Shown here: in pieces, positions 1 through 64,000 of the stretch | Position numbering within the stretch: the stretch's first letter is position 1 | Layout of the letters: each line of letters begins with the position of its first letter | Source of the DNA: Pedobacter glucosidilyticus DSM 23534 | GTDB lineage: Bacteria; Bacteroidota; Bacteroidia; Sphingobacteriales; Sphingobacteriaceae | DNA length: 64,000 nt | Reading direction: 5' to 3' | NCBI RefSeq assembly: GCF_000425145.1 | Contig: NZ_KE384313.1 | Span: 62,001 to 126,000 of the forward strand | Position numbers and translations under genes: made by a program | Notes under the pieces: generated by a model | Seen by the model: only the letters and a program-made list of their open reading frames with translations | What the model was told of the DNA's origin: nothing | The model's database searches: none

Positions 1-1098
1 GGTCTTACCAACGCTATTTTATTAAGCAAAGCAGGCTTTGAAGTTTGCCTTGCCGAGCGTAAATTTTACCCTTTCCATAGGGTTTGTGGCGAGTATGTAA
101 GCAATGAAGCTTTACCTTTTTTAAAAAGTTTGGGGTTAAACCCCGAGGATTTGCAAGCGAGTAAACTAGAAAAGTTAATTATTGCTGCGCCATCAGGAAA
201 AACCATTCATGCCCCTTTAGATTTAGGTGGATTTGGCATCAGCCGATACACCTTAGATGAGCAGCTTTACCTCATCGCTAAACAGCAAGGTGTGGAGTTT
301 CTTTTAGGCGAAAAAATAACGGATATCTATTTTCATGATGAACAGTTTAACATTTCGCTAGCCGGAAAAACTTATCAGGCAGATTTGGTGATTGGTGCTT
401 TTGGAAAACGCTCTAACTTAGATAAGCAACTACAACGTTCCTCCTTTTTTAAGCGCAGCCCATATATGGGTGTTAAATATCATGTCAAATTAGATTTCCC
501 TAAAGACACCATCCGCTTAGATAATTTTGAAGGTGGTTATTGTGGCCTAAATAGTATTGGGACAGATAGCTATTGCTTATGTTACCTATCAGAAAATAGG
601 CATTTAAAAAAATACGGTTCAATAGCCACTGTGGAAGAACAAGTTTTAAGCAAAAACCCCTTTTTAAGAGAAGTTTTTCGCAATGCCGAGTTTATTTGGG
701 ATAAGCCAGAAACCATCAATGAAATTGCTTTTGAGCGCAAAACATTGATAGAAAACCATATCCTCATGTGTGGCGATACTGCCGGAATGATTGCCCCACT
801 TTGTGGAAACGGTATGGCTATAGCCATACACTCGGCAAAAATTTTAAGCTCTTGTATAGTAAATATTTGTCTGGATGGCATCAATCCTTCAAAAAGAGCC
901 CAACTAGAAAAAGCTTATATCCAAACATGGCAGCAAGAATTTGCACAAAGATTGTTTATAGGCAGAACTATACAAAAGCTATTTGGACATAATCAAGTTT
1001 CAGAAATAGCCATTGGTAGTCTCAACCATTTTCCTAAACTGTTATCTTTCTTGGTAAAGCAAACACATGGGAAAGTTTTTAAAGTAGAAAGTACATAG
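1..1098 (+). CDS. FAD-dependent oxidoreductase (geranylgeranyl reductase-like), 5' end cut by window edge
   Basis: The frame is open from base 1, so the true start and the N-terminal GxGxxG dinucleotide-binding motif lie outside the window; the first start-like codon (TTG at 130) is internal. Visible family signs are the RVCGEYVSNEA stretch near the new N-terminus and the second FAD motif GDTAGMIAPLCGNGMAIAI about two thirds along, as in flavoprotein monooxygenases and geranylgeranyl reductase-like enzymes. In Bacteroidota such proteins often sit with type III polyketide synthase genes, but no such neighbour is visible, so the substrate is unknown. The last five codons (KVEST) lie inside the first copy of the tandem repeat that follows, so the repeat seems to have reached into the 3' end of the gene. 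Confidence 0.8.
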   Translation, partial: GLTNAILLSKAGFEVCLAERKFYPFHRVCGEYVSNEALPFLKSLGLNPEDLQASKLEKLIIAAPSGKTIHAPLDLGGFGISRYTLDEQLYLIAKQQGVEFLLGEKITDIYFHDEQFNISLAGKTYQADLVIGAFGKRSNLDKQLQRSSFFKRSPYMGVKYHVKLDFPKDTIRLDNFEGGYCGLNSIGTDSYCLCYLSENRHLKKYGSIATVEEQVLSKNPFLREVFRNAEFIWDKPETINEIAFERKTLIENHILMCGDTAGMIAPLCGNGMAIAIHSAKILSSCIVNICLDGINPSKRAQLEKAYIQTWQQEFAQRLFIGRTIQKLFGHNQVSEIAIGSLNHFPKLLSFLVKQTHGKVFKVEST

Positions 1099-1833
1099 TA
1101 TAAAGTAAAAAGAACTTGAAAGGCGGTTATTTAGGGAGACTGCCTTAAATATAAAACTCATCTCTCCGAAGAACGAAAGACGGCCTATGAAGATTTGGAA
1201 GTTGAGTCAAATAAATCTTTTGCATAAATTATCATAAAGCAGTATCGGGAAACAATCCGACGGGTGTTGTACAAACCTTCACTAAGCATAAACTTACACA
1301 CCACTCAGGATTGTGGCTAAAGATTTATTTAGACGAAACGACAAATATTCATCAGCCTTGAAGTATTCATTTTTTGTTTATGGTTTTTCTTAGGCATTCA
1401 TGAACTCGTTCCTCGTTTTTGGGGGACTTTTTTCAAGAAAAAAGTGCCTAGGGCTGGCCGCCTATGAGGCCGGAAAAGCCCTGTGCGCTAAGCCTACTAA
1501 TTCAAAGATCTTTAATGATAATAATTATCCGCCTCAAGAGCCGGCGGGGCCCATTACTTTTTAGAGGAAAAAAGTAATCAAAATCCTTGATTAATCCCAC
1601 AGGAGCCTTTGTCGCACATACCTTTACCCACACTCAAAAACAGGGAGCGCTTATTTTTGCTCGTTTATACTTATTGAAAGTTAGTGTAAACTCGAACGCA
1701 AAACCGCATGCGCTATAGGCTTGGTTGTGCTAACTTTTTTATTTCTGCTACTGTTTTTTCGTCTTTCCGGCTCTGGGGGATTGCTCATGCGTTTCGGGAT
1801 AGTCTATTTTTTATGAATGGTTGTTCCTTTTTA
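1082..1833. repeat. Tandem non-coding repeat unit, copy A (about 752 bp)
   Basis: First of three tandem units. In order it holds: a GTAGAAAGTA-rich head; the conserved block GAACGAAAGACGGCCTATGA at 1171; a long hairpin; and two T-rich/A-rich hairpins in opposite orientation (ACTTTTTT/AAAAAAGT at 1426-1445 and ATTACTTTTT/AAAAAAGTAAT at 1553-1578). The long hairpin has an outer stem AAATAAATCTTT (1209-1220) with AAAGATTTATTT (1319-1330). Its inner stem is ACAATCC (1252-1258) with GGATTGT (1308-1314), then GGTGT (1263-1267) with ACACC (1298-1302). No convincing reading frame runs through the unit. It could be a structured RNA, an inert dispersed repeat, or the remnant of a small mobile element. 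Confidence 0.8.
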
Positions 1834-2591
1834 GAAGTAGAAAGTACGGAGTAGAAAGTATAAAGAACCTAAAAAGCGGATATTTAGGAGCTGCCTTAAA
1901 TATAAAACTCATTTTCCCGAAGAACGAAAGACGGCCTATGAAGATTTGGAAGTGTAGGCAAATAAATCTTTTGCATAAACTTTCATAAAGAACTATAGGA
2001 AAACAATCCGACGGGTGTTGTAGAAACCTTCATCAAGTAAAACCATTCACACCACTCAGGATTGTGGATAAGATTTATTTAGACGAAACGACAAATATTC
2101 ATCAGCCTTGATTTTTTGTTCACTTTTTTATCAAGAAAAAAGTGAATAGGGTTGGCCGCCTATGAGGCCGGAGAGCCTTGTGCGAAAATGCCATTACAAG
2201 AAAAGAAAGAAGCCACTATCCGGCTAGGGTTGGAAAGTCTTGTGCGCTAAGCCTATTAGTTCAAATATCTTTAATGATAATAATTATCCGCCTCATGAGC
2301 CGGCAGGGCCCATTACTTTTTAGAGGAAAAAAGTAATCAAAATCCTTGATCAATCCCACAGGAGCCTTTGTCGCACATCCCTTACCACACTCAAAAGCAG
2401 GGAGCGCTTATTTTTGCTCGTTTATACTTATTGAAAGTTAGTGTAAACTCAAACGCAAAACCGCATGCGCTATAGGCTTGGTTGTGCAAGATTTTTTAAT
2501 TTCTGCTGCTGTTTTTTCGTCTTTCCGGCTCTGGGGGATTGCTCATGCGTTTCGGGATAGTCTATTTTTTATGAATGGTTGTTCCTTTTTA
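1834..2591. repeat. Tandem non-coding repeat unit, copy B (about 758 bp)
   Basis: Second unit, close in sequence to copy A over most of its length; the conserved GAACGAAAG block is at 1922, 751 bp after that of copy A. The long hairpin is kept: outer arms 1960-1970 and 2070-2080, inner arms ACAATCC (2003-2009) and GGATTGT (2059-2065). It differs from copy A by lacking about 60 bp before the first T/A hairpin and by an insertion after the GGCCGCCTATGAGGCC palindrome (around 2185-2245). No gene is visible. Confidence 0.8.
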
Positions 2592-2994
2592 GAAGTAGAA
2601 AGTATTGAGTAGAAAGTATAAAGACCCTAAAGAGCAGATATTTGAATAGTAAAAAGTACAGAGTTTAAAGACCCTAAAGAGCAGATATTTAGGGACTGCC
2701 TTTAATCATTAAATAACATTCTCCGAAGAACGAAAGACGGCCTATGAAGATTTAGCAGGAAAGACCCATAAATCTTTTACATCAACTTTCATAAAACACT
2801 ATCAGAAAGCAAGCGGAAGAAGTGTTGTAAATGCTTTCAATAAAGTACAAACTTTACCACGACTCCCGTTTGCGGATAAAAGATTTATGGAGGATTTACA
2901 ACAAATATTCATCAGCCTTGATTTTTTGTTCACTTTTTTTTCAAGAAAAAAGTGAATAGGGCTGGCCGCCTATGAGACCGGAAAGCCTTGTGCG
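2592..2994. repeat. Tandem non-coding repeat unit, copy C (partial, diverged)
   Basis: Third unit, with a duplicated head (2592-2690) and ending after the first T/A hairpin, so the 3' half found in A and B is missing. The long hairpin has a quite different sequence but the same fold: outer arms CCATAAATCTTTT (2766-2778) and AAAAGATTTATGG (2878-2890), inner arms GCAAGCGG (2809-2816) and CCGTTTGC (2866-2873). Compared with copy A, two outer A-T pairs have become C-G and inner pairs have changed on both sides. This points to selection on the structure and not only on the sequence. Confidence 0.75.
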
Positions 2995-3109
2995 CAACAG
3001 CCATAAACCTATCTCAAAAAAACTTCTCCATATAAATCTGAAAAAAATTAAGCTGAGGCATAGGGGTAAACTTAAACCAGCGTGTTACATCATTAAACAA
3101 CTATAAAAT

Positions 3110-4240
3110 ATGATGTATTATAAGAACATAAGTTTAGCATTACTACTTGCCTTAACAAGTTACACGGCTGATGCACAGCACTTAAAGAGAGACAAAATTC
3201 ATTTTGGCTTTATTTATCCCTTAAGTACCAATGGTATAGATGCTCCTGCGGATACCAATCACCTTTCTATACATGCTATTGCCGGAGTATCTGCCGCAGA
3301 AGATGGTGTAAGCATTGCAGGTATCAGTAATGTTGTTAAAGGTTATGCCAAAGGAGTTCAAGTAGCTGGTTTTTCTAACCATATCGGTGCTGAAAGCAAA
3401 GGCTTACTGATTGCTGGTTTTAGTAATACATATAAACATGCAGATGGTTTACAATTTGCAGGTTTTACTAATATCAGTGCAGGTAAAGTTAGGGGGGCTC
3501 AGTTTGCAGGTTTCCTAAATACCAGTAAAGGCAATACCGGAGCTCAATTTGCAGGCTTTGCTAATATAAGTCCGGAGGTTACAGGTTCTCAGTTTGCAGG
3601 TTTTGCCAATATTGTTAAGGATACCGTTACAGGGCCCCAAATAGCGGGTTTTATCAATATAGCAGATTCAGTAGGGTCGCAATTTGCTGGCTTTATAAAT
3701 GTTGCCAGAAAGGTAAAAGGAGTACAAGCTGCTGGCTTTATAAATATTGCCGATAGTAGCGACTTTCCTATCGGGATTATCAATATCATTAAATCGGGAG
3801 AAAAGAGTTTGAGTTTCAGTATGGATGATCAACTCAATACCTTAGCCAGTTTTAGGTCTGGTGGAAGGATTTTGTATGGTATCATAGGTTTGGGTTACAA
3901 CTTAGAAAATAAAGACGAAGTATATGCTTTCGAGCTTGGCTTTGGGGCTCACTTCTTCCGTACCCGATATTTCAGACTAAATGTAGAACTCAGTTCTCTG
4001 TGTTTAGAAAGCTTTAAAGCCGGAGAGTATTTCAAAAATTCCTTAAAAGCATTACCTGCTATCAAAATCAGCAAGCGTATAGAACTTTACGGAGGCGCCT
4101 CTATCAATTATGTAAATACCAATACGCCAGAAGGTAGAAATCTAACAAAGTCATATATCCACTCCTGGAATGCAGACTATAGCCGAAATTTTAATGGGCT
4201 TTATTTGGGCTATACCGGCGGAATCAATTTTATTTTTTAG
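3110..4240 (+). CDS. Exported surface protein with about ten G-x-Q-x-A-G-F-x-N repeats
   Basis: A 376-residue protein with a cleavable signal peptide (cut probably after TADAQ, near residue 23). Residues about 65-240 hold about ten tandem units of 14-17 residues with the core G-x-Q-x-A-G-F-x-N (for example GAQFAGFANISPEVT). This spacing suggests a stacked beta solenoid. The roughly 130 C-terminal residues have alternating hydrophobic and aromatic strands ending in INFIF, as in outer-membrane beta barrels. Similar repeats occur in proteins annotated as LA_2272-type surface repeat proteins. The same architecture recurs at the C-terminus of the protein at 6528-8294, which suggests a shared role or partnership. 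It opens a run of five closely spaced same-strand genes. Its function is not known. Confidence 0.7.
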   Translation: MMYYKNISLALLLALTSYTADAQHLKRDKIHFGFIYPLSTNGIDAPADTNHLSIHAIAGVSAAEDGVSIAGISNVVKGYAKGVQVAGFSNHIGAESKGLLIAGFSNTYKHADGLQFAGFTNISAGKVRGAQFAGFLNTSKGNTGAQFAGFANISPEVTGSQFAGFANIVKDTVTGPQIAGFINIADSVGSQFAGFINVARKVKGVQAAGFINIADSSDFPIGIINIIKSGEKSLSFSMDDQLNTLASFRSGGRILYGIIGLGYNLENKDEVYAFELGFGAHFFRTRYFRLNVELSSLCLESFKAGEYFKNSLKALPAIKISKRIELYGGASINYVNTNTPEGRNLTKSYIHSWNADYSRNFNGLYLGYTGGINFIF

Positions 4241-4260
4241 AAACCAAATTCATATTCATC

Positions 4261-4926
4261 ATGAACAATTTAAATTTTAACATTTTAATCTTATTGATAT
4301 TAGCTTTTACAACCGTTTCTTGTCGTAAAGACCGTGTTGAGGCCAATAAAAACATCGTTACAGAAGAGCGTAACCTATCTGGTTTCCATAGCATAAGAAA
4401 TAGTGGCGCTACAGAAGTTTTTATTACTTACGGTAATACGTTTAAAATTGAGCTGAGAGGATCATCTAATCTTATACCTTATTTTAAAACACGTCTTTTG
4501 GGTAATACGCTACATTTGGGTTATCAGCAGGTAAATGTGGAAGATGATGATCTTAAAGTTTATATAACTATGCCTGTTATAAATGGTATAGCATTAAGTG
4601 GTAGCGGAGATGCAGAACTTAAAGGAGCTTTCCCTGAAGCGGATGCTTTAACTATTGACATCAGCGGTTCAGCCGATTTAGAATCTTCGGAAGAACTACT
4701 TTACCATAACGTTAGAGTGAATATTTCTGGTTCTGGAGATGTAAAATTACCTTTTCTGCAATGCAACACTGCTGATGTAAACATTTCTGGATCCGGAAAT
4801 ACCCGGTTAAAAGTACAAGATCATCTAAAAGTAAGAATAAGTGGAAGCGGCAGGGTTTATTATACCGGAAGTCCACAAATAGATAGTAAGGTTAGTGGCT
4901 CTGGCGGAGCGGTAAAAGTACCCTAA
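4261..4926 (+). CDS. Lipoprotein with head GIN / DUF2807 domain
   Basis: A 221-residue protein whose N-terminus ends in the lipobox-like TTVSC, so Cys21 is probably lipidated. The body is built from repeated SGSGD/N strands (ISGSADLE, ISGSGDVKL, ISGSGNTRL), the mark of the DUF2807 'putative auto-transporter adhesin' beta-helix family common in Bacteroidota. It starts 20 bp after the upstream repeat protein and ends 3 bp before the sigma-factor gene, so it is very likely co-transcribed with both. The family has no settled biochemical role; a surface or periplasmic structural role is inferred. Confidence 0.85.
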   Translation: MNNLNFNILILLILAFTTVSCRKDRVEANKNIVTEERNLSGFHSIRNSGATEVFITYGNTFKIELRGSSNLIPYFKTRLLGNTLHLGYQQVNVEDDDLKVYITMPVINGIALSGSGDAELKGAFPEADALTIDISGSADLESSEELLYHNVRVNISGSGDVKLPFLQCNTADVNISGSGNTRLKVQDHLKVRISGSGRVYYTGSPQIDSKVSGSGGAVKVP

Positions 4927-4929
4927 AAC

Positions 4930-5565
4930 ATGATCAATACAGCTGCTTTACAGGAGGCTTTAAGTATACTTCATGCAGATGAAAAACCATTATATTTGAA
5001 TGTGCAGGAAGAAGACCTAACTGTTATAGACGAAAAGACTTTTGAACAGCTTTTTAAAAGTCATTATCAGGCTCTTTATGCCTATGCTTACACTTTTTTA
5101 AAAGATGAGATGCAGGCAGAAGAAACAGTACAAGGCTTCTTCTTAAAAGCATGGGAAAAAAGAAATCAGCTGGGTGAATTGCTGTTAAAGAAATCTTATT
5201 TATACAAAAGTATTTATCATGATTGTTTAAACCAGTTAAGACATCAAAAGGTAAAAAATCAGTACAGCCAACAAATTATGTATTTGGAAGGAGAATCTAC
5301 AGAGCGGTCTGCAGATACCAGAGCTCATACTAAAGAACTGGAACAACAAATTACTGAGGCTTTAATTGCTTTACCAGAGCAATGCCGTACCATATTTCAA
5401 ATGAGCCGTTTTGAAGAATTAAAATATCGTGAAATTGCTGAAGCATTAGCTATTTCTGTAAAAACAGTAGAAAACCAAATGGGTAAAGCTTTAAAAATAA
5501 TGCGTAGCAGACTAACAGAATTTTTGAGTTTAATGCTTTGGCTTATTAATCATTTTAACAATTAG
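4930..5565 (+). CDS. ECF-type RNA polymerase sigma factor (FecI-like)
   Basis: A 211-residue sigma-70 family protein. Region 2 spans about residues 37-100 (LFKSHYQALYAYAYTFLKDE) and region 4 about residues 138-195, with the helix-turn-helix LKYREIAEALAISVKTVENQ. The N-terminal 35 residues extend beyond the usual ECF length; a later start is possible, but no better ATG stands out. The FecR-type anti-sigma gene follows 6 bp later, the classic pairing for surface signalling. Its target promoter cannot be read from one locus; it may act on its own operon. Confidence 0.9.
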   Translation: MINTAALQEALSILHADEKPLYLNVQEEDLTVIDEKTFEQLFKSHYQALYAYAYTFLKDEMQAEETVQGFFLKAWEKRNQLGELLLKKSYLYKSIYHDCLNQLRHQKVKNQYSQQIMYLEGESTERSADTRAHTKELEQQITEALIALPEQCRTIFQMSRFEELKYREIAEALAISVKTVENQMGKALKIMRSRLTEFLSLMLWLINHFNN

Positions 5566-5571
5566 GCTACT

Positions 5572-6531
5572 ATGGATGAAGAATTATTGATAAAATATAT
5601 AGTAGGCGAAACTGATGCCAAAGAGCAGGAACTGGTAAATAAATGGTTACAAGAAAGCAGCAATCATCAGAAAGAACTTGGCCGACTAAAGCGTATCTGG
5701 GAAGAAAGTAAAAAGATAAGTCTGCATGAATTACCAGATGCCGAAATGGCATGGGAAAAGTTTAAAATGAAACGCTCTCAACAAGAAAAAGTGCAGGTAA
5801 AACCCTTAAATACTTCACGTTTCTTGATGTATAAAGTTGCTGCTGCAGTAATTCTGGTAACCAGTATTGCCCTCATGTTATTTGTTTACCAACAAAAGCC
5901 TATCCAGCTTAATGCGGCACAAGAAATACATAAAGCTGTTTTACCAGATGGTTCTAAAGTTGTACTTAACCGAAATAGCAGTTTAAGTTATCAGGATTTT
6001 GATAACAGTGAAAGATTGGTAAACCTACACCATGGTGAAGCATTTTTTGATGTTAAACCTGATAAAACAAAACCATTTATCATAGATGCACAGGGTGTCA
6101 AAATTAAAGTATTGGGTACTTCTTTTAATGTAAAACAACGAGATACCATCACTGAGGTTATTGTAGAAAGCGGATTGGTAAGTGTAACCAGAGGTAAAGA
6201 TATGGTTAAACTAAAGGCCGGAGAAAAGGTATTTATAAGTACCAACAGCCCTTACTTACTTAAACAAGAAAATACCGACCTTTTGTTTAGGTACTACAGT
6301 AAGCAAGTATTAATAGCAGATAACACACCCTTATGGCGTGTTGTAGAAGTATTGAATGAAAAATATCAGACAAAGATTGTGATACAAAATCCTCAATTAA
6401 AAAATGCTAAGCTTAATGCCACTTTTAAGGATGAGTCTTTAGATGAAATACTCGGGGTAATTGCTGCAACCTTTAATGCCCGTATTACCAAGGTTGATCA
6501 GCAGCAAATCATCATTAGCTTAAAAGAATGA
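5572..6531 (+). CDS. FecR family anti-sigma factor (transmembrane, DUF4974)
   Basis: A 319-residue protein. The N-terminal roughly 85 residues are cytoplasmic and should bind the sigma factor. One membrane helix follows (about 86-107, VAAAVILVTSIALMLFVY). Then come the periplasmic FecR domain (about 120-215, with LPDGSKVVLNRNSSLSY and VLGTSFNVK) and a DUF4974 module at the C-terminus. It is expected to hold the sigma factor encoded 6 bp upstream and to release it when its periplasmic part touches an STN domain. The stop overlaps the start of the next gene by 4 bp (ATGA), which points to translational coupling with the STN protein. Confidence 0.92.
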   Translation: MDEELLIKYIVGETDAKEQELVNKWLQESSNHQKELGRLKRIWEESKKISLHELPDAEMAWEKFKMKRSQQEKVQVKPLNTSRFLMYKVAAAVILVTSIALMLFVYQQKPIQLNAAQEIHKAVLPDGSKVVLNRNSSLSYQDFDNSERLVNLHHGEAFFDVKPDKTKPFIIDAQGVKIKVLGTSFNVKQRDTITEVIVESGLVSVTRGKDMVKLKAGEKVFISTNSPYLLKQENTDLLFRYYSKQVLIADNTPLWRVVEVLNEKYQTKIVIQNPQLKNAKLNATFKDESLDEILGVIAATFNARITKVDQQQIIISLKE

Positions 6532-8294
6532 AATACCTAATTACCTTATGCCTTCTGATTTGCTGGTTAAAAAATGTAAGTCTAGCACAGCATTTACATC
6601 AAAAACTTAGTCTTCATCTTAAAGAAAAAACTGTTGAGCAGGCCCTAGAAGAACTAAGTTTAAAAGGTAATTTCAGTTTCTCTTATGATGGTCAGCTGCT
6701 TCAAAAAGACAGCCTGATTAGTATAAAAGTATCTGATACTTATGTTTGGCAAATTCTTGATCAGCTTTTTGCTGCTCAAGTGAGTTATAAAGAAACAGGC
6801 AAACATATTATTTTAAGACCTGCTCAACATCGTTTTCATATTGTAGCAGAAGAAATCTCTGCAACTAAAAACCAATACAAAATAAGTGGTTATGTACTAC
6901 ACAACCTTACCGGTAAAGGCGTAGCAGGAGCAAGTGTGTATGAAAAAAAGTTGCTGCAATCTTCCCTTACTCATAAAGATGGTTATTTCAGGATGAGGTT
7001 TAGAGGTAATCATCCGGCAGTAGTTTTAACGGCCAGTAAAGAAAACTATAAAGATACGTCCATGATTTTTTTAGCTGATATTGCTGTCGCTCCAGAGGGT
7101 TATCTAGATAAAAACACAAAATCTTCCCTTACCATGTCATCTGTTATAGAGCGTACAGGAATAAACAGACTTTTATTATCATCCAAAAGAGGTATTCAGA
7201 GTTTAAACATTCCAGATTTTTTTGCTAACAGCCCTTTTCAGGCATCTTTAATTCCGGGTATAGGTTCTCAAGGTATGATGAGCTCTCAAGTAATCAATAA
7301 AGCTTCTTTAAACCTCATAGGGGGCTATTCTGCCGGCGTAGATGGTGCCGAGGTAGGTGGTGTTTTTAACATCACTAAAGGTAGCGTCGCCAAAGTACAG
7401 GTGGCCGGTGTTTTCAATGCAGTTGGAGGATCATTAAATGGCGTACAGGTAGCCGGAGTTACCAATTTTAATCTAGATGCTATTCATGGAGTGCAAGTGG
7501 CAGGTGTTTGCAATTACACTCCGTCTGCTGTTTCGGGTGTACAAATTGCTGGAGTTTCTAATTATACTCCGCAAAACTTAGCAGGTGTACAAATAGCAGG
7601 ACTTAGTAATATCGTATTAAAACAGGTAGAGGGCACTCAAATTGCAGGACTCATAAATGTTAACGCAAAAAGCATACAAGGCACCCAGATTTCGGGTTTA
7701 GGCAATATCAGTTTCCAACAGGTTAATGGAACACAAATTGGCGGGCTATTTAACTACGCCAAACAGTTAAACGGTGTACAAATTGGACTTTTTAATTTGG
7801 CTGGTAGCTCTAACGGCTACAGCATAGGCTTATTTAATTTTTTTAAAGATGGTTACCATAAAGTAGAGCTTACCGCTGATGAAATACTTAATACGCAGCT
7901 TAGTTTTAAAACAGGTAATGCAAATTTATACACCTTCTTATTAGGTGCTACACATTTAGAAAAAGACCGTAAAGCTTTTGCAGCTGGTTTGGGTATGGGG
8001 CATGATTTTAGGTCTCTTAAAAAGCTACAATTTTCTTTAATGTTATCTTCAAAAGTATTTTTTACAGGTAATGATACCTATTTTCCTATTTTAAATAAAA
8101 TAAGTTTACAGCCTTCTTTTCCTATCATAAAAAATTTAAGAGCTTTTGCAGGACCATCATTTAATTTTCTTTATGATGATGATAGCCAAAAAGTTGCACA
8201 AGGTTACAAAACAATTTCCCCGTCTTATGCCTCAAATTTAAATAGCCATATTAAAACTTGGGTAGGTTGGAATATTGGACTAACATTTTTTTAA
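6528..8294 (+). CDS. STN domain + carboxypeptidase-regulatory-like domain + surface repeat protein
   Basis: A 588-residue protein with a signal peptide (about 1-21, ending SLAQ). It has an STN (secretin/TonB short N-terminal) domain at about 25-110 and a CarboxypepD_reg-like beta sandwich at about 122-200 (ISGYVLHNLTGKGVAGASVY). About ten repeats of the G-V-Q-V-A-G-V-x-N type follow at about 265-435, and then a C-terminal region like that of the protein at 3110-4240 (both have a D-x-x-L-N-T motif followed by barrel-like strands). STN and CarboxypepD_reg modules normally front TonB-dependent receptors and touch FecR. Here the plug and the 22-strand receptor barrel are absent. It is probably the outer-membrane sensor or effector arm of this sigma/anti-sigma set; the signal is unknown. 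Confidence 0.8.
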   Translation: MKYLITLCLLICWLKNVSLAQHLHQKLSLHLKEKTVEQALEELSLKGNFSFSYDGQLLQKDSLISIKVSDTYVWQILDQLFAAQVSYKETGKHIILRPAQHRFHIVAEEISATKNQYKISGYVLHNLTGKGVAGASVYEKKLLQSSLTHKDGYFRMRFRGNHPAVVLTASKENYKDTSMIFLADIAVAPEGYLDKNTKSSLTMSSVIERTGINRLLLSSKRGIQSLNIPDFFANSPFQASLIPGIGSQGMMSSQVINKASLNLIGGYSAGVDGAEVGGVFNITKGSVAKVQVAGVFNAVGGSLNGVQVAGVTNFNLDAIHGVQVAGVCNYTPSAVSGVQIAGVSNYTPQNLAGVQIAGLSNIVLKQVEGTQIAGLINVNAKSIQGTQISGLGNISFQQVNGTQIGGLFNYAKQLNGVQIGLFNLAGSSNGYSIGLFNFFKDGYHKVELTADEILNTQLSFKTGNANLYTFLLGATHLEKDRKAFAAGLGMGHDFRSLKKLQFSLMLSSKVFFTGNDTYFPILNKISLQPSFPIIKNLRAFAGPSFNFLYDDDSQKVAQGYKTISPSYASNLNSHIKTWVGWNIGLTFF

Positions 8295-8345
8295 TTATAG
8301 TATCTAAAATTATTAGTTTTAAGCATCCTTATTTATAATCGCTTC

Positions 8346-9317
8346 ATGATGCAAGCTGAAACGCTGAATCGTTTTAACAGAATAGTTTCCATATTTATCC
8401 ATTTACAAGCTGGCAGAATTGTTAGAGCGCAAGAACTGGCACAACGCTTTCAAGTAAGTTTACGTACCATTTACCGCGATATTAAATCATTAGAAGCGGC
8501 AGGTGTACCCATTAGTGGCGAAGCCGGAATTGGCTACTATCTTATGGAAGGCTACCGGGTGCCACCCACCATGTTTACACCAGAGGAAGTTAACAGCTTT
8601 GTAGCTTCAGAAAAACTGATGCAAAAATTTAGCGATAAAAACTTAAGCGCACACTATGAATCCGCCATGTTTAAGCTAAAATCTGTATTAAGAGGCCAAA
8701 CCAAAGATAGAGTTACCACGCTAGAAAATCAGGTTTGGATTAATACCGGTCATGATGTTTTTAACGACCAAGTGCCCGATGCTTTAAACATTTTACTGGA
8801 TAGCATGGCAGAAAAAAAGCAGGTTACCATTCGTTATCAAAATTTACATGCCGAAGAAATTGTAGAACGTATTATTGAGCCTATTGGGGTTTTTAACGAA
8901 AATAACTTTTGGTATATGATGGCTTTTTGCTTGCTAAGGCAAGATTATAGGCAGTTTCGTACCGATAGGATATTTTATATCGCTAAAACTGAACATCGTT
9001 TTAGTAAGAAACATAGTCCAGAACTTTTAGACGAATACAGAAAAGCTATAGAAGGGCAAAAAGAGAAAACTAAAGTAGTTATCAAGATTGATAAGGATAT
9101 TGCCCGTTATTTAAGTACAGGAAGGAAATACTATGGTTTCGTCTCAGAAAAGGTTATCAGAAATAGTATTGAAATGACTTTCATGACCAACGATACACAT
9201 GAAAGCTTTGCCCGCTGGTTTATGATGTTTGCAGACAAGGCAGAAATTATAGAACCCGATAGCTTAAAAGAAAGAATAGCCGAAATTATAGCCGCAATAA
9301 ATATAAAATTACGGTAG
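8346..9317 (+). CDS. YafY-type transcriptional regulator (HTH + WYL domain)
   Basis: A 323-residue protein. An N-terminal winged helix-turn-helix (about 8-65, LAQRFQVSLRTIYRDIKSLE, typical HTH_11/DeoR style) is followed by a WYL effector-sensing domain (about 140-225) and a WCX-like C-terminal extension. WYL regulators bind small ligands or nucleic acids and often control stress or defence genes. It faces the DinB transcription unit convergently, and in Bacteroidota such regulators commonly lie near DinB-like genes. The regulatory link here is inferred. Confidence 0.88.
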   Translation: MMQAETLNRFNRIVSIFIHLQAGRIVRAQELAQRFQVSLRTIYRDIKSLEAAGVPISGEAGIGYYLMEGYRVPPTMFTPEEVNSFVASEKLMQKFSDKNLSAHYESAMFKLKSVLRGQTKDRVTTLENQVWINTGHDVFNDQVPDALNILLDSMAEKKQVTIRYQNLHAEEIVERIIEPIGVFNENNFWYMMAFCLLRQDYRQFRTDRIFYIAKTEHRFSKKHSPELLDEYRKAIEGQKEKTKVVIKIDKDIARYLSTGRKYYGFVSEKVIRNSIEMTFMTNDTHESFARWFMMFADKAEIIEPDSLKERIAEIIAAINIKLR

Positions 9318-9326
9318 TAATAACAT

Positions 9327-9542
9327 CTAATCTAACTCTCGACAATACAAACCCATATTTTCTAATCCTTGCGCAATATCTAAAGCTTCAAGCAAAGTAG
9401 TTTCAACCCGGAGGATGCGGTCGCAATCCTCCAGATCAAAATTTCAGTTTCCGTTTTCATCAATGAGGTTTTTCATGACCTCATTAACTTTTGGCACCAA
9501 TTCTTTTTCAACTGATGTTTTAAAACCCAGTATTTTTTTCAT
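9327..9542 (-). pseudogene. Small conserved gene broken by an in-frame TGA
   Basis: Downstream of dinB on the minus strand, an ATG at 9542 opens a 72-codon frame (including its final TAG) that reads sensibly except for one TGA at 9446-9444 (codon 33). The parts are MKKILGFKTSVEKELVPKVN up to ...DENGN, then the stop, then NFDLEDCDRILRVETT to a TAG at 9327. The text after the stop remains protein-like in the same frame (ENGN-stop-NFDLEDCDRILR), so a TGG tryptophan codon turned TGA is the simplest explanation. Such short proteins of about 70 residues are familiar in Bacteroidota, but I cannot name the function. The ATG lies 2 bp after the DinB stop codon, so it was the second gene of that operon. 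Confidence 0.65.
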
Positions 9543-9544
9543 AA

Positions 9545-10030
9545 TTATCTTTCCCAAAAAAACGGAGGCTCAATTCCTAAAGAACGTAAATACACATAAC
9601 CTTGCCCCCTATGATGAATTTCATTATCTATAAAGTAAAAAATAGTAGACCAAACAGAGCCTTCATATTGACCAAAGGCCAAAATATGCTCATGAAAGCG
9701 TTCTACCGGAATTTGCCCCCATAATTGGTTCAACTCCTCGGTAGCTTCATCCCAAAGTTTCAGGATATGAGCCTTTTGTTTTCCATGCTCTATATGTTCT
9801 TTAAGCTCTTCTGTTTTGCTACCTGTAATTTCTCTTAAACCAGGTACGGCAATAGCTAGCAGTTCTTGTACCATATCTGCAAAGGGCCTCATGCCGCCAA
9901 TGCTATAATCAAAAAACTCTTGCTCAGGAAAAGCTTCTATTAATCTACGGGTTAAACCTCTGTGCCCTTGCCAATGTGCTAGTAATTCTTCTGAAGTAAT
10001 TACTGCTGTGTTTGCTTTTGTAGTTTCCAT
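9545..10030 (-). CDS. DinB family protein
   Basis: A 161-residue protein with the four-helix DinB/YfiT fold pattern. A His in LLAHWQGHRGLTRRL near the N-terminus and the FIDNEIHHRGQGYVYLR stretch with paired histidines near the C-terminus match the metal-binding triad of the superfamily. Members act as thiol-dependent S-transferases or are of unknown function; the E. coli-style DNA damage role does not carry over to this family. It heads a two-gene unit with the broken small gene that follows. Confidence 0.85.
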   Translation of the reverse strand: METTKANTAVITSEELLAHWQGHRGLTRRLIEAFPEQEFFDYSIGGMRPFADMVQELLAIAVPGLREITGSKTEELKEHIEHGKQKAHILKLWDEATEELNQLWGQIPVERFHEHILAFGQYEGSVWSTIFYFIDNEIHHRGQGYVYLRSLGIEPPFFWER

Positions 10031-10188
10031 AATGATTTATTTATATCCCAAAACTACTTTTGAAATTGACAAAGGCTTGTCAACAATGTTTAGCTATTTT
10101 GTAACCAATATCATTATCCTACAGTATGCAAATATGTATCTTGCATCATCATTTAAAAAAATAAGATATAGCTTACACTCATAAAAAC

Positions 10189-11184
10189 ATGCTTAATAAT
10201 ATGAAAATTGCCGTTTTTAGCACTTACCATTACGATGAAGAATTTTTAAATAGATACAATACCGGTCATGAGCTTACTTTTTTCACCCTAGCGCTTAATG
10301 CAGATACCGCCCCTTTGGCTAATGGTTTTGATGCCATTTGCATTTTTGTAAATGATAAAGTAGATAAAGCAGTATTAGAAATACTAAAAGCTGCAGGTAT
10401 TAAATTAATTGTTTTAAGATGTGCTGGCTTTAATAATGTGGCTGTAGCCGATGCAATAGCCATGGGCATAACCGTAGTAAGGGTACCTGCATATTCACCA
10501 GAAGCAGTTGCAGAACATGCTATGGCATTGATTTTAACCTTGAATCGTAAAACACATAAAGCTTATAATCGCGTACGCGAAGGTAATTTTTCTTTAGAAA
10601 GATTGATGGGTTTTAACCTGCATAACCGTAAAGTAGCAGTTATTGGCACAGGAAATATTGGTAAAGCATTTTGTAAGATATTAAGTGGTTTTGGCTGTAA
10701 AATAAGTGCTTATGATTTGTACCCGCAAGATAAAGTTAAAGCCATGGGTGTACAATACGGCACTTTAGAAGAAACCTTATGCGATGCTGATATTGTTTCT
10801 TTACACTGTCCTTTAACGCCAGAAACGCAATACCTCATTAACCAAAAAACATTAAAATTATTTAAGCATGGTGCCATGCTCATTAACACCAGTAGAGGTG
10901 CTTTAGTACACACTAAAGATGCTATAAAAGCTTTGAAAAGCGGTCAGTTAGGGGCTTTAGGTTTAGATGTTTATGAGCAGGAAGGAGATTTATTTTTCCA
11001 TGATTTATCAGAAGGAATTATACAAGATGAATTGATTACCCGTTTAATTTCTTTTCCTAATGTTTTAATCACCTCGCATCAAGGATTTTTTACGCAAGAA
11101 GCCATAGGGGAAATAGCAAGGGTTTCTTTTGCCAATATTGATGCTTTTTGCAATGGCGAAGAACTAAAAAACAAGGTAGACTAA
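10189..11184 (+). CDS. ldhA: D-lactate dehydrogenase / 2-hydroxyacid dehydrogenase
   Basis: A 331-residue NAD-dependent enzyme that interconverts D-lactate and pyruvate. The Rossmann motif is GTGNIGKAF at about residue 152. The substrate Arg lies in the NTSRGALV stretch, and the acid/base Glu and His lie in the GLDVYEQEG and TSHQGF stretches. Length and the VLRCAGFNNV motif fit the LdhA group better than phosphoglycerate dehydrogenase. The start could be ATG 10189 or ATG 10201 (MKIAVFSTYHYDE); the second gives the usual N-terminus. It converges with the DUF1801 gene, overlapping it by 4 bp at the stops. Confidence 0.9.
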   Translation: MLNNMKIAVFSTYHYDEEFLNRYNTGHELTFFTLALNADTAPLANGFDAICIFVNDKVDKAVLEILKAAGIKLIVLRCAGFNNVAVADAIAMGITVVRVPAYSPEAVAEHAMALILTLNRKTHKAYNRVREGNFSLERLMGFNLHNRKVAVIGTGNIGKAFCKILSGFGCKISAYDLYPQDKVKAMGVQYGTLEETLCDADIVSLHCPLTPETQYLINQKTLKLFKHGAMLINTSRGALVHTKDAIKALKSGQLGALGLDVYEQEGDLFFHDLSEGIIQDELITRLISFPNVLITSHQGFFTQEAIGEIARVSFANIDAFCNGEELKNKVD

Positions 11185-11537
11185 CGCACTGCCTTGTTTT
11201 CTTCCACCCTAAAAGCTACTATCTTCTCTATCAAAGCATAAGGAATAGGCTTATTTAAAGGAAATTGTACCGAGCCTTTTCCTTGTTTATAAGCAGCCAA
11301 CTTATCTACAAATGCGGTATGGCCACTTGGTGTTGCATAAAAACCAATATGATTTTTAAAAGCAGCAAAATATACTAATGGTTTTTTATGAAGCTTATAA
11401 GCAGGCATACCATAGCTGATGCTTTCTACAACATCTGGTGCAAGTTTTTTGATAAGTTCTCGGATTTGTTTTAGCTGGTGTTGGATAACTTCAGGAAACT
11501 GAGCAATATATACATCAACAGATGCTAAACTTTCCAT
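11181..11537 (-). CDS. DUF1801 family protein (YdhG-like)
   Basis: A 118-residue protein of the DUF1801 / YdhG-like fold. The signature stretches are VVESISYGMPAYKL, LVYFAAFKNHIGFY and GKGSVQFPLNKPIP. The family is related to the frataxin/iron chaperone-like fold, but its role is not established. It lies 10 bp downstream of the DUF72 gene on the same strand, so the two are probably co-transcribed. Confidence 0.88.
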   Translation of the reverse strand: MESLASVDVYIAQFPEVIQHQLKQIRELIKKLAPDVVESISYGMPAYKLHKKPLVYFAAFKNHIGFYATPSGHTAFVDKLAAYKQGKGSVQFPLNKPIPYALIEKIVAFRVEENKAVR

Positions 11538-11547
11538 TTGATACAGT

Positions 11548-12435
11548 TTAAAATAAGGTTGGATTTTGAGTTGCCATTACCGGGATATGCAAACTGGTAC
11601 CTACAGCTTTATTAAGCTTTTGTATGAAATAAGCAGACAATAAAGGCGAAGCCAACTCTACATTCTGGTGTACAAAAAAATATAATTTTTCTAAACCTGC
11701 GGCTTTCCATAGGGTGATGCGTTCTACCCATTCATCTAGTCTGCTATAATCAGATTCATGATTGGCGCCTACATAACGTATAAAGGCAACAGGTGTACTT
11801 AATTTCATGTGTATCATGTCTCTTCTGCCTGCTGTATCTACCAAAACATTGGTGATATGATGCTTTTTTAATAATTGGTAAAGTTCATCGGCAACAGCCT
11901 TATTGGTGAACCATTCTTCGTTTCTAACCTCAATAGCTAATGGGATAACTTTAGGGAAATCTTCTACAAAAGTTTTAAGTCGGTCAAAATCTTTAGGCTT
12001 AAAATTATCATGCAATTGCAGAAATACCATACCCAGTTTTTCTTCAAAATGGCTTATCGCATCGCAAAATAAGGTAACGGGTTCTTTAACATCTATCAAC
12101 CTTCTATAATGACTTACCGTATTGGTTATTTTAGGGAAAAATTTAAAACCATCGGGTGTTTTATCTTTCCAGCTGCTTACTTGGGCACTACTGGGTAGAT
12201 TATAAAAAGTGGCATTTAGCTCAATACAATTAAATTGAGTTGCATAATAAGTTAACTCATCTTTTGTTCCTTTAGGATAAAAACCTTTTAAATCTGCTTT
12301 ATTCCATTTTGCACAGCCTACGTAAGCCTCAAAAGTATTTTTTGCCGGCTTACTCCATATTTCCTTAGTTTCAGGAGCATCTGCCGGAAGGCTAAAATTT
12401 ATAAGAGATGGGTCTTCTACTTTTCCAAATTGCAT
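11548..12435 (-). CDS. DUF72 domain-containing protein (YecE-like)
   Basis: A 295-residue protein with a TIM-barrel-like DUF72 domain. Recognisable stretches are YVGCAKWNKADLKGFYPKGT at the start of the domain, FNCIELNATFYNLPS, FKFFPKITNTVSHYRRL, and AIEVRNEEWF. The family is widespread, and an endonuclease-like or hydrolase role has been suggested but not settled. It is the first gene of a two-gene unit with the DUF1801 gene and lies 27 bp downstream of the histidine-kinase stop. Confidence 0.88.
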   Translation of the reverse strand: MQFGKVEDPSLINFSLPADAPETKEIWSKPAKNTFEAYVGCAKWNKADLKGFYPKGTKDELTYYATQFNCIELNATFYNLPSSAQVSSWKDKTPDGFKFFPKITNTVSHYRRLIDVKEPVTLFCDAISHFEEKLGMVFLQLHDNFKPKDFDRLKTFVEDFPKVIPLAIEVRNEEWFTNKAVADELYQLLKKHHITNVLVDTAGRRDMIHMKLSTPVAFIRYVGANHESDYSRLDEWVERITLWKAAGLEKLYFFVHQNVELASPLLSAYFIQKLNKAVGTSLHIPVMATQNPTLF

Positions 12436-12462
12436 AATATCATCAAAATTAAAACATAATAC

Positions 12463-14178
12463 TTAGCCTTTTGGTAGGGTAAAGCTAAACTCAGAACCAA
12501 CACCTTTTTGACTTTTAACACTTATCGTTCCTTTATTAGCCAATACATATTCTTTACATAAAATTAAGCCCAAACTATTTCCCTTTTCGTTACCAGTTCC
12601 TGCTAAACTGATATTTTCAAAGTTGAAAATACGACTTTGTTTTTCGGCCGACATGCCTATACCGGTATCTTTAACCGTAATTTTAATCATTTCTTTTTCC
12701 TCTTCAGCAAAAATTTTGATACTGCCACCAGCATTGGTAAACTTAATAGAGTTGCTAATTAAATTTCTGATGATAAAGTCTAGATGTGCTTTATCCACCA
12801 CTACTTTAATATCTGTAGGCACCTCATTGCTAAAGGATAGCTTTTTATCTTCTAAAAGTACATTTAAAAAATCTTTATTGAGGTCTATTTCTTTGGAAAT
12901 AGAAATGGTTTGAGGGTTAATTCTTAATCCTTTTATTTGGGTTTCTCCCCATTTCACCAAGTCATTTAGGGTATCTAAATATGCAGTACTATTTTGTGTT
13001 ATTTTGTCTATCAACTCAGCCTTTTCCTGCTCATCCAAATAACCGGCTTTTACCATCCCCAATAAATTAATAATAGCGGCAAATGGTCCTCTTAAATCAT
13101 GAGCCAAAACAGAGAAAAGTTTATCCTTTACACTATTAGATTCTTTTAATTCTTGATTGGCCTTAGATAACAACTGATTGAATTGTTTATTTCTGCGATT
13201 GTTAATCGCCATAAAAACCAATACAAACAAACCCAAAATTGCAACACCTAAAATGATAGTGCTGCGTAAGTTTTGCTGGGTATTGATGTATTGTAGCTCT
13301 TTAACCCTAGCTTCTGATTTGCTTAACTCATAATCAGCTTGCAAATCGCTTATTTTACTGTTGATATCTTGATATAAAAAACTATCGGCCAAGTTTTTCT
13401 CAGCTTCCTTTAACCTCAAAGCTTCTTTATAGTTACCAGCTTGGCGGTAAAGAATAACCATTTGGTTAAGAATTTCTACTTCTCTTTTGTAGATATTATT
13501 TTTTTTAGCAAGTTCTAAAGCTTGCTGATAATAAGCCAGGGAAATTTTACCATCAATATTTTTATAATTTTCTGCCAAACCTAGTAATACTTCCATTTCT
13601 CTCAAGAAATTTTGTATTTCTTTGGCTTTTTTAAGTGCATCTTTTTGTAGCAGAATAGCTTCTTGCTTTTTACCTGTAAGCGCATAAACACTTGCCAAAT
13701 TATTAGTTAAGGTAATGTTTAAGCCTTGATATTTGATATTATTACTTAAAGCAATCCCTTTTTTAAGATAATGCTCGGCTAAGTCGTAACGTTTAATATC
13801 TCTGTAAATCACCCCAAAATTATTATAGATATTAAGTGTGATATTAGAAAATGGGATAGTATCGTTGATAAACTCGGCCTTTTTCAGGTATTTTAAAGCA
13901 ACAGGATAGTTTTTCTGGCCTAAGTAACCTTCCGCTACTGTAAGGTTAGACTCCATAATACCAAAAGCATAATTATTTTTTTCGCTTATAGCTAATGATT
14001 TTAAAAAGTATTCTATGGCTTTATCATGGTTACCCTTTCTATTTTCTACCACCCCTAACCGTATAGTAACTGCCGAAATACCTTTTACATTACCCGTTTT
14101 TTGGTAAAGCATTAAGGCTTGTAAATATTGTTTTCTAGACTCGTTGTACTGTCCTTTATTATCGTATATCATCCCCAA
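12463..14178 (-). CDS. TPR sensor histidine kinase, main reading frame after an in-frame stop
   Basis: 571 codons remain after a TAA that separates this frame from its natural N-terminus (14179-14430). They carry several tetratricopeptide repeats (about 1-280) and one membrane helix (about 302-325, STIILGVAILGLFVLVFMAI). A HisKA domain follows with the phospho-acceptor in VLAHDLRGPFAAI, then a HATPase domain with N box NLISNSIKF, G1 box DTGIGMS and G2-like SLGLILCKEY. In the intact gene the TPRs would lie in the periplasm and the kinase in the cytoplasm. The listed start is a TTG right after the stop; translation from it or from the ATG two codons later would lack the export signal, so the product is probably not functional. 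Confidence 0.75.
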   Translation of the reverse strand: MGMIYDNKGQYNESRKQYLQALMLYQKTGNVKGISAVTIRLGVVENRKGNHDKAIEYFLKSLAISEKNNYAFGIMESNLTVAEGYLGQKNYPVALKYLKKAEFINDTIPFSNITLNIYNNFGVIYRDIKRYDLAEHYLKKGIALSNNIKYQGLNITLTNNLASVYALTGKKQEAILLQKDALKKAKEIQNFLREMEVLLGLAENYKNIDGKISLAYYQQALELAKKNNIYKREVEILNQMVILYRQAGNYKEALRLKEAEKNLADSFLYQDINSKISDLQADYELSKSEARVKELQYINTQQNLRSTIILGVAILGLFVLVFMAINNRRNKQFNQLLSKANQELKESNSVKDKLFSVLAHDLRGPFAAIINLLGMVKAGYLDEQEKAELIDKITQNSTAYLDTLNDLVKWGETQIKGLRINPQTISISKEIDLNKDFLNVLLEDKKLSFSNEVPTDIKVVVDKAHLDFIIRNLISNSIKFTNAGGSIKIFAEEEKEMIKITVKDTGIGMSAEKQSRIFNFENISLAGTGNEKGNSLGLILCKEYVLANKGTISVKSQKGVGSEFSFTLPKG

Positions 14179-14430
14179 TTAGTTAAGCATCATCGCTTTA
14201 CCATTATCATCATTTAACCTGTTGGCAAGCTCCAAACCACGGTTCACAAAATAAAGTGCGGTATCAGGTTTAAAGTATCGATATCTGCTTACTAAAGAAT
14301 CATAAAGTTTAAGCTGTGGATTTAGCTTTACTGTTGGCTGAAAACCAAAACTTAAAACCGAGCACAGTATAAGTACTAAAAAAGTTAGGCTTTTGATATA
14401 ATGCTTTTTTATGGTTTTAGATGCAATCAT
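14179..14430 (-). pseudogene. N-terminal fragment of the same TPR histidine kinase
   Basis: 83 codons with a signal anchor (about 12-32, YIKSLTFLVLILCSVLSFGF) and the first TPR helices, ending in GKAMMLN then TAA at 14181-14179. The next codons in the same frame read LGMIYDNKGQYNE, a typical TPR continuation, so the stop interrupts one gene of about 655 codons. A single-base change from a sense codon such as TAT/TAC (Tyr) or CAA (Gln) would account for it. A sequencing error, a genuine nonsense mutation and rare read-through are all possible. Confidence 0.7.
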
Positions 14431-14598
14431 ATTAAGTTATACTAATATAAAAATCTATCTGATAGATTTACATATTTTATAGCATTATTATATACGCTTA
14501 TAACCTTAGTCTAGATGGGCATGGCAAAAATTATTTAAAATAATTTTATATCACTTTATGGAATTGGTATAATTATTACATCTTAGAGAAAAACAAAT

Positions 14599-15321
14599 AT
14601 GAATAATATGATAATCCAAATAAAAAAGAACATGAAAAAGTTAGTTTTAACCCTTGTAGCATTAGTTTTTGTAGTTCAAGCTTTTGCCCAAATAGATTTA
14701 AGAAAAAAGATTGAAGTAAATGGAAGTGCAGAAATGGAAATCACACCAGATGAAATTTATGTTGGTATTTCTTTAAAAGAGTATATGAAAGATGCTAAAA
14801 GAAAAGTAAGCATCAGTACTTTAGAAAAACAATTACAGGCCGTAGCTTTAAAAGCTGGTATACCTGCTCAAGATTTCATGATCAATAACTTAAGTAGTTA
14901 TACCAATTATTGGGAAAAGAAAAAAGACCCTGCATTTTTAGCCAGTAAACAATACCGTTTAAAAGTAAAAGACCTTTCTAATTTAGATGCTATCATTGCT
15001 GCTGTTGATGCACAAGGAATTGCATATACCAATATAGAAAGCTACTCGCACTCTAATATTGAGGCTTACAAAAACGAACTTAAAGTTAAAGCCCTAAAAA
15101 ATGCTAAAGATAAGGCTACTACATTGGTAGAAAGTATTGGCGAAAAACTAGGCGGGGTATTGTTAATACAAGACCACAATAGTGATTTTACGCCACAACC
15201 TATGATGTATAAAACAATGGCTGTGAGAGCAGAAATGGCAGATGCCGGAGCAATGCCAGATATTGATTTTAAGAAAATTAAACTGAATTACACGATTAAT
15301 GCTGCTTTTGAAATAAAGTAA
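14599..15321 (+). CDS. SIMPL domain-containing exported protein (DUF541)
   Basis: 240 codons from the first ATG; the start at 14632 (MKKLVLTLVALVFVVQAFAQ) is better because it gives a clean signal peptide cut after AFAQ. The mature part opens with IEVNGSAEMEITPDEIYVGI, the hallmark of SIMPL/DUF541, followed by alpha/beta repeats. Family members lie in the periplasm or on the surface and have been linked to oxidative stress resistance in a few species; the exact role is unclear. It stands alone between the divergent histidine-kinase gene and the convergent rpiB. Confidence 0.85.
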   Translation: MNNMIIQIKKNMKKLVLTLVALVFVVQAFAQIDLRKKIEVNGSAEMEITPDEIYVGISLKEYMKDAKRKVSISTLEKQLQAVALKAGIPAQDFMINNLSSYTNYWEKKKDPAFLASKQYRLKVKDLSNLDAIIAAVDAQGIAYTNIESYSHSNIEAYKNELKVKALKNAKDKATTLVESIGEKLGGVLLIQDHNSDFTPQPMMYKTMAVRAEMADAGAMPDIDFKKIKLNYTINAAFEIK

Positions 15322-15414
15322 TGGCTGATTCTTTTTAGATAAGGATACAACCTAAAACTTATCATTTCAAAATCAAAGAAGGCTGCCTCCTAAATTATTA
15401 GAGCATAGTATGTG

Positions 15415-15439
15415 GAGCGCTTACCTACGGTAAGCGCTC
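15415..15439. terminator. Hairpin between convergent SIMPL and rpiB genes
   Basis: A perfect 11-bp stem, GAGCGCTTACC with GGTAAGCGCTC, and a 3-nt loop sit in the gap between two converging genes. There is no strong T tract on either side, so it may work as a weak bidirectional terminator. Confidence 0.5.
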
Positions 15440-15499
15440 TATTTGATTTATACTGTTTTTAATAACCATCATTAATCTAGATGCTAAAAGCCTTCAAAA

Positions 15500-15934
15500 T
15501 TAACAAGAAATTTTACCTACCCTGTTGGCATGTCTGCCGCCTTCAAATGCAGTAGCTAAGAAAGTATCAATAATTTGTTTAGCCAAATCAAGAGAAATAA
15601 AACGTTCGGGAATACATACAATATTTGCGTTATTGTGGGCTCTTGCAAGTTTTGCCAGCTCAACTTCCCAACAAATAGCAGCTCTTATTCCTTGGTGTTT
15701 GTTGGCTGTTATAGCTACACCATTAGCACTTCCACAAATTAAAATACCTAAATCATAAGCACCACTTTCTACTGCACTGGCTGTAGGATGTGCAAAATCA
15801 GGGTAATCTGCAGAATCTGAGGAGTAAGTTCCAAAATCTTTCACTTCTTTAATTTGAGGTAAGGATTTTAGATAGGGAATAATTTGTCCTTTATAATTAA
15901 AACCTGCGTGGTCTGCTCCTATGGCAATTTTCAT
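15500..15934 (-). CDS. rpiB: Ribose 5-phosphate isomerase B
   Basis: A 144-residue enzyme of the pentose phosphate pathway interconverting ribose 5-phosphate and ribulose 5-phosphate. The N-terminal IGADHAGFNYK motif, the active-site Cys in ILICGSANG, and the C-terminal FEGGRHANRV with phosphate-binding Arg/His are all present. Length is normal for RpiB. It is the last gene of the long minus-strand run, 6 bp after tatC. Confidence 0.95.
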   Translation of the reverse strand: MKIAIGADHAGFNYKGQIIPYLKSLPQIKEVKDFGTYSSDSADYPDFAHPTASAVESGAYDLGILICGSANGVAITANKHQGIRAAICWEVELAKLARAHNNANIVCIPERFISLDLAKQIIDTFLATAFEGGRHANRVGKISC

Positions 15935-15940
15935 ATCCTA

Positions 15941-16819
15941 TTAATTTGCGTAAAACTCTTGTTCTTCTTTTAATCTCTTTTTATTCACTCTGCCAGATAC
16001 ACCAATACTTATTTCATACAATAAAAATAGTGGGAAGCTTACTGTTAACATGGTTAATATATCTGGTGTAGGTGTTACAATGGCGGCTATTATCAAGATT
16101 AACACAATAGCATATCTTCTTTTTTCTCGCATAAATTGCGGTGTCATGATACCCAGTTTTGATAAAATATAAATCACGATAGGTAACTCAAATACAACAC
16201 CTGTTCCAAGCGTTAATGTTGCTACTGATGATAAGTAAGAATCTATAGTAATGGTGTTTTCTATAATATCTGATACCGTATAATTGGTTAAAAAATTCAC
16301 AGAAAGGGGTGCTATAATATAATAACCAAATAAAACGCCTATCAGAAATAACATGCTGGCATAAAAAACAAAACCACTGGCCGATTTACGCTCGTTTTCA
16401 TGCAGTGCAGGTTTAACAAAACGCCAAACTTCCCATAATAAGTAAGGAAAACCTAAAGTTATACCCATAAGTAAAGATGAATTTAGCTGTAAGGTAAACT
16501 GTCCAGCCATTTCTGTATTGATAATTTTTCCTGGGATTTCGGTAATACAAAAATCAGGACCTAAGTTAAAACGTTCTCCAATTTTACACATCATTTGGTA
16601 AGTCCAAAAATCAGGGCGTTTTGGTCCCATGATGATGATATCAAAAAGAAAATCGTAATAAGCAAAGGAAAGAACAGTAAATACGACAATAGCCACAGCA
16701 GAACGTATTAAATGCCATCTTAAAACTTCAATATGATCAAAGAAAGACATTTCTGCCTCTATAGTTTTACCTTTTTGCTTGATAGCTTCAACTAAATCTT
16801 TTTTTCTCTCTTTTGCCAT
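15941..16819 (-). CDS. tatC: Sec-independent protein translocase TatC
   Basis: A 292-residue membrane protein with six predicted helices and the conserved N-terminal FFDHIEVLRWHLIRSA (TatC signature L-E/R-L-R near the first helix). An elongated periplasmic loop after helix 1 (GPKRPDFWTYQ...) is common in Bacteroidota TatC. It binds twin-arginine signal peptides and transports folded proteins. No tatA/B gene is in the window. It lies between accC and rpiB on the same strand; a strong hairpin separates it from accC, so it may have its own promoter. Confidence 0.95.
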   Translation of the reverse strand: MAKERKKDLVEAIKQKGKTIEAEMSFFDHIEVLRWHLIRSAVAIVVFTVLSFAYYDFLFDIIIMGPKRPDFWTYQMMCKIGERFNLGPDFCITEIPGKIINTEMAGQFTLQLNSSLLMGITLGFPYLLWEVWRFVKPALHENERKSASGFVFYASMLFLIGVLFGYYIIAPLSVNFLTNYTVSDIIENTITIDSYLSSVATLTLGTGVVFELPIVIYILSKLGIMTPQFMREKRRYAIVLILIIAAIVTPTPDILTMLTVSFPLFLLYEISIGVSGRVNKKRLKEEQEFYAN

Positions 16820-16829
16820 GTTAAAACAA

Positions 16830-16864
16830 AAATACCATTCTGTTTTATAAACAGAATGGTATTT
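16830..16864 (-). terminator. Intrinsic terminator after accC
   Basis: A perfect 16-bp stem, AAATACCATTCTGTTT (16830-16845) with AAACAGAATGGTATTT (16849-16864), and a 3-nt loop. Read on the minus strand it lies right after the accC stop and is followed by TTTTGTTTT, a good terminator for the acc genes. Confidence 0.75.
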
Positions 16865-16886
16865 GTATAAATAATATCATGAATAT

Positions 16887-18227
16887 TTATTCTGCAAAAT
16901 CAAAAGACTCCATAAACTTAGTGGTAAAGTTACCTGCTCTAAAATTAGGATCTTTTAATAATTTTAAGTGGAAAGGAATCGTTGTTTTGATACCTTCAAT
17001 CACAAATTCGCTCAAAGCCCTTTCCATCGTATTTAAAGCTTCTTCACGTGTTTGTGCCACGCAAATAATCTTTGCAATCATAGAATCGTAATTTGGTGGA
17101 ATGGTATAGCCCGCATAAACGTGGGTATCTATTCTTACACCATGTCCGCCTGGCGAGTGGAAGTGCGTGATTTTACCTGGTGAAGGTCTGAAGTTATTAA
17201 ACGGATCTTCCGCATTGATACGGCATTCTATCGCATGCATGGTTGGCTCATAAGATTTTCCTGAGATAGGAATACCCGCAGCAACCTTTATTTGCTCTTT
17301 AATTAAGTCGAAATTAATAACTTCTTCTGTTACCGGATGCTCTACCTGGATACGTGTATTCATCTCCATAAAGTAGAAATTGCGGTGTTTATCAACCAAA
17401 AATTCTACTGTACCAGCACCTTCATATTTTACGGCTTGCGCCCCAGCGATAGCTGCTTTACCCATTTTCTCACGCAACTCTGGTGTCATGAAAGGAGATG
17501 GAGCTTCTTCAACTAATTTTTGATGACGTCTTTGTATAGAGCAATCTCTTTCAGAAAGGTGACAAACTTTTCCGTATTGGTCTCCAATAACTTGGATTTC
17601 AATATGACGAGGGTCTTCGATGAATTTTTCAAGGTATAAACCATCGTTACCAAAAGCAGCACCAGATTCCTGACGAGCAGAATCATAAGCTGGTTCAAAC
17701 TCTTCATCATTCCAAACAACACGCATACCACGGCCACCACCGCCGGCAGTAGCTTTTAAGATAACCGGATACCCAATTTCATTAGCGGTAGCAATACCTG
17801 ATTTTAAATCGGCAACCAAACCTTCTGAACCTGGTATGGTAGGTACACCAGCGTTTTTCATGGTTTCTTTTGCTGATGCTTTATCGCCCATGCTATTAAT
17901 TTGCTCGGCTGTTGCACCAATAAATTTAATCCCATACTCCGCACAAATAGCAGAAAACTTCGCGTTTTCTGATAAAAATCCGTAACCGGGATGTATAGCA
18001 TCTGCATTGGTAACTTCAGCAGCAGAAATAATATTTGGGATATTTAAATAAGAATCTTTACTTGGAGGCGGACCAATACAAACGGCTTCATCAGCAAACC
18101 TTACATGAAGGCTGTCTCTATCTGCTGTAGAATAAACAGCAACAGTTTTGATGCCCATTTCTTTACATGTACGTATGATACGTAATGCTATTTCTCCACG
18201 ATTGGCAATTAGTATTTTTTTAAACAT
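16887..18227 (-). CDS. accC: Acetyl-CoA carboxylase, biotin carboxylase subunit
   Basis: A 446-residue ATP-grasp enzyme that carboxylates biotin on AccB, the first half of malonyl-CoA synthesis. Visible are the N-terminal biotin-carboxylase domain ([20 protein letters not shown]), the glycine-rich ATP loop [12 protein letters not shown] at about 160, and the catalytic region [15 protein letters not shown] with its Glu and Arg. Length matches stand-alone AccC. It follows accB by 81 bp on the same strand, with an inverted repeat between. Confidence 0.97.
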
Positions 18228-18236
18228 TATTATTAT

Positions 18237-18308
18237 TCAATTTGTCGATAATCGATAGGTTAATTTCTTCCAAAGGCAAATTCTTTCTTGCCTATTTGGA
18301 CAAATTGA
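18237..18308. promoter_or_regulatory. Nested inverted repeat between accB and accC
   Basis: Outer arms TCAATTTGTC (18237-18246) and GACAAATTGA (18299-18308) pair perfectly, and a second hairpin lies inside (CCAAAGGCAAA with TTGCCTATTTGG). It fills nearly the whole accB-accC gap. It could be an attenuator, an mRNA processing site or a stability element; there is no clear T tract. Confidence 0.5.
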
Positions 18309-18788
18309 TTAAATAGGTTCTACTAAGAATAAAGGTTGATCATACTCTACAGGTTGTGCATTTTCAACCAAAACTTTAACGATACGACCAGAAACTTCAG
18401 ATTCTATTTCATTAAATAGCTTCATCGCTTCTATAATGCAAACTACCTGACCTGCTGAAATCTCATCTCCAACGTTTACAAAGGATGGTTTTTCTGGATT
18501 TGATGAACGGTAGAAAGTACCAATCATTGGAGATTTTACAGTGATGTATTTTGAAGCATCATCAATGGCTATTGGGGCTGGAGCCGCCGCTACTGCCGCT
18601 ACTGGAGCTGGAGCTGCCGCAGGAACCTGAGCTACCATTTGTTGTTGTGGTTGCGCAGCTACATAAGTAGGCTCTTGATTGGTTTTTATTGTAATTTTAA
18701 AGTCTTGCTCTTCTATTGATACTTCATTCACACCTGATTTTGATACGAACTTGATCAGATCTTGAATTTGTTTAATATCCATTCCCAT
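18309..18788 (-). CDS. accB: Acetyl-CoA carboxylase biotin carboxyl carrier protein
   Basis: A 159-residue carrier. The N-terminal part (about 1-45) is followed by an Ala/Pro-rich linker (about 50-78) and a biotinyl domain with the acceptor Lys in [12 protein letters not shown]. It carries carboxybiotin from AccC to the carboxyltransferase. The start could be at 18788 (MGMDIKQ) or 18782 (MDIKQ). It lies between fabH and accC in a fatty-acid synthesis gene run. Confidence 0.96.
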
Positions 18789-18855
18789 TGATATAGGTTT
18801 TATTAGTGTTAAATTTATTTAAAAAAAAATCTAATATAGTAATCTCTTAGCTAAA

Positions 18856-19851
18856 TTAAGCATTATATGCCCATTTCAAATATACCGAACCCCAGGTGAA
18901 ACCGCCTCCAAAAGCTGCTAATATGATGTTATCGCCTTTTTTAAGTTTGCTTTCCCACTCCCACAAACATAAGGCTATGGTACCGTTTGTGGTGTTTCCG
19001 TACTTTTCTATATTAATCATAACTTTTTCCGGACCAACGCCCATACGGTTTGCTGTAGCATCTATAATTCTTTTGTTAGCTTGGTGTGGCACTAACCACG
19101 CAATATCATCAGAAGTTAAGTTATTTTTTTCCATAATTTCTGCTGCTACATTGGCCATATTGGTAACTGCAAATTTAAAAACAGTTTGTCCTTCTTGGTA
19201 AGCATAATGCTCTTTATTATCTATGGTTTCGTAGCTGGCAGGTTTTAAAGAACCTCCTGCTTTTAAGTTTAAGAAGTTTCTTCCAGCACCATCACTCTTT
19301 AGGATAGAATCTATAATTCCTAATCCCTCATCATTAGGTTCTAAAAGTGCGCATCCGCAGCCATCTCCAAAAATGATACAGGTTGTACGGTCTTCGTAAT
19401 TAATGATAGAAGACATTTTATCGCCACCTACTACTAAAACTTTTTGGTGTTTACCAGACTCAATAAACTGAGCCCCGGTTGATAAACCAAATATAAAGCC
19501 AGAGCAAGCAGCTTGTAAGTCATATCCCCAAGCATTAACAGCTCCAATTTTGTCTGCTAAAATGTTTGCTGTTGCCGGAAAAGGCATATCTGGTGTTGAG
19601 GTGCAGAATATTATTAAATCAATTTCCGCTGCTGATATTCCTCTCTTTTTTAGAAGGCCTTCTACAGCAGGTACTGCCATATCAGAAGTTGCAAGACCTT
19701 CTCCTTTTTGTATTCTTCTCTCTTTAATACCTGTACGGGTGGTAATCCATTCGTCGTTGGTATCAACCATGGTTTCCAGTTCCTGGTTTGTTAAAATATA
19801 ATCAGGTACGTAACCATTAACTGCTGTTATAGCAGCATGAATTTTACTCAT
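18856..19851 (-). CDS. fabH: 3-oxoacyl-ACP synthase III
   Basis: A 331-residue thiolase-fold enzyme that starts fatty-acid synthesis by condensing acetyl-CoA (or a branched acyl-CoA) with malonyl-ACP. The catalytic Cys is at about 116 in LQAACSGFIFG, His in VPHQANKRI and Asn in IEKYGNTTNG, completing the triad. It follows plsX by 18 bp and precedes accB, the usual lipid synthesis order. Confidence 0.96.
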   Translation of the reverse strand: MSKIHAAITAVNGYVPDYILTNQELETMVDTNDEWITTRTGIKERRIQKGEGLATSDMAVPAVEGLLKKRGISAAEIDLIIFCTSTPDMPFPATANILADKIGAVNAWGYDLQAACSGFIFGLSTGAQFIESGKHQKVLVVGGDKMSSIINYEDRTTCIIFGDGCGCALLEPNDEGLGIIDSILKSDGAGRNFLNLKAGGSLKPASYETIDNKEHYAYQEGQTVFKFAVTNMANVAAEIMEKNNLTSDDIAWLVPHQANKRIIDATANRMGVGPEKVMINIEKYGNTTNGTIALCLWEWESKLKKGDNIILAAFGGGFTWGSVYLKWAYNA

Positions 19852-19869
19852 ATTTTGGTGTTATTAGAT

Positions 19870-20808
19870 TTAGTTGAAAGCAATTTTAAATTTATCAATG
19901 ATTTTAGTTTCTATCATATCTCTTGACAATAAAACCATATTTTTAATTGCTTCCGGGCTGGATATACCATGCCCGATAATTACCGGAGCATTAACGCCTA
20001 AAATAGGGCTACCTCCGTATTGTTCGTAGTTAAACCTGTCAAAAAACTCATCCTTCATCCCCTTTTTTAAGGTTAAAACGTAAAAAGATTCTGCAAGTTT
20101 TAAAACTACATTACCTGTAAAACCATCGCAAACAATAACATCGGCTTTGTCATTAAAGAGGTCTCTGCCTTCTATGTTTCCAACGAAATTAAGCAATTCG
20201 GTTTCTTTCATCAAAGTATAACTGGCTTGCGTTAACAGGTTTCCTTTTTCCTCTTCTTCTCCAATATTCATCAACCCAACTTTAGCATTCGCTATATCGT
20301 AAATATGCTCTGCATAAATACTACCTAGTATACCAAATTGTAATAAAATATCAGGTTTACAATCTGCATTAGCACCAACATCTAACAAAATACCGCAACC
20401 GCCTTTAACTTTAGGAACAATAGAGGCAATTGCAGGTCTGATAACTCCAGGAACAGTTTTAACACTAAACATAGCGCCAACTAACATGGCTCCGGTATTA
20501 CCAGCAGAGGCAAAAGAATCTATCTCTCCATCTTTTAAAAGAGAGAAGCCTAAAGAAATGCTAGAGTTTGGTTTTTGTACAATGGCTTTGGTAGGATGTT
20601 CTCCCATACCAATAACCTCTGTTGTATGGATAATTTGAAAAAGGTCTGGATTGAAGTTATGATCCTTTAAAATAGGATCTATATGTGTTCTATCTCCGAT
20701 AAGAACTAATTTTTGGCCATCTTTGAGTTGTTTATACGCCTCAATAGCACCCAATACTGTTGCTTTGGGCGCATAATCGCCACCCATTATATCTAAGCCA
20801 ATTTTCAT
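19870..20808 (-). CDS. plsX: Phosphate acyltransferase PlsX
   Basis: A 312-residue enzyme making acyl-phosphate from acyl-ACP for phospholipid synthesis. The N-terminal IGLDIMGGDYAPKA and GASAGNTGA-like SFASAGNTGAMLVGA stretches identify the family. It lies between rpmF and fabH, a gene order kept across many bacteria. A hairpin just upstream may adjust how much transcription reads through from rpmF. Confidence 0.96.
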   Translation of the reverse strand: MKIGLDIMGGDYAPKATVLGAIEAYKQLKDGQKLVLIGDRTHIDPILKDHNFNPDLFQIIHTTEVIGMGEHPTKAIVQKPNSSISLGFSLLKDGEIDSFASAGNTGAMLVGAMFSVKTVPGVIRPAIASIVPKVKGGCGILLDVGANADCKPDILLQFGILGSIYAEHIYDIANAKVGLMNIGEEEEKGNLLTQASYTLMKETELLNFVGNIEGRDLFNDKADVIVCDGFTGNVVLKLAESFYVLTLKKGMKDEFFDRFNYEQYGGSPILGVNAPVIIGHGISSPEAIKNMVLLSRDMIETKIIDKFKIAFN

Positions 20809-20836
20809 AAGAATAATCTGCTTTTAAATGGAAACA

Positions 20837-20894
20837 AAAAACTTTTATACAATTTTAAGGTTAAAAAGCCATTTTTCATTGTATAAAAGTTTTT
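20837..20894 (-). terminator. Hairpin with T-run between rpmF and plsX (terminator or attenuator)
   Basis: Arms AAAAACTTTTATACAAT (20837-20853) and ATTGTATAAAAGTTTTT (20878-20894) form a 17-bp stem with a 24-nt loop. On the minus strand it follows rpmF and ends in TTTTTTGTTT before the plsX start. As rpmF and plsX usually share an mRNA, partial termination would lower the lipid genes relative to ribosomal protein L32. Confidence 0.65.
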
Positions 20895-20909
20895 CATACT
20901 TGAAAATAC

Positions 20910-21101
20910 TTAAGCTATTGTAGTATTCTCGATAAGAAGTTTACCCTTGTAATAAAGATTACCGTCTACATTGTAGGCTCTGTGTGGCAAATGAACTGCA
21001 CCAGTTTCTTTACAAGTCCATAATGATGGAGCTTCTGCTTTATAGTGCGTTCTTCTTTTATCTCTTCTAGATTTTGATATTTTACGCTTTGGATGTGCCA
21101 T
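20910..21101 (-). CDS. rpmF: 50S ribosomal protein L32
   Basis: A 63-residue basic protein beginning [20 protein letters not shown], the L32 signature. The Cys in [18 protein letters not shown] is kept but the full four-Cys zinc ribbon is not, as is common in zinc-free L32. It lies 16 bp after the YceD-like gene, the conserved yceD-rpmF-plsX arrangement. Confidence 0.96.
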
Positions 21102-21117
21102 TTTTTCCTATTTTTAA

Positions 21118-21648
21118 TTATTTTTTGATATTCTTTAAAGCTGCCCAACGGGGATCTATATCACCATTATCTTCACTGTCTTCTATTGATAACTCTTGTA
21201 ACTTCGCAATCATATCTTTGTCACAAGCATCTGTATTTCCCGGATTATCACACATATTAATGTATGGTGCTGCCAGGGTAATCATCTCATAAATGAAAAT
21301 TGAAGTATCTACCTCAACATCATTTTTTGTTAAAACAATAACTTCGTCTGTTTCGTCTAAATCATCTTCTTGAGAGAATTTAGCTATCAGCCTATCGCGT
21401 GTATCTAAGGCTTGAGGATACTCTGCCAAGCAACGGTCACAATCTAGGTAAATTACCCCCGTTATGTGAAAATCTAATACTAACATGGTTTCTTGTCTAT
21501 CTAAAACAAGATCTACTTTTAGTAAGCCGTTTTTAACTAGCGAATATTCAAACTCATTGAAAAAGCTACCATCAACATCAAAATTGAACTGATGTAGACC
21601 CAGCTTTAACCCCGTAAACGGAACCGAATATTGTTTAAGTAATTTCAA
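21118..21648 (-). CDS. YceD family protein (DUF177)
   Basis: A 176-residue protein of the YceD/DUF177 family, encoded directly before rpmF as in most bacteria. The core has ITGVIYLDCDRCLAEYP with two Cys, and a second pair of Cys in INMCDNPGNTDACDKD, probably a metal site. The family affects 23S rRNA accumulation in plants and E. coli; the exact biochemical role is not settled. Confidence 0.9.
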   Translation of the reverse strand: MKLLKQYSVPFTGLKLGLHQFNFDVDGSFFNEFEYSLVKNGLLKVDLVLDRQETMLVLDFHITGVIYLDCDRCLAEYPQALDTRDRLIAKFSQEDDLDETDEVIVLTKNDVEVDTSIFIYEMITLAAPYINMCDNPGNTDACDKDMIAKLQELSIEDSEDNGDIDPRWAALKNIKK

Positions 21649-21767
21649 AGTCCGACAATTAAGCCTGCAAATTTAGGAAAAATAATTAAGCTGTAAAGGT
21701 TTTTTTCAAAATGTATGATTCTGCCCTAAAGCTTTTTACAACGTCTTTGTATAAAATGCGGTTATTT

Positions 21768-22823
21768 TTAGTCTCTATCTCGGCTCATTTTAGAAAAAGC
21801 TAGCGTGTTCGCGGCCAATTCTGCCTGCTCTCTTCTGCTTTTTACAATATGAATAGCTGCAAATAAAGCTTCTCTGAAAGATGCTGGTACAGCTAAATTT
21901 TTACCGACAATATCATATCCGGTACCGTGGTCTGGCGATGTTCTTACAACGGGTAAACCGGCAGTAAAGTTAACGCCGCTATTAAAACTCATGGATTTGA
22001 AAGGAATCAGACCTTGATCGTGATACATGGCTAAAACGGCATCAAATTTTGCATAGGCTTGGTTGCCAAAAAAACCATCGGCCGGGAAAGGGCCAAAAGC
22101 AAATACACCTGCTTCTGCGGCAGCTTCAATAGCAGGGATAATAATTTCTTGTTCTTCTTTACCTAATAAACCGTTATCTCCGGCATGCGGGTTTAATCCC
22201 AACACGGCAATTTTTGGTTTCTCTACCCAAAAATCATTTTTTAGAGATTGGTTCATCAGCTTTAGCTTAGAAACAATATTTTCTACCGTAATGTTGCTGG
22301 CAATATCTTTAACAGGGATGTGCCCAGTAACTACACCTACTTTAAAATTTTCGCTTATCATGAACATCAAAGCATCTTGACCACCAGCTTTTTCTTGGAT
22401 AAATTCTGTGTGACCGGGAAATTTAAATGCCTCACTTTGGATATTATATTTATTGATTGGAGCAGTTACCAATGCGTCAATTTTGCCAGCAACCAAATCA
22501 TCTGTAGCCCTTTGTAAAGATAATAAAGCATATTTTCCGCCAGTTTCATTAGCTACACCCAATTCGATTTTCACATCTTCTTCCCAACAATTAATCATGT
22601 TAGGTTTGCCATGATGTGCCTGACTAGCATCATTAACTACCTGAAAAATAAATTCATGAATATCAGCTGCTTTTCTATGAAAAGAAGCAACTTTAGTATG
22701 CCCGTAAACAATAGGAGTACAATATTTATAAACCTCGGCTTCCATTAAGGTTTTAATGATAACCTCTAAACCTATACCATTAACATCGCCTATAGAAATA
22801 CCAACTTTTAATTGCTCGCTCAT
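21768..22823 (-). CDS. pdxA: 4-hydroxythreonine-4-phosphate dehydrogenase
   Basis: A 351-residue enzyme oxidising 4-phospho-hydroxythreonine in pyridoxal phosphate synthesis. Metal-binding histidines are visible in FPGHTEFIQEKA, AMYHDQGLIPFK and RTSPDHGTGYDI, with the substrate-binding ALVTAPINK. It heads the minus-strand run 120 bp before the YceD gene and is divergent from rsmA. Confidence 0.95.
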   Translation of the reverse strand: MSEQLKVGISIGDVNGIGLEVIIKTLMEAEVYKYCTPIVYGHTKVASFHRKAADIHEFIFQVVNDASQAHHGKPNMINCWEEDVKIELGVANETGGKYALLSLQRATDDLVAGKIDALVTAPINKYNIQSEAFKFPGHTEFIQEKAGGQDALMFMISENFKVGVVTGHIPVKDIASNITVENIVSKLKLMNQSLKNDFWVEKPKIAVLGLNPHAGDNGLLGKEEQEIIIPAIEAAAEAGVFAFGPFPADGFFGNQAYAKFDAVLAMYHDQGLIPFKSMSFNSGVNFTAGLPVVRTSPDHGTGYDIVGKNLAVPASFREALFAAIHIVKSRREQAELAANTLAFSKMSRDRD

Positions 22824-22922
22824 AAAAAATGAATCTAAATTTTGTGCAAAATAAATATTTTGAGTTTAATCTTCGGGTATTCACGTTAATCTTTACGTAA
22901 TTTGTAACGTTTTTTAATCATT

Positions 22923-23708
22923 ATGAGTCAGGTAAAAGCCAAGAAACATTTAGGACAGCATTTTCTAACCGATAAAAATATCGCTGAAAAGATTGTCAAT
23001 TCCCTTATCCATACCCACAAATACAAGAAAGTTTTAGAGGTAGGTCCCGGAATGGGCGTTTTATCTGATTTTTTATTAAAAAAAGAAGCATTTGAGACTT
23101 ATTTAATAGATATCGATACCGATTCTTTTGAATATCTGCATAGGCAATACCCTAGTTTGGGAGATAAATTGATTAATGCAGATTTTCTCGCACTTCATTT
23201 CAAGGATATATTTTTAGAGCCTTTTGCCATCATTGGTAATTTTCCTTACAATATCAGTTCGCAGATCTTATTTAAGATTTTAGAAAATAGACAACAAGTA
23301 CCAGAAGTGGTGGGGATGTTTCAAAAAGAAGTTGCAGAACGTTGTGTGGCCAAACCAGGCAGCAAAGAATATGGTATTTTGAGTGTGTTTTTGCAAGCTT
23401 ATTATAAGTGCGAATATCTTTTTACGGTAAAAGCCGGTGTTTTTAATCCACCGCCTAAAGTGCTCTCGGCAGTTATTAGGTTAAGTAGAAACGAAGTTGC
23501 AGATTTAGATTGTGATGAAAAACTGTTTTGGCAAGTGGTAAAAGCCGGTTTTAACCAAAGAAGAAAAACATTAAGTAATGCACTATCAGGTATTATATCA
23601 AAAGATAAACAAGACAATACAGAAGTTTGGACATTAAGGGCTGAGCGTTTAAGTGTCGCTGATTTTGTAGGATTGACGAATTTGATTAGTAAAAGCTTAC
23701 AGAGTTAA
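22923..23708 (+). CDS. rsmA: 16S rRNA (adenine1518-N6/adenine1519-N6)-dimethyltransferase
   Basis: A 261-residue SAM-dependent enzyme (KsgA) that dimethylates two adenines in helix 45 of 16S rRNA. The N-terminal KKHLGQHFLTDKNIAEKI, the SAM motif VLEVGPGMGVLS and the catalytic NFPYNISSQI (NLPY type) are clear, as is the C-terminal GFNQRRKTLSNAL. It is divergent from pdxA and alone in its unit. Confidence 0.96.
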   Translation: MSQVKAKKHLGQHFLTDKNIAEKIVNSLIHTHKYKKVLEVGPGMGVLSDFLLKKEAFETYLIDIDTDSFEYLHRQYPSLGDKLINADFLALHFKDIFLEPFAIIGNFPYNISSQILFKILENRQQVPEVVGMFQKEVAERCVAKPGSKEYGILSVFLQAYYKCEYLFTVKAGVFNPPPKVLSAVIRLSRNEVADLDCDEKLFWQVVKAGFNQRRKTLSNALSGIISKDKQDNTEVWTLRAERLSVADFVGLTNLISKSLQS

Positions 23709-23795
23709 AAGCTATATTTAAGCGTCTGGATAAAATGGATTTTATGTTAAATTAAGCCTCTTTTATAGCGTTATTATAGTTAATCATCATAAAAT

Positions 23796-24257
23796 ATGGA
23801 ACAAGATATAAGATGGGAGCAAAGGTTTGCTAATTATGTTAAAGCACTGCATAAACTCACTCAATCCATAGACTATATTAAAAACAATTTTACCAATAGG
23901 AAACGATTGGTTCATGATAAAGATTTTGTTTTAGATGAAATGTTAAGAGAAGGTTTGATTCAAAGGTTTGAATATACGCATGAATTAGCTTGGAATGTGA
24001 TGAAAGATTATGCCATTTACCAAGGAAACTCTAGTATTGGAGGTAGTAGAGATGCTTCTAGAGAAGCTTTTCAGCTCCAATTAATTGCTGATGCTCATGT
24101 GTGGATGGATATGATAAGCAGTAGAAACAAGACATTACACACCTATAATGAAGAAACGGCAGAAGAAATTTTCTCTAAAATATTAGAGGAATACTACCCA
24201 GCTTTTATAGCTTTTAAAGACAAAATGGAAGAAAAAAGAAGCCAATTACATGGATAA
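23796..24257 (+). CDS. HEPN-domain protein of a HEPN/MNT toxin-antitoxin pair (HI0074-like)
   Basis: A 153-residue all-helical protein of the nucleotidyltransferase substrate-binding (HI0074) family. The HEPN RNase motif R-x4-H is present as SRNKTLHTY at about residue 108. In paired systems the HEPN protein is an RNase toxin and the adjacent MNT protein silences it by adding nucleotides to a Tyr near the motif (here LHTY). The gene overlaps the MNT gene by 8 bp, typical of a toxin-antitoxin operon. Function is inferred from the family. Confidence 0.88.
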   Translation: MEQDIRWEQRFANYVKALHKLTQSIDYIKNNFTNRKRLVHDKDFVLDEMLREGLIQRFEYTHELAWNVMKDYAIYQGNSSIGGSRDASREAFQLQLIADAHVWMDMISSRNKTLHTYNEETAEEIFSKILEEYYPAFIAFKDKMEEKRSQLHG

Positions 24258-24573
24258 TTTGAAGCTTGATATGGGCTTAGAACCAAATGATATCCTAAAA
24301 ATTAAAACTGTTTTCATGGAGTATCCGCAACTTGATAGCGTTTTAATTTACGGCTCAAGAGCAAAAGGTAACTATCGCCCAGCCTCTGATATAGATTTGA
24401 CGCTTATTGGTAAAGATTTAACATCATCCTTGTTAAGTGAAATCGAGTTTAAACTTGATGATTTATTACTTCCTTATAAATTTGATATTTCTATTTATGA
24501 TAAAATTACAGATATCCAATTTCTTGATCATATCCATAGAATAGGAAAAGAATTTTACAAAAAACAAAATTAG
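24250..24573 (+). CDS. MNT-type minimal nucleotidyltransferase (antitoxin)
   Basis: A 107-residue nucleotidyltransferase with the family motif GSRAKGNYRPASDIDLTLIG, carrying GSxxxG and the first two catalytic Asp residues, and a third Asp in KFDISIYDKI. Such proteins use ATP to modify and silence the partner HEPN toxin. Start ATG 24250 overlaps the HEPN gene end by 8 bp. Confidence 0.9.
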   Translation: MDNLKLDMGLEPNDILKIKTVFMEYPQLDSVLIYGSRAKGNYRPASDIDLTLIGKDLTSSLLSEIEFKLDDLLLPYKFDISIYDKITDIQFLDHIHRIGKEFYKKQN

Positions 24574-24615
24574 CATTGATTCTTATCTCTTTAGAGGAAG
24601 ATTTAGCATAATAAG

Positions 24616-25542
24616 ATGAAAAAAATATTAATTGTAGACGATTTGCATCCTGCTTTTAAAATAGCAGCGCAAGATTTAGGTTATGAAGTGGATGATTTAC
24701 CACTGATTAAAAAAAGCGAAGTACTAGAAATTCTTCACCAATACGAAGGTTTAGCTATACGTACCAAATTTAGGGTTGATAAAGACGTGATAGATGCAGC
24801 ACCAAACCTAAAATTTGTTGCCAGAGCCGGAGCCGGAATGGATAATATAGAAGAAGCTTACGCCGATGAAAAAAATATTCAATTGATCAATGCTCCGGAA
24901 GGAAATGCTGATGCTGTTGGTGAGCATGCGGTAGGGATGCTTTTATCATTAATGAATAATTTACGCAAAGCGGATATTGAAATTAGAAATGGTAAATGGG
25001 ACCGCGAAGGTAACCGCGGTTACGAGTTAAAAGGTAAAACGGTTGGTATTATTGGCTATGGCCACATGGGGCAAAGTTTTGCTCGTAAGCTTAAAGGTTT
25101 TGATGTAAAAGTATTGGCTTATGATAAATATAAAACCCGTTTTACGGATGAATTTGCTACCGAGGCTAGCATGGAAGAGATTGTGAAATATGCAGATGTT
25201 TTAAGCTTACATATCCCATTAACCAAAGAAACCCGCCAGATGGTTGATGATGAATATCTGAGACATTTCCGCAGACCTATTTTCTTTATCAACCTAGCTA
25301 GAGGAGAAATTGTAAACACTCAGGCAGTTTTAAATGCCATTAAGGAAGGTAAAATTTTAGGTGCCGGATTAGATGTTTTAGAAACAGAGAAATTTCCCGC
25401 ACTAGGAGAACAAGATTGGTACACTTCTTTAACCGAAAGTCCTAAGGTTTTATTAAGTCCGCATGTTGGTGGTTGGACATTTGATTCTTACCGAAAAATA
25501 TCAGAAGTGTTAGCCAATAAATTAAAAAATTTGGAATTGTAA
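24616..25542 (+). CDS. D-2-hydroxyacid dehydrogenase (phosphoglycerate dehydrogenase-like)
   Basis: A 308-residue NAD-dependent enzyme. Features are FVARAGAGMDNIEEAYA, the Rossmann motif GIIGYGHMGQSFARKLKGF, the substrate Arg in NLARGEIVNT, the Glu in LDVLETEKF and the His in LLSPHVGGWT. It resembles short SerA proteins without an ACT domain, so 3-phosphoglycerate is the leading substrate, though another 2-hydroxyacid is possible. It is followed by a clear terminator. Confidence 0.88.
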   Translation: MKKILIVDDLHPAFKIAAQDLGYEVDDLPLIKKSEVLEILHQYEGLAIRTKFRVDKDVIDAAPNLKFVARAGAGMDNIEEAYADEKNIQLINAPEGNADAVGEHAVGMLLSLMNNLRKADIEIRNGKWDREGNRGYELKGKTVGIIGYGHMGQSFARKLKGFDVKVLAYDKYKTRFTDEFATEASMEEIVKYADVLSLHIPLTKETRQMVDDEYLRHFRRPIFFINLARGEIVNTQAVLNAIKEGKILGAGLDVLETEKFPALGEQDWYTSLTESPKVLLSPHVGGWTFDSYRKISEVLANKLKNLEL

Positions 25543-25574
25543 ACTCAAAAATATTATCTTCGTAATTATTGATG

Positions 25575-25620
25575 CAAGACTATGTCGGTTAAGACCAGAT
25601 ATAGTCTTGTTTGTTTTTTA
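25575..25620 (+). terminator. Intrinsic terminator after the hydroxyacid dehydrogenase gene
   Basis: A 9-bp stem CAAGACTAT (25575-25583) with ATAGTCTTG (25601-25609), an inner GTC/GAC pair, then TTTGTTTTTT. It separates this gene from greA. Confidence 0.8.
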
Positions 25621-25674
25621 AGAGCTTGGTAACAGTCCGGGCTTTTTTTTCAATAACCAAAATTAAAAGAGATT

Positions 25675-26148
25675 ATGACAGAGGTTGCATATTTTACCAA
25701 AGAAGGTTTAGAGAATTTAAAACAAGAGCTACAGTACTTAAAAACAGAAGGAAGAGCAAAAATTGCTGCTGCTATTGCCGAAGCAAGAGACAAAGGAGAT
25801 TTATCTGAGAATGCAGAATATGATGCAGCAAAAGAAGCGCAAGGGCATCATGAAACTAAGATTGCTAAGTTGGAGAACACTTTGGCAAACGCTAGGTTAA
25901 TTGATGAATCTAAAATAGATACCTCAAAAGTTTTGGCTTTATCTATTGTTAAAATCAAGAACTTGAAAAATAATGCTACCATGACGTATCAATTGGTTGC
26001 AGAAAATGAAGCTGATTTAAAGTCTGGTAAGATTTCTGTCAAATCGCCTATAGCACAAGGTTTATTAGGTAAATCTGTTGGCGATAAAACGGAGATTACG
26101 GTGCCAGCTGGTAAAATCGAGTTTGAGATTATGGAAATTAGTAGGTAA
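25675..26148 (+). CDS. greA: Transcription elongation factor GreA
   Basis: A 157-residue protein with the N-terminal coiled coil (about 8-75, with GDLSENAEYDAAKEAQG carrying the acidic tip) and the C-terminal FKBP-like domain (KSPIAQGLLGKSVGDKTEI). It enters the RNA polymerase secondary channel and rescues backtracked complexes. It is followed 16 bp later by the HIT gene, a common pairing in Bacteroidota. Confidence 0.96.
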   Translation: MTEVAYFTKEGLENLKQELQYLKTEGRAKIAAAIAEARDKGDLSENAEYDAAKEAQGHHETKIAKLENTLANARLIDESKIDTSKVLALSIVKIKNLKNNATMTYQLVAENEADLKSGKISVKSPIAQGLLGKSVGDKTEITVPAGKIEFEIMEISR

Positions 26149-26164
26149 TATCAAAACATAAAAC

Positions 26165-26566
26165 ATGTCTAGCATATTTAAAAAAATCATAGATAAAGAG
26201 ATTCCGGCACATATTGTAGCAGAATCGGTAGATTTTCTGGCTTTTCTGGATATCAGTCCGCTAAAAGAAGGGCATGTTTTGGTAATACCTAAGCAAGAGG
26301 TAGATTATATTTTTGATGTGGAGGATTCTTTATATGTAGAGATGATGCTATTTGCAAAAATTGTGGCTAAAGGCTTAAAAAAAGCAATTCCTTGTAAAAA
26401 AATTGGTGTTGCCGTTATTGGTTTAGAGGTACCACATGCGCATATCCATCTTATCCCCATGAATAGCGTTGCTGATATGGATTTTAGTAAGCCCAAATTA
26501 TCGCCTACACAAGAAGAACTTAGCAATACTGCTCTAAAAATACTAGAGGCTTTAAGGGAGGATTAA
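26165..26566 (+). CDS. HIT family protein
   Basis: A 133-residue histidine-triad nucleotide-binding protein with the catalytic motif HAHIHLIP and the N-terminal IFKKIIDKEIPAHIVAES typical of the HINT branch. These enzymes hydrolyse purine nucleoside phosphoramidates or adenylyl-sulfates; the in vivo substrate is unknown. It is co-directional with greA, 16 bp apart, and ends at a terminator. Confidence 0.93.
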   Translation: MSSIFKKIIDKEIPAHIVAESVDFLAFLDISPLKEGHVLVIPKQEVDYIFDVEDSLYVEMMLFAKIVAKGLKKAIPCKKIGVAVIGLEVPHAHIHLIPMNSVADMDFSKPKLSPTQEELSNTALKILEALRED

Positions 26567-26586
26567 GGTTTCAAGAAGTTAATATA

Positions 26587-26624
26587 AAAAGCTATCTCAT
26601 AATTTTTTTGAGGTAGCTTTTTTT
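26587..26624 (+). terminator. Intrinsic terminator after greA-HIT
   Basis: GCTATCTCA pairs with TGAGGTAGC (one G-U) and is extended by the flanking A and T runs; it ends in TTTTTTT. It closes the greA-HIT unit. Confidence 0.8.
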
Positions 26625-27442
26625 GTTTATGATTAGGTTTTTATCAGTTGACAGTTGTGAGTTATCAGTTTCCAGTTCTGGTTGGAGAGTACCCTGTTTT
26701 TTAATTTTTCCCTGATTGATTAAGCTTTCCGCCTTTAGCTTTTTGCTTTCAGCTTAAAAGATTGATTGATTTTTGAATGATTGATTTCCCTGTTTTTAAT
26801 TTTTAATTTTCCCTTTTTAATTTGAAATCAGTTTCCATTTCTGGGTGATGACTTTCCTAGTTTTTAATTTTCCCTTTTGAATTCAAAATTTTGAATCAAC
26901 CACGGAGTACACTGAGGGCACAAAGCTGGGTGAAGACTTATAAAAGCCCTCTGTGAACATTGTGTTCTCTGTGGTTAACACCATTCAATTTTCTAGTATC
27001 AAGGATGAGTGAAATAAAAGAAGAAACATCAATTTCTATATGATGATACAAGCTTTGGGCTTTCTCCGATTTAGCTTTAGTACATCCAAACTTAGGGTGT
27101 GATATTTGATTTTTGGACGAGAGAATTTCATTCATTTTTTCAGATTTTAAGCTACTTATGATTTTTTGAAAGTATTCATGCTTTCACACAAAACATTAAA
27201 GTCTTCAACCAAAGCTTTGTCAAAGAGCTTACTGTTCCGATTTGAAAAACAAAAAATCCCCCATTTGGTAAGATTATGCAGCCTTAACTTATAGTCCCTG
27301 CTTATTGCCCTAATTAAAGATTTTACTAACTTAAATAAAATATTACAGCCTTAGCTTGAGTAACTTGCGGAGAATAATTTTTTAATCACCGCGTCTTTGC
27401 GGAGAATAACAGCTATATTTACCGTACGTAAAACATCTGGTA
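26625..27442. other. Gene-free stretch with dispersed short repeats
   Basis: About 800 bp with no convincing gene. It holds low-complexity runs (CCTGTTTTTAATTTTTAATT types), CAGTTTCCAGTT-like words near 26645-26680, a perfect palindrome ATTCAAAATTTTGAAT at 26881-26896, an inverted pair of CACAGAG-type repeats (26898-26976), and GCGGAGAATAA words near 27367-27410. A minus-strand frame of 65 codons (26938-27135) partly consists of the repeat and is not convincing. The minus strand at about 27169-27310 reads as a possible gene tail (LFDKALVEDFNVLCESMNTF then stop) without a start, perhaps a decayed fragment. Confidence 0.6.
26898..26976. repeat. Inverted pair of AACCAC(A/G)GAG-type short repeats
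   Basis: AACCACGGAGTACACTGAGG (from 26898) faces its approximate reverse complement ending TTGTGTTCTCTGTGGTT (to 26976). Words of the AACCACAGAGAACACAGAG type recur in intergenic DNA of many bacteria and often give false NHREHR-like reading frames. Confidence 0.6.
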
Positions 27443-28540
27443 ATGGCAAAATACATTTATCAATACGAAAACTGGACGAATTTTACATGGCGTGAAACAG
27501 ACATCAATGCCGTTTTTGGTGAAGTACGCCACTTGCAAGGTAAAATTGTAGGGCAAATGAACACACTCGGTTTTGCGACCAAAGAAGAAGCAACACTTAC
27601 AACTTTAACTCTTGATGTTATTAAATCATCAGAAATTGAAGGAGAAAAACTCGATTATGATCAAGTTCGTTCATCTATTGCGAGAAGATTGGGTATAAAC
27701 ATAGCAGGACTTATCCATACAAACAGAAACGTAGAAGGTGTTGTGGAAATGATGCTTGACGCAACTCAAAACTATCAGAAGCCGTTGACAAACAAAAGAC
27801 TCTTCGGGTGGCATGCTGCACTTTTCCCAACTGGGCATAGTGGTATGAACAAAATTGAAGTAGGTCGTTATAGAACTGGTGAAATGCAAATTGTATCAGG
27901 AGCGATGGGAAAAGAAAAAATCCATTATGAAGCAGTTCCTGCGAATAAGGTAAAGGAGGAGATGGATAATTTCTTAAAATGGTTTAATAGCAACTCCTCT
28001 ATTGACCCTGTTCTAAAAGCTGCAATTGCTCACTTTTGGTTTATCATCATACATCCATTTGACGATGGGAATGGAAGAATTGCAAGAGCGATTTCTGATT
28101 TAATGCTTGCCTGTGCCGACAAAACAACAGAAAGATATTACAGTCTGTCAAGCCAAATTTTAGTTGAGCGGAAACAGTATTACGAAATTCTACAAAAAGT
28201 TCAACATAGCAGTGGAGATATTACAGATTGGCTAAACTGGTTTTTGCATTGTCTTAAAAGTTCACTTTTAGCAACAGAAAAAACATTACAAAAAATATTA
28301 CGCAAGACTGAGTTTTGGAAAATTCACGAAAATACGGGGTTTAATGAAAGACAAAGATTGGTGTTAAATAAACTGTTTGACGGATTTGATGGAAAATTGA
28401 AATCATCTAAATGGGCAAAGATTGCTAAATGCTCAGCTGATACAGCATTACGCGACATAAAAGATTTAATGGATAAGAGAATATTGCGACAAGAACAACA
28501 AGGCGGACGAAGTACAAACTACGAACTTGCAGACTTCTAA
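27443..28540 (+). CDS. Fic family protein (DUF4172 + Fic domain)
   Basis: A 365-residue protein. The N-terminal DUF4172 (about 1-85, YQYENWTNFTWRETDINAVF) contains the S/T-x-x-x-E-G-E/N-like SSEIEGEKL, which may be the inhibitory helix. The Fic core follows with HPFDDGNGRIARAISDLML at about 199 (full HPFx[D/E]GNGR), and the C-terminus has a winged-helix-like region. Fic enzymes transfer AMP from ATP to Ser/Thr/Tyr of target proteins. No partner antitoxin gene is nearby, fitting a class with built-in inhibition. The target is unknown. Confidence 0.93.
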   Translation: MAKYIYQYENWTNFTWRETDINAVFGEVRHLQGKIVGQMNTLGFATKEEATLTTLTLDVIKSSEIEGEKLDYDQVRSSIARRLGINIAGLIHTNRNVEGVVEMMLDATQNYQKPLTNKRLFGWHAALFPTGHSGMNKIEVGRYRTGEMQIVSGAMGKEKIHYEAVPANKVKEEMDNFLKWFNSNSSIDPVLKAAIAHFWFIIIHPFDDGNGRIARAISDLMLACADKTTERYYSLSSQILVERKQYYEILQKVQHSSGDITDWLNWFLHCLKSSLLATEKTLQKILRKTEFWKIHENTGFNERQRLVLNKLFDGFDGKLKSSKWAKIAKCSADTALRDIKDLMDKRILRQEQQGGRSTNYELADF

Positions 28541-28604
28541 ATTAACAACATTAACCTCTGATAACTCAATATTGTACTGTAGTGTATGAAAGTAATTTAC
28601 CATC

Positions 28605-28639
28605 AAAAAAAAGAGACCACAATATTTAATTGCAGCCTC
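28605..28639 (-). terminator. Intrinsic terminator for the 28665-29696 gene
   Basis: On the minus strand GAGGCTGCAAT pairs with ATTGTGGTCTC (11 bp, three G-U pairs), then TTTTTTTT. It lies 26 bp beyond the stop codon. Confidence 0.7.
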
Positions 28640-28664
28640 TTATATTGAAGTTAAAAGGAAGATG

Positions 28665-29696
28665 TTAGTTATTATTAGTGGTAATGTAAGCCATTAAATA
28701 ATCATTATATTTTTCCAGCGCATCTAAAACCGCAGCTTTATATTTTTCTGGGTTTGCTTTAACATTAAAAGTAAACTCCCCTGTTGCTCTACCGTTACCA
28801 ACTAAACCACCACTAAAAATGGCTGCCATATCACCAATAACATCACTTTTAAATTTTTTCATACTCTCTGGCATTCCCTTAGCGCTTTCAATTTTCTCGG
28901 CATATTGGGCTTGGGAAACCACTCCTTGTCCGTTTTTAATAATAGCATTACAAAAACCATAATTATCACCAGCAAATAAAGCATAAGAACCATCGCCACG
29001 CATTACAGCACCTTCTGTTACTGCTTCTACAGTAATAACAGGGTAAATAGTAGCTTTAGTTTTGGTGGTTACCGTATTGCTAGAACTACTTAAAAACCCA
29101 TATTCGGTATCTTTAGAGATACTTTGGGCGATATAGGCAAAATCTATAGTTAGAAAAACCTGCCCTACTGGATATTTTAACTCATTAGCTAATCTAGTAT
29201 GCGCTCCCATCATCACAGGAAACTCTATATATGGCCCCTTATTAGCCGTGTAAACATTGGCTATGCCCCAACTTTTCTTGTAGGTTTGACGCTCGTTATT
29301 TCCATTTTTTTCTAATAAAGTAGCGTAGTGCTTAGATTCTTTGTACTTATCAGAAATGTTAAAGCCTTTACTCTTTAGTTTTGCTGCTAATCTTTGATAA
29401 TATTCATCTGCTATTTCTTGAAAAAGAGCATCGTCTACACCTTCCAAAAAAGCCCATGATATGGCAGATCCGGCGTCTCTTTTAACCGATTTCTCACTTG
29501 TAGCAACTTTAAAACGCAGGTTAACACTTGTTAAAGCCACTTCTGATGCCTTTTTAAACGGCGAGCGGTAAGTACCTTTAGGCGCAAACATTTTATCAAC
29601 TTGTTTTTCGCTTATTTGCGCAAAAACGTTGTTTGTTAAGCATAAGCTAGCTGTTAAGCAATAGACTGCTAATTTGTTTAGAGATAAATTTTTCAT
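28665..29696 (-). CDS. Exported protein of unknown function
   Basis: A 343-residue protein with a signal peptide (about 1-27, ending NVFAQ). I do not recognise the family. It has no further membrane helices, no cysteines in obvious motifs, and a mix of helical N-terminal and strand-rich C-terminal segments (FPVMMGAHTRLANELKYPVG, TKTKATIYPVITVEAVTEG), so it is probably a soluble periplasmic or surface-attached protein. It is transcribed divergently from the histidine kinase at 29818 and could be a target of that system, though no direct evidence is visible. Confidence 0.7.
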   Translation of the reverse strand: MKNLSLNKLAVYCLTASLCLTNNVFAQISEKQVDKMFAPKGTYRSPFKKASEVALTSVNLRFKVATSEKSVKRDAGSAISWAFLEGVDDALFQEIADEYYQRLAAKLKSKGFNISDKYKESKHYATLLEKNGNNERQTYKKSWGIANVYTANKGPYIEFPVMMGAHTRLANELKYPVGQVFLTIDFAYIAQSISKDTEYGFLSSSSNTVTTKTKATIYPVITVEAVTEGAVMRGDGSYALFAGDNYGFCNAIIKNGQGVVSQAQYAEKIESAKGMPESMKKFKSDVIGDMAAIFSGGLVGNGRATGEFTFNVKANPEKYKAAVLDALEKYNDYLMAYITTNNN

Positions 29697-29759
29697 GCTT
29701 TAATATTTTTATGACTTCAATAATGATGGTAAAATTGCTGTTGTTTTAGCTAGATTACC

Positions 29760-29777
29760 ATACGAATAAATTCGTAT
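29760..29777. promoter_or_regulatory. Palindrome upstream of the histidine kinase gene
   Basis: ATACGAAT-AA-ATTCGTAT, 8-bp perfect arms with a 2-nt spacer, overlapping TATTTTG, a near match to the Bacteroidota -7 box. It lies in the divergent gap between the exported protein and the kinase, so it could be an operator for either gene. Confidence 0.45.
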
Positions 29778-29817
29778 TTTGCATCAATCAATAAACTTAA
29801 TAGGATTTCATTAGCGT

Positions 29818-31692
29818 ATGAAAACAACTGTTTTAGCTCTTTTCTTATCTATCTTATTTTCTTGTTCTGCTATTTTAGCACAAAGCAAAGCTCAATTAGA
29901 AATAAACCAATTTATTGATAAAACCAAAGCGGTAATGGGTCAGCCCGACTCTATGTTGCATTATGCAGATTTAGCTTATCAAAAAGCAAAAACAATTAAC
30001 GATATCAGGGGCTTGGCTACTGCAGCTAAATTTAAAGGAGTGGCTAACTATTTTAAAAGTGACTTTAAAGCATCGTTAAAACATTATCAAGAAGCTTTAA
30101 AATTGTATAGCGCATTAAAAGATACCATAGAAATTGCAAAAGCTAATTTAAACATCGCTACTACTTATAGTGCATCAGGCGAGCATCAATATACCATTAC
30201 CTATGCCTTAAAAGCATTAAGATTGTTTGAAAAAATTAAAGAAGAAAATGGACAAGGAAGGGTAAATAATCTTTTAGGTATGGTATATCATGAACAAGCT
30301 AATTATAAGCAGGCTATGATTTATTTTAAGGATTATTTACAAAATGCTTTAAATGTAAAAGATCTTACAGAAATTGCTTCTGCTTATAATAATATTGGAT
30401 CTACCTTTACTGCTTTAAATAAAATAGATTCTGCTATTTATTATCTGCAATTAGCTAGACAAAAGAATATTGAAATTAACAACCTGCCTGCAAATGCTCC
30501 TGTTTTAATCAATCTGGGCGAATTATTTGTTAAAAAAAGGAATCACCAACAAGCAATTATCCATTTAAATGAAGCCTTAATCCTGATAGAAAAAATTGGG
30601 AACCAGGATTTAAAAATGAAAGCATTGTATAACTTAGGTTATGCCCATGCCGAAACAGGGAAGCTAGCACAAGCAGAACAAGAGTTTAAAGTTGCTTTGC
30701 AAATTGCCCAAAATTTAAATGACAAAGAAATTTTATACAATAGCTACGCCGAGCTTGCAAAATTACAACAACAAGCAGGTAAGTATCAGGAGGCTTATGA
30801 GCATATTCATAAAGCCTTTATGCTTAAAGATTCTGTTTTGTTCTTAAACAACCAAAAGAGTTTACAAGAGTTACAAACGCAATACGAAACCAGTAAAAAA
30901 GAGCAACAAATTACCAATCTAAACCAAAAAAACTTAATCCAAGAGTTAAAAATAAAACAGCGCAACCTATACCTGTTTATAGCTGCGGTGATATTGACTT
31001 TAGTAATTAGCGGCGCTTATTTTATTTATCAAAAAAGAAGAGCAAAAGAAAAACAACTGATACTAAAAGCCCGCTTAGAAAAGCAAATCTTGGAAGAACA
31101 GGCAAGGCAAAAAATGCAATCTGAAAAAGTAAGGATTTCTAGAGAATTGCATGACCATATTGGCTCTTACCTTACTTTTATCAATAATACGATGACCGGT
31201 ATGGTAGAAACCGAAACTCAGGACTATGATAAAATTAATCAAGTAAAACAACTGACAACAGAAACTATAAAAGAACTCAGAAAAACAGTTTGGCTTATCA
31301 ATAAAGAGGCTGTAAGTGTAGAAGAACTAGCCGTTAAACTTAGAGATTTCTTTAAAAGTATTTCTTTTTTAACTGTAACAGATGAAGGGCAAACAGCTAA
31401 AATTATTGATGCTACGAAAGCCACAGAAATTTTCAGAATTGTACAAGAAGCTGTAAACAATACGCTTAAACATGCAAAAGCCTCACTTGTTGATGTAAAA
31501 CTTGAGGTTAATGATACGCAATTAGATATCATGATTTCGGATAATGGTAAAGGCTTTAAAGAAGCTGATATAATGGCTGGTTTTGGTTTAGCTAATATGA
31601 AAAATAGGGCTGCCGCTATTGGTGGAGTTTTACATATTACCTCAGACCCGCACACCGGAACAAGTATACACGCCACTGTTAAACTTTCATAA
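29818..31692 (+). CDS. TPR sensor histidine kinase (HisKA_3 type)
   Basis: A 624-residue protein with a signal peptide (ending AILAQ), tetratricopeptide repeats at about 45-340, and a membrane helix at about 385-405 (LYLFIAAVILTLVISGAYFI). A coiled linker follows, then a HisKA_3 dimerisation domain with phospho-acceptor in RISRELHDHIGSYL, and a HATPase domain (EAVNNTLKHAKAS, SDNGKGF, GFGLANMKNRAAAIGG). It is paired with the NarL-type regulator 66 bp downstream. Periplasmic TPRs suggest sensing of a protein or peptide; the signal is unknown. Confidence 0.92.
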   Translation: MKTTVLALFLSILFSCSAILAQSKAQLEINQFIDKTKAVMGQPDSMLHYADLAYQKAKTINDIRGLATAAKFKGVANYFKSDFKASLKHYQEALKLYSALKDTIEIAKANLNIATTYSASGEHQYTITYALKALRLFEKIKEENGQGRVNNLLGMVYHEQANYKQAMIYFKDYLQNALNVKDLTEIASAYNNIGSTFTALNKIDSAIYYLQLARQKNIEINNLPANAPVLINLGELFVKKRNHQQAIIHLNEALILIEKIGNQDLKMKALYNLGYAHAETGKLAQAEQEFKVALQIAQNLNDKEILYNSYAELAKLQQQAGKYQEAYEHIHKAFMLKDSVLFLNNQKSLQELQTQYETSKKEQQITNLNQKNLIQELKIKQRNLYLFIAAVILTLVISGAYFIYQKRRAKEKQLILKARLEKQILEEQARQKMQSEKVRISRELHDHIGSYLTFINNTMTGMVETETQDYDKINQVKQLTTETIKELRKTVWLINKEAVSVEELAVKLRDFFKSISFLTVTDEGQTAKIIDATKATEIFRIVQEAVNNTLKHAKASLVDVKLEVNDTQLDIMISDNGKGFKEADIMAGFGLANMKNRAAAIGGVLHITSDPHTGTSIHATVKLS

Positions 31693-31758
31693 ATACGGAG
31701 TTTTGCGTATCGGCTTAAAGCTTAAGCTTGTTTAGTTTTACAAAAAAATATTTTAAAT

Positions 31759-32397
31759 ATGATCCATATAGCCATTGCAGAAGATAATACATTTGCTTTA
31801 CAATCTATTCTAGATAAGCTTGCTAAGTATGATCATTTAGCTGTTAAATTGGTAAGCCCCCATGGGCAGGATTTATTATCAAAAATAAAACTTCATCCTA
31901 TCCATCTAGTATTAATGGATATAGAAATGCCGGTATTGGATGGTATAGAAACTACGCGGAAATTAGTTCAACTAAATCCTAAAATAAAAGTATTAGCATT
32001 AACCACCTTTGACGATGATGATAAAATTTTTGAGATGATTATGGCTGGTGCATCAGGTTATTTACTGAAAGAGGAGGGACATGAAAACATTTATAAAGCT
32101 ATTACAGACACTATGGATGGTGGTGCGGCAATGTCGGCAAGTATTGCTTTAAAGGTTATGAATATCATGCGCAGGCAACCTCATGATGCTAAAACGGTTA
32201 AGGATTTTGATATTACGCCAAGAGAAAAAGAAATTTTAGAACAGCTAAAAAAAGGCCTTACGTACGAGCAAATTGCTGCCAATTTATTTATTAGCTACGG
32301 AACCGTTAGAAAACATATCGAAAATATTTACAAAAAGCTACAGGTTGATAATAAAGTAAGTGCGCTAAATATTGCTGTTGAAAATAAATTGGTATAA
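31759..32397 (+). CDS. LuxR/NarL family response regulator
   Basis: A 212-residue protein with a receiver domain (phospho-acceptor Asp54 in LVLMDIEMPVLDG, acidic pocket AEDN, Lys in YLLKEEGHE) and a C-terminal LuxR helix-turn-helix (about 147-205, TPREKEILEQLKKGLTYEQI). It is the expected partner of the kinase encoded just upstream. Target genes cannot be told from the window. Confidence 0.95.
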   Translation: MIHIAIAEDNTFALQSILDKLAKYDHLAVKLVSPHGQDLLSKIKLHPIHLVLMDIEMPVLDGIETTRKLVQLNPKIKVLALTTFDDDDKIFEMIMAGASGYLLKEEGHENIYKAITDTMDGGAAMSASIALKVMNIMRRQPHDAKTVKDFDITPREKEILEQLKKGLTYEQIAANLFISYGTVRKHIENIYKKLQVDNKVSALNIAVENKLV

Positions 32398-32402
32398 ATT
32401 AT

Positions 32403-32969
32403 TTATTTCACCCTTTTAGCATTATCCTTAACAAAACTTTCCCAACCACTATAAGTTTTGCTTTTGCCGCTGGTAGAAATTTTCTGAAAAGCATGGCAAA
32501 CAGCAACAGCTAAACCATCAGTAGCATCTAAAAATTCTGGCGTTTCTTTAAAGGCCAATAGTTGTTGTAGCATAGCTGCAACCTGTTCTTTTCCTGCATT
32601 TCCATTTCCGGTGATAGATTGCTTTACTTTCTTTGGAGAGTATTCAAATATGGGAAGATTTTTTGCCAGTCCGGCAGCCATAGCAACACCTTGTGCCCTA
32701 CCCAATTTTAACATCACCTGTATATTTTTACCATAAAATGGAGCTTCTAGGGCCATACAATCTGGCTGATATTGCTCTATTAAACTGCTGGTACGTTCAA
32801 AAATACGTTGTAGTTTTAGCGGATGATCATCTAAATGGTCTAGTTTAATAATACCTAAGTTGATTAAAGAAAGTTTATTTCCGGTTTCTTTTACCAAGCC
32901 ATAGCCCATAACTGCGGTACCTGGGTCTATCCCCAAAATAATTCTTTCTTTTGATTTTTCTATCAGCAT
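32403..32969 (-). CDS. ruvC: Crossover junction endodeoxyribonuclease RuvC
   Basis: A 188-residue Holliday junction resolvase. The first catalytic Asp is in ILGIDPGTAVMGYG, the Glu in MALEAPFYGKNIQ, and the last acidic pair in LDATDGLAVAVCHAF; the KKVKQSITGNGNAGKEQV stretch is typical. It converges with the response regulator and stands alone on the minus strand. Confidence 0.95.
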   Translation of the reverse strand: MLIEKSKERIILGIDPGTAVMGYGLVKETGNKLSLINLGIIKLDHLDDHPLKLQRIFERTSSLIEQYQPDCMALEAPFYGKNIQVMLKLGRAQGVAMAAGLAKNLPIFEYSPKKVKQSITGNGNAGKEQVAAMLQQLLAFKETPEFLDATDGLAVAVCHAFQKISTSGKSKTYSGWESFVKDNAKRVK

Positions 32970-33008
32970 ACTGGCAATATTAAGCTAAATTCTTAACATT
33001 GTACAAAT

Positions 33009-33980
33009 ATGGCGGTTTTAACAAAGCAGCAGAAAAAAAACATCAGTTACCTTATAAAAATTTCTATCCTACTATGTGCAGCTATTTTTATTTATAAGCG
33101 TTTAACAGATAATAGTAATTTAAGAAATTTTGAACAGTTAATGGCTGATTTACACCCTCAGGAAGTTACCCTAACTTTAGTGGGTATATTTCTTTTGATG
33201 TTTTTTAACTGGTTTTTAGAAAGCATCAAGTGGAAATTTTTAATCGCAAAAGTAGAAGTTATCAGTATAAGGAAAGCTATAGAATCTATTTTTTGCGGCT
33301 TAACATGGGCGGTTTTTACACCTAACAGAATTGGAGAATACGGCGGAAGAATTTTCTTCTTATCTCCCCGAAAAAGAATTCAAGGTGCTGTGTTAATGAG
33401 TGTTGGGCACATCTCGCAAATGGTAATTACCAATATTGCTGGTGCTATTGCATTACTATGGTTTCTCCATCAGTTTGTGATTAAAGACATTAACCTTCTA
33501 TTTGCCATTGGTTTTGTAATAGCAGTATTTTGCTTTTTTCTTATACTTTTTTATTTTAATATACATTGGTTAAATAGCTTGCTGAGTAAACTTAAATTTT
33601 TAAATAGGTTTACTTCGTACTTTACAGTTTTAACCAATTTTAGCCAAACAGAACTAATTAAAGTTATGTTGCTAAGCTTAGGTAGGTTTGCGGTATTTAC
33701 CTCGCAATATATACTTATCATACATGTATTAGTACCAGAAATTCCGTACTATCAAATAAGTTTATTGGTATTTATTTTGTTCTTTGTACAATCGGCTTTG
33801 CCATCTTTAGATTTGCTTGATATTGGGGTAAGAAGCATGACAGCAACATACTTCTTTAGTTTCATTACCCATCAAGAAATTGCTATTATGGCTGCGGCCT
33901 CATTAATATGGTTGGTTAATTTAATTATTCCAGCTATTTTGGGTTCATTCTTTGTTTTTAAACTTAACTTCTTTGATTAG
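33009..33980 (+). CDS. Lysylphosphatidylglycerol synthase-type membrane protein (UPF0104)
   Basis: A 323-residue integral membrane protein with about eight helices, of the LPG_synthase_TM / UPF0104 family without the catalytic lysyl-transfer domain. FTPNRIGEYGGRIFFLSP is the family signature. Members often act as lipid flippases or glycolipid transport partners. The 3' end overlaps the glycosyltransferase gene by 29 bp, so the two are coupled and probably serve one glycolipid or surface glycan. Confidence 0.85.
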   Translation: MAVLTKQQKKNISYLIKISILLCAAIFIYKRLTDNSNLRNFEQLMADLHPQEVTLTLVGIFLLMFFNWFLESIKWKFLIAKVEVISIRKAIESIFCGLTWAVFTPNRIGEYGGRIFFLSPRKRIQGAVLMSVGHISQMVITNIAGAIALLWFLHQFVIKDINLLFAIGFVIAVFCFFLILFYFNIHWLNSLLSKLKFLNRFTSYFTVLTNFSQTELIKVMLLSLGRFAVFTSQYILIIHVLVPEIPYYQISLLVFILFFVQSALPSLDLLDIGVRSMTATYFFSFITHQEIAIMAAASLIWLVNLIIPAILGSFFVFKLNFFD

Positions 33981-35103
33981 TATTCTTAGCCTACTTTCTG
34001 TAATTTTTACCATTATTTATGTTATTGTTGTCTTATTTTTAAGCCGGGGCTGGCTAAGGTTACGCAATTTTACTTTTAAAGATATACAAGTACACACCAA
34101 AGTATCTATCCTGATAGCAGCCAGAAACGAAGAAGATAAAATAGCTTTAACCATTGATGATATATTAAAACAACAATATCCAAAAGAGTTTTTTGAATTG
34201 ATAGTTGTGGATGACCACTCTACCGATCATACAGCACAAATAATTGCAAGTTATGCTTCGCAGGGTGTTAAACTCATTCAACTAAATGAAAGCGAGCCCT
34301 TAAATTCTTACAAAAAGAAAGCTATTGCAGAGGCTATTAAAACAGCCACAGGAGAGCTCATCATAACAACAGATGCTGATTGCCGCATGTCACCTTTATG
34401 GTTAGCTACCATTGTTAACTATTATAACCAGCATGGCTATAAGCTCATCAGCTCGCCAGTAGCTTATTTTGAAGAAAAAAGTGTTTTTGAACGTTTACAA
34501 ACTTTAGAATTTTCTTTTCTGATTGGTTTGGGTGCTGCGGGTATTGGTAATCAAATGCCTTCTACCTGTAATGGTGCTAATTTAGCTTATCGTAAAGATG
34601 TTTTCGAAGAACTTGGAGGCTTTAAAGGAATAGATGATTTAGCCTCAGGTGATGATGAACTTTTTTTACATAAAGTAGCTTTTGCATACCCAGGAAGTAT
34701 TGGATTTTGTAAATCTTATGATGCCATTGTGTTTACCCACGCTAAAGAAAACTTAAAATCATTTATTCAACAGCGTAAGAGGTGGGCCAGTAAAAGTGTT
34801 AAATACAAAGATAAGCGTATTGTAGCATTAGCAATTTCTGTATGGATATCTAATTTAAGTTTAATCTCACATCTTTTATTTGTTGCTTTTATACCCTCAC
34901 TTTTTCCGGTTTTTATCATCCAATATCTACTAAAAATGGGCGTAGAACTTTGGTTCCTTTATCCAGTTTTAACATTTAACAAAAGGAGAAGCTTATTAAT
35001 TTTCTTACCTTTTTTAACACTTTTACACCCCTTATACCTTATTTATATTGGAATAGCTGGTAACTCTGGAAAATATAATTGGAAGGGACGCATGGTTAGA
35101 TAG
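33952..35103 (+). CDS. Family 2 glycosyltransferase, membrane-bound
   Basis: A 383-residue GT-A enzyme with one N-terminal membrane helix and two to three at the C-terminus. Catalytic motifs are VVDDHSTDHTA, TTDADCRM (DxD) and QQRKRWASK (Q-x-x-R-W), as in processive GT2 enzymes. No ATG precedes the conserved part; TTG at 33952 or TTG at 33973 must serve as start. Overlap with the upstream flippase-like gene suggests coupled translation. The sugar and acceptor are unknown. Confidence 0.88.
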   Translation: MFLNLTSLISILSLLSVIFTIIYVIVVLFLSRGWLRLRNFTFKDIQVHTKVSILIAARNEEDKIALTIDDILKQQYPKEFFELIVVDDHSTDHTAQIIASYASQGVKLIQLNESEPLNSYKKKAIAEAIKTATGELIITTDADCRMSPLWLATIVNYYNQHGYKLISSPVAYFEEKSVFERLQTLEFSFLIGLGAAGIGNQMPSTCNGANLAYRKDVFEELGGFKGIDDLASGDDELFLHKVAFAYPGSIGFCKSYDAIVFTHAKENLKSFIQQRKRWASKSVKYKDKRIVALAISVWISNLSLISHLLFVAFIPSLFPVFIIQYLLKMGVELWFLYPVLTFNKRRSLLIFLPFLTLLHPLYLIYIGIAGNSGKYNWKGRMVR

Positions 35104-35159
35104 TTTTTAAATTGAGTTTTTTGATATAAATAATTAATTTAGAAACATAGAATAAGATT

Positions 35160-36410
35160 TTGAAAAAAGAGCTAAATATTTCTAAAGACGAAGAACAAAT
35201 AGATCTTATCGAGCTCTTGCTGAAAAGGCAAGCCGAGTTAAACGCACTCTTAGAAATTACTCAAGCCATCAATAGCAACGTACCAGGCTCTGTTTTGATA
35301 GAAATGCTGGAGCTTATCTTAAAAACAACATTAAAAGTTGGACGATTTAGGTTGCTTTTTAAAAATGAAGACGATTTTATTTGTGTATCACAATTTGGTG
35401 GTGATTTAGAATATGATGAAGACTATAATGCCATCAGTAAAGAACTGATAGAGCTTAAAAACCCAACAGAGCTATCAGACCACCCAGACCCTATATTTAA
35501 TAAATATGAGTATTTTATACCTGTTTACCATAAAAACCAAGCTTTAGCTTATATATTGGTTGGTGATTTTTCTCCTGAAGAAAAACTGATAAGCAACAAA
35601 ATAGATTATATCCAGACACTGATAAATGTTATTATTGTTGCTTTTGAGAATAAAAAATTATTTAAAGAACGTATCCAAAAAGAGCGTATCCAAAGAGATC
35701 TTGAACTTGCCAGTCAGGTTCAAAACATGCTTATTCCTCAGGTTTTACCAAAAAATAACGAGCTAGATGTTGAAGCTATCTATCGTCAACATCAAACCAT
35801 AGGTGGAGATTTTTATGATTTTATAGAACTTAATGATACCGAGATTCTTTGGTGCGTAGCCGATGTTTCTGGAAAAGGAATATCCGCAGCGTTAATTATG
35901 GCCAATTTTCAGGCTAGCTTAAGAGCCCTAGTTTCTGTTGATATTTCTTTATCAGAACTTATTTCCAGACTAAACAAAGTAGTTTACCAAAATACTAAAG
36001 GCGATAGGTTTATTACCCTATTTTTAGGTAAGTACAATAAGCAAACCCGAGTATTAAATTTTGTAAATGCTGGCCACAATGCCTCTTTATTGATACAAAA
36101 CAATAACGTTGAACCCCTATTAAAAGGCACCACCATGATTGGCGTATTTGATGAGCTACCTTTTATCAATGAAGGACATATCACTATACCATCTGAGGCG
36201 CTAATTTTTAATTATACAGATGGCATTTTAGAATTTGATGGTGAAGAAGAAAGAAGCTTATCTGAGATAGATTTAATGGATTTTTTAATAGCCAACAATC
36301 ATCAAGACTTAAAAACAATACACCACTTACTTATTAAAAAGATTGAAAATATAAGAAGAAGTGTTACCGCAACAGATGATATTACCATCCTATCTTTAAG
36401 ATTTCATTAG
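35160..36410 (+). CDS. GAF + PP2C (SpoIIE/RsbU-type) serine phosphatase
   Basis: A 416-residue protein starting at TTG 35160 (no upstream ATG in frame). Residues about 20-165 form a GAF-like sensor, a short coiled linker follows, and the PP2C/SpoIIE domain covers about 195-416 with GGDFYDFIEL, CVADVSGKGISAAL and NYTDGILE, the metal-binding acidic motifs. Such enzymes dephosphorylate STAS-type anti-sigma antagonists in partner-switching systems. No RsbV/RsbW gene is visible nearby, so the target lies elsewhere. Confidence 0.88.
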   Translation: MKKELNISKDEEQIDLIELLLKRQAELNALLEITQAINSNVPGSVLIEMLELILKTTLKVGRFRLLFKNEDDFICVSQFGGDLEYDEDYNAISKELIELKNPTELSDHPDPIFNKYEYFIPVYHKNQALAYILVGDFSPEEKLISNKIDYIQTLINVIIVAFENKKLFKERIQKERIQRDLELASQVQNMLIPQVLPKNNELDVEAIYRQHQTIGGDFYDFIELNDTEILWCVADVSGKGISAALIMANFQASLRALVSVDISLSELISRLNKVVYQNTKGDRFITLFLGKYNKQTRVLNFVNAGHNASLLIQNNNVEPLLKGTTMIGVFDELPFINEGHITIPSEALIFNYTDGILEFDGEEERSLSEIDLMDFLIANNHQDLKTIHHLLIKKIENIRRSVTATDDITILSLRFH

Positions 36411-36450
36411 CTCGCACATCTGAGTTTTGTAAATAAGTTAATTTTGGCTA

Positions 36451-37410
36451 ATGAAAATCAAACCAGATAAATTTGTTATAGCAGTATTCATCGTCATCGT
36501 TATTGCTTATTTTTTACCACAATGGGGTGTTAAAGAAAGTAAAATACCACTGGCAACTATTTCATCCATAGGGGTATCCCTAATTTTCTTTTTTTACGGT
36601 CTAAAATTAAGTGCTGATAAGCTAGTTGCAGGTTTAAAAAACTGGAAACTTCATATTCTTATTCAAGTATCTACTTTTTTACTATTCCCAATCATAGTTT
36701 TACCATTTTATCCCTTAGCGCTTGCTACTAAACAGGAAGTATTATGGCTATCTATGCTTTTTCTGGCTGCCTTACCTTCTACAGTTTCCTCATCTGTGGT
36801 TATGGTAGCCATGGCTAAAGGTAATTTACCAGCAGCCATATTTAACGCCAGTATTTCTGGAATTATAGGTATCGCCATAACGCCTTTATGGATGGGTATG
36901 TTTTTACAACAAACATCTGGAGATTTTAATTTAGGAGCAGTTTACCTACAACTGATGATAGAAATTATTTTACCTGTATTAGCGGGTATTCTTTTACAGC
37001 GCCATTGGGGTAAATATGCAATCCAATACAATAAACATCTTACACTCTTTGATAAAACAGTTATACTCATCATCATTTATAAAAGTTTTGCCCAGTCTTT
37101 TGCCGATGACTTATTTGCGGAAATATCTCTAAGAGATTTATTACAACTATCCGGTTTAACCGTTTTGCTATTTTACTGCATGTATTATTTGGTAGGATAT
37201 TTAGCCAAATACCTGAAATTTAATATAGAAGACAGCATCACCGCACAATTTTGCGGAACAAAAAAATCATTGGTACACGGTACCGTTTTTTCTAAAATAC
37301 TTTTTAGTGATATGCCCAATATTGGTGTTTTGCTACTTCCATTAATGATATTTCATGCTTTTCAGCTCGTTGTTATCAGTTATATAGCTGGTAAATTAGC
37401 TAAAAGGTAA
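36451..37410 (+). CDS. SBF-like / bile acid:sodium symporter family transporter (YfeH type)
   Basis: A 319-residue membrane protein with about nine to ten helices in the ASBT fold. Typical stretches are LIFFFYGLKLSADKL, ALPSTVSSSVVMVAMAKGN at the crossover helix, and QFCGTKKSLVHGT. Fits the YfeH/SLC10A7-like branch whose natural substrate is unknown; bile acid transport is not implied. It is alone before secA. Confidence 0.88.
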   Translation: MKIKPDKFVIAVFIVIVIAYFLPQWGVKESKIPLATISSIGVSLIFFFYGLKLSADKLVAGLKNWKLHILIQVSTFLLFPIIVLPFYPLALATKQEVLWLSMLFLAALPSTVSSSVVMVAMAKGNLPAAIFNASISGIIGIAITPLWMGMFLQQTSGDFNLGAVYLQLMIEIILPVLAGILLQRHWGKYAIQYNKHLTLFDKTVILIIIYKSFAQSFADDLFAEISLRDLLQLSGLTVLLFYCMYYLVGYLAKYLKFNIEDSITAQFCGTKKSLVHGTVFSKILFSDMPNIGVLLLPLMIFHAFQLVVISYIAGKLAKR

Positions 37411-37507
37411 CCTGATATTTATAAGTGATAATTTTACGTTTTACACAGTACTTTTATATTCCAAACTCTTAAATAAAATCTTAATTTTACCGTTCATCAA
37501 ATGTCAA

Positions 37508-37527
37508 ATTGGCTTAAATTAGCCAAT
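37508..37527 (+). promoter_or_regulatory. Small hairpin in the secA leader
   Basis: ATTGGCT-TAAATT-AGCCAAT, a perfect 7-bp stem 45 bp before the secA start. It could shape secA translation or be chance. Confidence 0.35.
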
Positions 37528-37571
37528 GGCTCAATTGTTGATTTTATTGAGTTTTCAAACAAAAAAACAGC

Positions 37572-40500
37572 ATGTTAAATTTTATAAATAAGCTATTCGG
37601 TAGTAAATCAGAACGCGATGTTAAAAGTCTGAGACCTATCGTAGATAAGATAAACGAAGAATTTCAGAAACTAGCCCATATTTCTCATGATGAATTAAGA
37701 GCAAAAACTCAAGAGTTTAAACAAAGAATTCAGGAAAGTCTCTCAGAAATTAATGAGAAAATCACAGAAATTAAAAACAACGTTGAGCAAAATCCTGAGC
37801 TTCCTTTACACGAAAAAACGGCTTACTATGATGAAGTTGACCGTTTAGAGAAAGAGCGTAACAAAAAGCTTGAAACAGCTTTGATGGATATTTTACCAGA
37901 AGCTTTTGCAGTTGTAAAAGAAACAGCAAGACGCTTTTCAGAAAACGAAACTTTAGAAGTTACAGCTAGTGTTTTTGATAGAGAGCTGGCTGCAAAGAAG
38001 GCGAATGTTGTTATCCAAGGAGATAAAGCTATTCACCATAATAGCTGGATAGCAGCAGGTACAGAAGTAAAATGGAGCATGATTCATTACGATGTACAGC
38101 TGATAGGTGGTATCGTATTACATCAAGGTAAAATTGCCGAAATGGCTACTGGAGAGGGTAAAACTTTAGTTGGTACATTACCTATTTACCTAAATGCTTT
38201 ATCAGGCATGGGTATACATGTAGTAACGGTAAATGATTATTTAGCTCGTCGTGACTCTGAGTGGAATGGTCCAATTTTCGAGTTCCACGGTTTATCTGTT
38301 GATTGCATAGATAAACACTATCCAAACTCGGCTGATAGAAGAAAAGCTTACCAAGCTGATGTAGTTTACGGCACCAATAATGAGTTTGGTTTTGATTACC
38401 TGCGTGACAATATGACACGTACACCAGAAGAATTGGTGCAAGGCAAATTACACTTTGCTATTGTGGATGAGGTGGACTCGGTTCTTATTGATGATGCCCG
38501 TACACCTTTAATCATTTCTGGTCCTATCCCACGTGGAGACCAACATGAGTTTTACGAGTTAAAACCACGTATAGAACGCTTGGTAAATACTCAAAGAAAC
38601 TTTATCACCAATGTTTTAAACGAAGCAAAAAAGCAAATTAATGAAGGTAAAACTGGTGTAGAAGAAGGCGGTTTAGCATTGTTAAGAGCTTATAGGGGTT
38701 TACCTAAAAATAAAGCACTTATCAAATTCTTGAGCGAGCCTGGCATGCGTCAGGTATTAACCAAAGCAGAGAATTATTACATGCAAGATCAAAATAAAGA
38801 GATGCATAAAGCAGATGCTGAACTTTATTTTATCATTGATGAAAAAAATAATCAGGTAGAGCTTACAGAAAAAGGTATCGAGTTAATTACAGCATCGGGC
38901 GAAGACCCTCATTTCTTTGTCTTACCAGATGTAGGTACAGAAATAGCTGATATTGAAAAATCTACCCTCAGTAACGAAGAAAAAGCAAGTAAAAAAGACG
39001 AATTAATTAGAGATTATTCTATCAAATCAGAACGTATACACTCTGTAAATCAATTATTAAAAGCTTATACCTTATTTGAAAAAGATACAGAGTATATCAT
39101 TGATGAAGGAAAAGTTAAAATCGTTGATGAGCAAACGGGTCGTATTATGGATGGCCGTCGTTACTCAGATGGTTTACACCAGGCTATAGAAGCAAAAGAA
39201 AATGTGAAGATTGAGGATGCAACGCAAACTTATGCTACCATTACCCTTCAAAATTACTTTAGAATGTACCATAAACTTGCCGGTATGACGGGTACTGCCG
39301 TTACAGAAGCAGGCGAGTTATGGCAAATTTATAAATTGGATGTGGTGGAGATTCCAACACACAGACCAACTTCTCGTACCGATATGCAAGATAAAGTATA
39401 TCGTACCATGCGTGAGAAATACAATGCCGTTGCTGAAGAAATTGTAGAATTAACAAAAGCCGGTCGCCCGGTTCTGGTGGGTACTACTTCCGTAGAGATA
39501 TCAGAATTATTAAGCCGTATGCTTAAGTTAAGAGGTATTAAGCACAATGTGTTAAATGCCAAACTACACCAAAAAGAAGCTGATATTGTTGCAGAAGCAG
39601 GTAAAGCAGGTACAGTAACCATTGCAACAAACATGGCTGGTCGTGGTACCGATATTAAATTAGGCCCAGGCGTTAAAGAAGCTGGTGGTTTAGCTATTGT
39701 GGGTACAGAAAGACATGAATCTAGAAGGGTTGATAGACAGTTGAGAGGTCGTTCTGGTCGTCAAGGAGACCCAGGTTCTTCGCAGTTCTTTGTGTCTTTA
39801 GAAGATAATTTAATGCGTTTATTTGGTTCAGAACGTATTGCCAATTTAATGGTGAAAATGGGTATAGAGGATGGCGAAGTTATCCAACATTCTATGATTA
39901 CCAGTTCTATAGAAAGAGCTCAGAAAAAAGTTGAAGAAAACAACTTTGGTATCCGTAAAAGGTTGTTAGAGTATGATGATGTGATGAACTCGCAACGTAC
40001 TGTAATTTATACCAAACGTAAGAATGCCTTATTTGGAGAGCGTTTAGATTTAGACATCGAAAACATGGTTGTTGATGTGATAGACGATATTGTTACCGAG
40101 TATAAAGAAGCCAACAATTACGAAGGCTTTAAGCTAGAGCTGATTAGAATTTTTGCTATTGATACTGCTATCACACATGAACAGTTTACTGGCTCTAATA
40201 TCAACAAGCTTTCTGATATTATTTTTGAAGAAGCAACCGAAGCTTACAAGCGCAAATCAGATGCTATCGCACAGCAAGCCTACCCGGTTTTAAAAGAGGT
40301 TTTAGATACCAGAGGGCAATCTATCGAAAATATTATTGTGCCATTTACGGATGGCACACATGGTATACAGGTTGCAGCACCTTTAAGAAAATCTGTAGAA
40401 ACACAAGGTAAAGAAGTGGTAAAAGCATTTGAGAAAAATGTTGTTTTAGCTTTAATTGATGATACTTGGAAAGAGCACCTTCGCGAAATGGACGACTTAA

Positions 40501-40889
40501 AACAGTCTGTACAAAATGCTGTTTATGAGCAAAAAGATCCATTAGTGGTTTACAAAATGGAGGCCTTCAATTTATTTAAAGGAATGCTTGCAGGTGTAAA
40601 TAAAGAAGTGGTAAGTTTCTTGTTTAAAGGTATTATTCCAACTAATGATGGTCATGCAGCACCAGTTCAAGAAGCAAGACAACAGCCCCAAACAGATATG
40701 AGGCAGATGAAAGTTTCTAAGCCAGAGTTAGCAAGAGAAAGCAATGGCGTACCAATGGTAGATGATACCCGCGAACTGCAAAAGACACAACCTATTGTTC
40801 GACATGAAGACAAGATCGGTAGAAATGATCCTTGTCCATGCGGAAGCGGAAAAAAATATAAAAATTGCCACGGTTTATCAGCATCATGA
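37572..40889 (+). CDS. secA: Preprotein translocase ATPase SecA
   Basis: A 1105-residue motor ATPase of the Sec pathway. It has the Walker A-like motif [13 protein letters not shown], the DEAD-type [15 protein letters not shown], helicase motif [22 protein letters not shown] and [13 protein letters not shown], a scaffold/wing region and a C-terminal SEC-C zinc motif [14 protein letters not shown]. It is about 200 residues longer than the E. coli protein, with inserts after the DEAD region as is usual in Bacteroidota. The start of the next gene overlaps its stop (ATGA at 40886-40889). Confidence 0.97.
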
Positions 40890-41296
40890 AAATGATTAGA
40901 TACATATTAATTTTAGGATTTTGCTTTACAGGAACTTTAGCATTTGCGCAGAAAGGTACAGTTAAAGAAGTTAAAGACCCTTTGATTGATAGTTTGATAG
41001 CCAGAAGAATAGCTTTAAACAAAGGAGTTACCAAAGATGGTACTTCTCTTGTTGTCTATGGCTACCGCGTACAAATTTTCTTTGGCCCAAACCGTAACGA
41101 TGCTTATCAAGAGCAAGCCCGTTTTAAAAGTTTATATCCAGAGTACAACACCTATATTTCATACACTCAACCAAATTACCGGGTAAAAATTGGAGATTTT
41201 AGAACCAGAATGGAAGCACAAAAAATACTGACAGAGCTAAGACCCGTATTTCCTACCCTTTTTATTTTTAACGAACGTATAAATCCATCTAATTAA
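40886..41296 (+). CDS. SPOR domain-containing exported protein
   Basis: 136 codons from ATG 40886, which overlaps the secA stop by 4 bp and gives a clean signal peptide ending TLAFAQ; a longer frame to TTG 40865 would spoil it. The mature part is mostly a SPOR domain ([37 protein letters not shown]), which binds denuded glycan strands of peptidoglycan at the septum. It is tightly coupled to secA and precedes the M20 gene by 2 bp. Confidence 0.88.
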
Positions 41297-41298
41297 AA

Positions 41299-42483
41299 AT
41301 GCTGATTGAGAAAATTAAGTTAGCCGCAAAGGAAATTCACGAAGGTGTGATAGCTAACAGAAGACATCTGCATGCTCATCCAGAACTTTCTTTTGAAGAG
41401 TATGAAACTTCTGCTTTTGTACAAGAGCAGCTAAAAGCCATGCAAATACCTTTTGAAAAAATGGCTAACACAGGTGTTGTAGGTATTATTAAAGGAGAAA
41501 AGCCATCAGATAAAGTTATCGCCTTAAGGGCAGATATGGATGCGCTTCCTATTGAAGAAGCTAATGATGTGCCTTATAAATCTACCAAACCAGGTGTAAT
41601 GCATGCTTGTGGGCATGATGTACACACTTCTTCTTTATTAGGGACAGCAAAAATCCTGAACGATTTAAAGAACGAGTTTGGTGGAACTATCAAATTGATA
41701 TTTCAACCCGCTGAGGAAAGATTACCAGGAGGAGCAAACCTCATGATTAAAGAAGGTGTTTTAGAAAATCCTAAGCCATCGGCTGTATTGGGGCAGCATG
41801 TAATGCCTTTGATAGAAGCTGGTAAAATTGGTATTCGCCCGGGTAAATACATGGCCTCTACAGACGAATTATATGTGACTGTAAAAGGTAAAGGTGGGCA
41901 TGGCGCACAACCTCAGCAAAATATAGACCCTGTGGTGATTATGGCACACATGATTACAGCTTTGCAACAAATTGTTAGTAGAAATGCTGATCCTCGCTTA
42001 CCATCTGTATTATCTTTTGGAAAAGTAATTGCCAATGGTGCAACCAATGTTATCCCTAATGAGGTTTATTTAGAGGGTACTTTTAGGACTTTAAATGAAG
42101 ATTGGAGAGCAGAAGCTCATCAGAAAATGAAAAAAATGGCAGAGTCTATTGCCGAAGGTATGGGTGGAAGCTGCGATTTTAGAATAGAAAGAGGCTATCC
42201 ATTTTTAATCAATGAAGAAGTTTTAACTGCTAATGTAAAGAGTTTTGCTATCGATTATATGGGGAAAGAGAATGTGATAGATTTAGATATCTGGATGGCG
42301 GCAGAAGATTTTGCTTATTTCTCTCAGGTAACCGATGCTTGCTTTTACAGGTTAGGAACCGGTAATAAAGAGCGTAACATCATATCATCTGTACATACAC
42401 CAACCTTTGATATTGATGAAAAAGCGCTAGAGTTAAGCACAGGGTTAATGGCTTACTTAACCCTAAAACAGTTAGGAAATTAG
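41299..42483 (+). CDS. M20 family metallopeptidase / amidohydrolase
   Basis: A 394-residue zinc enzyme like N-acyl-amino acid or hippurate amidohydrolases. Zinc ligands are visible in MHACGHDVHTSS, FQPAEER and the late SSVHTPTFDID; a dimerisation domain (about 185-300, GKGGHGAQPQQNIDPV) is inserted. No signal peptide, so cytoplasmic. It follows the SPOR gene by 2 bp, ending the secA unit. Substrate not known. Confidence 0.92.
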   Translation: MLIEKIKLAAKEIHEGVIANRRHLHAHPELSFEEYETSAFVQEQLKAMQIPFEKMANTGVVGIIKGEKPSDKVIALRADMDALPIEEANDVPYKSTKPGVMHACGHDVHTSSLLGTAKILNDLKNEFGGTIKLIFQPAEERLPGGANLMIKEGVLENPKPSAVLGQHVMPLIEAGKIGIRPGKYMASTDELYVTVKGKGGHGAQPQQNIDPVVIMAHMITALQQIVSRNADPRLPSVLSFGKVIANGATNVIPNEVYLEGTFRTLNEDWRAEAHQKMKKMAESIAEGMGGSCDFRIERGYPFLINEEVLTANVKSFAIDYMGKENVIDLDIWMAAEDFAYFSQVTDACFYRLGTGNKERNIISSVHTPTFDIDEKALELSTGLMAYLTLKQLGN

Positions 42484-42485
42484 TG

Positions 42486-42604
42486 AAAGAGATTGCTTCA
42501 AATTATCATCTTATATCAATATCTAAACCTTTTATTATCTTTAATTTGCTTAGGATGATGATAACAAGGACTTGTAGCTGATGTAGCATAGAAACAATCT
42601 CTTT
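42486..42604. terminator. Long multi-stem hairpin between the M20 and SulP genes
   Basis: AAAGAGATTGCTTC (42486-42499) pairs with GAAACAATCTCTTT (42591-42604) with one G-U, and TTATCATC (42503-42510) with GATGATAA (42557-42564) inside. ATTTTCT follows. It probably serves as a terminator for the convergent genes, though it is long for that. Confidence 0.45.
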
Positions 42605-42687
42605 ATTTTCTAAGAACTTTCTTCTTTACTTCCATTTTTTCTTAGTAGGCTGAAAATAATCGTCCTTAAAAAATCACTCGTATAAAA

Positions 42688-44214
42688 TTATTTATTTAAC
42701 ATTACATTATAAGTTGGGTCTTCTATAATATTAATATCTATAATGCTTTCTGCATTTTTAATCAATTTTCTACAATCTGAACTTAAATGCTTTAAATGAA
42801 CTTTTTTCTTTTGCTTATAATAGCGTTCAGTTAATTTGTTTAATGCTTCAATTGCAGACATATCAACAACTCGACTTTCTTTAAAATCTATAATCACCTC
42901 CTCAGGATCGTTCAAAACATCAAATTTTTCAGTGAAAGTTGTAGTAGAACCAAAGAAAAGCGGACCATAAATTTCGTAATGCTTTACACCTTTGTCATCT
43001 ACAAACTTTCTTGCTCTAATTCGTTTAGCATTATCCCAAGCGAAAACCAAAGCAGCAATAATAACACCAATTAAAACCGCTAGTGCCAAATTGTGCAAGA
43101 AAACCGTAACCAAAGTTACTAACACCATCACTAAAATATCTGATTTCGGAAATTTGGTAAATGTTCGTAGACTTGCCCATTCAAAAGTACCAATCGCCAC
43201 CATTATCATCAATCCTGTAAGTGCAGCCATCGGAACTTTTTCGATTAAGCTACTTCCAAACATTACAAAAAACAACAACATAACCGACGCTATAACTCCC
43301 GCTAATCTCGCTCTTGCACCGTTAGAAACATTGATTAAACTTTGTCCAATCATAGCACAACCACCCATTCCTGAAAAGAACCCCGACAAAATATTGGCGA
43401 CTCCTTGTGCTACGGCTTCTCTGTTACTATGTCCGTGACTTTCCGTAAGCTCATCAACAATGTTTAAGGTGAGTAAACTTTCAATCAAACCAACACCTGC
43501 AACAATGGCCGCATACGGAAAAATGATTTGAAGTGTTTCTAAGGTAAATGGAATATTTGGAATATGAAACGGGGGAAATCCACCTTTTATAGATGCAATA
43601 TCTCCTACTGTTTTGGTATCCAATTTCAAAAAATAAACCAGACCGAAAACCACTAAAATTGCAGTAAGTGAAGCAGGAAAAGCTTTCGTTATTTTTGGTA
43701 GCCCCCAAATAATCAACATCGTTAACCCAACCAAAGCGAGAAGTAAATATAAAGTTGAACCCATTAACCAATTTCCTGAAACATCTTTAAATTGGTCTAA
43801 CTGTGACATAAAAATAATAATGGCCAAACCATTGACAAAACCAAAAATCACAGGATGCGGCACCAATCTAATAAGCTTCCCTAATTTTAAAAAACCTGCT
43901 AACATCTGAATAATTCCTGCTAAAATAACAGTAGCAAGCACATATTCTAAACCGTGAGTTTTTGCTAAAACCACAATAACAACCGCAATTGCTCCAGTTG
44001 CTCCAGAAATCATTCCAGGACGACCACCTAAAATAGAAGTTACCAAGCCCATCATAAAAGCTGCATAAAGACCAATAAGTGGTGAAAGCCCTGCTATTAA
44101 AGCAAACGCTACGGCTTCGGGAATTAAAGCCAAAGCAACGGTAATACCTGATAAAATTTCTGTTTTGTAATCTACTTTTTGTTTGAAATCAAACAAATTG
44201 ATAATTTTCTGCAT
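42688..44214 (-). CDS. SulP family inorganic anion transporter
   Basis: A 508-residue membrane protein with a SulP core of about 12-14 helices (about 15-390; GITVALALIPEAVAFALIAG and the glycine-rich GGRPGMISGATGA) and a C-terminal cytoplasmic STAS domain (about 410-505). SulP proteins carry sulfate, bicarbonate or other anions; the short second half and the context do not tell which. It is a single-gene unit. Confidence 0.92.
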   Translation of the reverse strand: MQKIINLFDFKQKVDYKTEILSGITVALALIPEAVAFALIAGLSPLIGLYAAFMMGLVTSILGGRPGMISGATGAIAVVIVVLAKTHGLEYVLATVILAGIIQMLAGFLKLGKLIRLVPHPVIFGFVNGLAIIIFMSQLDQFKDVSGNWLMGSTLYLLLALVGLTMLIIWGLPKITKAFPASLTAILVVFGLVYFLKLDTKTVGDIASIKGGFPPFHIPNIPFTLETLQIIFPYAAIVAGVGLIESLLTLNIVDELTESHGHSNREAVAQGVANILSGFFSGMGGCAMIGQSLINVSNGARARLAGVIASVMLLFFVMFGSSLIEKVPMAALTGLMIMVAIGTFEWASLRTFTKFPKSDILVMVLVTLVTVFLHNLALAVLIGVIIAALVFAWDNAKRIRARKFVDDKGVKHYEIYGPLFFGSTTTFTEKFDVLNDPEEVIIDFKESRVVDMSAIEALNKLTERYYKQKKKVHLKHLSSDCRKLIKNAESIIDINIIEDPTYNVMLNK

Positions 44215-44485
44215 AATGTATAAAATAAAAAGTTTGTAAAATATAAGATATTCCCGAATCTAAATTTCGGGTGTAAAATGAAAACAAGAAGAAAAATTGG
44301 AAAAGACTAGTTCAAGAGAACCATCAAGGTGGTGTAACTTTAGAAAATATCTGAGTTGCCTTATTCATTATGTCAAAAATATTTTTTTTTCCTGAGTTGA
44401 CAAAATAAACTTTCAATTTCCCTTCTCGGATACAATTTGTTTACTAAAAATCTCTAACTTCAATACTTCATTAATTGATAAAATC

Positions 44486-45433
44486 ATGAAAAGATTTAAT
44501 CTCCTTATCATTTCTTTATTCTTAGCAAATGCGGTATTTGCTCAAGCAATTCCTCGTTTTAATCCAGATACAGTATTAACTGTAGTAATAGAGCAAGATG
44601 TGGTGGTTAAAACGGCTAAGGCTGGTTTAAGTGAAGATGATTTTATACAAGCTATTATTACTGATACCAGTTTTTATGAGGCTTTCAGAAATATGAAAAA
44701 GTATGCTTTTATCGCAGAAAACAGGGTTTACACGTATGATAAACAGGATAAGGTAGAAGGTAGCATTTATAGAAAAATTAAACATTCTAACGACCAAAAA
44801 GGGCATAATATGCAGTATCTTGAAAAAAAAGATACTGGTAAATTATTTAAGAGAAATGGTAAGTACGAGCTTTATACTGTAGAGATGTTCGATTACATTT
44901 TTATGAATGCTTACAATTCTGATTTTGTACCTAACAGTGCTGGTGGCCCGGGTGGTAAAGGCGGAAGTAACGAGTCTTATAAAGATAAATTGAAAACTTT
45001 AATTTTTACGCCTGGAAGACCTGTAAGAGGTGTGCCTTTAATATCTGGTAAAACAGAAATATTTACAGCCAATATGCGCCAGTATTATGATTATCGTTTT
45101 TCATCTGGAATGTATTTAGATTCTATCCCCGTTTACCGTTTTAAAGTAACCATGAAACCAGATTTATCTAACTGGACCAAAGATGGTATCATGATTAAAG
45201 AGCTAACCACCATTTTTGATAAGCGTAACTTCCAGATTTTGGGCAGATATATTGATATGAAACTTGATAATTTAGCTTTTGAGTTTGATGTGCAAATGAA
45301 TATCGAGCTTGGTTATTTTAACGAAGAATTATTACCAACCAAAATCAGCTATCAAGGCAACTGGGATATACCTTTTAAAAAGCAAGAAAGAGCAAGTTTT
45401 TTGGTTTTACATAAGAATTATAAAGCAGAGTAG
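44486..45433 (+). CDS. GLPGLI family protein
   Basis: A 315-residue exported protein with a signal peptide (about 1-20, ending VFAQ) and a beta-rich body carrying IFTPGRPVRGVPLISGK, the region that corresponds to the GLPGLI motif. Family members occur almost only in Bacteroidota and have no known role. It stands alone between the divergent SulP gene and the convergent upp gene. Confidence 0.75.
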   Translation: MKRFNLLIISLFLANAVFAQAIPRFNPDTVLTVVIEQDVVVKTAKAGLSEDDFIQAIITDTSFYEAFRNMKKYAFIAENRVYTYDKQDKVEGSIYRKIKHSNDQKGHNMQYLEKKDTGKLFKRNGKYELYTVEMFDYIFMNAYNSDFVPNSAGGPGGKGGSNESYKDKLKTLIFTPGRPVRGVPLISGKTEIFTANMRQYYDYRFSSGMYLDSIPVYRFKVTMKPDLSNWTKDGIMIKELTTIFDKRNFQILGRYIDMKLDNLAFEFDVQMNIELGYFNEELLPTKISYQGNWDIPFKKQERASFLVLHKNYKAE

Positions 45434-45477
45434 TTTGTGGCTTTCTATGTTAAACATAGGCAACTAAGAAGAAATAA

Positions 45478-46119
45478 CTAAACTTTTTCTCCAAAAGCTA
45501 AATCTCCGGCATCACCCAAACCAGGTACGATATAAGCTTTACTCGTCATTTCTTCATCTATATCTCCTAACCAAAGTTTGGCTTTGGGTAAGTGAGCCTT
45601 AACATGTTCTACCCCAACCTGACTGGCAATAGCTGATACGATATGTAAATCTTTAATCTTATAATTTGCCATCAATTCTTTACAACAAAGCACCATACTT
45701 TGACCGGTAGCCAACATAGGGTCAGCAATAATTAAGGTTCTTCCATCTAAATCTGGTGTAGAGAAATACTCCATTTTAATAGTGAAACTACCATTTTTTT
45801 GAGTCTTCCTGTAAGCAGCAATAAAAGCAGAATCGGCTTTGTCAAAATAGTTTAATAAACCTTGGTGTAAAGGTAAACCGGCTCTTAAAATAGTTGCCAA
45901 AACAGGGTCAGTTTTATTTAAATTGATATTTGCCAAGCCTAAAGGTGTTTGTACTTCAAACTCCTCGTAAGTAAAAGTTTTACTAATTTCGTAAGCAAAA
46001 ATCTCCCCTAAACGCTCCATATTTCTCCTGAAACGCATACTATCTGTTTGCACTTCTGCATTTCTAAGTTCTGCTAAAAAATGGTTAGCTATGGTATTCT
46101 GCTGGCTGAGTATGAACAT
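45478..46119 (-). CDS. upp: Uracil phosphoribosyltransferase
   Basis: A 213-residue enzyme converting uracil and PRPP to UMP. The PRPP-binding motif is IADPMLATGQSMVLCCKEL, and the uracil-binding C-terminal region YIVPGLGDAGDLAFGEKV is clear. It lies 34 bp downstream of the polysaccharide deacetylase gene on the same strand. Confidence 0.95.
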   Translation of the reverse strand: MFILSQQNTIANHFLAELRNAEVQTDSMRFRRNMERLGEIFAYEISKTFTYEEFEVQTPLGLANINLNKTDPVLATILRAGLPLHQGLLNYFDKADSAFIAAYRKTQKNGSFTIKMEYFSTPDLDGRTLIIADPMLATGQSMVLCCKELMANYKIKDLHIVSAIASQVGVEHVKAHLPKAKLWLGDIDEEMTSKAYIVPGLGDAGDLAFGEKV

Positions 46120-46153
46120 GCTATAAATTTACAATTTTTACACCTTTCATTTA

Positions 46154-47425
46154 TCATTTATTTATGCGATTGGCTTCTTCTAATAAATGCTGATAAACGG
46201 TTGTCCAGCCTTCCCAAACTCCAAAATTACTTAAAGACTCGTTATGCCAAAGACTTATAAATGTGCCGTTTACTTTTTTTACTTCACTTAATAATAGGTT
46301 TAAAATATCAATTGCTTCCTGGGGTTTTAATTTCAAGTAAGTCCTTAAAGTTTGGTCCATCACTATGGTTGGAAAAACTTTTAACCCAGTACTACAATCT
46401 GCTCTTAAGTTATACCAATAAAAGGGAGTGCAAGTGCCAGCCCTAAAACCTACATCATCGGCATAAGCCATAGAGTAATCTTCCTTTATACCTACCTCTA
46501 AAAGATTTTCAAAGGTTTCGGGTAAATTAAATTTTAAATAATGTTGCCTGCTTCTTTCAATGGGATGTTGTATAATTTCCTCTAAAGCTTGCTTCTCATT
46601 CACAACTTCATCTTCATGAAGATGACTGGCATAAGAAGGATGAATACCCATAGGATGATGCTGACTTAACTTTTGTAGCAGTGCTCTAAACTTTGGATGA
46701 TTTCTTTTTGGTGCTACATCAAACTCGTGTTTATTACCCATTAAAATAAAATACTGGGTTTGTTGTTGATTGTATTTATCCCATTGGGCAACTTGCTGAT
46801 AAACATCAAAAGGATCTGTAAATCTCCCTTTTAAAAAGGATTTAAATTGCTTTAAAACCCTTTTAACAAATTTTTCTGTTTTAAAATAATAAGGTCTATC
46901 TATATCTAAAGTAGGTATAAATTTGAATCGTCGCTTTCGGAAAGGTAAATCAGGAAAACGTTGAAGCAATACATTCAGGATATCATAAGCCCATATATCT
47001 ACAACGGGTTTATGCAAAAATGAATTTGTTTTCGCGATGCTATACTTCGCTGAAAAACGCCTGTGCTGGTCTCTCCCTTTATTGGTATACTCCTCGTATC
47101 TGCTTAATAAATAAAAAGAAGCAGCAAAAACATCAAAGGGCATAGCCGATGATTGTATAGGGAAAAACACCTGATAATTATCATAATTTATGCTTTCTAA
47201 GTTTTGATATTTTATCCCTAACTCATCCAAAAGACCATAAGACTTAAAATGGATTTCATTAGCTAAAACCTCAGGACCATAACTTATTTTAGGTCCTGGA
47301 TAATTAGAAAACGCAACCGCATCATCCAGAACTTGGTAGTTAATACCCAACACCTCGCTAAATAAGAAATCAAAAATATATTGTTTCCTGCTATTTAGAT
47401 TTGGTGTATAAACGAGTAATTGCAT
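46154..47425 (-). CDS. Polysaccharide deacetylase-like protein (DUF7033 + NodB-like)
   Basis: A 423-residue protein. The N-terminal roughly 160 residues (DVFAASFYLLSRYEEY) match the domain that precedes NodB-like deacetylase barrels in Bacteroidota. The C-terminal part has FIPTLDIDRPYYFK, with an Asp pair as in the NodB motif 1, then MGIHPSYASH and a late TFISLWHNESLSNF that fits the last barrel motif. Probably acts on a surface glycan; no signal peptide is visible, so cytoplasmic or membrane-associated. Located between the SDR gene and upp. Confidence 0.75.
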   Translation of the reverse strand: MQLLVYTPNLNSRKQYIFDFLFSEVLGINYQVLDDAVAFSNYPGPKISYGPEVLANEIHFKSYGLLDELGIKYQNLESINYDNYQVFFPIQSSAMPFDVFAASFYLLSRYEEYTNKGRDQHRRFSAKYSIAKTNSFLHKPVVDIWAYDILNVLLQRFPDLPFRKRRFKFIPTLDIDRPYYFKTEKFVKRVLKQFKSFLKGRFTDPFDVYQQVAQWDKYNQQQTQYFILMGNKHEFDVAPKRNHPKFRALLQKLSQHHPMGIHPSYASHLHEDEVVNEKQALEEIIQHPIERSRQHYLKFNLPETFENLLEVGIKEDYSMAYADDVGFRAGTCTPFYWYNLRADCSTGLKVFPTIVMDQTLRTYLKLKPQEAIDILNLLLSEVKKVNGTFISLWHNESLSNFGVWEGWTTVYQHLLEEANRINK

Positions 47426-47536
47426 AGTTAAAAATAGAGATAATATTGAGATTTCCGTTCATCAACATAAGCACCATATGAATATGGCTATTTAATCTCA
47501 ATACTCCTTCTTTAAAACTATTTTAACCCAATTATA

Positions 47537-48247
47537 CTAAGTATTCGCCGTTTTAGTTGGCCTCACTTCTACTTTACTAGGCAATACTCTGGGATGCATG
47601 TTTAATAAATCTACCACCATTTGCCCCATATCTGAGGGTTGTATTTTCCAGGCATCTTTTTCAGCATCGGGCTGATGCTCGTTAAAATGAGTAGAAACAG
47701 AGCCTGGCATAATGGTACTTACTTTAATGCCATGCTGCCTTAAATCTAGCATGATAGCTTGCGTAAAACCTACTAAACCAAACTTGCTGGCATTATAAGC
47801 TGCACCACCAGCAAAAAAGTTTGTCCCCGCTAAACTAGCGATGGTGAAAATATACCCTGTACTTTTCTTTAACTCGGGCAAAGCGGCTTTAATGCTGTAA
47901 AATACGCCTGTCAAATTGGTGTCTATAGTATCATTCCAATCAGATACAGATAAATCTTCAATACTGGCAAAATGCCCAACACCAGCATTGGCAATCAGAA
48001 AATCTAGTTTACCCCATTTGGCAATAATTTGATGAATAACTTTTTGTTGGGATGAAAAATCCTTAACATCTGCTTCTAAAGGCAGAACATCTTTCCCTAG
48101 TTTTTGAGCAGCAGCCTCGGCACTAGCTAAACTTCTGCTGGTAATGGCTACTTTTATGCCTTGTTTAAGTAGGGCTTCTGCAATACCAAAACCTATACCT
48201 TTACTCCCACCTGTTATCAAGGCAACTTTATCTTGTAATTTTTGCAT
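47537..48247 (-). CDS. SDR family NAD(P)-dependent oxidoreductase
   Basis: A 236-residue short-chain dehydrogenase with the cofactor motif TGGSKGIGFGIAEAL, the NNAG-like IANAGVG, the catalytic Ser in FTIASLAGT and Y-x-x-x-K in AAYNASKFG. It resembles 3-ketoacyl-ACP reductase-like SDRs but is not in a lipid operon; the substrate is unknown. Confidence 0.9.
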   Translation of the reverse strand: MQKLQDKVALITGGSKGIGFGIAEALLKQGIKVAITSRSLASAEAAAQKLGKDVLPLEADVKDFSSQQKVIHQIIAKWGKLDFLIANAGVGHFASIEDLSVSDWNDTIDTNLTGVFYSIKAALPELKKSTGYIFTIASLAGTNFFAGGAAYNASKFGLVGFTQAIMLDLRQHGIKVSTIMPGSVSTHFNEHQPDAEKDAWKIQPSDMGQMVVDLLNMHPRVLPSKVEVRPTKTANT

Positions 48248-48373
48248 GATTTATATTTTAATGAAAGTGTTAGTTTCTATAGCTTTTCGCATAATAAGCA
48301 TACCAAATTGCATCATATCTTTTGAATGGGAGATATTTTACTGATATATGATATTTTAGCTAGTTATCAAAAA

Positions 48374-49252
48374 CTACTCTGAGTAACCAAAACTTTTAAG
48401 GTAATTCTCGCGGTTACGCCAATCTGGTATTACTTTAACAAACATTTCTAAAAACACTTTCTTTTGTAAGAATTCTTCCATGTCTTGTCTGGCATAAGTA
48501 CCTACCCTTTTTAACATAGAACCTGCAGGCCCAATAATGATATTTTTTTGGGAATCTCTTTCTACCACAATTTCTGCGCTGATACGGATGATCTCTTTAG
48601 ACTCTTTAAAGGAAGTTACGATAACTTCTGTACTATAAGGAATCTCTTTTTTGTAAAGTTTAAATATTTTTTCGCGAATCATTTCGGATACGAAAAATCG
48701 CTCTGAGCGGGTAGTAAGTTCGTCTTTCTCATAATAAGGTGGGTGTACAGGTAGTTTTTCTACAATGTACTGCATCACCTTATCTACATTGTATTGGTGT
48801 AGGGCAGAAATACCTATTATAGCATCAGGGTTTAGTTTTTCTCTCCAATAAGAAATTTTTTCCTCTACTTGGTCTTGGTTAGATTCATCTATTTTGTTGA
48901 TTAAAATCATGAGGTGAGCTTTAGACTTTTTAATCTTTTCTAAAACGTCTTGCTCGTCATGCTTCTCATTAATATCAGTAACAAATACTAGAATATCAGA
49001 ATCTTCTAAAGTATCATCCACCGCATGCATCATGGTTTCTTGCAGTTTATAATTAGGTTTGATAATACCTGGAGTATCAGAAAAAACAATCTGATAGTCT
49101 TCTTCATTAACAATACCAATAATACGATGCCTGGTGGTTTGAGCTTTGGGCGTTATGATAGCCATTTTCTCTCCAACAAGTGCGTTCATTAAGGTAGATT
49201 TACCCGCATTTGGTTTCCCGATGATGCTTACAAAGCCTGCTTTATGCGACAT
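48374..49252 (-). CDS. era: GTPase Era
   Basis: A 292-residue GTPase for 16S rRNA maturation and 30S assembly. Motifs are G1 GKPNAGKST, G3 DTPGI and G4 NKID; the C-terminal KH domain has the IIGPAGSMLKRVGTYARQDM-like signature. It begins divergently from the tRNA unit; no neighbour operon is visible. Confidence 0.96.
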   Translation of the reverse strand: MSHKAGFVSIIGKPNAGKSTLMNALVGEKMAIITPKAQTTRHRIIGIVNEEDYQIVFSDTPGIIKPNYKLQETMMHAVDDTLEDSDILVFVTDINEKHDEQDVLEKIKKSKAHLMILINKIDESNQDQVEEKISYWREKLNPDAIIGISALHQYNVDKVMQYIVEKLPVHPPYYEKDELTTRSERFFVSEMIREKIFKLYKKEIPYSTEVIVTSFKESKEIIRISAEIVVERDSQKNIIIGPAGSMLKRVGTYARQDMEEFLQKKVFLEMFVKVIPDWRNRENYLKSFGYSE

Positions 49253-49272
49253 TTAATTTTTTTTAAATTTTA

Positions 49273-49304
49273 TTTGGAGTACAAAGAAACGAATTATATC
49301 TTTG
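49273..49304 (+). promoter_or_regulatory. Bacteroidota-type promoter ahead of the tRNA pair
   Basis: A -33 element TTTG (49273-49276) and a -7 element TATCTTTG (49297-49304, consensus TAnnTTTG) are separated by 20 bp. They point towards tRNA-Met about 90 bp downstream. Confidence 0.7.
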
Positions 49305-49394
49305 CAGTCCAATTCGGAACAGGATTTAAATTCTAAACCGACCAAAAACACAGCGATTGTGTTACAAAAATGAAGTTTTAAAACCAAAATATAG

Positions 49395-49467
<73 letters not shown>

Positions 49468-49519
49468 CCTCAGAAAGCTAAAGAATTATTAAGAAATAAT
49501 TTAGGCAAGCTTTCAAAAT

Positions 49520-49591
49520 GGCCCGTTCGTCTAGGGGTTAGGACGCCAGATTTTCATTCTGGAAACAGGGGTTCGATTCCCCTACGGGCTA
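49520..49591 (+). tRNA. tRNA-Glu (TTC)
   Basis: The cloverleaf has acceptor GGCCCGT/ACGGGCT (first pair G-U), anticodon stem CCAGA/TCTGG with loop TTTTCAT giving anticodon TTC, and T arm AGGGG-TTCGATT-CCCCT. CCA is not encoded. It follows tRNA-Met by 52 bp and is probably processed from the same transcript. Confidence 0.93.
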
Positions 49592-49616
49592 CGAAAATTA
49601 AATAATAAAAGCTATT

Positions 49617-49650
49617 AAAACCTGCAAACCAAATATTTGCAGGTTTTTTT
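49617..49650 (+). terminator. Intrinsic terminator after the tRNA pair
   Basis: AAAACCTGCAAA pairs with TTTGCAGGTTTT (12 bp) around a short loop and is followed by more T. It closes the tRNA unit. Confidence 0.85.
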
Positions 49651-49744
49651 GTTTACGTTAATTATGATTAAAGCCATAGCGAAAAAGCCCCATAAGAACA
49701 ATAAAGGTGTCTTTTTCGAATAGATTGTTGAATAATATCTATGA

Positions 49745-49860
49745 TTATGCGCTCCGCTATGATTATTCGCTCTGCTATGATTATGTCGCTCCTCTGGAGC
49801 TAAACAATATATCCTAATTGATTCTATGATTATTTCGCTCCGTAGGAGCTGAAATAACGT
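49745..49860. repeat. GCTCC hairpin repeats (REP-like) upstream of the transposase
   Basis: Four related units of the form TATGATTAT-x-TCGCTC. Two carry hairpins: GCTCC-TCT-GGAGC near 49789-49801, and GCTCC-GTA-GGAGC near 49842-49854. The other two keep only the left half. They resemble repetitive extragenic palindromes. Confidence 0.65.
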
Positions 49861-50001
49861 TTTAATATCTGATTGAATATTTCGTTTATTAATTTATGTT
49901 TTAGAAAAAAGAAAATATAGTATATTAACCTATAGATTTAAAAAATATTCTATATATCTCTTTAATAACCCTATAGAGGAGAAAACATCTCCATAAAAAC
50001 A

Positions 50002-50125
50002 AACAAAAAAGCCCCAGAGGGGCGACATCTTAATAGAAAAAAATAACAATAATCCAAAAAGCCCCAGAGGGGCGACATCTTAATAGAAAAAAATAACAAC
50101 AATCCAAAAAGCCCCAAAGGGGCGA
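50002..50125. repeat. 50-bp direct repeats with GCCCC hairpins
   Basis: The hairpin GCCCC-AGA-GGGGC occurs at 50011-50023 and 50061-50073, and a variant GCCCC-AAA-GGGGC at 50111-50123, spaced exactly 50 bp apart. The whole 50-bp unit is repeated almost perfectly. The block ends 18 bp before the transposase ATG, so it lies in its leader and is a likely substrate site. Confidence 0.85.
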
Positions 50126-50143
50126 AATTAAAAAACAAATCAA

Positions 50144-50605
50144 ATGGCCAACACCTACACCCAAATATATTTACATATTGTGTTTTCTGTGAAAGGAAGA
50201 CAAAATCTAGTTCTAAAAAACTGGCAAGACGAATTGCACAAATACATCTGCGGAATTGTAAACGCAAAGGAACAAAAAGTATATGCCATTGGCGGTATGC
50301 CTGATCATATACACATCCTACTCAGTATAAAACCTAACATCGCTATATCTGATTTAGTGCGAGATATTAAAGCAAATTCATCAAAATGGATTAACGAAAA
50401 AAGATTGATAACCGGTCTTTTTCAGTGGCAAGAGGGCTATGGTGCATTTTCTTATTCAAAATCTCAACTAGATACGATTATCGCATACATTAACAACCAA
50501 GAACAACATCATGAAAAGAAAAAATTCAGAGATGAATACTTGGAATTACTTCAAAAGTTTGATGTAGAATACGATGAGAAATATCTTTTTGAATGGATAG
50601 ACTAA
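50144..50605 (+). CDS. IS200/IS605-like REP-associated tyrosine transposase (RAYT)
   Basis: A 153-residue single-strand DNA transposase of the Y1 (HUH) family. The HUH pair is in GMPDHIHILLSI (His55, His57) and the probable catalytic Tyr is Tyr104 in GYGAFSYSKSQLD. Length matches TnpA. No tnpB and no clear insertion-sequence ends accompany it; instead it sits next to hairpin repeats, as RAYT proteins do with REP elements. It could be a domesticated enzyme that spreads REPs or a short IS200 copy. Confidence 0.88.
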   Translation: MANTYTQIYLHIVFSVKGRQNLVLKNWQDELHKYICGIVNAKEQKVYAIGGMPDHIHILLSIKPNIAISDLVRDIKANSSKWINEKRLITGLFQWQEGYGAFSYSKSQLDTIIAYINNQEQHHEKKKFRDEYLELLQKFDVEYDEKYLFEWID

Positions 50606-50739
50606 TAATTGCCCTAAACATTAAATGATACGCAAAATCATTCATTTTAGTTTCCCTAAAATCGTACTTTCAAAAAATCTAGGTTAATTTATTTTGATTT
50701 TTACCTGTACTGTCTTTTACAAACTTCTTTATTAATACA

Positions 50740-51516
50740 TCAAAAAGATTTAAAAAAATCTATGATAACTGTATTCGCTTCTTGAGGGTACTCATGCCCC
50801 CCAGGATAGCTATAAACAATACTAGGGTTACCACTTGTGGAGTGATAAAGCTTCGCAAATTGATTGATATTCTTACCCACAGTTTCACATTTGTTTTTCT
50901 TTAATAGCGCCTGATAAGTGATTTTTTGCCATGTAGGTTTTACCAAAGGATCTTTTTCTCCAATCAAATGAAAAAAAGGTTTTGGCTCTAATAAATGCAG
51001 TAATTTAAGTGCTGCTGCACCAGTTGGGGCAAATGCCTTAAAAATAGCCCCCCTTGTTGCCCATAGCAAGTAAGTAAAAGAGCCTCCGTTAGAGTGTCCT
51101 GTAGCAAAAACTCTATCCTGATCTACCATGTATTCTTTTTTGATATAGGCTAACATGATATCAAAAAAAGCTAAATCTCTATTTTGCTTATTAGTATCTA
51201 TTAACCATCCATTTTTTTTGCCTTCTTTATCTGTAATTTGTCCAGGTGTGGGTAAACCTTGTGGATAAATATATATGGCATTGTTCCACAATTGTTCAAA
51301 TTTACGACCTTGGTAAGCGTGATTCATGGTACCGCCATGTCCGTGGAAAATAAATACCACAGGGGTAGCTTTATTTTTTGCAGAAGCAGGAATATAAACT
51401 AAAGCTTTACGCATTTCTTTACCTACTATCCATTCTAAGGTTTGGAGTTGCGTTTGAGCGTAAGCTGAATTTAAGGTACCAAACCCTATAAATAATAAAA
51501 GTAACCTTTTAAACAT
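50740..51516 (-). CDS. Exported alpha/beta hydrolase (PHB depolymerase/feruloyl esterase-like, LpqC type)
   Basis: A 258-residue hydrolase with a signal peptide (ending SAYAQ). The oxyanion region is VVFIFHGHGGTMNHAYQ, the nucleophile is Ser in ATGHSNGGSFTYLLW, the Asp lies in IGEKDPLVKP and the His in YPGGHEYPQ, forming the catalytic triad. The family cleaves polyester or feruloyl ester bonds; substrate unknown. It is downstream of the PAS kinase on the same strand, 42 bp away. Confidence 0.87.
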   Translation of the reverse strand: MFKRLLLLFIGFGTLNSAYAQTQLQTLEWIVGKEMRKALVYIPASAKNKATPVVFIFHGHGGTMNHAYQGRKFEQLWNNAIYIYPQGLPTPGQITDKEGKKNGWLIDTNKQNRDLAFFDIMLAYIKKEYMVDQDRVFATGHSNGGSFTYLLWATRGAIFKAFAPTGAAALKLLHLLEPKPFFHLIGEKDPLVKPTWQKITYQALLKKNKCETVGKNINQFAKLYHSTSGNPSIVYSYPGGHEYPQEANTVIIDFFKSF

Positions 51517-51558
51517 CGTCTAAACTTTCATTTTTAGATGGTTAAAAATTATAAAAGT

Positions 51559-54180
51559 TTAAGCATTATTTTGTGCAGATAATAAATAAACCTTAAAAGT
51601 TGTTCCTTGATTAATTTCGCTCCGCACTTCTATTTTACCACCCATGGTTTCTATTTGATTTTTGGTGATAAATAAACCTATTCCTCTTGCATCGGGGTTT
51701 CCATGAAATGTTTGGTACATACCAAAAAGTTTTGAGCCTTGTGTTTTTAAATCTATACCTACACCATTATCACTAATGGTTAAAACGATATATTTATCTT
51801 CTTCATAGCAATCAATTTTTACAAAGCTTTCTCTTTCTGTAGCACTATACTTAATGGCATTATTGATCAAGTTAAAAAGTATACTGTCTAAATATGCAGA
51901 AATACCTTTTACCAAAATTTTAGCTTTAATATGGTTTTCTACTTTAACATTTGCAGTAGCTGCCATAACCTTTAAGTTACTAATTGCATGCTCTGTAAAC
52001 GCGTACAAATCTAAACTTATAAGATTTGCTACTGTTTCAGAATTCATTTGAACAACCTCATTCAAATGAGCAATAGTTTCAGTAAGGTTGTCGGCTGCGG
52101 TTTTAATCAATTGTAAAATGTTATTGCTTTCCAATTCGGGGTTTTCTTGGAAAAGTAAGTAAACCAACATTTCTATATTGCTGGTATGTGATCTTAAATT
52201 GTGCGAAACAATATGAGCGAAATTTTTTAACCTTTTATTTTGATCTTTAGTTACTTCTAACAGCGTTTGTATTTCGTACTCGGCATTTTTAAGAGCTGTT
52301 ATATCCACAACCTGAAAAATAAAGTATAAAATTTCTCCTTCGTCGTCTCTAACTACAGAAGCTGCTAATATCACATATACAATACTATTATTTTTATGGA
52401 TGTAACGTTTTTCTAACCGATAATCGTTTATTTTTCCATTTATCAAATTATGGTAAAGTGTTGTATCTAAATCTCTATCATCAGGATGAGTAATATTTTT
52501 AAATGTTACTTTTTTAAGCTCATTTTCTGTATAACCAATAAAGTCACACAATCTTTTATTAGCCTGTATTAAGTTAGCTTCTTTATTCAATAATGCCATT
52601 CCTATAGCAGCATTTTCAAAATTTCCTCTAAAAGCTTGTTCGCTAATTTTCAGCTTTTCTTGCGTTACTTTACGTTCGGTGATATCATCGGTATACATAA
52701 TGATACCACCTTGTGTTTTGCTATCTAAAAACCAAGGTTTAATTTCCCATTCAATCCATTGTACTGTTCCGTCTTCTCTAATAAATTTATCTTCTTCACA
52801 TTTCTGACTGACGCCTTGTAAACAGTTTTGATGTATTTTTTTCCAATCCTCACCAATTTCAGGGAAAATTTCATAATGAGATTTACCAATGATGTCTAAA
52901 CCATTAAGTTTATAATCATCTATCCATTTATTTGAAGCTGCTAAGTAATGAAGGTTGGTATCAAACATAGCTATAGCACTTGGTGCTTGTTTAACAAACT
53001 GCTGATTGCGTTCAAAAGCTAGTTTCTGCTCTGTAATATCTGTATGGGTGCCAAACATCATCAAAGGCTTTCCGTCTGCTGTCCACGATGTTATTTTTCC
53101 TCTATCTAAAATCCATACCCAATGCCCATTTTTATGGCGCATTCTGCATTCGCTATGATAATATTCTGTAATTTTATTACAACAATCGTTAATTTTTTCG
53201 TTTGATTTTTTTAAGTCTTCCGGATGACTCAGGTTAACCCAAGTTTCTATACTGATAGGTTGCAATTCTTCAAGTGTATAACCTACAATTTCTGCCCAAC
53301 GCTCATTAAATATGGTTTCGCCGGTTTGGATATTCCACTCCCAAGTGCCAGCATTGGTACCCAGAATAACATTTTCCAGCTTTTCTCGCTCAGAAATTAA
53401 AGCAATTTCTAATACTTTACTTTGATTTATATCCTGAAAAGTACCATAAACTCTGGTGCAAATACCATTTACAAATTCTGCTAAACCTATAGCTCTAACC
53501 CATTTTAAATTACCTTTGGCAGTTATAATTTGAAGTTCCAAATCATAAGAAATACCCGTTTTTAATAATTGAGTTACCGCATTTTCTATCAACTGCTTGT
53601 TGCTACCAGTATAAAAATCCAAAGCAGAGTGTATATCTGGGATGTAATCATCTGATACCTCATGGATAAGTTTGGTTACATGGCTCCAAAAAGGCTGCAT
53701 GGTGCTTAGGTTAATTTCCCAAAAGCCTACAGAAGCGGCCACGTTACACCGCACCAATAAATCTTCTTTTACTTTTAAATCGGTAATATCTACATGTGCC
53801 GCTATTAATCTTATAGCCTTCCCTGTATCACTTTTAATGATTAAACCTATCATTTTTAACCATTTAACCGATCCATTTTTATGATAGTACCTTACAATAA
53901 GGTTAAAGTTTGTTTCTTTTGTATGACTGGTTTCCTGAATATTTTGTGAAACAGCTCCTAGGTCTTCATGGTGTATCATATTTTTCCATGAAGAAGATGT
54001 ATTTGATAATTCTTCCGGATTGTATCCTAAAATAGTCCAAAATTTTAAACTTACCCATTCATGTTCTTGATTTTCTAAATCCCAAAACCATAAACCATCA
54101 AGCGCAATGTCTTGAACAAAGTTGAAAATTGATGAGTCTTGCTTTACGAGTTGATGTAATTCTTCTTTTAAATAGCTCAT
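51559..54180 (-). CDS. Multi-PAS sensor histidine kinase
   Basis: An 873-residue protein with five PAS domains in a row (about 18-137, 138-255, 256-386, 387-504, 505-631), several with PAC-type ends such as GTHTDITEQK and YTDDITERK. A HisKA-like domain follows, with the phospho-acceptor in FAHIVSHNLRSHTSNIEML, and a HATPase domain (NLINNAIKYSA, ISDNGVGIDL, DARGIGLFITKNQIE). There is no membrane helix, so it is a cytoplasmic sensor. No response regulator is adjacent. Confidence 0.92.
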   Translation of the reverse strand: MSYLKEELHQLVKQDSSIFNFVQDIALDGLWFWDLENQEHEWVSLKFWTILGYNPEELSNTSSSWKNMIHHEDLGAVSQNIQETSHTKETNFNLIVRYYHKNGSVKWLKMIGLIIKSDTGKAIRLIAAHVDITDLKVKEDLLVRCNVAASVGFWEINLSTMQPFWSHVTKLIHEVSDDYIPDIHSALDFYTGSNKQLIENAVTQLLKTGISYDLELQIITAKGNLKWVRAIGLAEFVNGICTRVYGTFQDINQSKVLEIALISEREKLENVILGTNAGTWEWNIQTGETIFNERWAEIVGYTLEELQPISIETWVNLSHPEDLKKSNEKINDCCNKITEYYHSECRMRHKNGHWVWILDRGKITSWTADGKPLMMFGTHTDITEQKLAFERNQQFVKQAPSAIAMFDTNLHYLAASNKWIDDYKLNGLDIIGKSHYEIFPEIGEDWKKIHQNCLQGVSQKCEEDKFIREDGTVQWIEWEIKPWFLDSKTQGGIIMYTDDITERKVTQEKLKISEQAFRGNFENAAIGMALLNKEANLIQANKRLCDFIGYTENELKKVTFKNITHPDDRDLDTTLYHNLINGKINDYRLEKRYIHKNNSIVYVILAASVVRDDEGEILYFIFQVVDITALKNAEYEIQTLLEVTKDQNKRLKNFAHIVSHNLRSHTSNIEMLVYLLFQENPELESNNILQLIKTAADNLTETIAHLNEVVQMNSETVANLISLDLYAFTEHAISNLKVMAATANVKVENHIKAKILVKGISAYLDSILFNLINNAIKYSATERESFVKIDCYEEDKYIVLTISDNGVGIDLKTQGSKLFGMYQTFHGNPDARGIGLFITKNQIETMGGKIEVRSEINQGTTFKVYLLSAQNNA

Positions 54181-54452
54181 AAAAAAGCTTGATTGAGAGT
54201 GGTTAACATAAAGTAGTGAAATATCATATTTATACTCTTATAATGGATATTAGTTTCAATTTTTAAAATAAATATAACTCATAAAAATAATTAATTTTAA
54301 TTATAAATACATAAAAATACAAAATTATTAACTCATAAAAAATATATAAAACATCTAAATATATATATTTTTCTATTTTTAAGCCGCATTTTTTATTCAT
54401 TCATTTAAGTATTTCTTGTTGTTACACCATAATACCATAGAATTTAATATTT

Positions 54453-55349
54453 TTGATGCTCTTAAGTAAAATTAATATTTTGGAAAAGCATATTACTTTG
54501 GGTGTAGACATTGGCAGATCGCATATTACTGCTGCCTTAGTAGATCTGAGATCGGGTCATATTCTGGATGATAGTTATAGAAGAGAGCGGATTAACGCTA
54601 AAGACTCGGCAGAGAACATTATCAAAAACTGGAGTGTAGTAATGAAAGATATTATGAATTCTAGTTACAGACCGGTAAGCGGTATTGGTATGGCTTTCCC
54701 TGGCCCTTTTAACTACGATGATGGAGTATCTTTACTTAAAGCCAATGGCAAATATGAATCTTTATACGGGTTAAATATTAAAAACTTACTAGCAGAAGAG
54801 TTAGGCTATCCAAAAGCATCTATTAAAATGATGAATGACGCCGCTTGTTTTCTTACTGGCGAGTTATTTAAAAGAGACCTAGAAGGCTGTAATAACACTA
54901 TTGGTATTACTATAGGCACAGGCTTAGGCACTGCACATTACAAAGATGGTGTAACCGAAGACTGTAAACTTTGGAAAACTCCCTTTCTAAAAGGTAAAGC
55001 AGAAGATTATTTATCTACTCGCTGGTTTGTGAAAAGATATAAAGAACTTACCGGAAACACGATTAAAGACATCAGAGCATTATTAGCCACAGATACACAA
55101 GACGCCGCTTTTGAGATTATATTTGATGAGTTTTCGGTTAATTTAGCCGAATTTTTATATACGTTTATAAGAAAAAAAGATGCGCTAAGTATTGTTATTG
55201 GCGGGCTTATCATACCTGCACAAAAATATTTCTGGAGAAAAACAGCACAATACTTACACGATAAAATGTTTTATAGTATCCCTATACACATAGCCGTACA
55301 TGGCGAAAGAGCACCTTTAATTGGCGCTGCTTCTATAGGCCATCATTAA
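54453..55349 (+). CDS. ROK family protein (sugar kinase-like)
   Basis: A 298-residue actin-fold protein of the ROK family: the phosphate motif is GVDIGRSHITAALVDL near the N-terminus, GMAFPGPFNYDDGV, and GITIGTGLGTA as the second phosphate loop. The usual zinc cluster CxCGxxGCxE of ROK kinases is absent, so it may be a degenerate or different branch. The start could be the ATG at 54453 or the following ATG at 54456 (MLLSKINIL). Substrate unknown. Confidence 0.85.
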   Translation: MMLLSKINILEKHITLGVDIGRSHITAALVDLRSGHILDDSYRRERINAKDSAENIIKNWSVVMKDIMNSSYRPVSGIGMAFPGPFNYDDGVSLLKANGKYESLYGLNIKNLLAEELGYPKASIKMMNDAACFLTGELFKRDLEGCNNTIGITIGTGLGTAHYKDGVTEDCKLWKTPFLKGKAEDYLSTRWFVKRYKELTGNTIKDIRALLATDTQDAAFEIIFDEFSVNLAEFLYTFIRKKDALSIVIGGLIIPAQKYFWRKTAQYLHDKMFYSIPIHIAVHGERAPLIGAASIGHH

Positions 55350-55358
55350 AAAATTAAA

Positions 55359-55395
55359 AAGCATAAATCAACAATATCATGGTTGATTTATGCTT
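55359..55395. terminator. Bidirectional hairpin between the ROK gene and the metal efflux operon
   Basis: AAGCATAAATCAAC (55359-55372) pairs perfectly with GTTGATTTATGCTT (55382-55395) around a 9-nt loop. It lies between two converging genes and is flanked by A and T runs. Confidence 0.75.
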
Positions 55396-55404
55396 GATAT
55401 TCCC

Positions 55405-56553
55405 TTACTCTTCCTCAGCTTTATTCTTCATTTTCATTAACAAAGTATAAGCACCCTTGTTTACAATAGCTTTTCCTGTTAAAGCGGTAGTATTTTTAAT
55501 TTCTATAAAGCCATTTTCTTTAACCCCCAGCTGTACTTCTTGTATCGTATATGCTTGTTTGCTGTTGGCTATAAAAACATAATCCTTACCTTCAAAATTA
55601 ACAATAGCATCTTCTGGTAAAGTATAAGCTTCATGGTTTTTAACCTCAATTTCAGCATTCATATACATCCCTGATAGTAAATTTTTATCGTATTTATCAA
55701 AATGGCAATGTACTTCGGCGGTTCTATCTACGTCAAAATCTTTACTGATTAAGATGATATCGCAAAGATATTTTTTATCAGGATTGGTATTGGTATAGGC
55801 TATCAGTTTCTGACCTATGGCTAGTTTATCAATATCCTTTTCAAAAACTTTTAAATTTAAATGGATATCACTTGGGTCTATCAATTCAAATAAAACATCG
55901 GTAGGATTAACATATTTACCAATGTTTACATTCACTTTAGATACATAACCATCAATAGGCGAGTAAATATTAATCTGTCTAGATAAATTGCCTTCACTTA
56001 GTTTTATAGGGTTGATATTGATGAGTTTTAATTTCTCTGCCAAAGCGTTTAAACTGATTCTGAGTGTTTTATACTCTGTCTCTGTTTGTTGTAAAACTTT
56101 ATCGCTACTAGCTTTATTTAAATTGAGCTCTTTTTGTCGCACATACTCTTGCTCTGCATACATCAATTTAGATTTTGTAATCAGATAGTCTTGCTGTAAT
56201 TGGATATACTGTTGGTCTTCCATTTTAGCAATCACTTCTCCTTTATAAATATGCATACCTGGTAAAAGTTTTGTACTGGCTATATATCCGCCCAGAGGCG
56301 TACTTACCGATACCATATTTTGCGGAGGCACATCAATAGTACCGGTTACTTTTACTACTGATGAAATATTTCTTAAACTAAGATTTGTTGTATCTATAAC
56401 AGCGTTTTTAAGCTGTTCTTGGGTTAAGGTTACTACTTGCTCATTAGTTTCTTCATTTGTTGCTTGTTCTTCTTTGGTACTATTACAGCCTGTAAAAAGG
56501 GCAATGCTAGTAAGCAGAAGAAATACTTTAGCGGAATATATGAATGCTTTCAT
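55405..56553 (-). CDS. RND efflux periplasmic adaptor (CusB/CzcB type)
   Basis: A 382-residue membrane fusion protein. It has a lipobox FTGC at Cys23, a lipoyl-like barrel domain (VSVSTPLGGYIASTKLLPGM), a helical hairpin (about 125-185) and beta-barrel domains with IDPSDIHLNLKVFEKDI. It links the inner-membrane pump encoded just upstream to its outer-membrane channel. The gap to the pump gene is 2 bp, a tight operon. Metal specificity (Cu/Ag or Co/Zn/Cd) cannot be set from the sequence alone. Confidence 0.93.
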   Translation of the reverse strand: MKAFIYSAKVFLLLTSIALFTGCNSTKEEQATNEETNEQVVTLTQEQLKNAVIDTTNLSLRNISSVVKVTGTIDVPPQNMVSVSTPLGGYIASTKLLPGMHIYKGEVIAKMEDQQYIQLQQDYLITKSKLMYAEQEYVRQKELNLNKASSDKVLQQTETEYKTLRISLNALAEKLKLININPIKLSEGNLSRQINIYSPIDGYVSKVNVNIGKYVNPTDVLFELIDPSDIHLNLKVFEKDIDKLAIGQKLIAYTNTNPDKKYLCDIILISKDFDVDRTAEVHCHFDKYDKNLLSGMYMNAEIEVKNHEAYTLPEDAIVNFEGKDYVFIANSKQAYTIQEVQLGVKENGFIEIKNTTALTGKAIVNKGAYTLLMKMKNKAEEE

Positions 56554-56555
56554 GT

Positions 56556-59500
56556 TTATTTTGCGTTTAAATATTGTAACTGGATACTCTGCTCGTTCAA
56601 ATTTTTTAACGCTTGCAGATATTGACTTTTAATACCGATACTTTGCTGTATCAACATCACCCAATCCAGGTAATTGATGTCTCCATTCTCAAATTGTTTA
56701 CCGGCAGTTTTAGCAATCATATCAGCATCAGCTAAAGCTTTATCTTCAAAATACTGAACAATTTCTAAACTACTTTGGTATTGAGCCCAAGTTGCCTGAT
56801 ATTGATTTTCTAGCTGTTGTTTCTGAAGCTCATATTCTTGTGAAACAATCTCCTGGTTAATTTTAGATGCTGCAACTCTGTTATTTTGCGAACTAAAGAT
56901 GGGAATGCCTAAACCTACTTGCCCAGAGTGAAAACGCTTGCTACGGTCGTAAAAAACTTCGTCTGGACCCACACCCTGGAAATTGGTGTTAAAATAACCT
57001 AATGATATTTCTGGCAAGCGTTTAGCTTTTTCTGTGGCTAGTTGTGCCTTACTTGCTGCCTTTTGTTGCTCCAATATTTTAAGTTGCGGGTGTTCTTCTA
57101 CCTTACTTAGCTGGCTAAATCCAATTACCGATTTAAGATTTTCTTTTGCCGGATTAAAATCTGAATTACTATTTAACAAAAGTTTAAATTGCAGTTCAGA
57201 TAATGCTACATCTTGTTTCAACTGTTTCAATTGCATCAGTATTTGCCCTCTTTGGCTTGATGCTGTTGCTGTTTCTAAAGCATTGGTTTCTCCTTTTGCA
57301 AGTCTTAATTGTGCTTTTTTAAGAAACTCAGCATAAATGCTATCACTTCTTAATAATAAACCTTCTTGCTCTTTAAGGTTTAGGATATAGAAATAAGTTA
57401 GAGAAACAGCTTTGATAAGTTCTGCTTCTTTAACAGCAATATTTAAAGCTGCCGTTTTAGCTTCTTCTTTGAGTTGATTTTTTTGCCTTGCATAAACCGT
57501 AGGAAATTGGAAAGATTGCGATACGCCAAATCTTAAATCGTTGTAAACACTATTAACCTGGCCAAAATCGGTGTTAAAATTTGTTAAAGGTAGCCCAGCA
57601 CCCGTCTTCACTAATTGCTCCTGATAAGCAGCTTTCAAACGCTCGCTTTTTACCATCCTATTATTCTTCAAGGCTGTATCTATAGCTGCTTTTAAGGTTA
57701 TAGGTTGTTGCGCTTGCGCTGATGAAAAGCCTAAACTTAACATCAATAATAAAGCACCAAGTTTTGGATTCACTTTTATTTTAGCCCCTTTTTCAAAAAT
57801 GATATACAATATAGGGAGTACAAATAAGGTTAAAAAAGTAGCAATCATTAACCCACCAATAACTACGGTTGCTAATGGCCTTTGTACTTCGGCACCAGCG
57901 CCATTGCTCAGTGCCATAGGCAAGAAACCTAACGATGCAACAAAAGCTGTCATTAAAACTGGCCTTAACCTTACTTTAGTTCCCATTAAAACAATTCTGT
58001 TTAAATTTTTTAAACCTGATGCTTTTAAGCGATTAAATTCGGCAATCAACACAATACCATTTAAAACAGCAACTCCAAATAAGGCTATAAAGCCTACGCC
58101 TGCGCTGATACTAAATGGCATGCCTCTTAATGCTAGAAAAAATATCCCACCAATAGCAGAAAGCGGTATAGCAGAATAAATTAACAAACCATGTTTAACA
58201 GAGTTGAAGGCAAAGAATAGCAATACAAATATCAGCGCAAGCGAAACCGGAACAGCTATCATTAAACGTTGCTTTGCGGCATTTAAATTCTCGAAAGCAC
58301 CTCCGTAAGTAACATAATATCCGGCAGGTAAATTAAGCTGACTTTCTGCTTTTTGCTGTAGTTCTGCTACTATGGTTTGTACATCTCTGCCTTTAACGTT
58401 AAAACCAGCGACAATTCTCCTTTTGGCATCTTCACGTTGTATTTGGTTAGGTCCGTTTTGGATGCTTACATCTGCCAACTGTTGTAAAGGAATTTGCGGT
58501 CCTTTGGGTGTTGGTATTAATAAGTTTTGGATGTCTTCTAAACTTTTTCTTTGTTCGTTGTCTAACCTTACCACTAAATCAAAGCGTTTTTCGCCATCAA
58601 AAACTAAACCTGTACTTTGGCCAGCAAAAGCAGTATTTACAATTCTATTGATATCAGCAATATTTAGTTGGTATTGAGCAATAGCGGGTCTGTTGTAATT
58701 AATAATAACTTGTGGCATACCTGTAACAGGCTCAACAAATAAATCCTGAGCTCCATCTACCGTATTGATGATTTTTCCTAGGCGTTGTGCATAATAAGCC
58801 AATGTGTCCAAATCTTCTCCAAATATCTTGCATACCACATCTTGTCTGGCACCAGTCATTAACTCGTTAAAACGCATTTGTACCGGAAACTGAAACCCCG
58901 TGGTAATACCAGGTACTTCTTCTAGGGCTTTCCCCATTTTATCGGCCAACTCACTAAAGGTTTCAGCAGAGGTCCACTCATTTTTATTTTTTAAAATTAC
59001 CATCATATCGCTAGCTTCCATAGGCATAGGGTCTGTGGGTACTTCTCCACTTCCAATCTTGGTAACTACTTTTTCTACCTCAGGGAACCTTGATTTTAAT
59101 ATATGAGCTGCTTTTTGGGTACTTTCTATAGTGGTATTTAAATTACTTCCGGTTAAAACGCGTGTATCAACAGCAAAATCACCTTCTTCTAAGGCGGGTA
59201 TAAACTCGCCACCTAAAGTAGAAAGTGTTACAAGCGCTAGAACAAATAATGCAGCTACGGTGCTTAAAACCATTCTTGGATATTTCAATACACGAGCTAA
59301 GGCATTTTGGTAAACACGTTCTAGTTTATACATCCATCTATCAGAGAAATTTGGCTCATGCTCTACTTTTTTATTCAAGAACAAAGCACTCATCATAGGA
59401 ATATAAGTAAGCGATAGTATAAAAGCACCTATCAAGGCAAAGGCTACAGTTTGCGCCATAGGTTTAAACATTTTGCCCTCTATACCTTCTAAAGTGAAAA

Positions 59501-60893
59501 TGGGTAGATAAACAATCAAGATGATAATTTGCCCGAAAACAGCGCTGTTCATCATCTTACTTGCTGATGTTCGCACTTCATCATCCATTTGCTTTTGGTT
59601 AAGCCGTACAATGGCTCCAAATTTATTGCTATGCTTAAGCTGATGCATAACAGCTTCTACAATAATAACCGCACCATCTACAATTAAACCGAAATCTAAA
59701 GCGCCTAAACTCATTAAATTACCACTTACGCCAAAGGTATTCATCATGATGATGGCAAATAGCATAGCAAGCGGAATAACAGAAGCAACTACTAAACCGG
59801 CCCTAAAATTCCCTAAGAAAAGTACCAGAATAAAAACAACAATTAAAGCGCCTTCCATCAGGTTAGTTTCAACTGTTTTAATAGCATTATTGACCATTTT
59901 GGTACGGTCTAGAAAAGGTTCTATCTCTACACCTTCTGGCAATGTCTTTTGTATTTGAGCTACTCGGTCTTTTACATTTTTAATTACCTCGTTGCTATTT
60001 GCACCTTTAAGCATCATCACAATAGCTCCGGCAACTTCACCTTCATCATTATAACACAAGGCTCCATAGCGTGTGGCGTAACCAATTTTAACATCGGAAA
60101 TGTCTTTCATAAATACAGTTGCAGATGATGGTGTTTTTACTGCTATGTTTTCAATATCTGTAACGCCACCGATTAAGCCTTCGCTTCTGATGAATAATAC
60201 GCTAGCGCCTTTCTCTATATAAGCACCTCCGGTATTTTGGTTATTTTGCTCTAAGGCCAAGAAAACATCGTCTATAGTAAGGTTTAAAGCTTGTAATTTA
60301 CTTGGGTTAATAGCAATTTCAAATTGCTTAAGCTTACCGCCAAAACTACTTACCTCGGCCACACCCTTAACACCTAAAAGCTGGCGCCTTACTATCCAAT
60401 CTTGAATAGTTCTAAGCTCAGTTTCGTCGTATTTATCTTCATAACCTTTTTTAGGTTTTACTACGTATTGATAAATCTCGCCTAAACCAGTAGAAACAGG
60501 GCCTAATTCTGGTGTACCTATCCCTTTCGGAATTTCTGTTTGTACTTTTTGCAAGCGTTCTGCTACTTGCTGTCTGGCCCAATAAATGTCTGTTTCATCA
60601 GTAAAAACAATGGTAACTAAGGATAATCCAAATCGTGAAAAACTACGAATTTCTTTCATCCCATCTATATTGCTATTAGCCTGCTCTATAGGGAAAGTTA
60701 CCAGTCTTTCTATATCTGTAGCACCAAAAGAAGGGGCAACAGTAATTACCTGAACCTGATTGTTGGTAATATCTGGTACAGCATCTATAGGTAAACGTGT
60801 TGTTTGGTAAATACCATAACCAATTAAGGCTAGGGTAAACAAGCCAATGATGAGTTTATTCCTGATGGAAAACTCAATAATCTTATTTAACAT
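56556..60893 (-). CDS. Heavy-metal RND pump (CusA/CzcA) fused to a TolC-type outer-membrane channel
   Basis: A 1445-residue protein. Residues about 1-1040 are a 12-helix HME-RND pump with the proton relay DFGLIVDGAVIIVEAV and the large periplasmic loops. After about 1050, a signal-like helix (LLLMLSLGFSSAQAQ) is followed by a TolC/CusC-type domain (two coiled-coil repeats such as TALKNNRMVKSERLKAAYQ) to the C-terminus. A CusA-CusC fusion is known in Bacteroidota. It and the adaptor form a two-gene efflux system taking metal ions out of the periplasm; the third part is built in. Confidence 0.93.
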   Translation of the reverse strand: MLNKIIEFSIRNKLIIGLFTLALIGYGIYQTTRLPIDAVPDITNNQVQVITVAPSFGATDIERLVTFPIEQANSNIDGMKEIRSFSRFGLSLVTIVFTDETDIYWARQQVAERLQKVQTEIPKGIGTPELGPVSTGLGEIYQYVVKPKKGYEDKYDETELRTIQDWIVRRQLLGVKGVAEVSSFGGKLKQFEIAINPSKLQALNLTIDDVFLALEQNNQNTGGAYIEKGASVLFIRSEGLIGGVTDIENIAVKTPSSATVFMKDISDVKIGYATRYGALCYNDEGEVAGAIVMMLKGANSNEVIKNVKDRVAQIQKTLPEGVEIEPFLDRTKMVNNAIKTVETNLMEGALIVVFILVLFLGNFRAGLVVASVIPLAMLFAIIMMNTFGVSGNLMSLGALDFGLIVDGAVIIVEAVMHQLKHSNKFGAIVRLNQKQMDDEVRTSASKMMNSAVFGQIIILIVYLPIFTLEGIEGKMFKPMAQTVAFALIGAFILSLTYIPMMSALFLNKKVEHEPNFSDRWMYKLERVYQNALARVLKYPRMVLSTVAALFVLALVTLSTLGGEFIPALEEGDFAVDTRVLTGSNLNTTIESTQKAAHILKSRFPEVEKVVTKIGSGEVPTDPMPMEASDMMVILKNKNEWTSAETFSELADKMGKALEEVPGITTGFQFPVQMRFNELMTGARQDVVCKIFGEDLDTLAYYAQRLGKIINTVDGAQDLFVEPVTGMPQVIINYNRPAIAQYQLNIADINRIVNTAFAGQSTGLVFDGEKRFDLVVRLDNEQRKSLEDIQNLLIPTPKGPQIPLQQLADVSIQNGPNQIQREDAKRRIVAGFNVKGRDVQTIVAELQQKAESQLNLPAGYYVTYGGAFENLNAAKQRLMIAVPVSLALIFVLLFFAFNSVKHGLLIYSAIPLSAIGGIFFLALRGMPFSISAGVGFIALFGVAVLNGIVLIAEFNRLKASGLKNLNRIVLMGTKVRLRPVLMTAFVASLGFLPMALSNGAGAEVQRPLATVVIGGLMIATFLTLFVLPILYIIFEKGAKIKVNPKLGALLLMLSLGFSSAQAQQPITLKAAIDTALKNNRMVKSERLKAAYQEQLVKTGAGLPLTNFNTDFGQVNSVYNDLRFGVSQSFQFPTVYARQKNQLKEEAKTAALNIAVKEAELIKAVSLTYFYILNLKEQEGLLLRSDSIYAEFLKKAQLRLAKGETNALETATASSQRGQILMQLKQLKQDVALSELQFKLLLNSNSDFNPAKENLKSVIGFSQLSKVEEHPQLKILEQQKAASKAQLATEKAKRLPEISLGYFNTNFQGVGPDEVFYDRSKRFHSGQVGLGIPIFSSQNNRVAASKINQEIVSQEYELQKQQLENQYQATWAQYQSSLEIVQYFEDKALADADMIAKTAGKQFENGDINYLDWVMLIQQSIGIKSQYLQALKNLNEQSIQLQYLNAK

Positions 60894-60955
60894 AATAAGT
60901 ATTGCTAATTTTTAAATAAAAAAATACAAGAAAATGTATTGATTAAGCGTAAATA

Positions 60956-61342
60956 TCAGCAAGTTTTTGGCGGCTGCCAGATAGTAGATAAGTATACAGA
61001 ATGGATAAACAAGCTCCTATAAACAGGCGTATTATGTTGTTGTATAATAGTTGGAAGTGTGATAACGTTTAAACTGTATTGGGGTAAATTTACATTACAA
61101 TCTACCTGATTAATATGGTTGTGTGTTTTAAAAGGCAATTGCATATCACGTTCATAATCTGCATCTCTAACATCTTCTAAAGCATAGTGCATGCTAAAAA
61201 ATTCAAAAATGGTGATATTGTTATCTTGCATTTTATGCTCTATCAGGTGCTCTACCAAAATAGGCAGCTTTAATAGCTGGTACAGTTCTGTAGTGGCTAT
61301 TAAATGAATGCTTAATAATAATATGGCAATTATCTTTTTCAA
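60956..61342 (-). CDS. Small His-rich exported protein upstream of the metal efflux pump
   Basis: A 128-residue protein with a signal-peptide-like N-terminus (MKKIIAILLLSIHLIATTEL). It is rich in His (LVEHLIEHKMQDN, MHYALED, FKTHNHINQVDC), which could bind metal, and lies 62 bp upstream of the pump gene on the same strand. Similar short proteins precede CusA genes in other Bacteroidota; the role as metal sensor or periplasmic chaperone is inferred from position only. Confidence 0.7.
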   Translation of the reverse strand: MKKIIAILLLSIHLIATTELYQLLKLPILVEHLIEHKMQDNNITIFEFFSMHYALEDVRDADYERDMQLPFKTHNHINQVDCNVNLPQYSLNVITLPTIIQQHNTPVYRSLFIHSVYLSTIWQPPKTC

Positions 61343-61377
61343 ATCATTACAAATATAAAAAAATATAGATTCAATCT

Positions 61378-62985
61378 TTAAACATCAGGTTTAACTGCTT
61401 TGTTTCTAATTTTATAGGTTAAAAGGAATATTAACCCCAAAATACCTATCCCTAAAAATGGATAAACTACAATATCTGGATGTTTAACATAAAAAGTAAG
61501 CTCGGAGTTTAAGTTAATATCTTGCGCTATAACAGCAGGTTGCCACCACGATGTTTGCTGTATAATGTCTCCACGTTGGTTAATAAAAGCCGATATTCCG
61601 GTATTAGCAGAACGGGCAATCCAACGTCTGGTTTCTACAGCTCTTAATCTGGCGTATTGTAGATGTTGGTCTTTTCCTGAGGTATTGCCCCACCAACCAT
61701 CGTTGGTGATGATGGCTATAAACTGCGCTTCTTTTTTAACATAACCTGCAACCCAGTTACCCCAGATAGATTCGTAACAAATAACAGGAGCAACACCAAT
61801 ACCACTTTGCGAATACAATACAGAAGGCTCATCCTGATAGCCATAACCACCAGTGGTACCGCCAAATTTGGCAAACACGGGTTTTAAAAATGATAAAGCA
61901 TTGATAAAAGGCATTTTCTCTACCCCAGGTACCAGTTTAGATTTATGGTAGAATTGTACTTTGGCAGAGTTTTCAATCGCAACAGCAGTATTAAAACTAT
62001 CCCAATATTGGTTACTTTGGGCGTTAAATTTTGCCGTCTTAGTTTTTGGGCTTTGATAAGTTAAATAGGTTTCAGCCCCGGTAATTAAAGTTGCATTGGC
62101 ATAAGGTTGCATAAATTGTTGTAGGCGGTAAAATATACTTCCTTGTCTGATGTAATCTTCGTTTACATATTCTGGAATGGCTGTTTCTGGCCAAATGATA
62201 AACTCGGTATTAACTTTGGCAGCTTTACCACTTAAAGCCATCAAAGTATCCAATTGCTGGTTGGTAGTATAACTTTCATATTTCGCATAAGGGTCTATAT
62301 TGGGTTGTACCACTACTACATGTGCGGGGTTGTTTTCCTCTTCATAGTTTATATAGCTGAGGGTAGAAAAACCTATCGGGATAAGCACCCAGCAAGCTAA
62401 ACCTACTAAAAGCTTGAATATATTTTTTTGCTGTTTTTCGCTATTTTTTAACTGTTTCCAGATGTTAAATAGTAGGATATTACTTCCTAAAATCCATAAA
62501 GAGCCTCCGTATACACCTGTATACTCGTACCATTGGATAAACTGCGGACTGCTAGCAAAACCGTTTCCTAAAGTCATCCACGGGAAATTTAAATCCCAAC
62601 TTTGGTGTAAATACTCGTAAGAAACCCAAAATCCTATGAGGGCTATATCAGCTAGAATGGGTTTGGTGATATTTTTAAGTTTATGATAGCAGAGAAAACT
62701 CAAAGTCATGAGTAAAGCTCCTAATAAATAAGCCACAATAGAGCCTTCTGGCGATGCATTCCATATCCAATAAATGCTGGCTGTATTCCATAGTAAAAAG
62801 CTTAATCCTGCGGTTAAAAATACTTTTCTCCCTTTTTGTTGCGCATCACTGTTGTGGATGTTTTCTATAGCTACTAATAGCGGGAAAAAGCCTATCAATA
62901 ATAACAATGAAGTGTAAGGAATAGGTGGCCAAGCTATAAAAAGTATAAGGGCTGATATAAGTGCGTATTGGATATGCTTTTTCAT
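61378..62985 (-). CDS. lnt: Apolipoprotein N-acyltransferase
   Basis: A 535-residue membrane enzyme adding the third acyl chain to lipoproteins. About seven to eight N-terminal helices are followed by a nitrilase-fold domain (about 225-490) with the triad Glu in IIWPETAIPEY, Lys in FYHKSKLVPGVE and Cys in APVICYESIWGN. A last helix ends the protein. It is co-directional with the toxin-antitoxin genes upstream, 7 bp from the toxin gene stop. Confidence 0.95.
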   Translation of the reverse strand: MKKHIQYALISALILFIAWPPIPYTSLLLLIGFFPLLVAIENIHNSDAQQKGRKVFLTAGLSFLLWNTASIYWIWNASPEGSIVAYLLGALLMTLSFLCYHKLKNITKPILADIALIGFWVSYEYLHQSWDLNFPWMTLGNGFASSPQFIQWYEYTGVYGGSLWILGSNILLFNIWKQLKNSEKQQKNIFKLLVGLACWVLIPIGFSTLSYINYEEENNPAHVVVVQPNIDPYAKYESYTTNQQLDTLMALSGKAAKVNTEFIIWPETAIPEYVNEDYIRQGSIFYRLQQFMQPYANATLITGAETYLTYQSPKTKTAKFNAQSNQYWDSFNTAVAIENSAKVQFYHKSKLVPGVEKMPFINALSFLKPVFAKFGGTTGGYGYQDEPSVLYSQSGIGVAPVICYESIWGNWVAGYVKKEAQFIAIITNDGWWGNTSGKDQHLQYARLRAVETRRWIARSANTGISAFINQRGDIIQQTSWWQPAVIAQDINLNSELTFYVKHPDIVVYPFLGIGILGLIFLLTYKIRNKAVKPDV

Positions 62986-62992
62986 TTGATTT

Positions 62993-63310
62993 TTAGAGAA
63001 TATTTTTTGTTAAAAGGTCTAAAAGTTTTTGAGGGTTTTGTCTGTTGTCCCAAAAAGCAGTAATGATAATTTGTGTATCTGTAATTTTGTATAAGATACT
63101 ATAATGCCCCATGGCAGAAATTCGTGTTTCGGGATAATCCGTAGTCACAAATGCTTCTGGATTTTGAGCAATTATTTCAGATTTTTCTTTAATTTCTTGA
63201 ATAAGTTTTTGTGCAAATTTTACAGAATGGTTTCTTTTAATCCAGTAATTTAAAATAGCTCTTCTTTGCTTAACAGCAGTTTGAGTCCAAATTATAGACC
63301 TTTTAGCCAT
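62993..63310 (-). CDS. RelE/ParE family toxin
   Basis: A 105-residue protein of the RelE/ParE fold. IIWTQTAVKQRRAILNYWIK and the C-terminal HYSILYKITDTQIIITAFWDN match the family; the C-terminal Asp-Asn-Arg is common in ParE-like members. It is probably an mRNA interferase or gyrase poison. It overlaps the antitoxin gene by 19 bp. Confidence 0.88.
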   Translation of the reverse strand: MAKRSIIWTQTAVKQRRAILNYWIKRNHSVKFAQKLIQEIKEKSEIIAQNPEAFVTTDYPETRISAMGHYSILYKITDTQIIITAFWDNRQNPQKLLDLLTKNIL

Positions 63311-63534
63311 TCTAAATCTTCTTTATCAAGGTCATCCTGAGAAATAACCTGATTATTTTCAATATCTAAATCGCTTAATTTTAATAAAGCAATTTGTGCA
63401 TCAGACAAGTTTACTTTCATATCAGTTTTAGTATGCTGCTGTAACAACTTGTCAAGTGCATTTAAGTAGTCTTGATTGGATATTGTAAGCAACTTATCTA
63501 TAATATTATTCCTTAAAGTGTTGATATTACTCAT
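63292..63534 (-). CDS. Putative antitoxin of the RelE/ParE pair
   Basis: An 80-residue acidic protein just before and overlapping the RelE/ParE toxin gene. It has a helical N-terminal part (NNIIDKLLTISNQDYLNALD) and an acidic C-terminal tail (ISQDDLDKEDLEWL), as antitoxins that cap RelE-like toxins do. There is no clear DNA-binding motif. Function is inferred from gene order and size. Confidence 0.8.
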   Translation of the reverse strand: MSNINTLRNNIIDKLLTISNQDYLNALDKLLQQHTKTDMKVNLSDAQIALLKLSDLDIENNQVISQDDLDKEDLEWLKGL

Positions 63535-63574
63535 AGTTCTATAAATTTCGGCTTTTGTTTGTGTATAACAAAAA

Positions 63575-64000
63575 CTAATCTCTAAATTTTTCTTTTACAG
63601 GTTTACTCGCTGGTTTACCAGATAAACAAATCACAAACTCACCTTTAAGGGTATTTGTTTCAAAGTAGTTTTTTACTTCTGTTAAAGTACCTCTTTTGGT
63701 TTCTTCGTACATTTTGGTAAGCTCTCTAGAAACAGAAACTTCTCTGTCTTCGCCAAAAAACATGATAAATTCTTCTAAAGATTTTAACAAGCGGTGTGGA
63801 GATTCGTAAAAAATCATGGTCCTTTCTTCTAAAGCTAATTCTTTCAAACGTGTTTGCCTGCCTTTTTTTACGGGTAAAAATCCTTCAAATACAAATCTAT
63901 CATTGGGTAAGCCCGAGTTTACCAAAGCCGGTACAAAAGCTGTTGCACCTGGTAAACATTCTATTTCCAAATCGTTTTTTATGGCTTCGCGGGTAAGTAA
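63575..64000 (-). CDS. rsmI: 16S rRNA (cytidine1402-2'-O)-methyltransferase RsmI, 5' end cut by window edge
   Basis: The frame stays open to the window edge; the TTG at 63970 is internal, because upstream codons read TREAIKNDLEIECLPGATAF, a standard RsmI passage. Then NSGLPNDRFVFEGFLPVKKG, FYESPHRLLKSL and SRELTKMYEE follow, as in tetrapyrrole-methylase-fold RsmI enzymes. It methylates the ribose of C1402 in 16S rRNA. The N-terminal half is outside the window. Confidence 0.95.
   Translation of the reverse strand, partial: LLTREAIKNDLEIECLPGATAFVPALVNSGLPNDRFVFEGFLPVKKGRQTRLKELALEERTMIFYESPHRLLKSLEEFIMFFGEDREVSVSRELTKMYEETKRGTLTEVKNYFETNTLKGEFVICLSGKPASKPVKEKFRD

Follow-up and report, generated by a model that had tools for sequence, protein, structure and literature searches.

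Hairpins and gene at the locus

We analysed a 64,000-nt stretch of the Pedobacter glucosidilyticus DSM 23534 genome (the window), in which a tnpA-like gene is preceded by a run of short hairpins. The features of the locus are as follows.

49650..50745 (approximate), no strand: block present in the window and in the congeneric genome G091, missing from the corresponding locus of G108 and G075 (locus alignment)
49739..49774, minus strand: two 18-nt half-elements (tail plus half hairpin; repeat family D3), which we read as degenerate remnants
49775..49800, minus strand: inverted tagged element, hairpin GCTCC-AGA-GGAGC, tail GACATAATCATAG (covariance model R1, 32.6 bits; one of the 67 model elements)
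49824..49849, minus strand: inverted tagged element, hairpin GCTCC-TAC-GGAGC, tail GAAATAATCATAG, 49 nt from the preceding one (R1 24.8 bits)
50011..50036, plus strand: tagged element 1, hairpin GCCCC-AGA-GGGGC plus tail GACATCTTAATAG (R1 37.2 bits, E 1.2e-6 in the window; same sequence as element 2, which is in the model)
50037..50060 and again 50087..50110, plus strand: 24-nt spacer from TAG to the next hairpin (sequence)
50061..50086, plus strand: tagged element 2, sequence as element 1 and 50 nt after it (R1 37.2 bits; one of the 67 model elements, hence a match by construction)
50111..50128, plus strand: gene-proximal hairpin GCCCC-AAA-GGGGC with a shortened tail GAAAT and without TAG (R1 16.4 bits over model positions 1-18, E 0.08)
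50144..50605, plus strand: tnpA-like HUH/Y1 gene, 153 aa (ORF; Y1_Tnp 104 bits; IS200 model 78 bits; AF2; fold match)

The three hairpins directly upstream of the gene (GCCCC-AGA-GGGGC twice, then GCCCC-AAA-GGGGC) start at 50011, 50061 and 50111, and these coordinates confirm the exact 50-bp spacing (50 + 50) that an earlier sequence-only reading had reported. The gap to the gene, given there as 18 bp, measured 20 nt, as 50123 is the last position of the third hairpin and the ATG lies at 50144. Compared with the first 50-nt unit, the second is 92% and the third 76% identical.

When hairpins were defined by a perfect 5-bp stem with at least 4 G/C and a 3-nt loop, positions 49788-50123 held 5 of the 6 found in the whole window; each of 20 block-shuffled windows held 0-3 in total. 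Two of the five belong to the inverted tagged elements at 49775-49849, which the earlier reading did not mention. The 50/50-spaced triple is the only one in the 64 kb. Folded as single-stranded DNA, the leader forms three hairpins (z = -5.2), and none of 200 shuffles folded as well. The window hairpins are far above chance. They form an upstream arm only; a downstream hairpin of this type is absent from the window copy.

The enzyme

The 153-aa protein matches Pfam Y1_Tnp at 104 bits and passes the NCBIfam IS200/IS605 transposase model NF033573 (78 bits, cut-off 55), but it fails the RAYT model NF047646 (32.4 bits, cut-off 80). Its motif residues are D54-H55-I56-H57, W95-Q96 and Y115-x3-Q119-x2-H122-H123, with a C-terminal helix at 128-138. 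The catalytic motif is thus Y---Q--HH of class 1 and not Y---NP of RAYTs. Since the RAYT model failed and the motif differs, the label RAYT, under which the enzyme had first been described, has to be dropped. It shows the motifs printed for TnpA_Y1 subclass 1.2 in Table 1 of PMC6006769 (DH[IV]H, WQ, Y---Q--HH) and the C-terminal extension.

In the alignment behind the AF2 model (73 sequences: the window and 72 of the 80 relative loci introduced below), Y115 is invariant and Q119 nearly so; the mean pLDDT of the model is 94.4. The nearest solved structures, by sequence as well as by fold, are the ISDra2 and IS608 TnpA proteins (Z 13.0 and 12.9 over 108 residues). The REP transposase 4er8 gave a fold match with Z 10.4 over 127 residues.

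Ten ORFs of at least 80 aa lie at 45-55 kb of the window, and all but tnpA and an antisense ORF over the leader were scanned. No TnpB family match was found in these eight, so that the absence of tnpB reported earlier holds among the scanned neighbours. They match a GTPase with KH domain, an alpha/beta-hydrolase, a PAS histidine kinase, an SDR, DUF7033, UPRTase and ROK, and one has no match. The genome contains three Y1 matches, and the other two are diverged rather than near-identical copies. A second, shortened Y1 gene on contig C36 (L002 1340-1460) has a different leader repeat, CCACAGGTTTTACCTGTGG, with copies ~32 bp apart.

History of the locus

Among 17 other genomes of the genus, three (G091, G108 and G075) align on both sides of the locus. 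G091 has the same locus, with a gene 87% identical, flanks 97% and 89% identical, and one plus-strand hairpin versus three in the window. Its gene copy (L014, contig C9) loses the reading frame at about residue 26, near the 5' end, whether by decay or by sequencing error. In G108 and G075, ~50 bp separate the aligned stretches, compared with 1137 in the window (identity 92% on the tRNA side and 73-75% on the hydrolase side). As the block is present in the window and G091 and missing from the other two, it was either acquired before these two species diverged or lost from the others. As to the earlier statement that the gene has no clear IS ends, no conventional left/right end pair was seen, but the gene-less locus of two close relatives indicates that the block came or went as a whole. 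Domestication of the enzyme, also proposed in the earlier reading, is at most a possibility given the frameshift in the copy shared with G091.

With G091 set aside, the homologues nearest to the gene (80-82% identical, within the best 80 of 564) lie in MAGs named Bacteroidetes, Chitinophagales and Bacteroidota; other copies from the own genus, among the matches listed, are at most 59% identical. That the MAG homologues are the closer ones suggests a horizontal arrival. Plasmid records matched in 123 cases, two of which stand out among the matches listed (55% and 41% identity over the full query), and 15 phage records matched, with 24-30% identity among the matches listed. In Chryseobacterium and Flavobacterium, several copies (L055, L057, L059, L071, L101) seem to lie after one and the same upstream gene end, so the gene may hold a fixed position in these genomes.

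An ordinary low-copy IS200-like insertion sequence might leave a similar record. Its ends would be the hairpins, dispersed copies would be MITE-like deletion derivatives, and nothing would be domesticated. The ~1.1-kb block missing from two close relatives fits this account, as do the frameshifted G091 copy (decaying IS copies look alike), the nearer homologues in MAGs of other Bacteroidota, the passed IS200 model and the nearest structures. We nevertheless consider it unlikely, because the other two Y1 genes of the genome are not copies, because the ends are inverted and do not form a left and a right end on one strand (orientation counts below), and because tandem tagged units are not IS ends.

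A tagged hairpin beside related genes

With an alignment of 15 relatives as the query to named genomes, we collected relative loci (best 80 of 564 confirmed). They are mostly from Bacteroidota, with some from Ignavibacteriota, Verrucomicrobiota, Planctomycetota, Poribacteria, Desulfonema and Jettenia. Across the 80 loci, short GC hairpins reach ~10/kb within 100 bp on both sides of the gene, compared with 0.15-0.16/kb at 4-10 kb.

These loci define a tagged element, made up of a 13-nt hairpin (5-bp stem, 3-nt loop) and a 13-nt tail that ends in TAG (tail nt 11-13). TTRTAG-like words start exactly 7 nt past the hairpin in 133 of 144 word matches. Conversely, a hairpin lies exactly 7 nt before T[TAG]RTAG words in 101 of 287 cases on the gene-pointing strand and 44 of 168 on the other; offsets 6 and 8 gave under 3, compared with the 101 at offset 7 on the gene-pointing strand. 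Sites picked by the tail alone had all 5 stem pairs in 117 of 389 cases versus 0-2 with slid arms, and every stem position shows several pair types.

We then compared the 70 loci that have 500 bp on each side (10 of the 80 were dropped) with 118 control positions ~5 kb from the gene. A tagged hairpin occurs within 500 bp at 60/70 loci versus 2/118 controls, a complete 47-57-nt hairpin pair at 51/70 versus 0/118, and tagged hairpins on both sides of the gene at 35/70 versus 0/118; since the 80 loci had also served to derive the TAG rule, the weight rests on the control and not on the rate alone. At 28/70 loci the hairpins on both sides point at the gene, and at 10/70 a tagged hairpin is absent. 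For loci of the family (28 of 30, with two contig-end loci dropped and the window's own included), the respective numbers were 20/28, 13/28 and 4/28 for a tagged hairpin, a pair and both sides.

Of 220 tagged hairpins near relatives, 0 have a GT[AG]G motif at the 5' foot or up to 2 nt away from it; hairpins of the window type are not canonical REPs. Two other assignments were tried and rejected. CGTC-tagged repeats were ruled out by the CGTC tag at 0/220 tagged hairpins, and a terminator by the tail, which by eye has no T-run.

Spacing and orientation

The geometry of the element is exact. Among the 124 hairpin pairs measured, 50 consist of identical hairpins and 42 of hairpins that differ at 3 or more positions; the centre-to-centre distance from a tagged hairpin to the next was 47-57 nt in 40 of the former and 39 of the latter. 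One spacing in unlike pairs means that tandem duplication alone is insufficient. In pairs picked at 45-58 nt spacing, the spacer after TAG in relatives is 21-31 nt long (mode 24) and shares little sequence; the exceptions, counted back from the next hairpin, are A at -1 (86%) and T at -4 (47%).

This bears on the idea that the 50-bp array arose by slipped-strand duplication of one hairpin unit. Two of its three units are nearly identical, and a single inter-hairpin deletion would yield the one plus-strand hairpin of G091. Duplication leaves the same spacing in unlike pairs across phyla (39/42) unexplained, and we regard it as possible but somewhat doubtful. As it concerns copy number, it is compatible with the interpretation that we favour below.

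Tagged hairpins are directed toward the gene rather than away from it, in 80 versus 21 cases upstream and 77 versus 34 downstream. The gene-proximal upstream hairpin has no TAG in 43 of 45 cases, so an untagged proximal hairpin is the rule in relatives.

According to another explanation, the leader is regulatory: mRNA or DNA hairpins would control the expression of tnpA, and similar hairpins elsewhere would be unrelated. The available part of PMC3733652 does suggest that REP hairpins may down-regulate RAYT expression, and the proximal hairpin lies within 60 nt of the gene 5' end in 45 of 77 upstream flanks. However, 54 of 79 flanks have a hairpin as near to the stop codon, in inverted orientation, and tagged elements also occur far from the gene. 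Additionally, a 91-nt RNA with the proximal hairpin folds little better than its shuffles (z -1.3; 21 of 200 as good). Regulation as the whole explanation thus appears highly improbable.

Specificity of the association

The element is associated with one set of TnpA relatives. Beside 20 weaker matches of the family search (33-42% identity), a tagged hairpin was found in 1/20 cases, a pair in 0/20 and any hairpin in 6/20; the Y---Q--HH motif is present in 18/20 of these paralogs. In a protein tree of 41 members of the window's group (the window and every second locus) and 19 paralogs (one of the 20 has no readable protein), the two sets part with one change, on a branch of low support (68/67). 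One weaker paralog forms a long branch.

Hairpin and protein also vary together. Among the 68 tree rows with a tag, in a tree with modest supports, the tag type follows the protein tree with 21 changes versus 33-44 in 300 shuffles, and the stem foot with 5 changes versus 13-21.

Elements elsewhere in genomes

An exact-string search for the hairpin tail hit 1 of 301 family genomes, namely the window's own. As it was too strict, we replaced it with a covariance model, R1, built from 67 elements of 149 candidates that had been picked for perfect stems and TAG. Whether the hairpin occurs only in the window depends on the search: the exact pattern in the genome is limited to the three window copies, but R1 recognized, besides four window elements, two more on contigs C18 and C33. 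In a scan of 14 genomes R1 matched in 9, and the three without the gene have none. G172 and G286 gave no R1 match (up to 150 candidates scored in each), although the gene is present.

We surveyed the 301 family genomes with 25 candidates scored per genome and a strong gene match defined as E <= 1e-38. Among the 78 genomes that have such a match, 41 contain elements at E <= 0.01, versus 22 of the 223 others, and at least 3 elements occur in 34/78 versus 10/223; these totals include elements beside the gene, and the contrasts are inflated because genomes and loci are related. The remaining 37 of the 78 had no R1 match at E <= 0.01 among the 25 candidates scored in each. Element-bearing genomes without a strong gene match numbered 22 of 63; one of these, G234, which has no gene match, contains hairpin arrays and at least 25 elements. 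On its contig C32 (L206), four tagged hairpins with a period of ~49 nt lie beside further palindromes.

Gene-less copies are dispersed in some relatives. More than 1.5 kb from the gene (80 loci, 1025 kb), we counted 49 element-like sites versus 11 in a reversed control, with 16 of the 49 in one locus. In G293, 16 of 20 stretches around R1 matches hold the order hairpin, tail, TAG, spacer, hairpin, and 15 also contain a mirror half after a short spacer. This four-hairpin miniature element has the anatomy of the gene flanks minus the gene. About 10 of the 16 copies share an outer flank and the rest do not. In G191 and G269, 13 of 20 stretches hold a pair that faces outward. Two inverted hairpins in one dispersed unit, as in REPINs, are thus present in the relatives G191, G269 and G293, with element borders that vary between genomes. 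The likeness to the gene flanks, with the gene replaced by a short spacer, is also what deletion derivatives of an ordinary insertion sequence would show.

A search for empty sites via palindromic outer flanks succeeded in 0 of 8 genomes, and 25 relatives of G269 held more element copies with no orthologous empty site readable. On contig C26 of G091 (L160 2590-2940), tandem ~236-bp units each contain a hairpin-TAG-hairpin pair and a CGCAGAGTTCGCAGAGG segment; because this is a tandem array, it offers no clean junction against the window's genome (G000), G108 and G075. The window genome's own contigs C33 and C18 (L145/L146) end in the same ~236-bp repeat. In G269, two other dispersed repeat families (L157 411-554 and 607-786) lie beside the hairpin element.

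Proposed mechanism and its meaning

These results lead us to regard the locus as probably part of a REPtron-like system in which an IS200-type TnpA with the subclass 1.2 motif is accompanied by its own class of hairpins. The window copy is a member of this system with an upstream arm only. Thus, the suggestion that the enzyme lies next to its own hairpin substrate was right in substance, with the hairpins as the probable substrate.

By analogy with IS608, we predict that a TnpA dimer recognises the hairpins in folded single-stranded DNA and cleaves at TAG or directly beside it. TAG is situated 13 nt 3' of a hairpin, and another hairpin follows ~24 nt further on. In IS200 terms, the hairpin that precedes a TAG would resemble a right end and the one that follows it a left end, and the TAG would mark the place where a right-end cut and the next left-end cut coincide. 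Such cuts would mobilise hairpin units and four-hairpin miniature elements in trans, and the tnpA gene itself would stay low-copy.

A bolder version, which we think improbable, treats the ~50-nt unit (TAG, 24-nt spacer, hairpin, 13-nt tail, TAG) as a complete single-hairpin transposable element. One hairpin would then serve as the left end for the preceding TAG and as the right end for the following one; TnpA would excise the unit as a ~50-nt single-stranded circle and integrate it beside another TAG, which would produce tandem arrays of fixed period. If true, few known mobile DNA units would be as small.

The window copy is modest, and the main interest lies in the family of relatives behind it. 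The published survey, in its available portion, leaves subclass 1.2 Y1 enzymes without a substrate, with neither IS ends nor REPs (PMC6006769). A defined and widely shared element of hairpin and TAG would supply one, and REPtron-like systems would then also exist on the IS200 side of the family tree. With the 153-aa protein and a ~50-nt oligonucleotide, it becomes possible to test directly how transposases turn into genes that mobilise hairpins.

Comparison with known systems

IS608 and ISDra2 are similar in fold (Z 12.9-13.0), in their short hairpins and, if TAG is the cut site, in the layout of cut site and hairpin. As far as the accessible text of PMC5934647 describes it, IS608 TnpA is a dimer whose left-end cleavage falls 3' to TTAC, ahead of the left hairpin, and whose right-end cleavage falls at TCAA. 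The system described here differs in the lack of a single-strand LE/RE pair, of tnpB among the scanned neighbours and of visible guide pairing, and in its inverted arms. A cross-table inspected by eye gave no pattern of guide/tag complementarity as in IS608. End hairpins of one orientation that bound the gene, as in IS200/IS605, were not found, and the arms are mostly inverted in relatives.

PATEs and MITE derivatives of IS200/IS605 are likewise gene-less, miniature and palindromic. Compared by description, they are unlike the four-hairpin tagged anatomy found here. In the main text of open-access journal papers, those that contain one of the hairpin sequences are by title not about repeats, no paper links MITEs and IS200 with Flavobacterium, and none of the REPIN and RAYT papers listed deals by title with REPs of Flavobacterium.

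REPtrons with their RAYTs (REPs, REPINs, BIMEs), as outlined in the available part of PMC8266576, share with our system an HUH/Y1 gene flanked by palindromes that recur across the genome, also as inverted pairs. The differences are a class 1 enzyme, no GTAG at the foot, TAG in the 3' tail and a fixed ~50-nt spacing. Dispersed palindromes of the kind that flank the gene, typical of RAYTs, were found in relatives; the window's own genome has two further tagged elements only.

By its motifs, low copy number and occurrence in Bacteroidetes, the enzyme resembles TnpA_Y1 subclass 1.2, which the available tabulation of Quentin et al. 2018 (PMC6006769) lists without REP and generally without typical terminal structures. 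The paralogs that carry the same motif without tagged hairpins fit this statement. The difference lies in the relatives of the window gene, with tagged hairpins at 60/70 loci compared with no REP in that tabulation.

Di Nocera et al. 2013 (PMC3733652), in the portion available, describe TIRtrons, i.e., RAYT-like genes flanked by inverted repeats, some of which are doubly palindromic and dispersed. Some TIRs are self-complementary or 'double palindromic' and belong to dispersed families, as dimers or clusters; the same text mentions CGTC-tagged repeats in Bacteroidetes. The idea that a Y1 gene can have palindromic repeats of its own other than REPs is therefore already in print. The likeness lies in inverted repeats that are not REPs; in our relatives they point at the gene from both sides at 28/70 loci, and the window has no downstream arm. 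TIRYTs, as described there, are RAYT-like by motifs and come from other species (Stenotrophomonas, Acidobacteria and others), whereas our enzyme fails the RAYT model. Their shared motif GGGGWSAS lies near 3 of the 220 tagged hairpins, in a comparison based on the text description of TIRs. Thus, the TIRtrons of RAYT-like genes are the nearest precedent, and what is new, as far as our searches reach, is the IS200-type enzyme group, the element of hairpin and TAG, and the ~50-nt rule.
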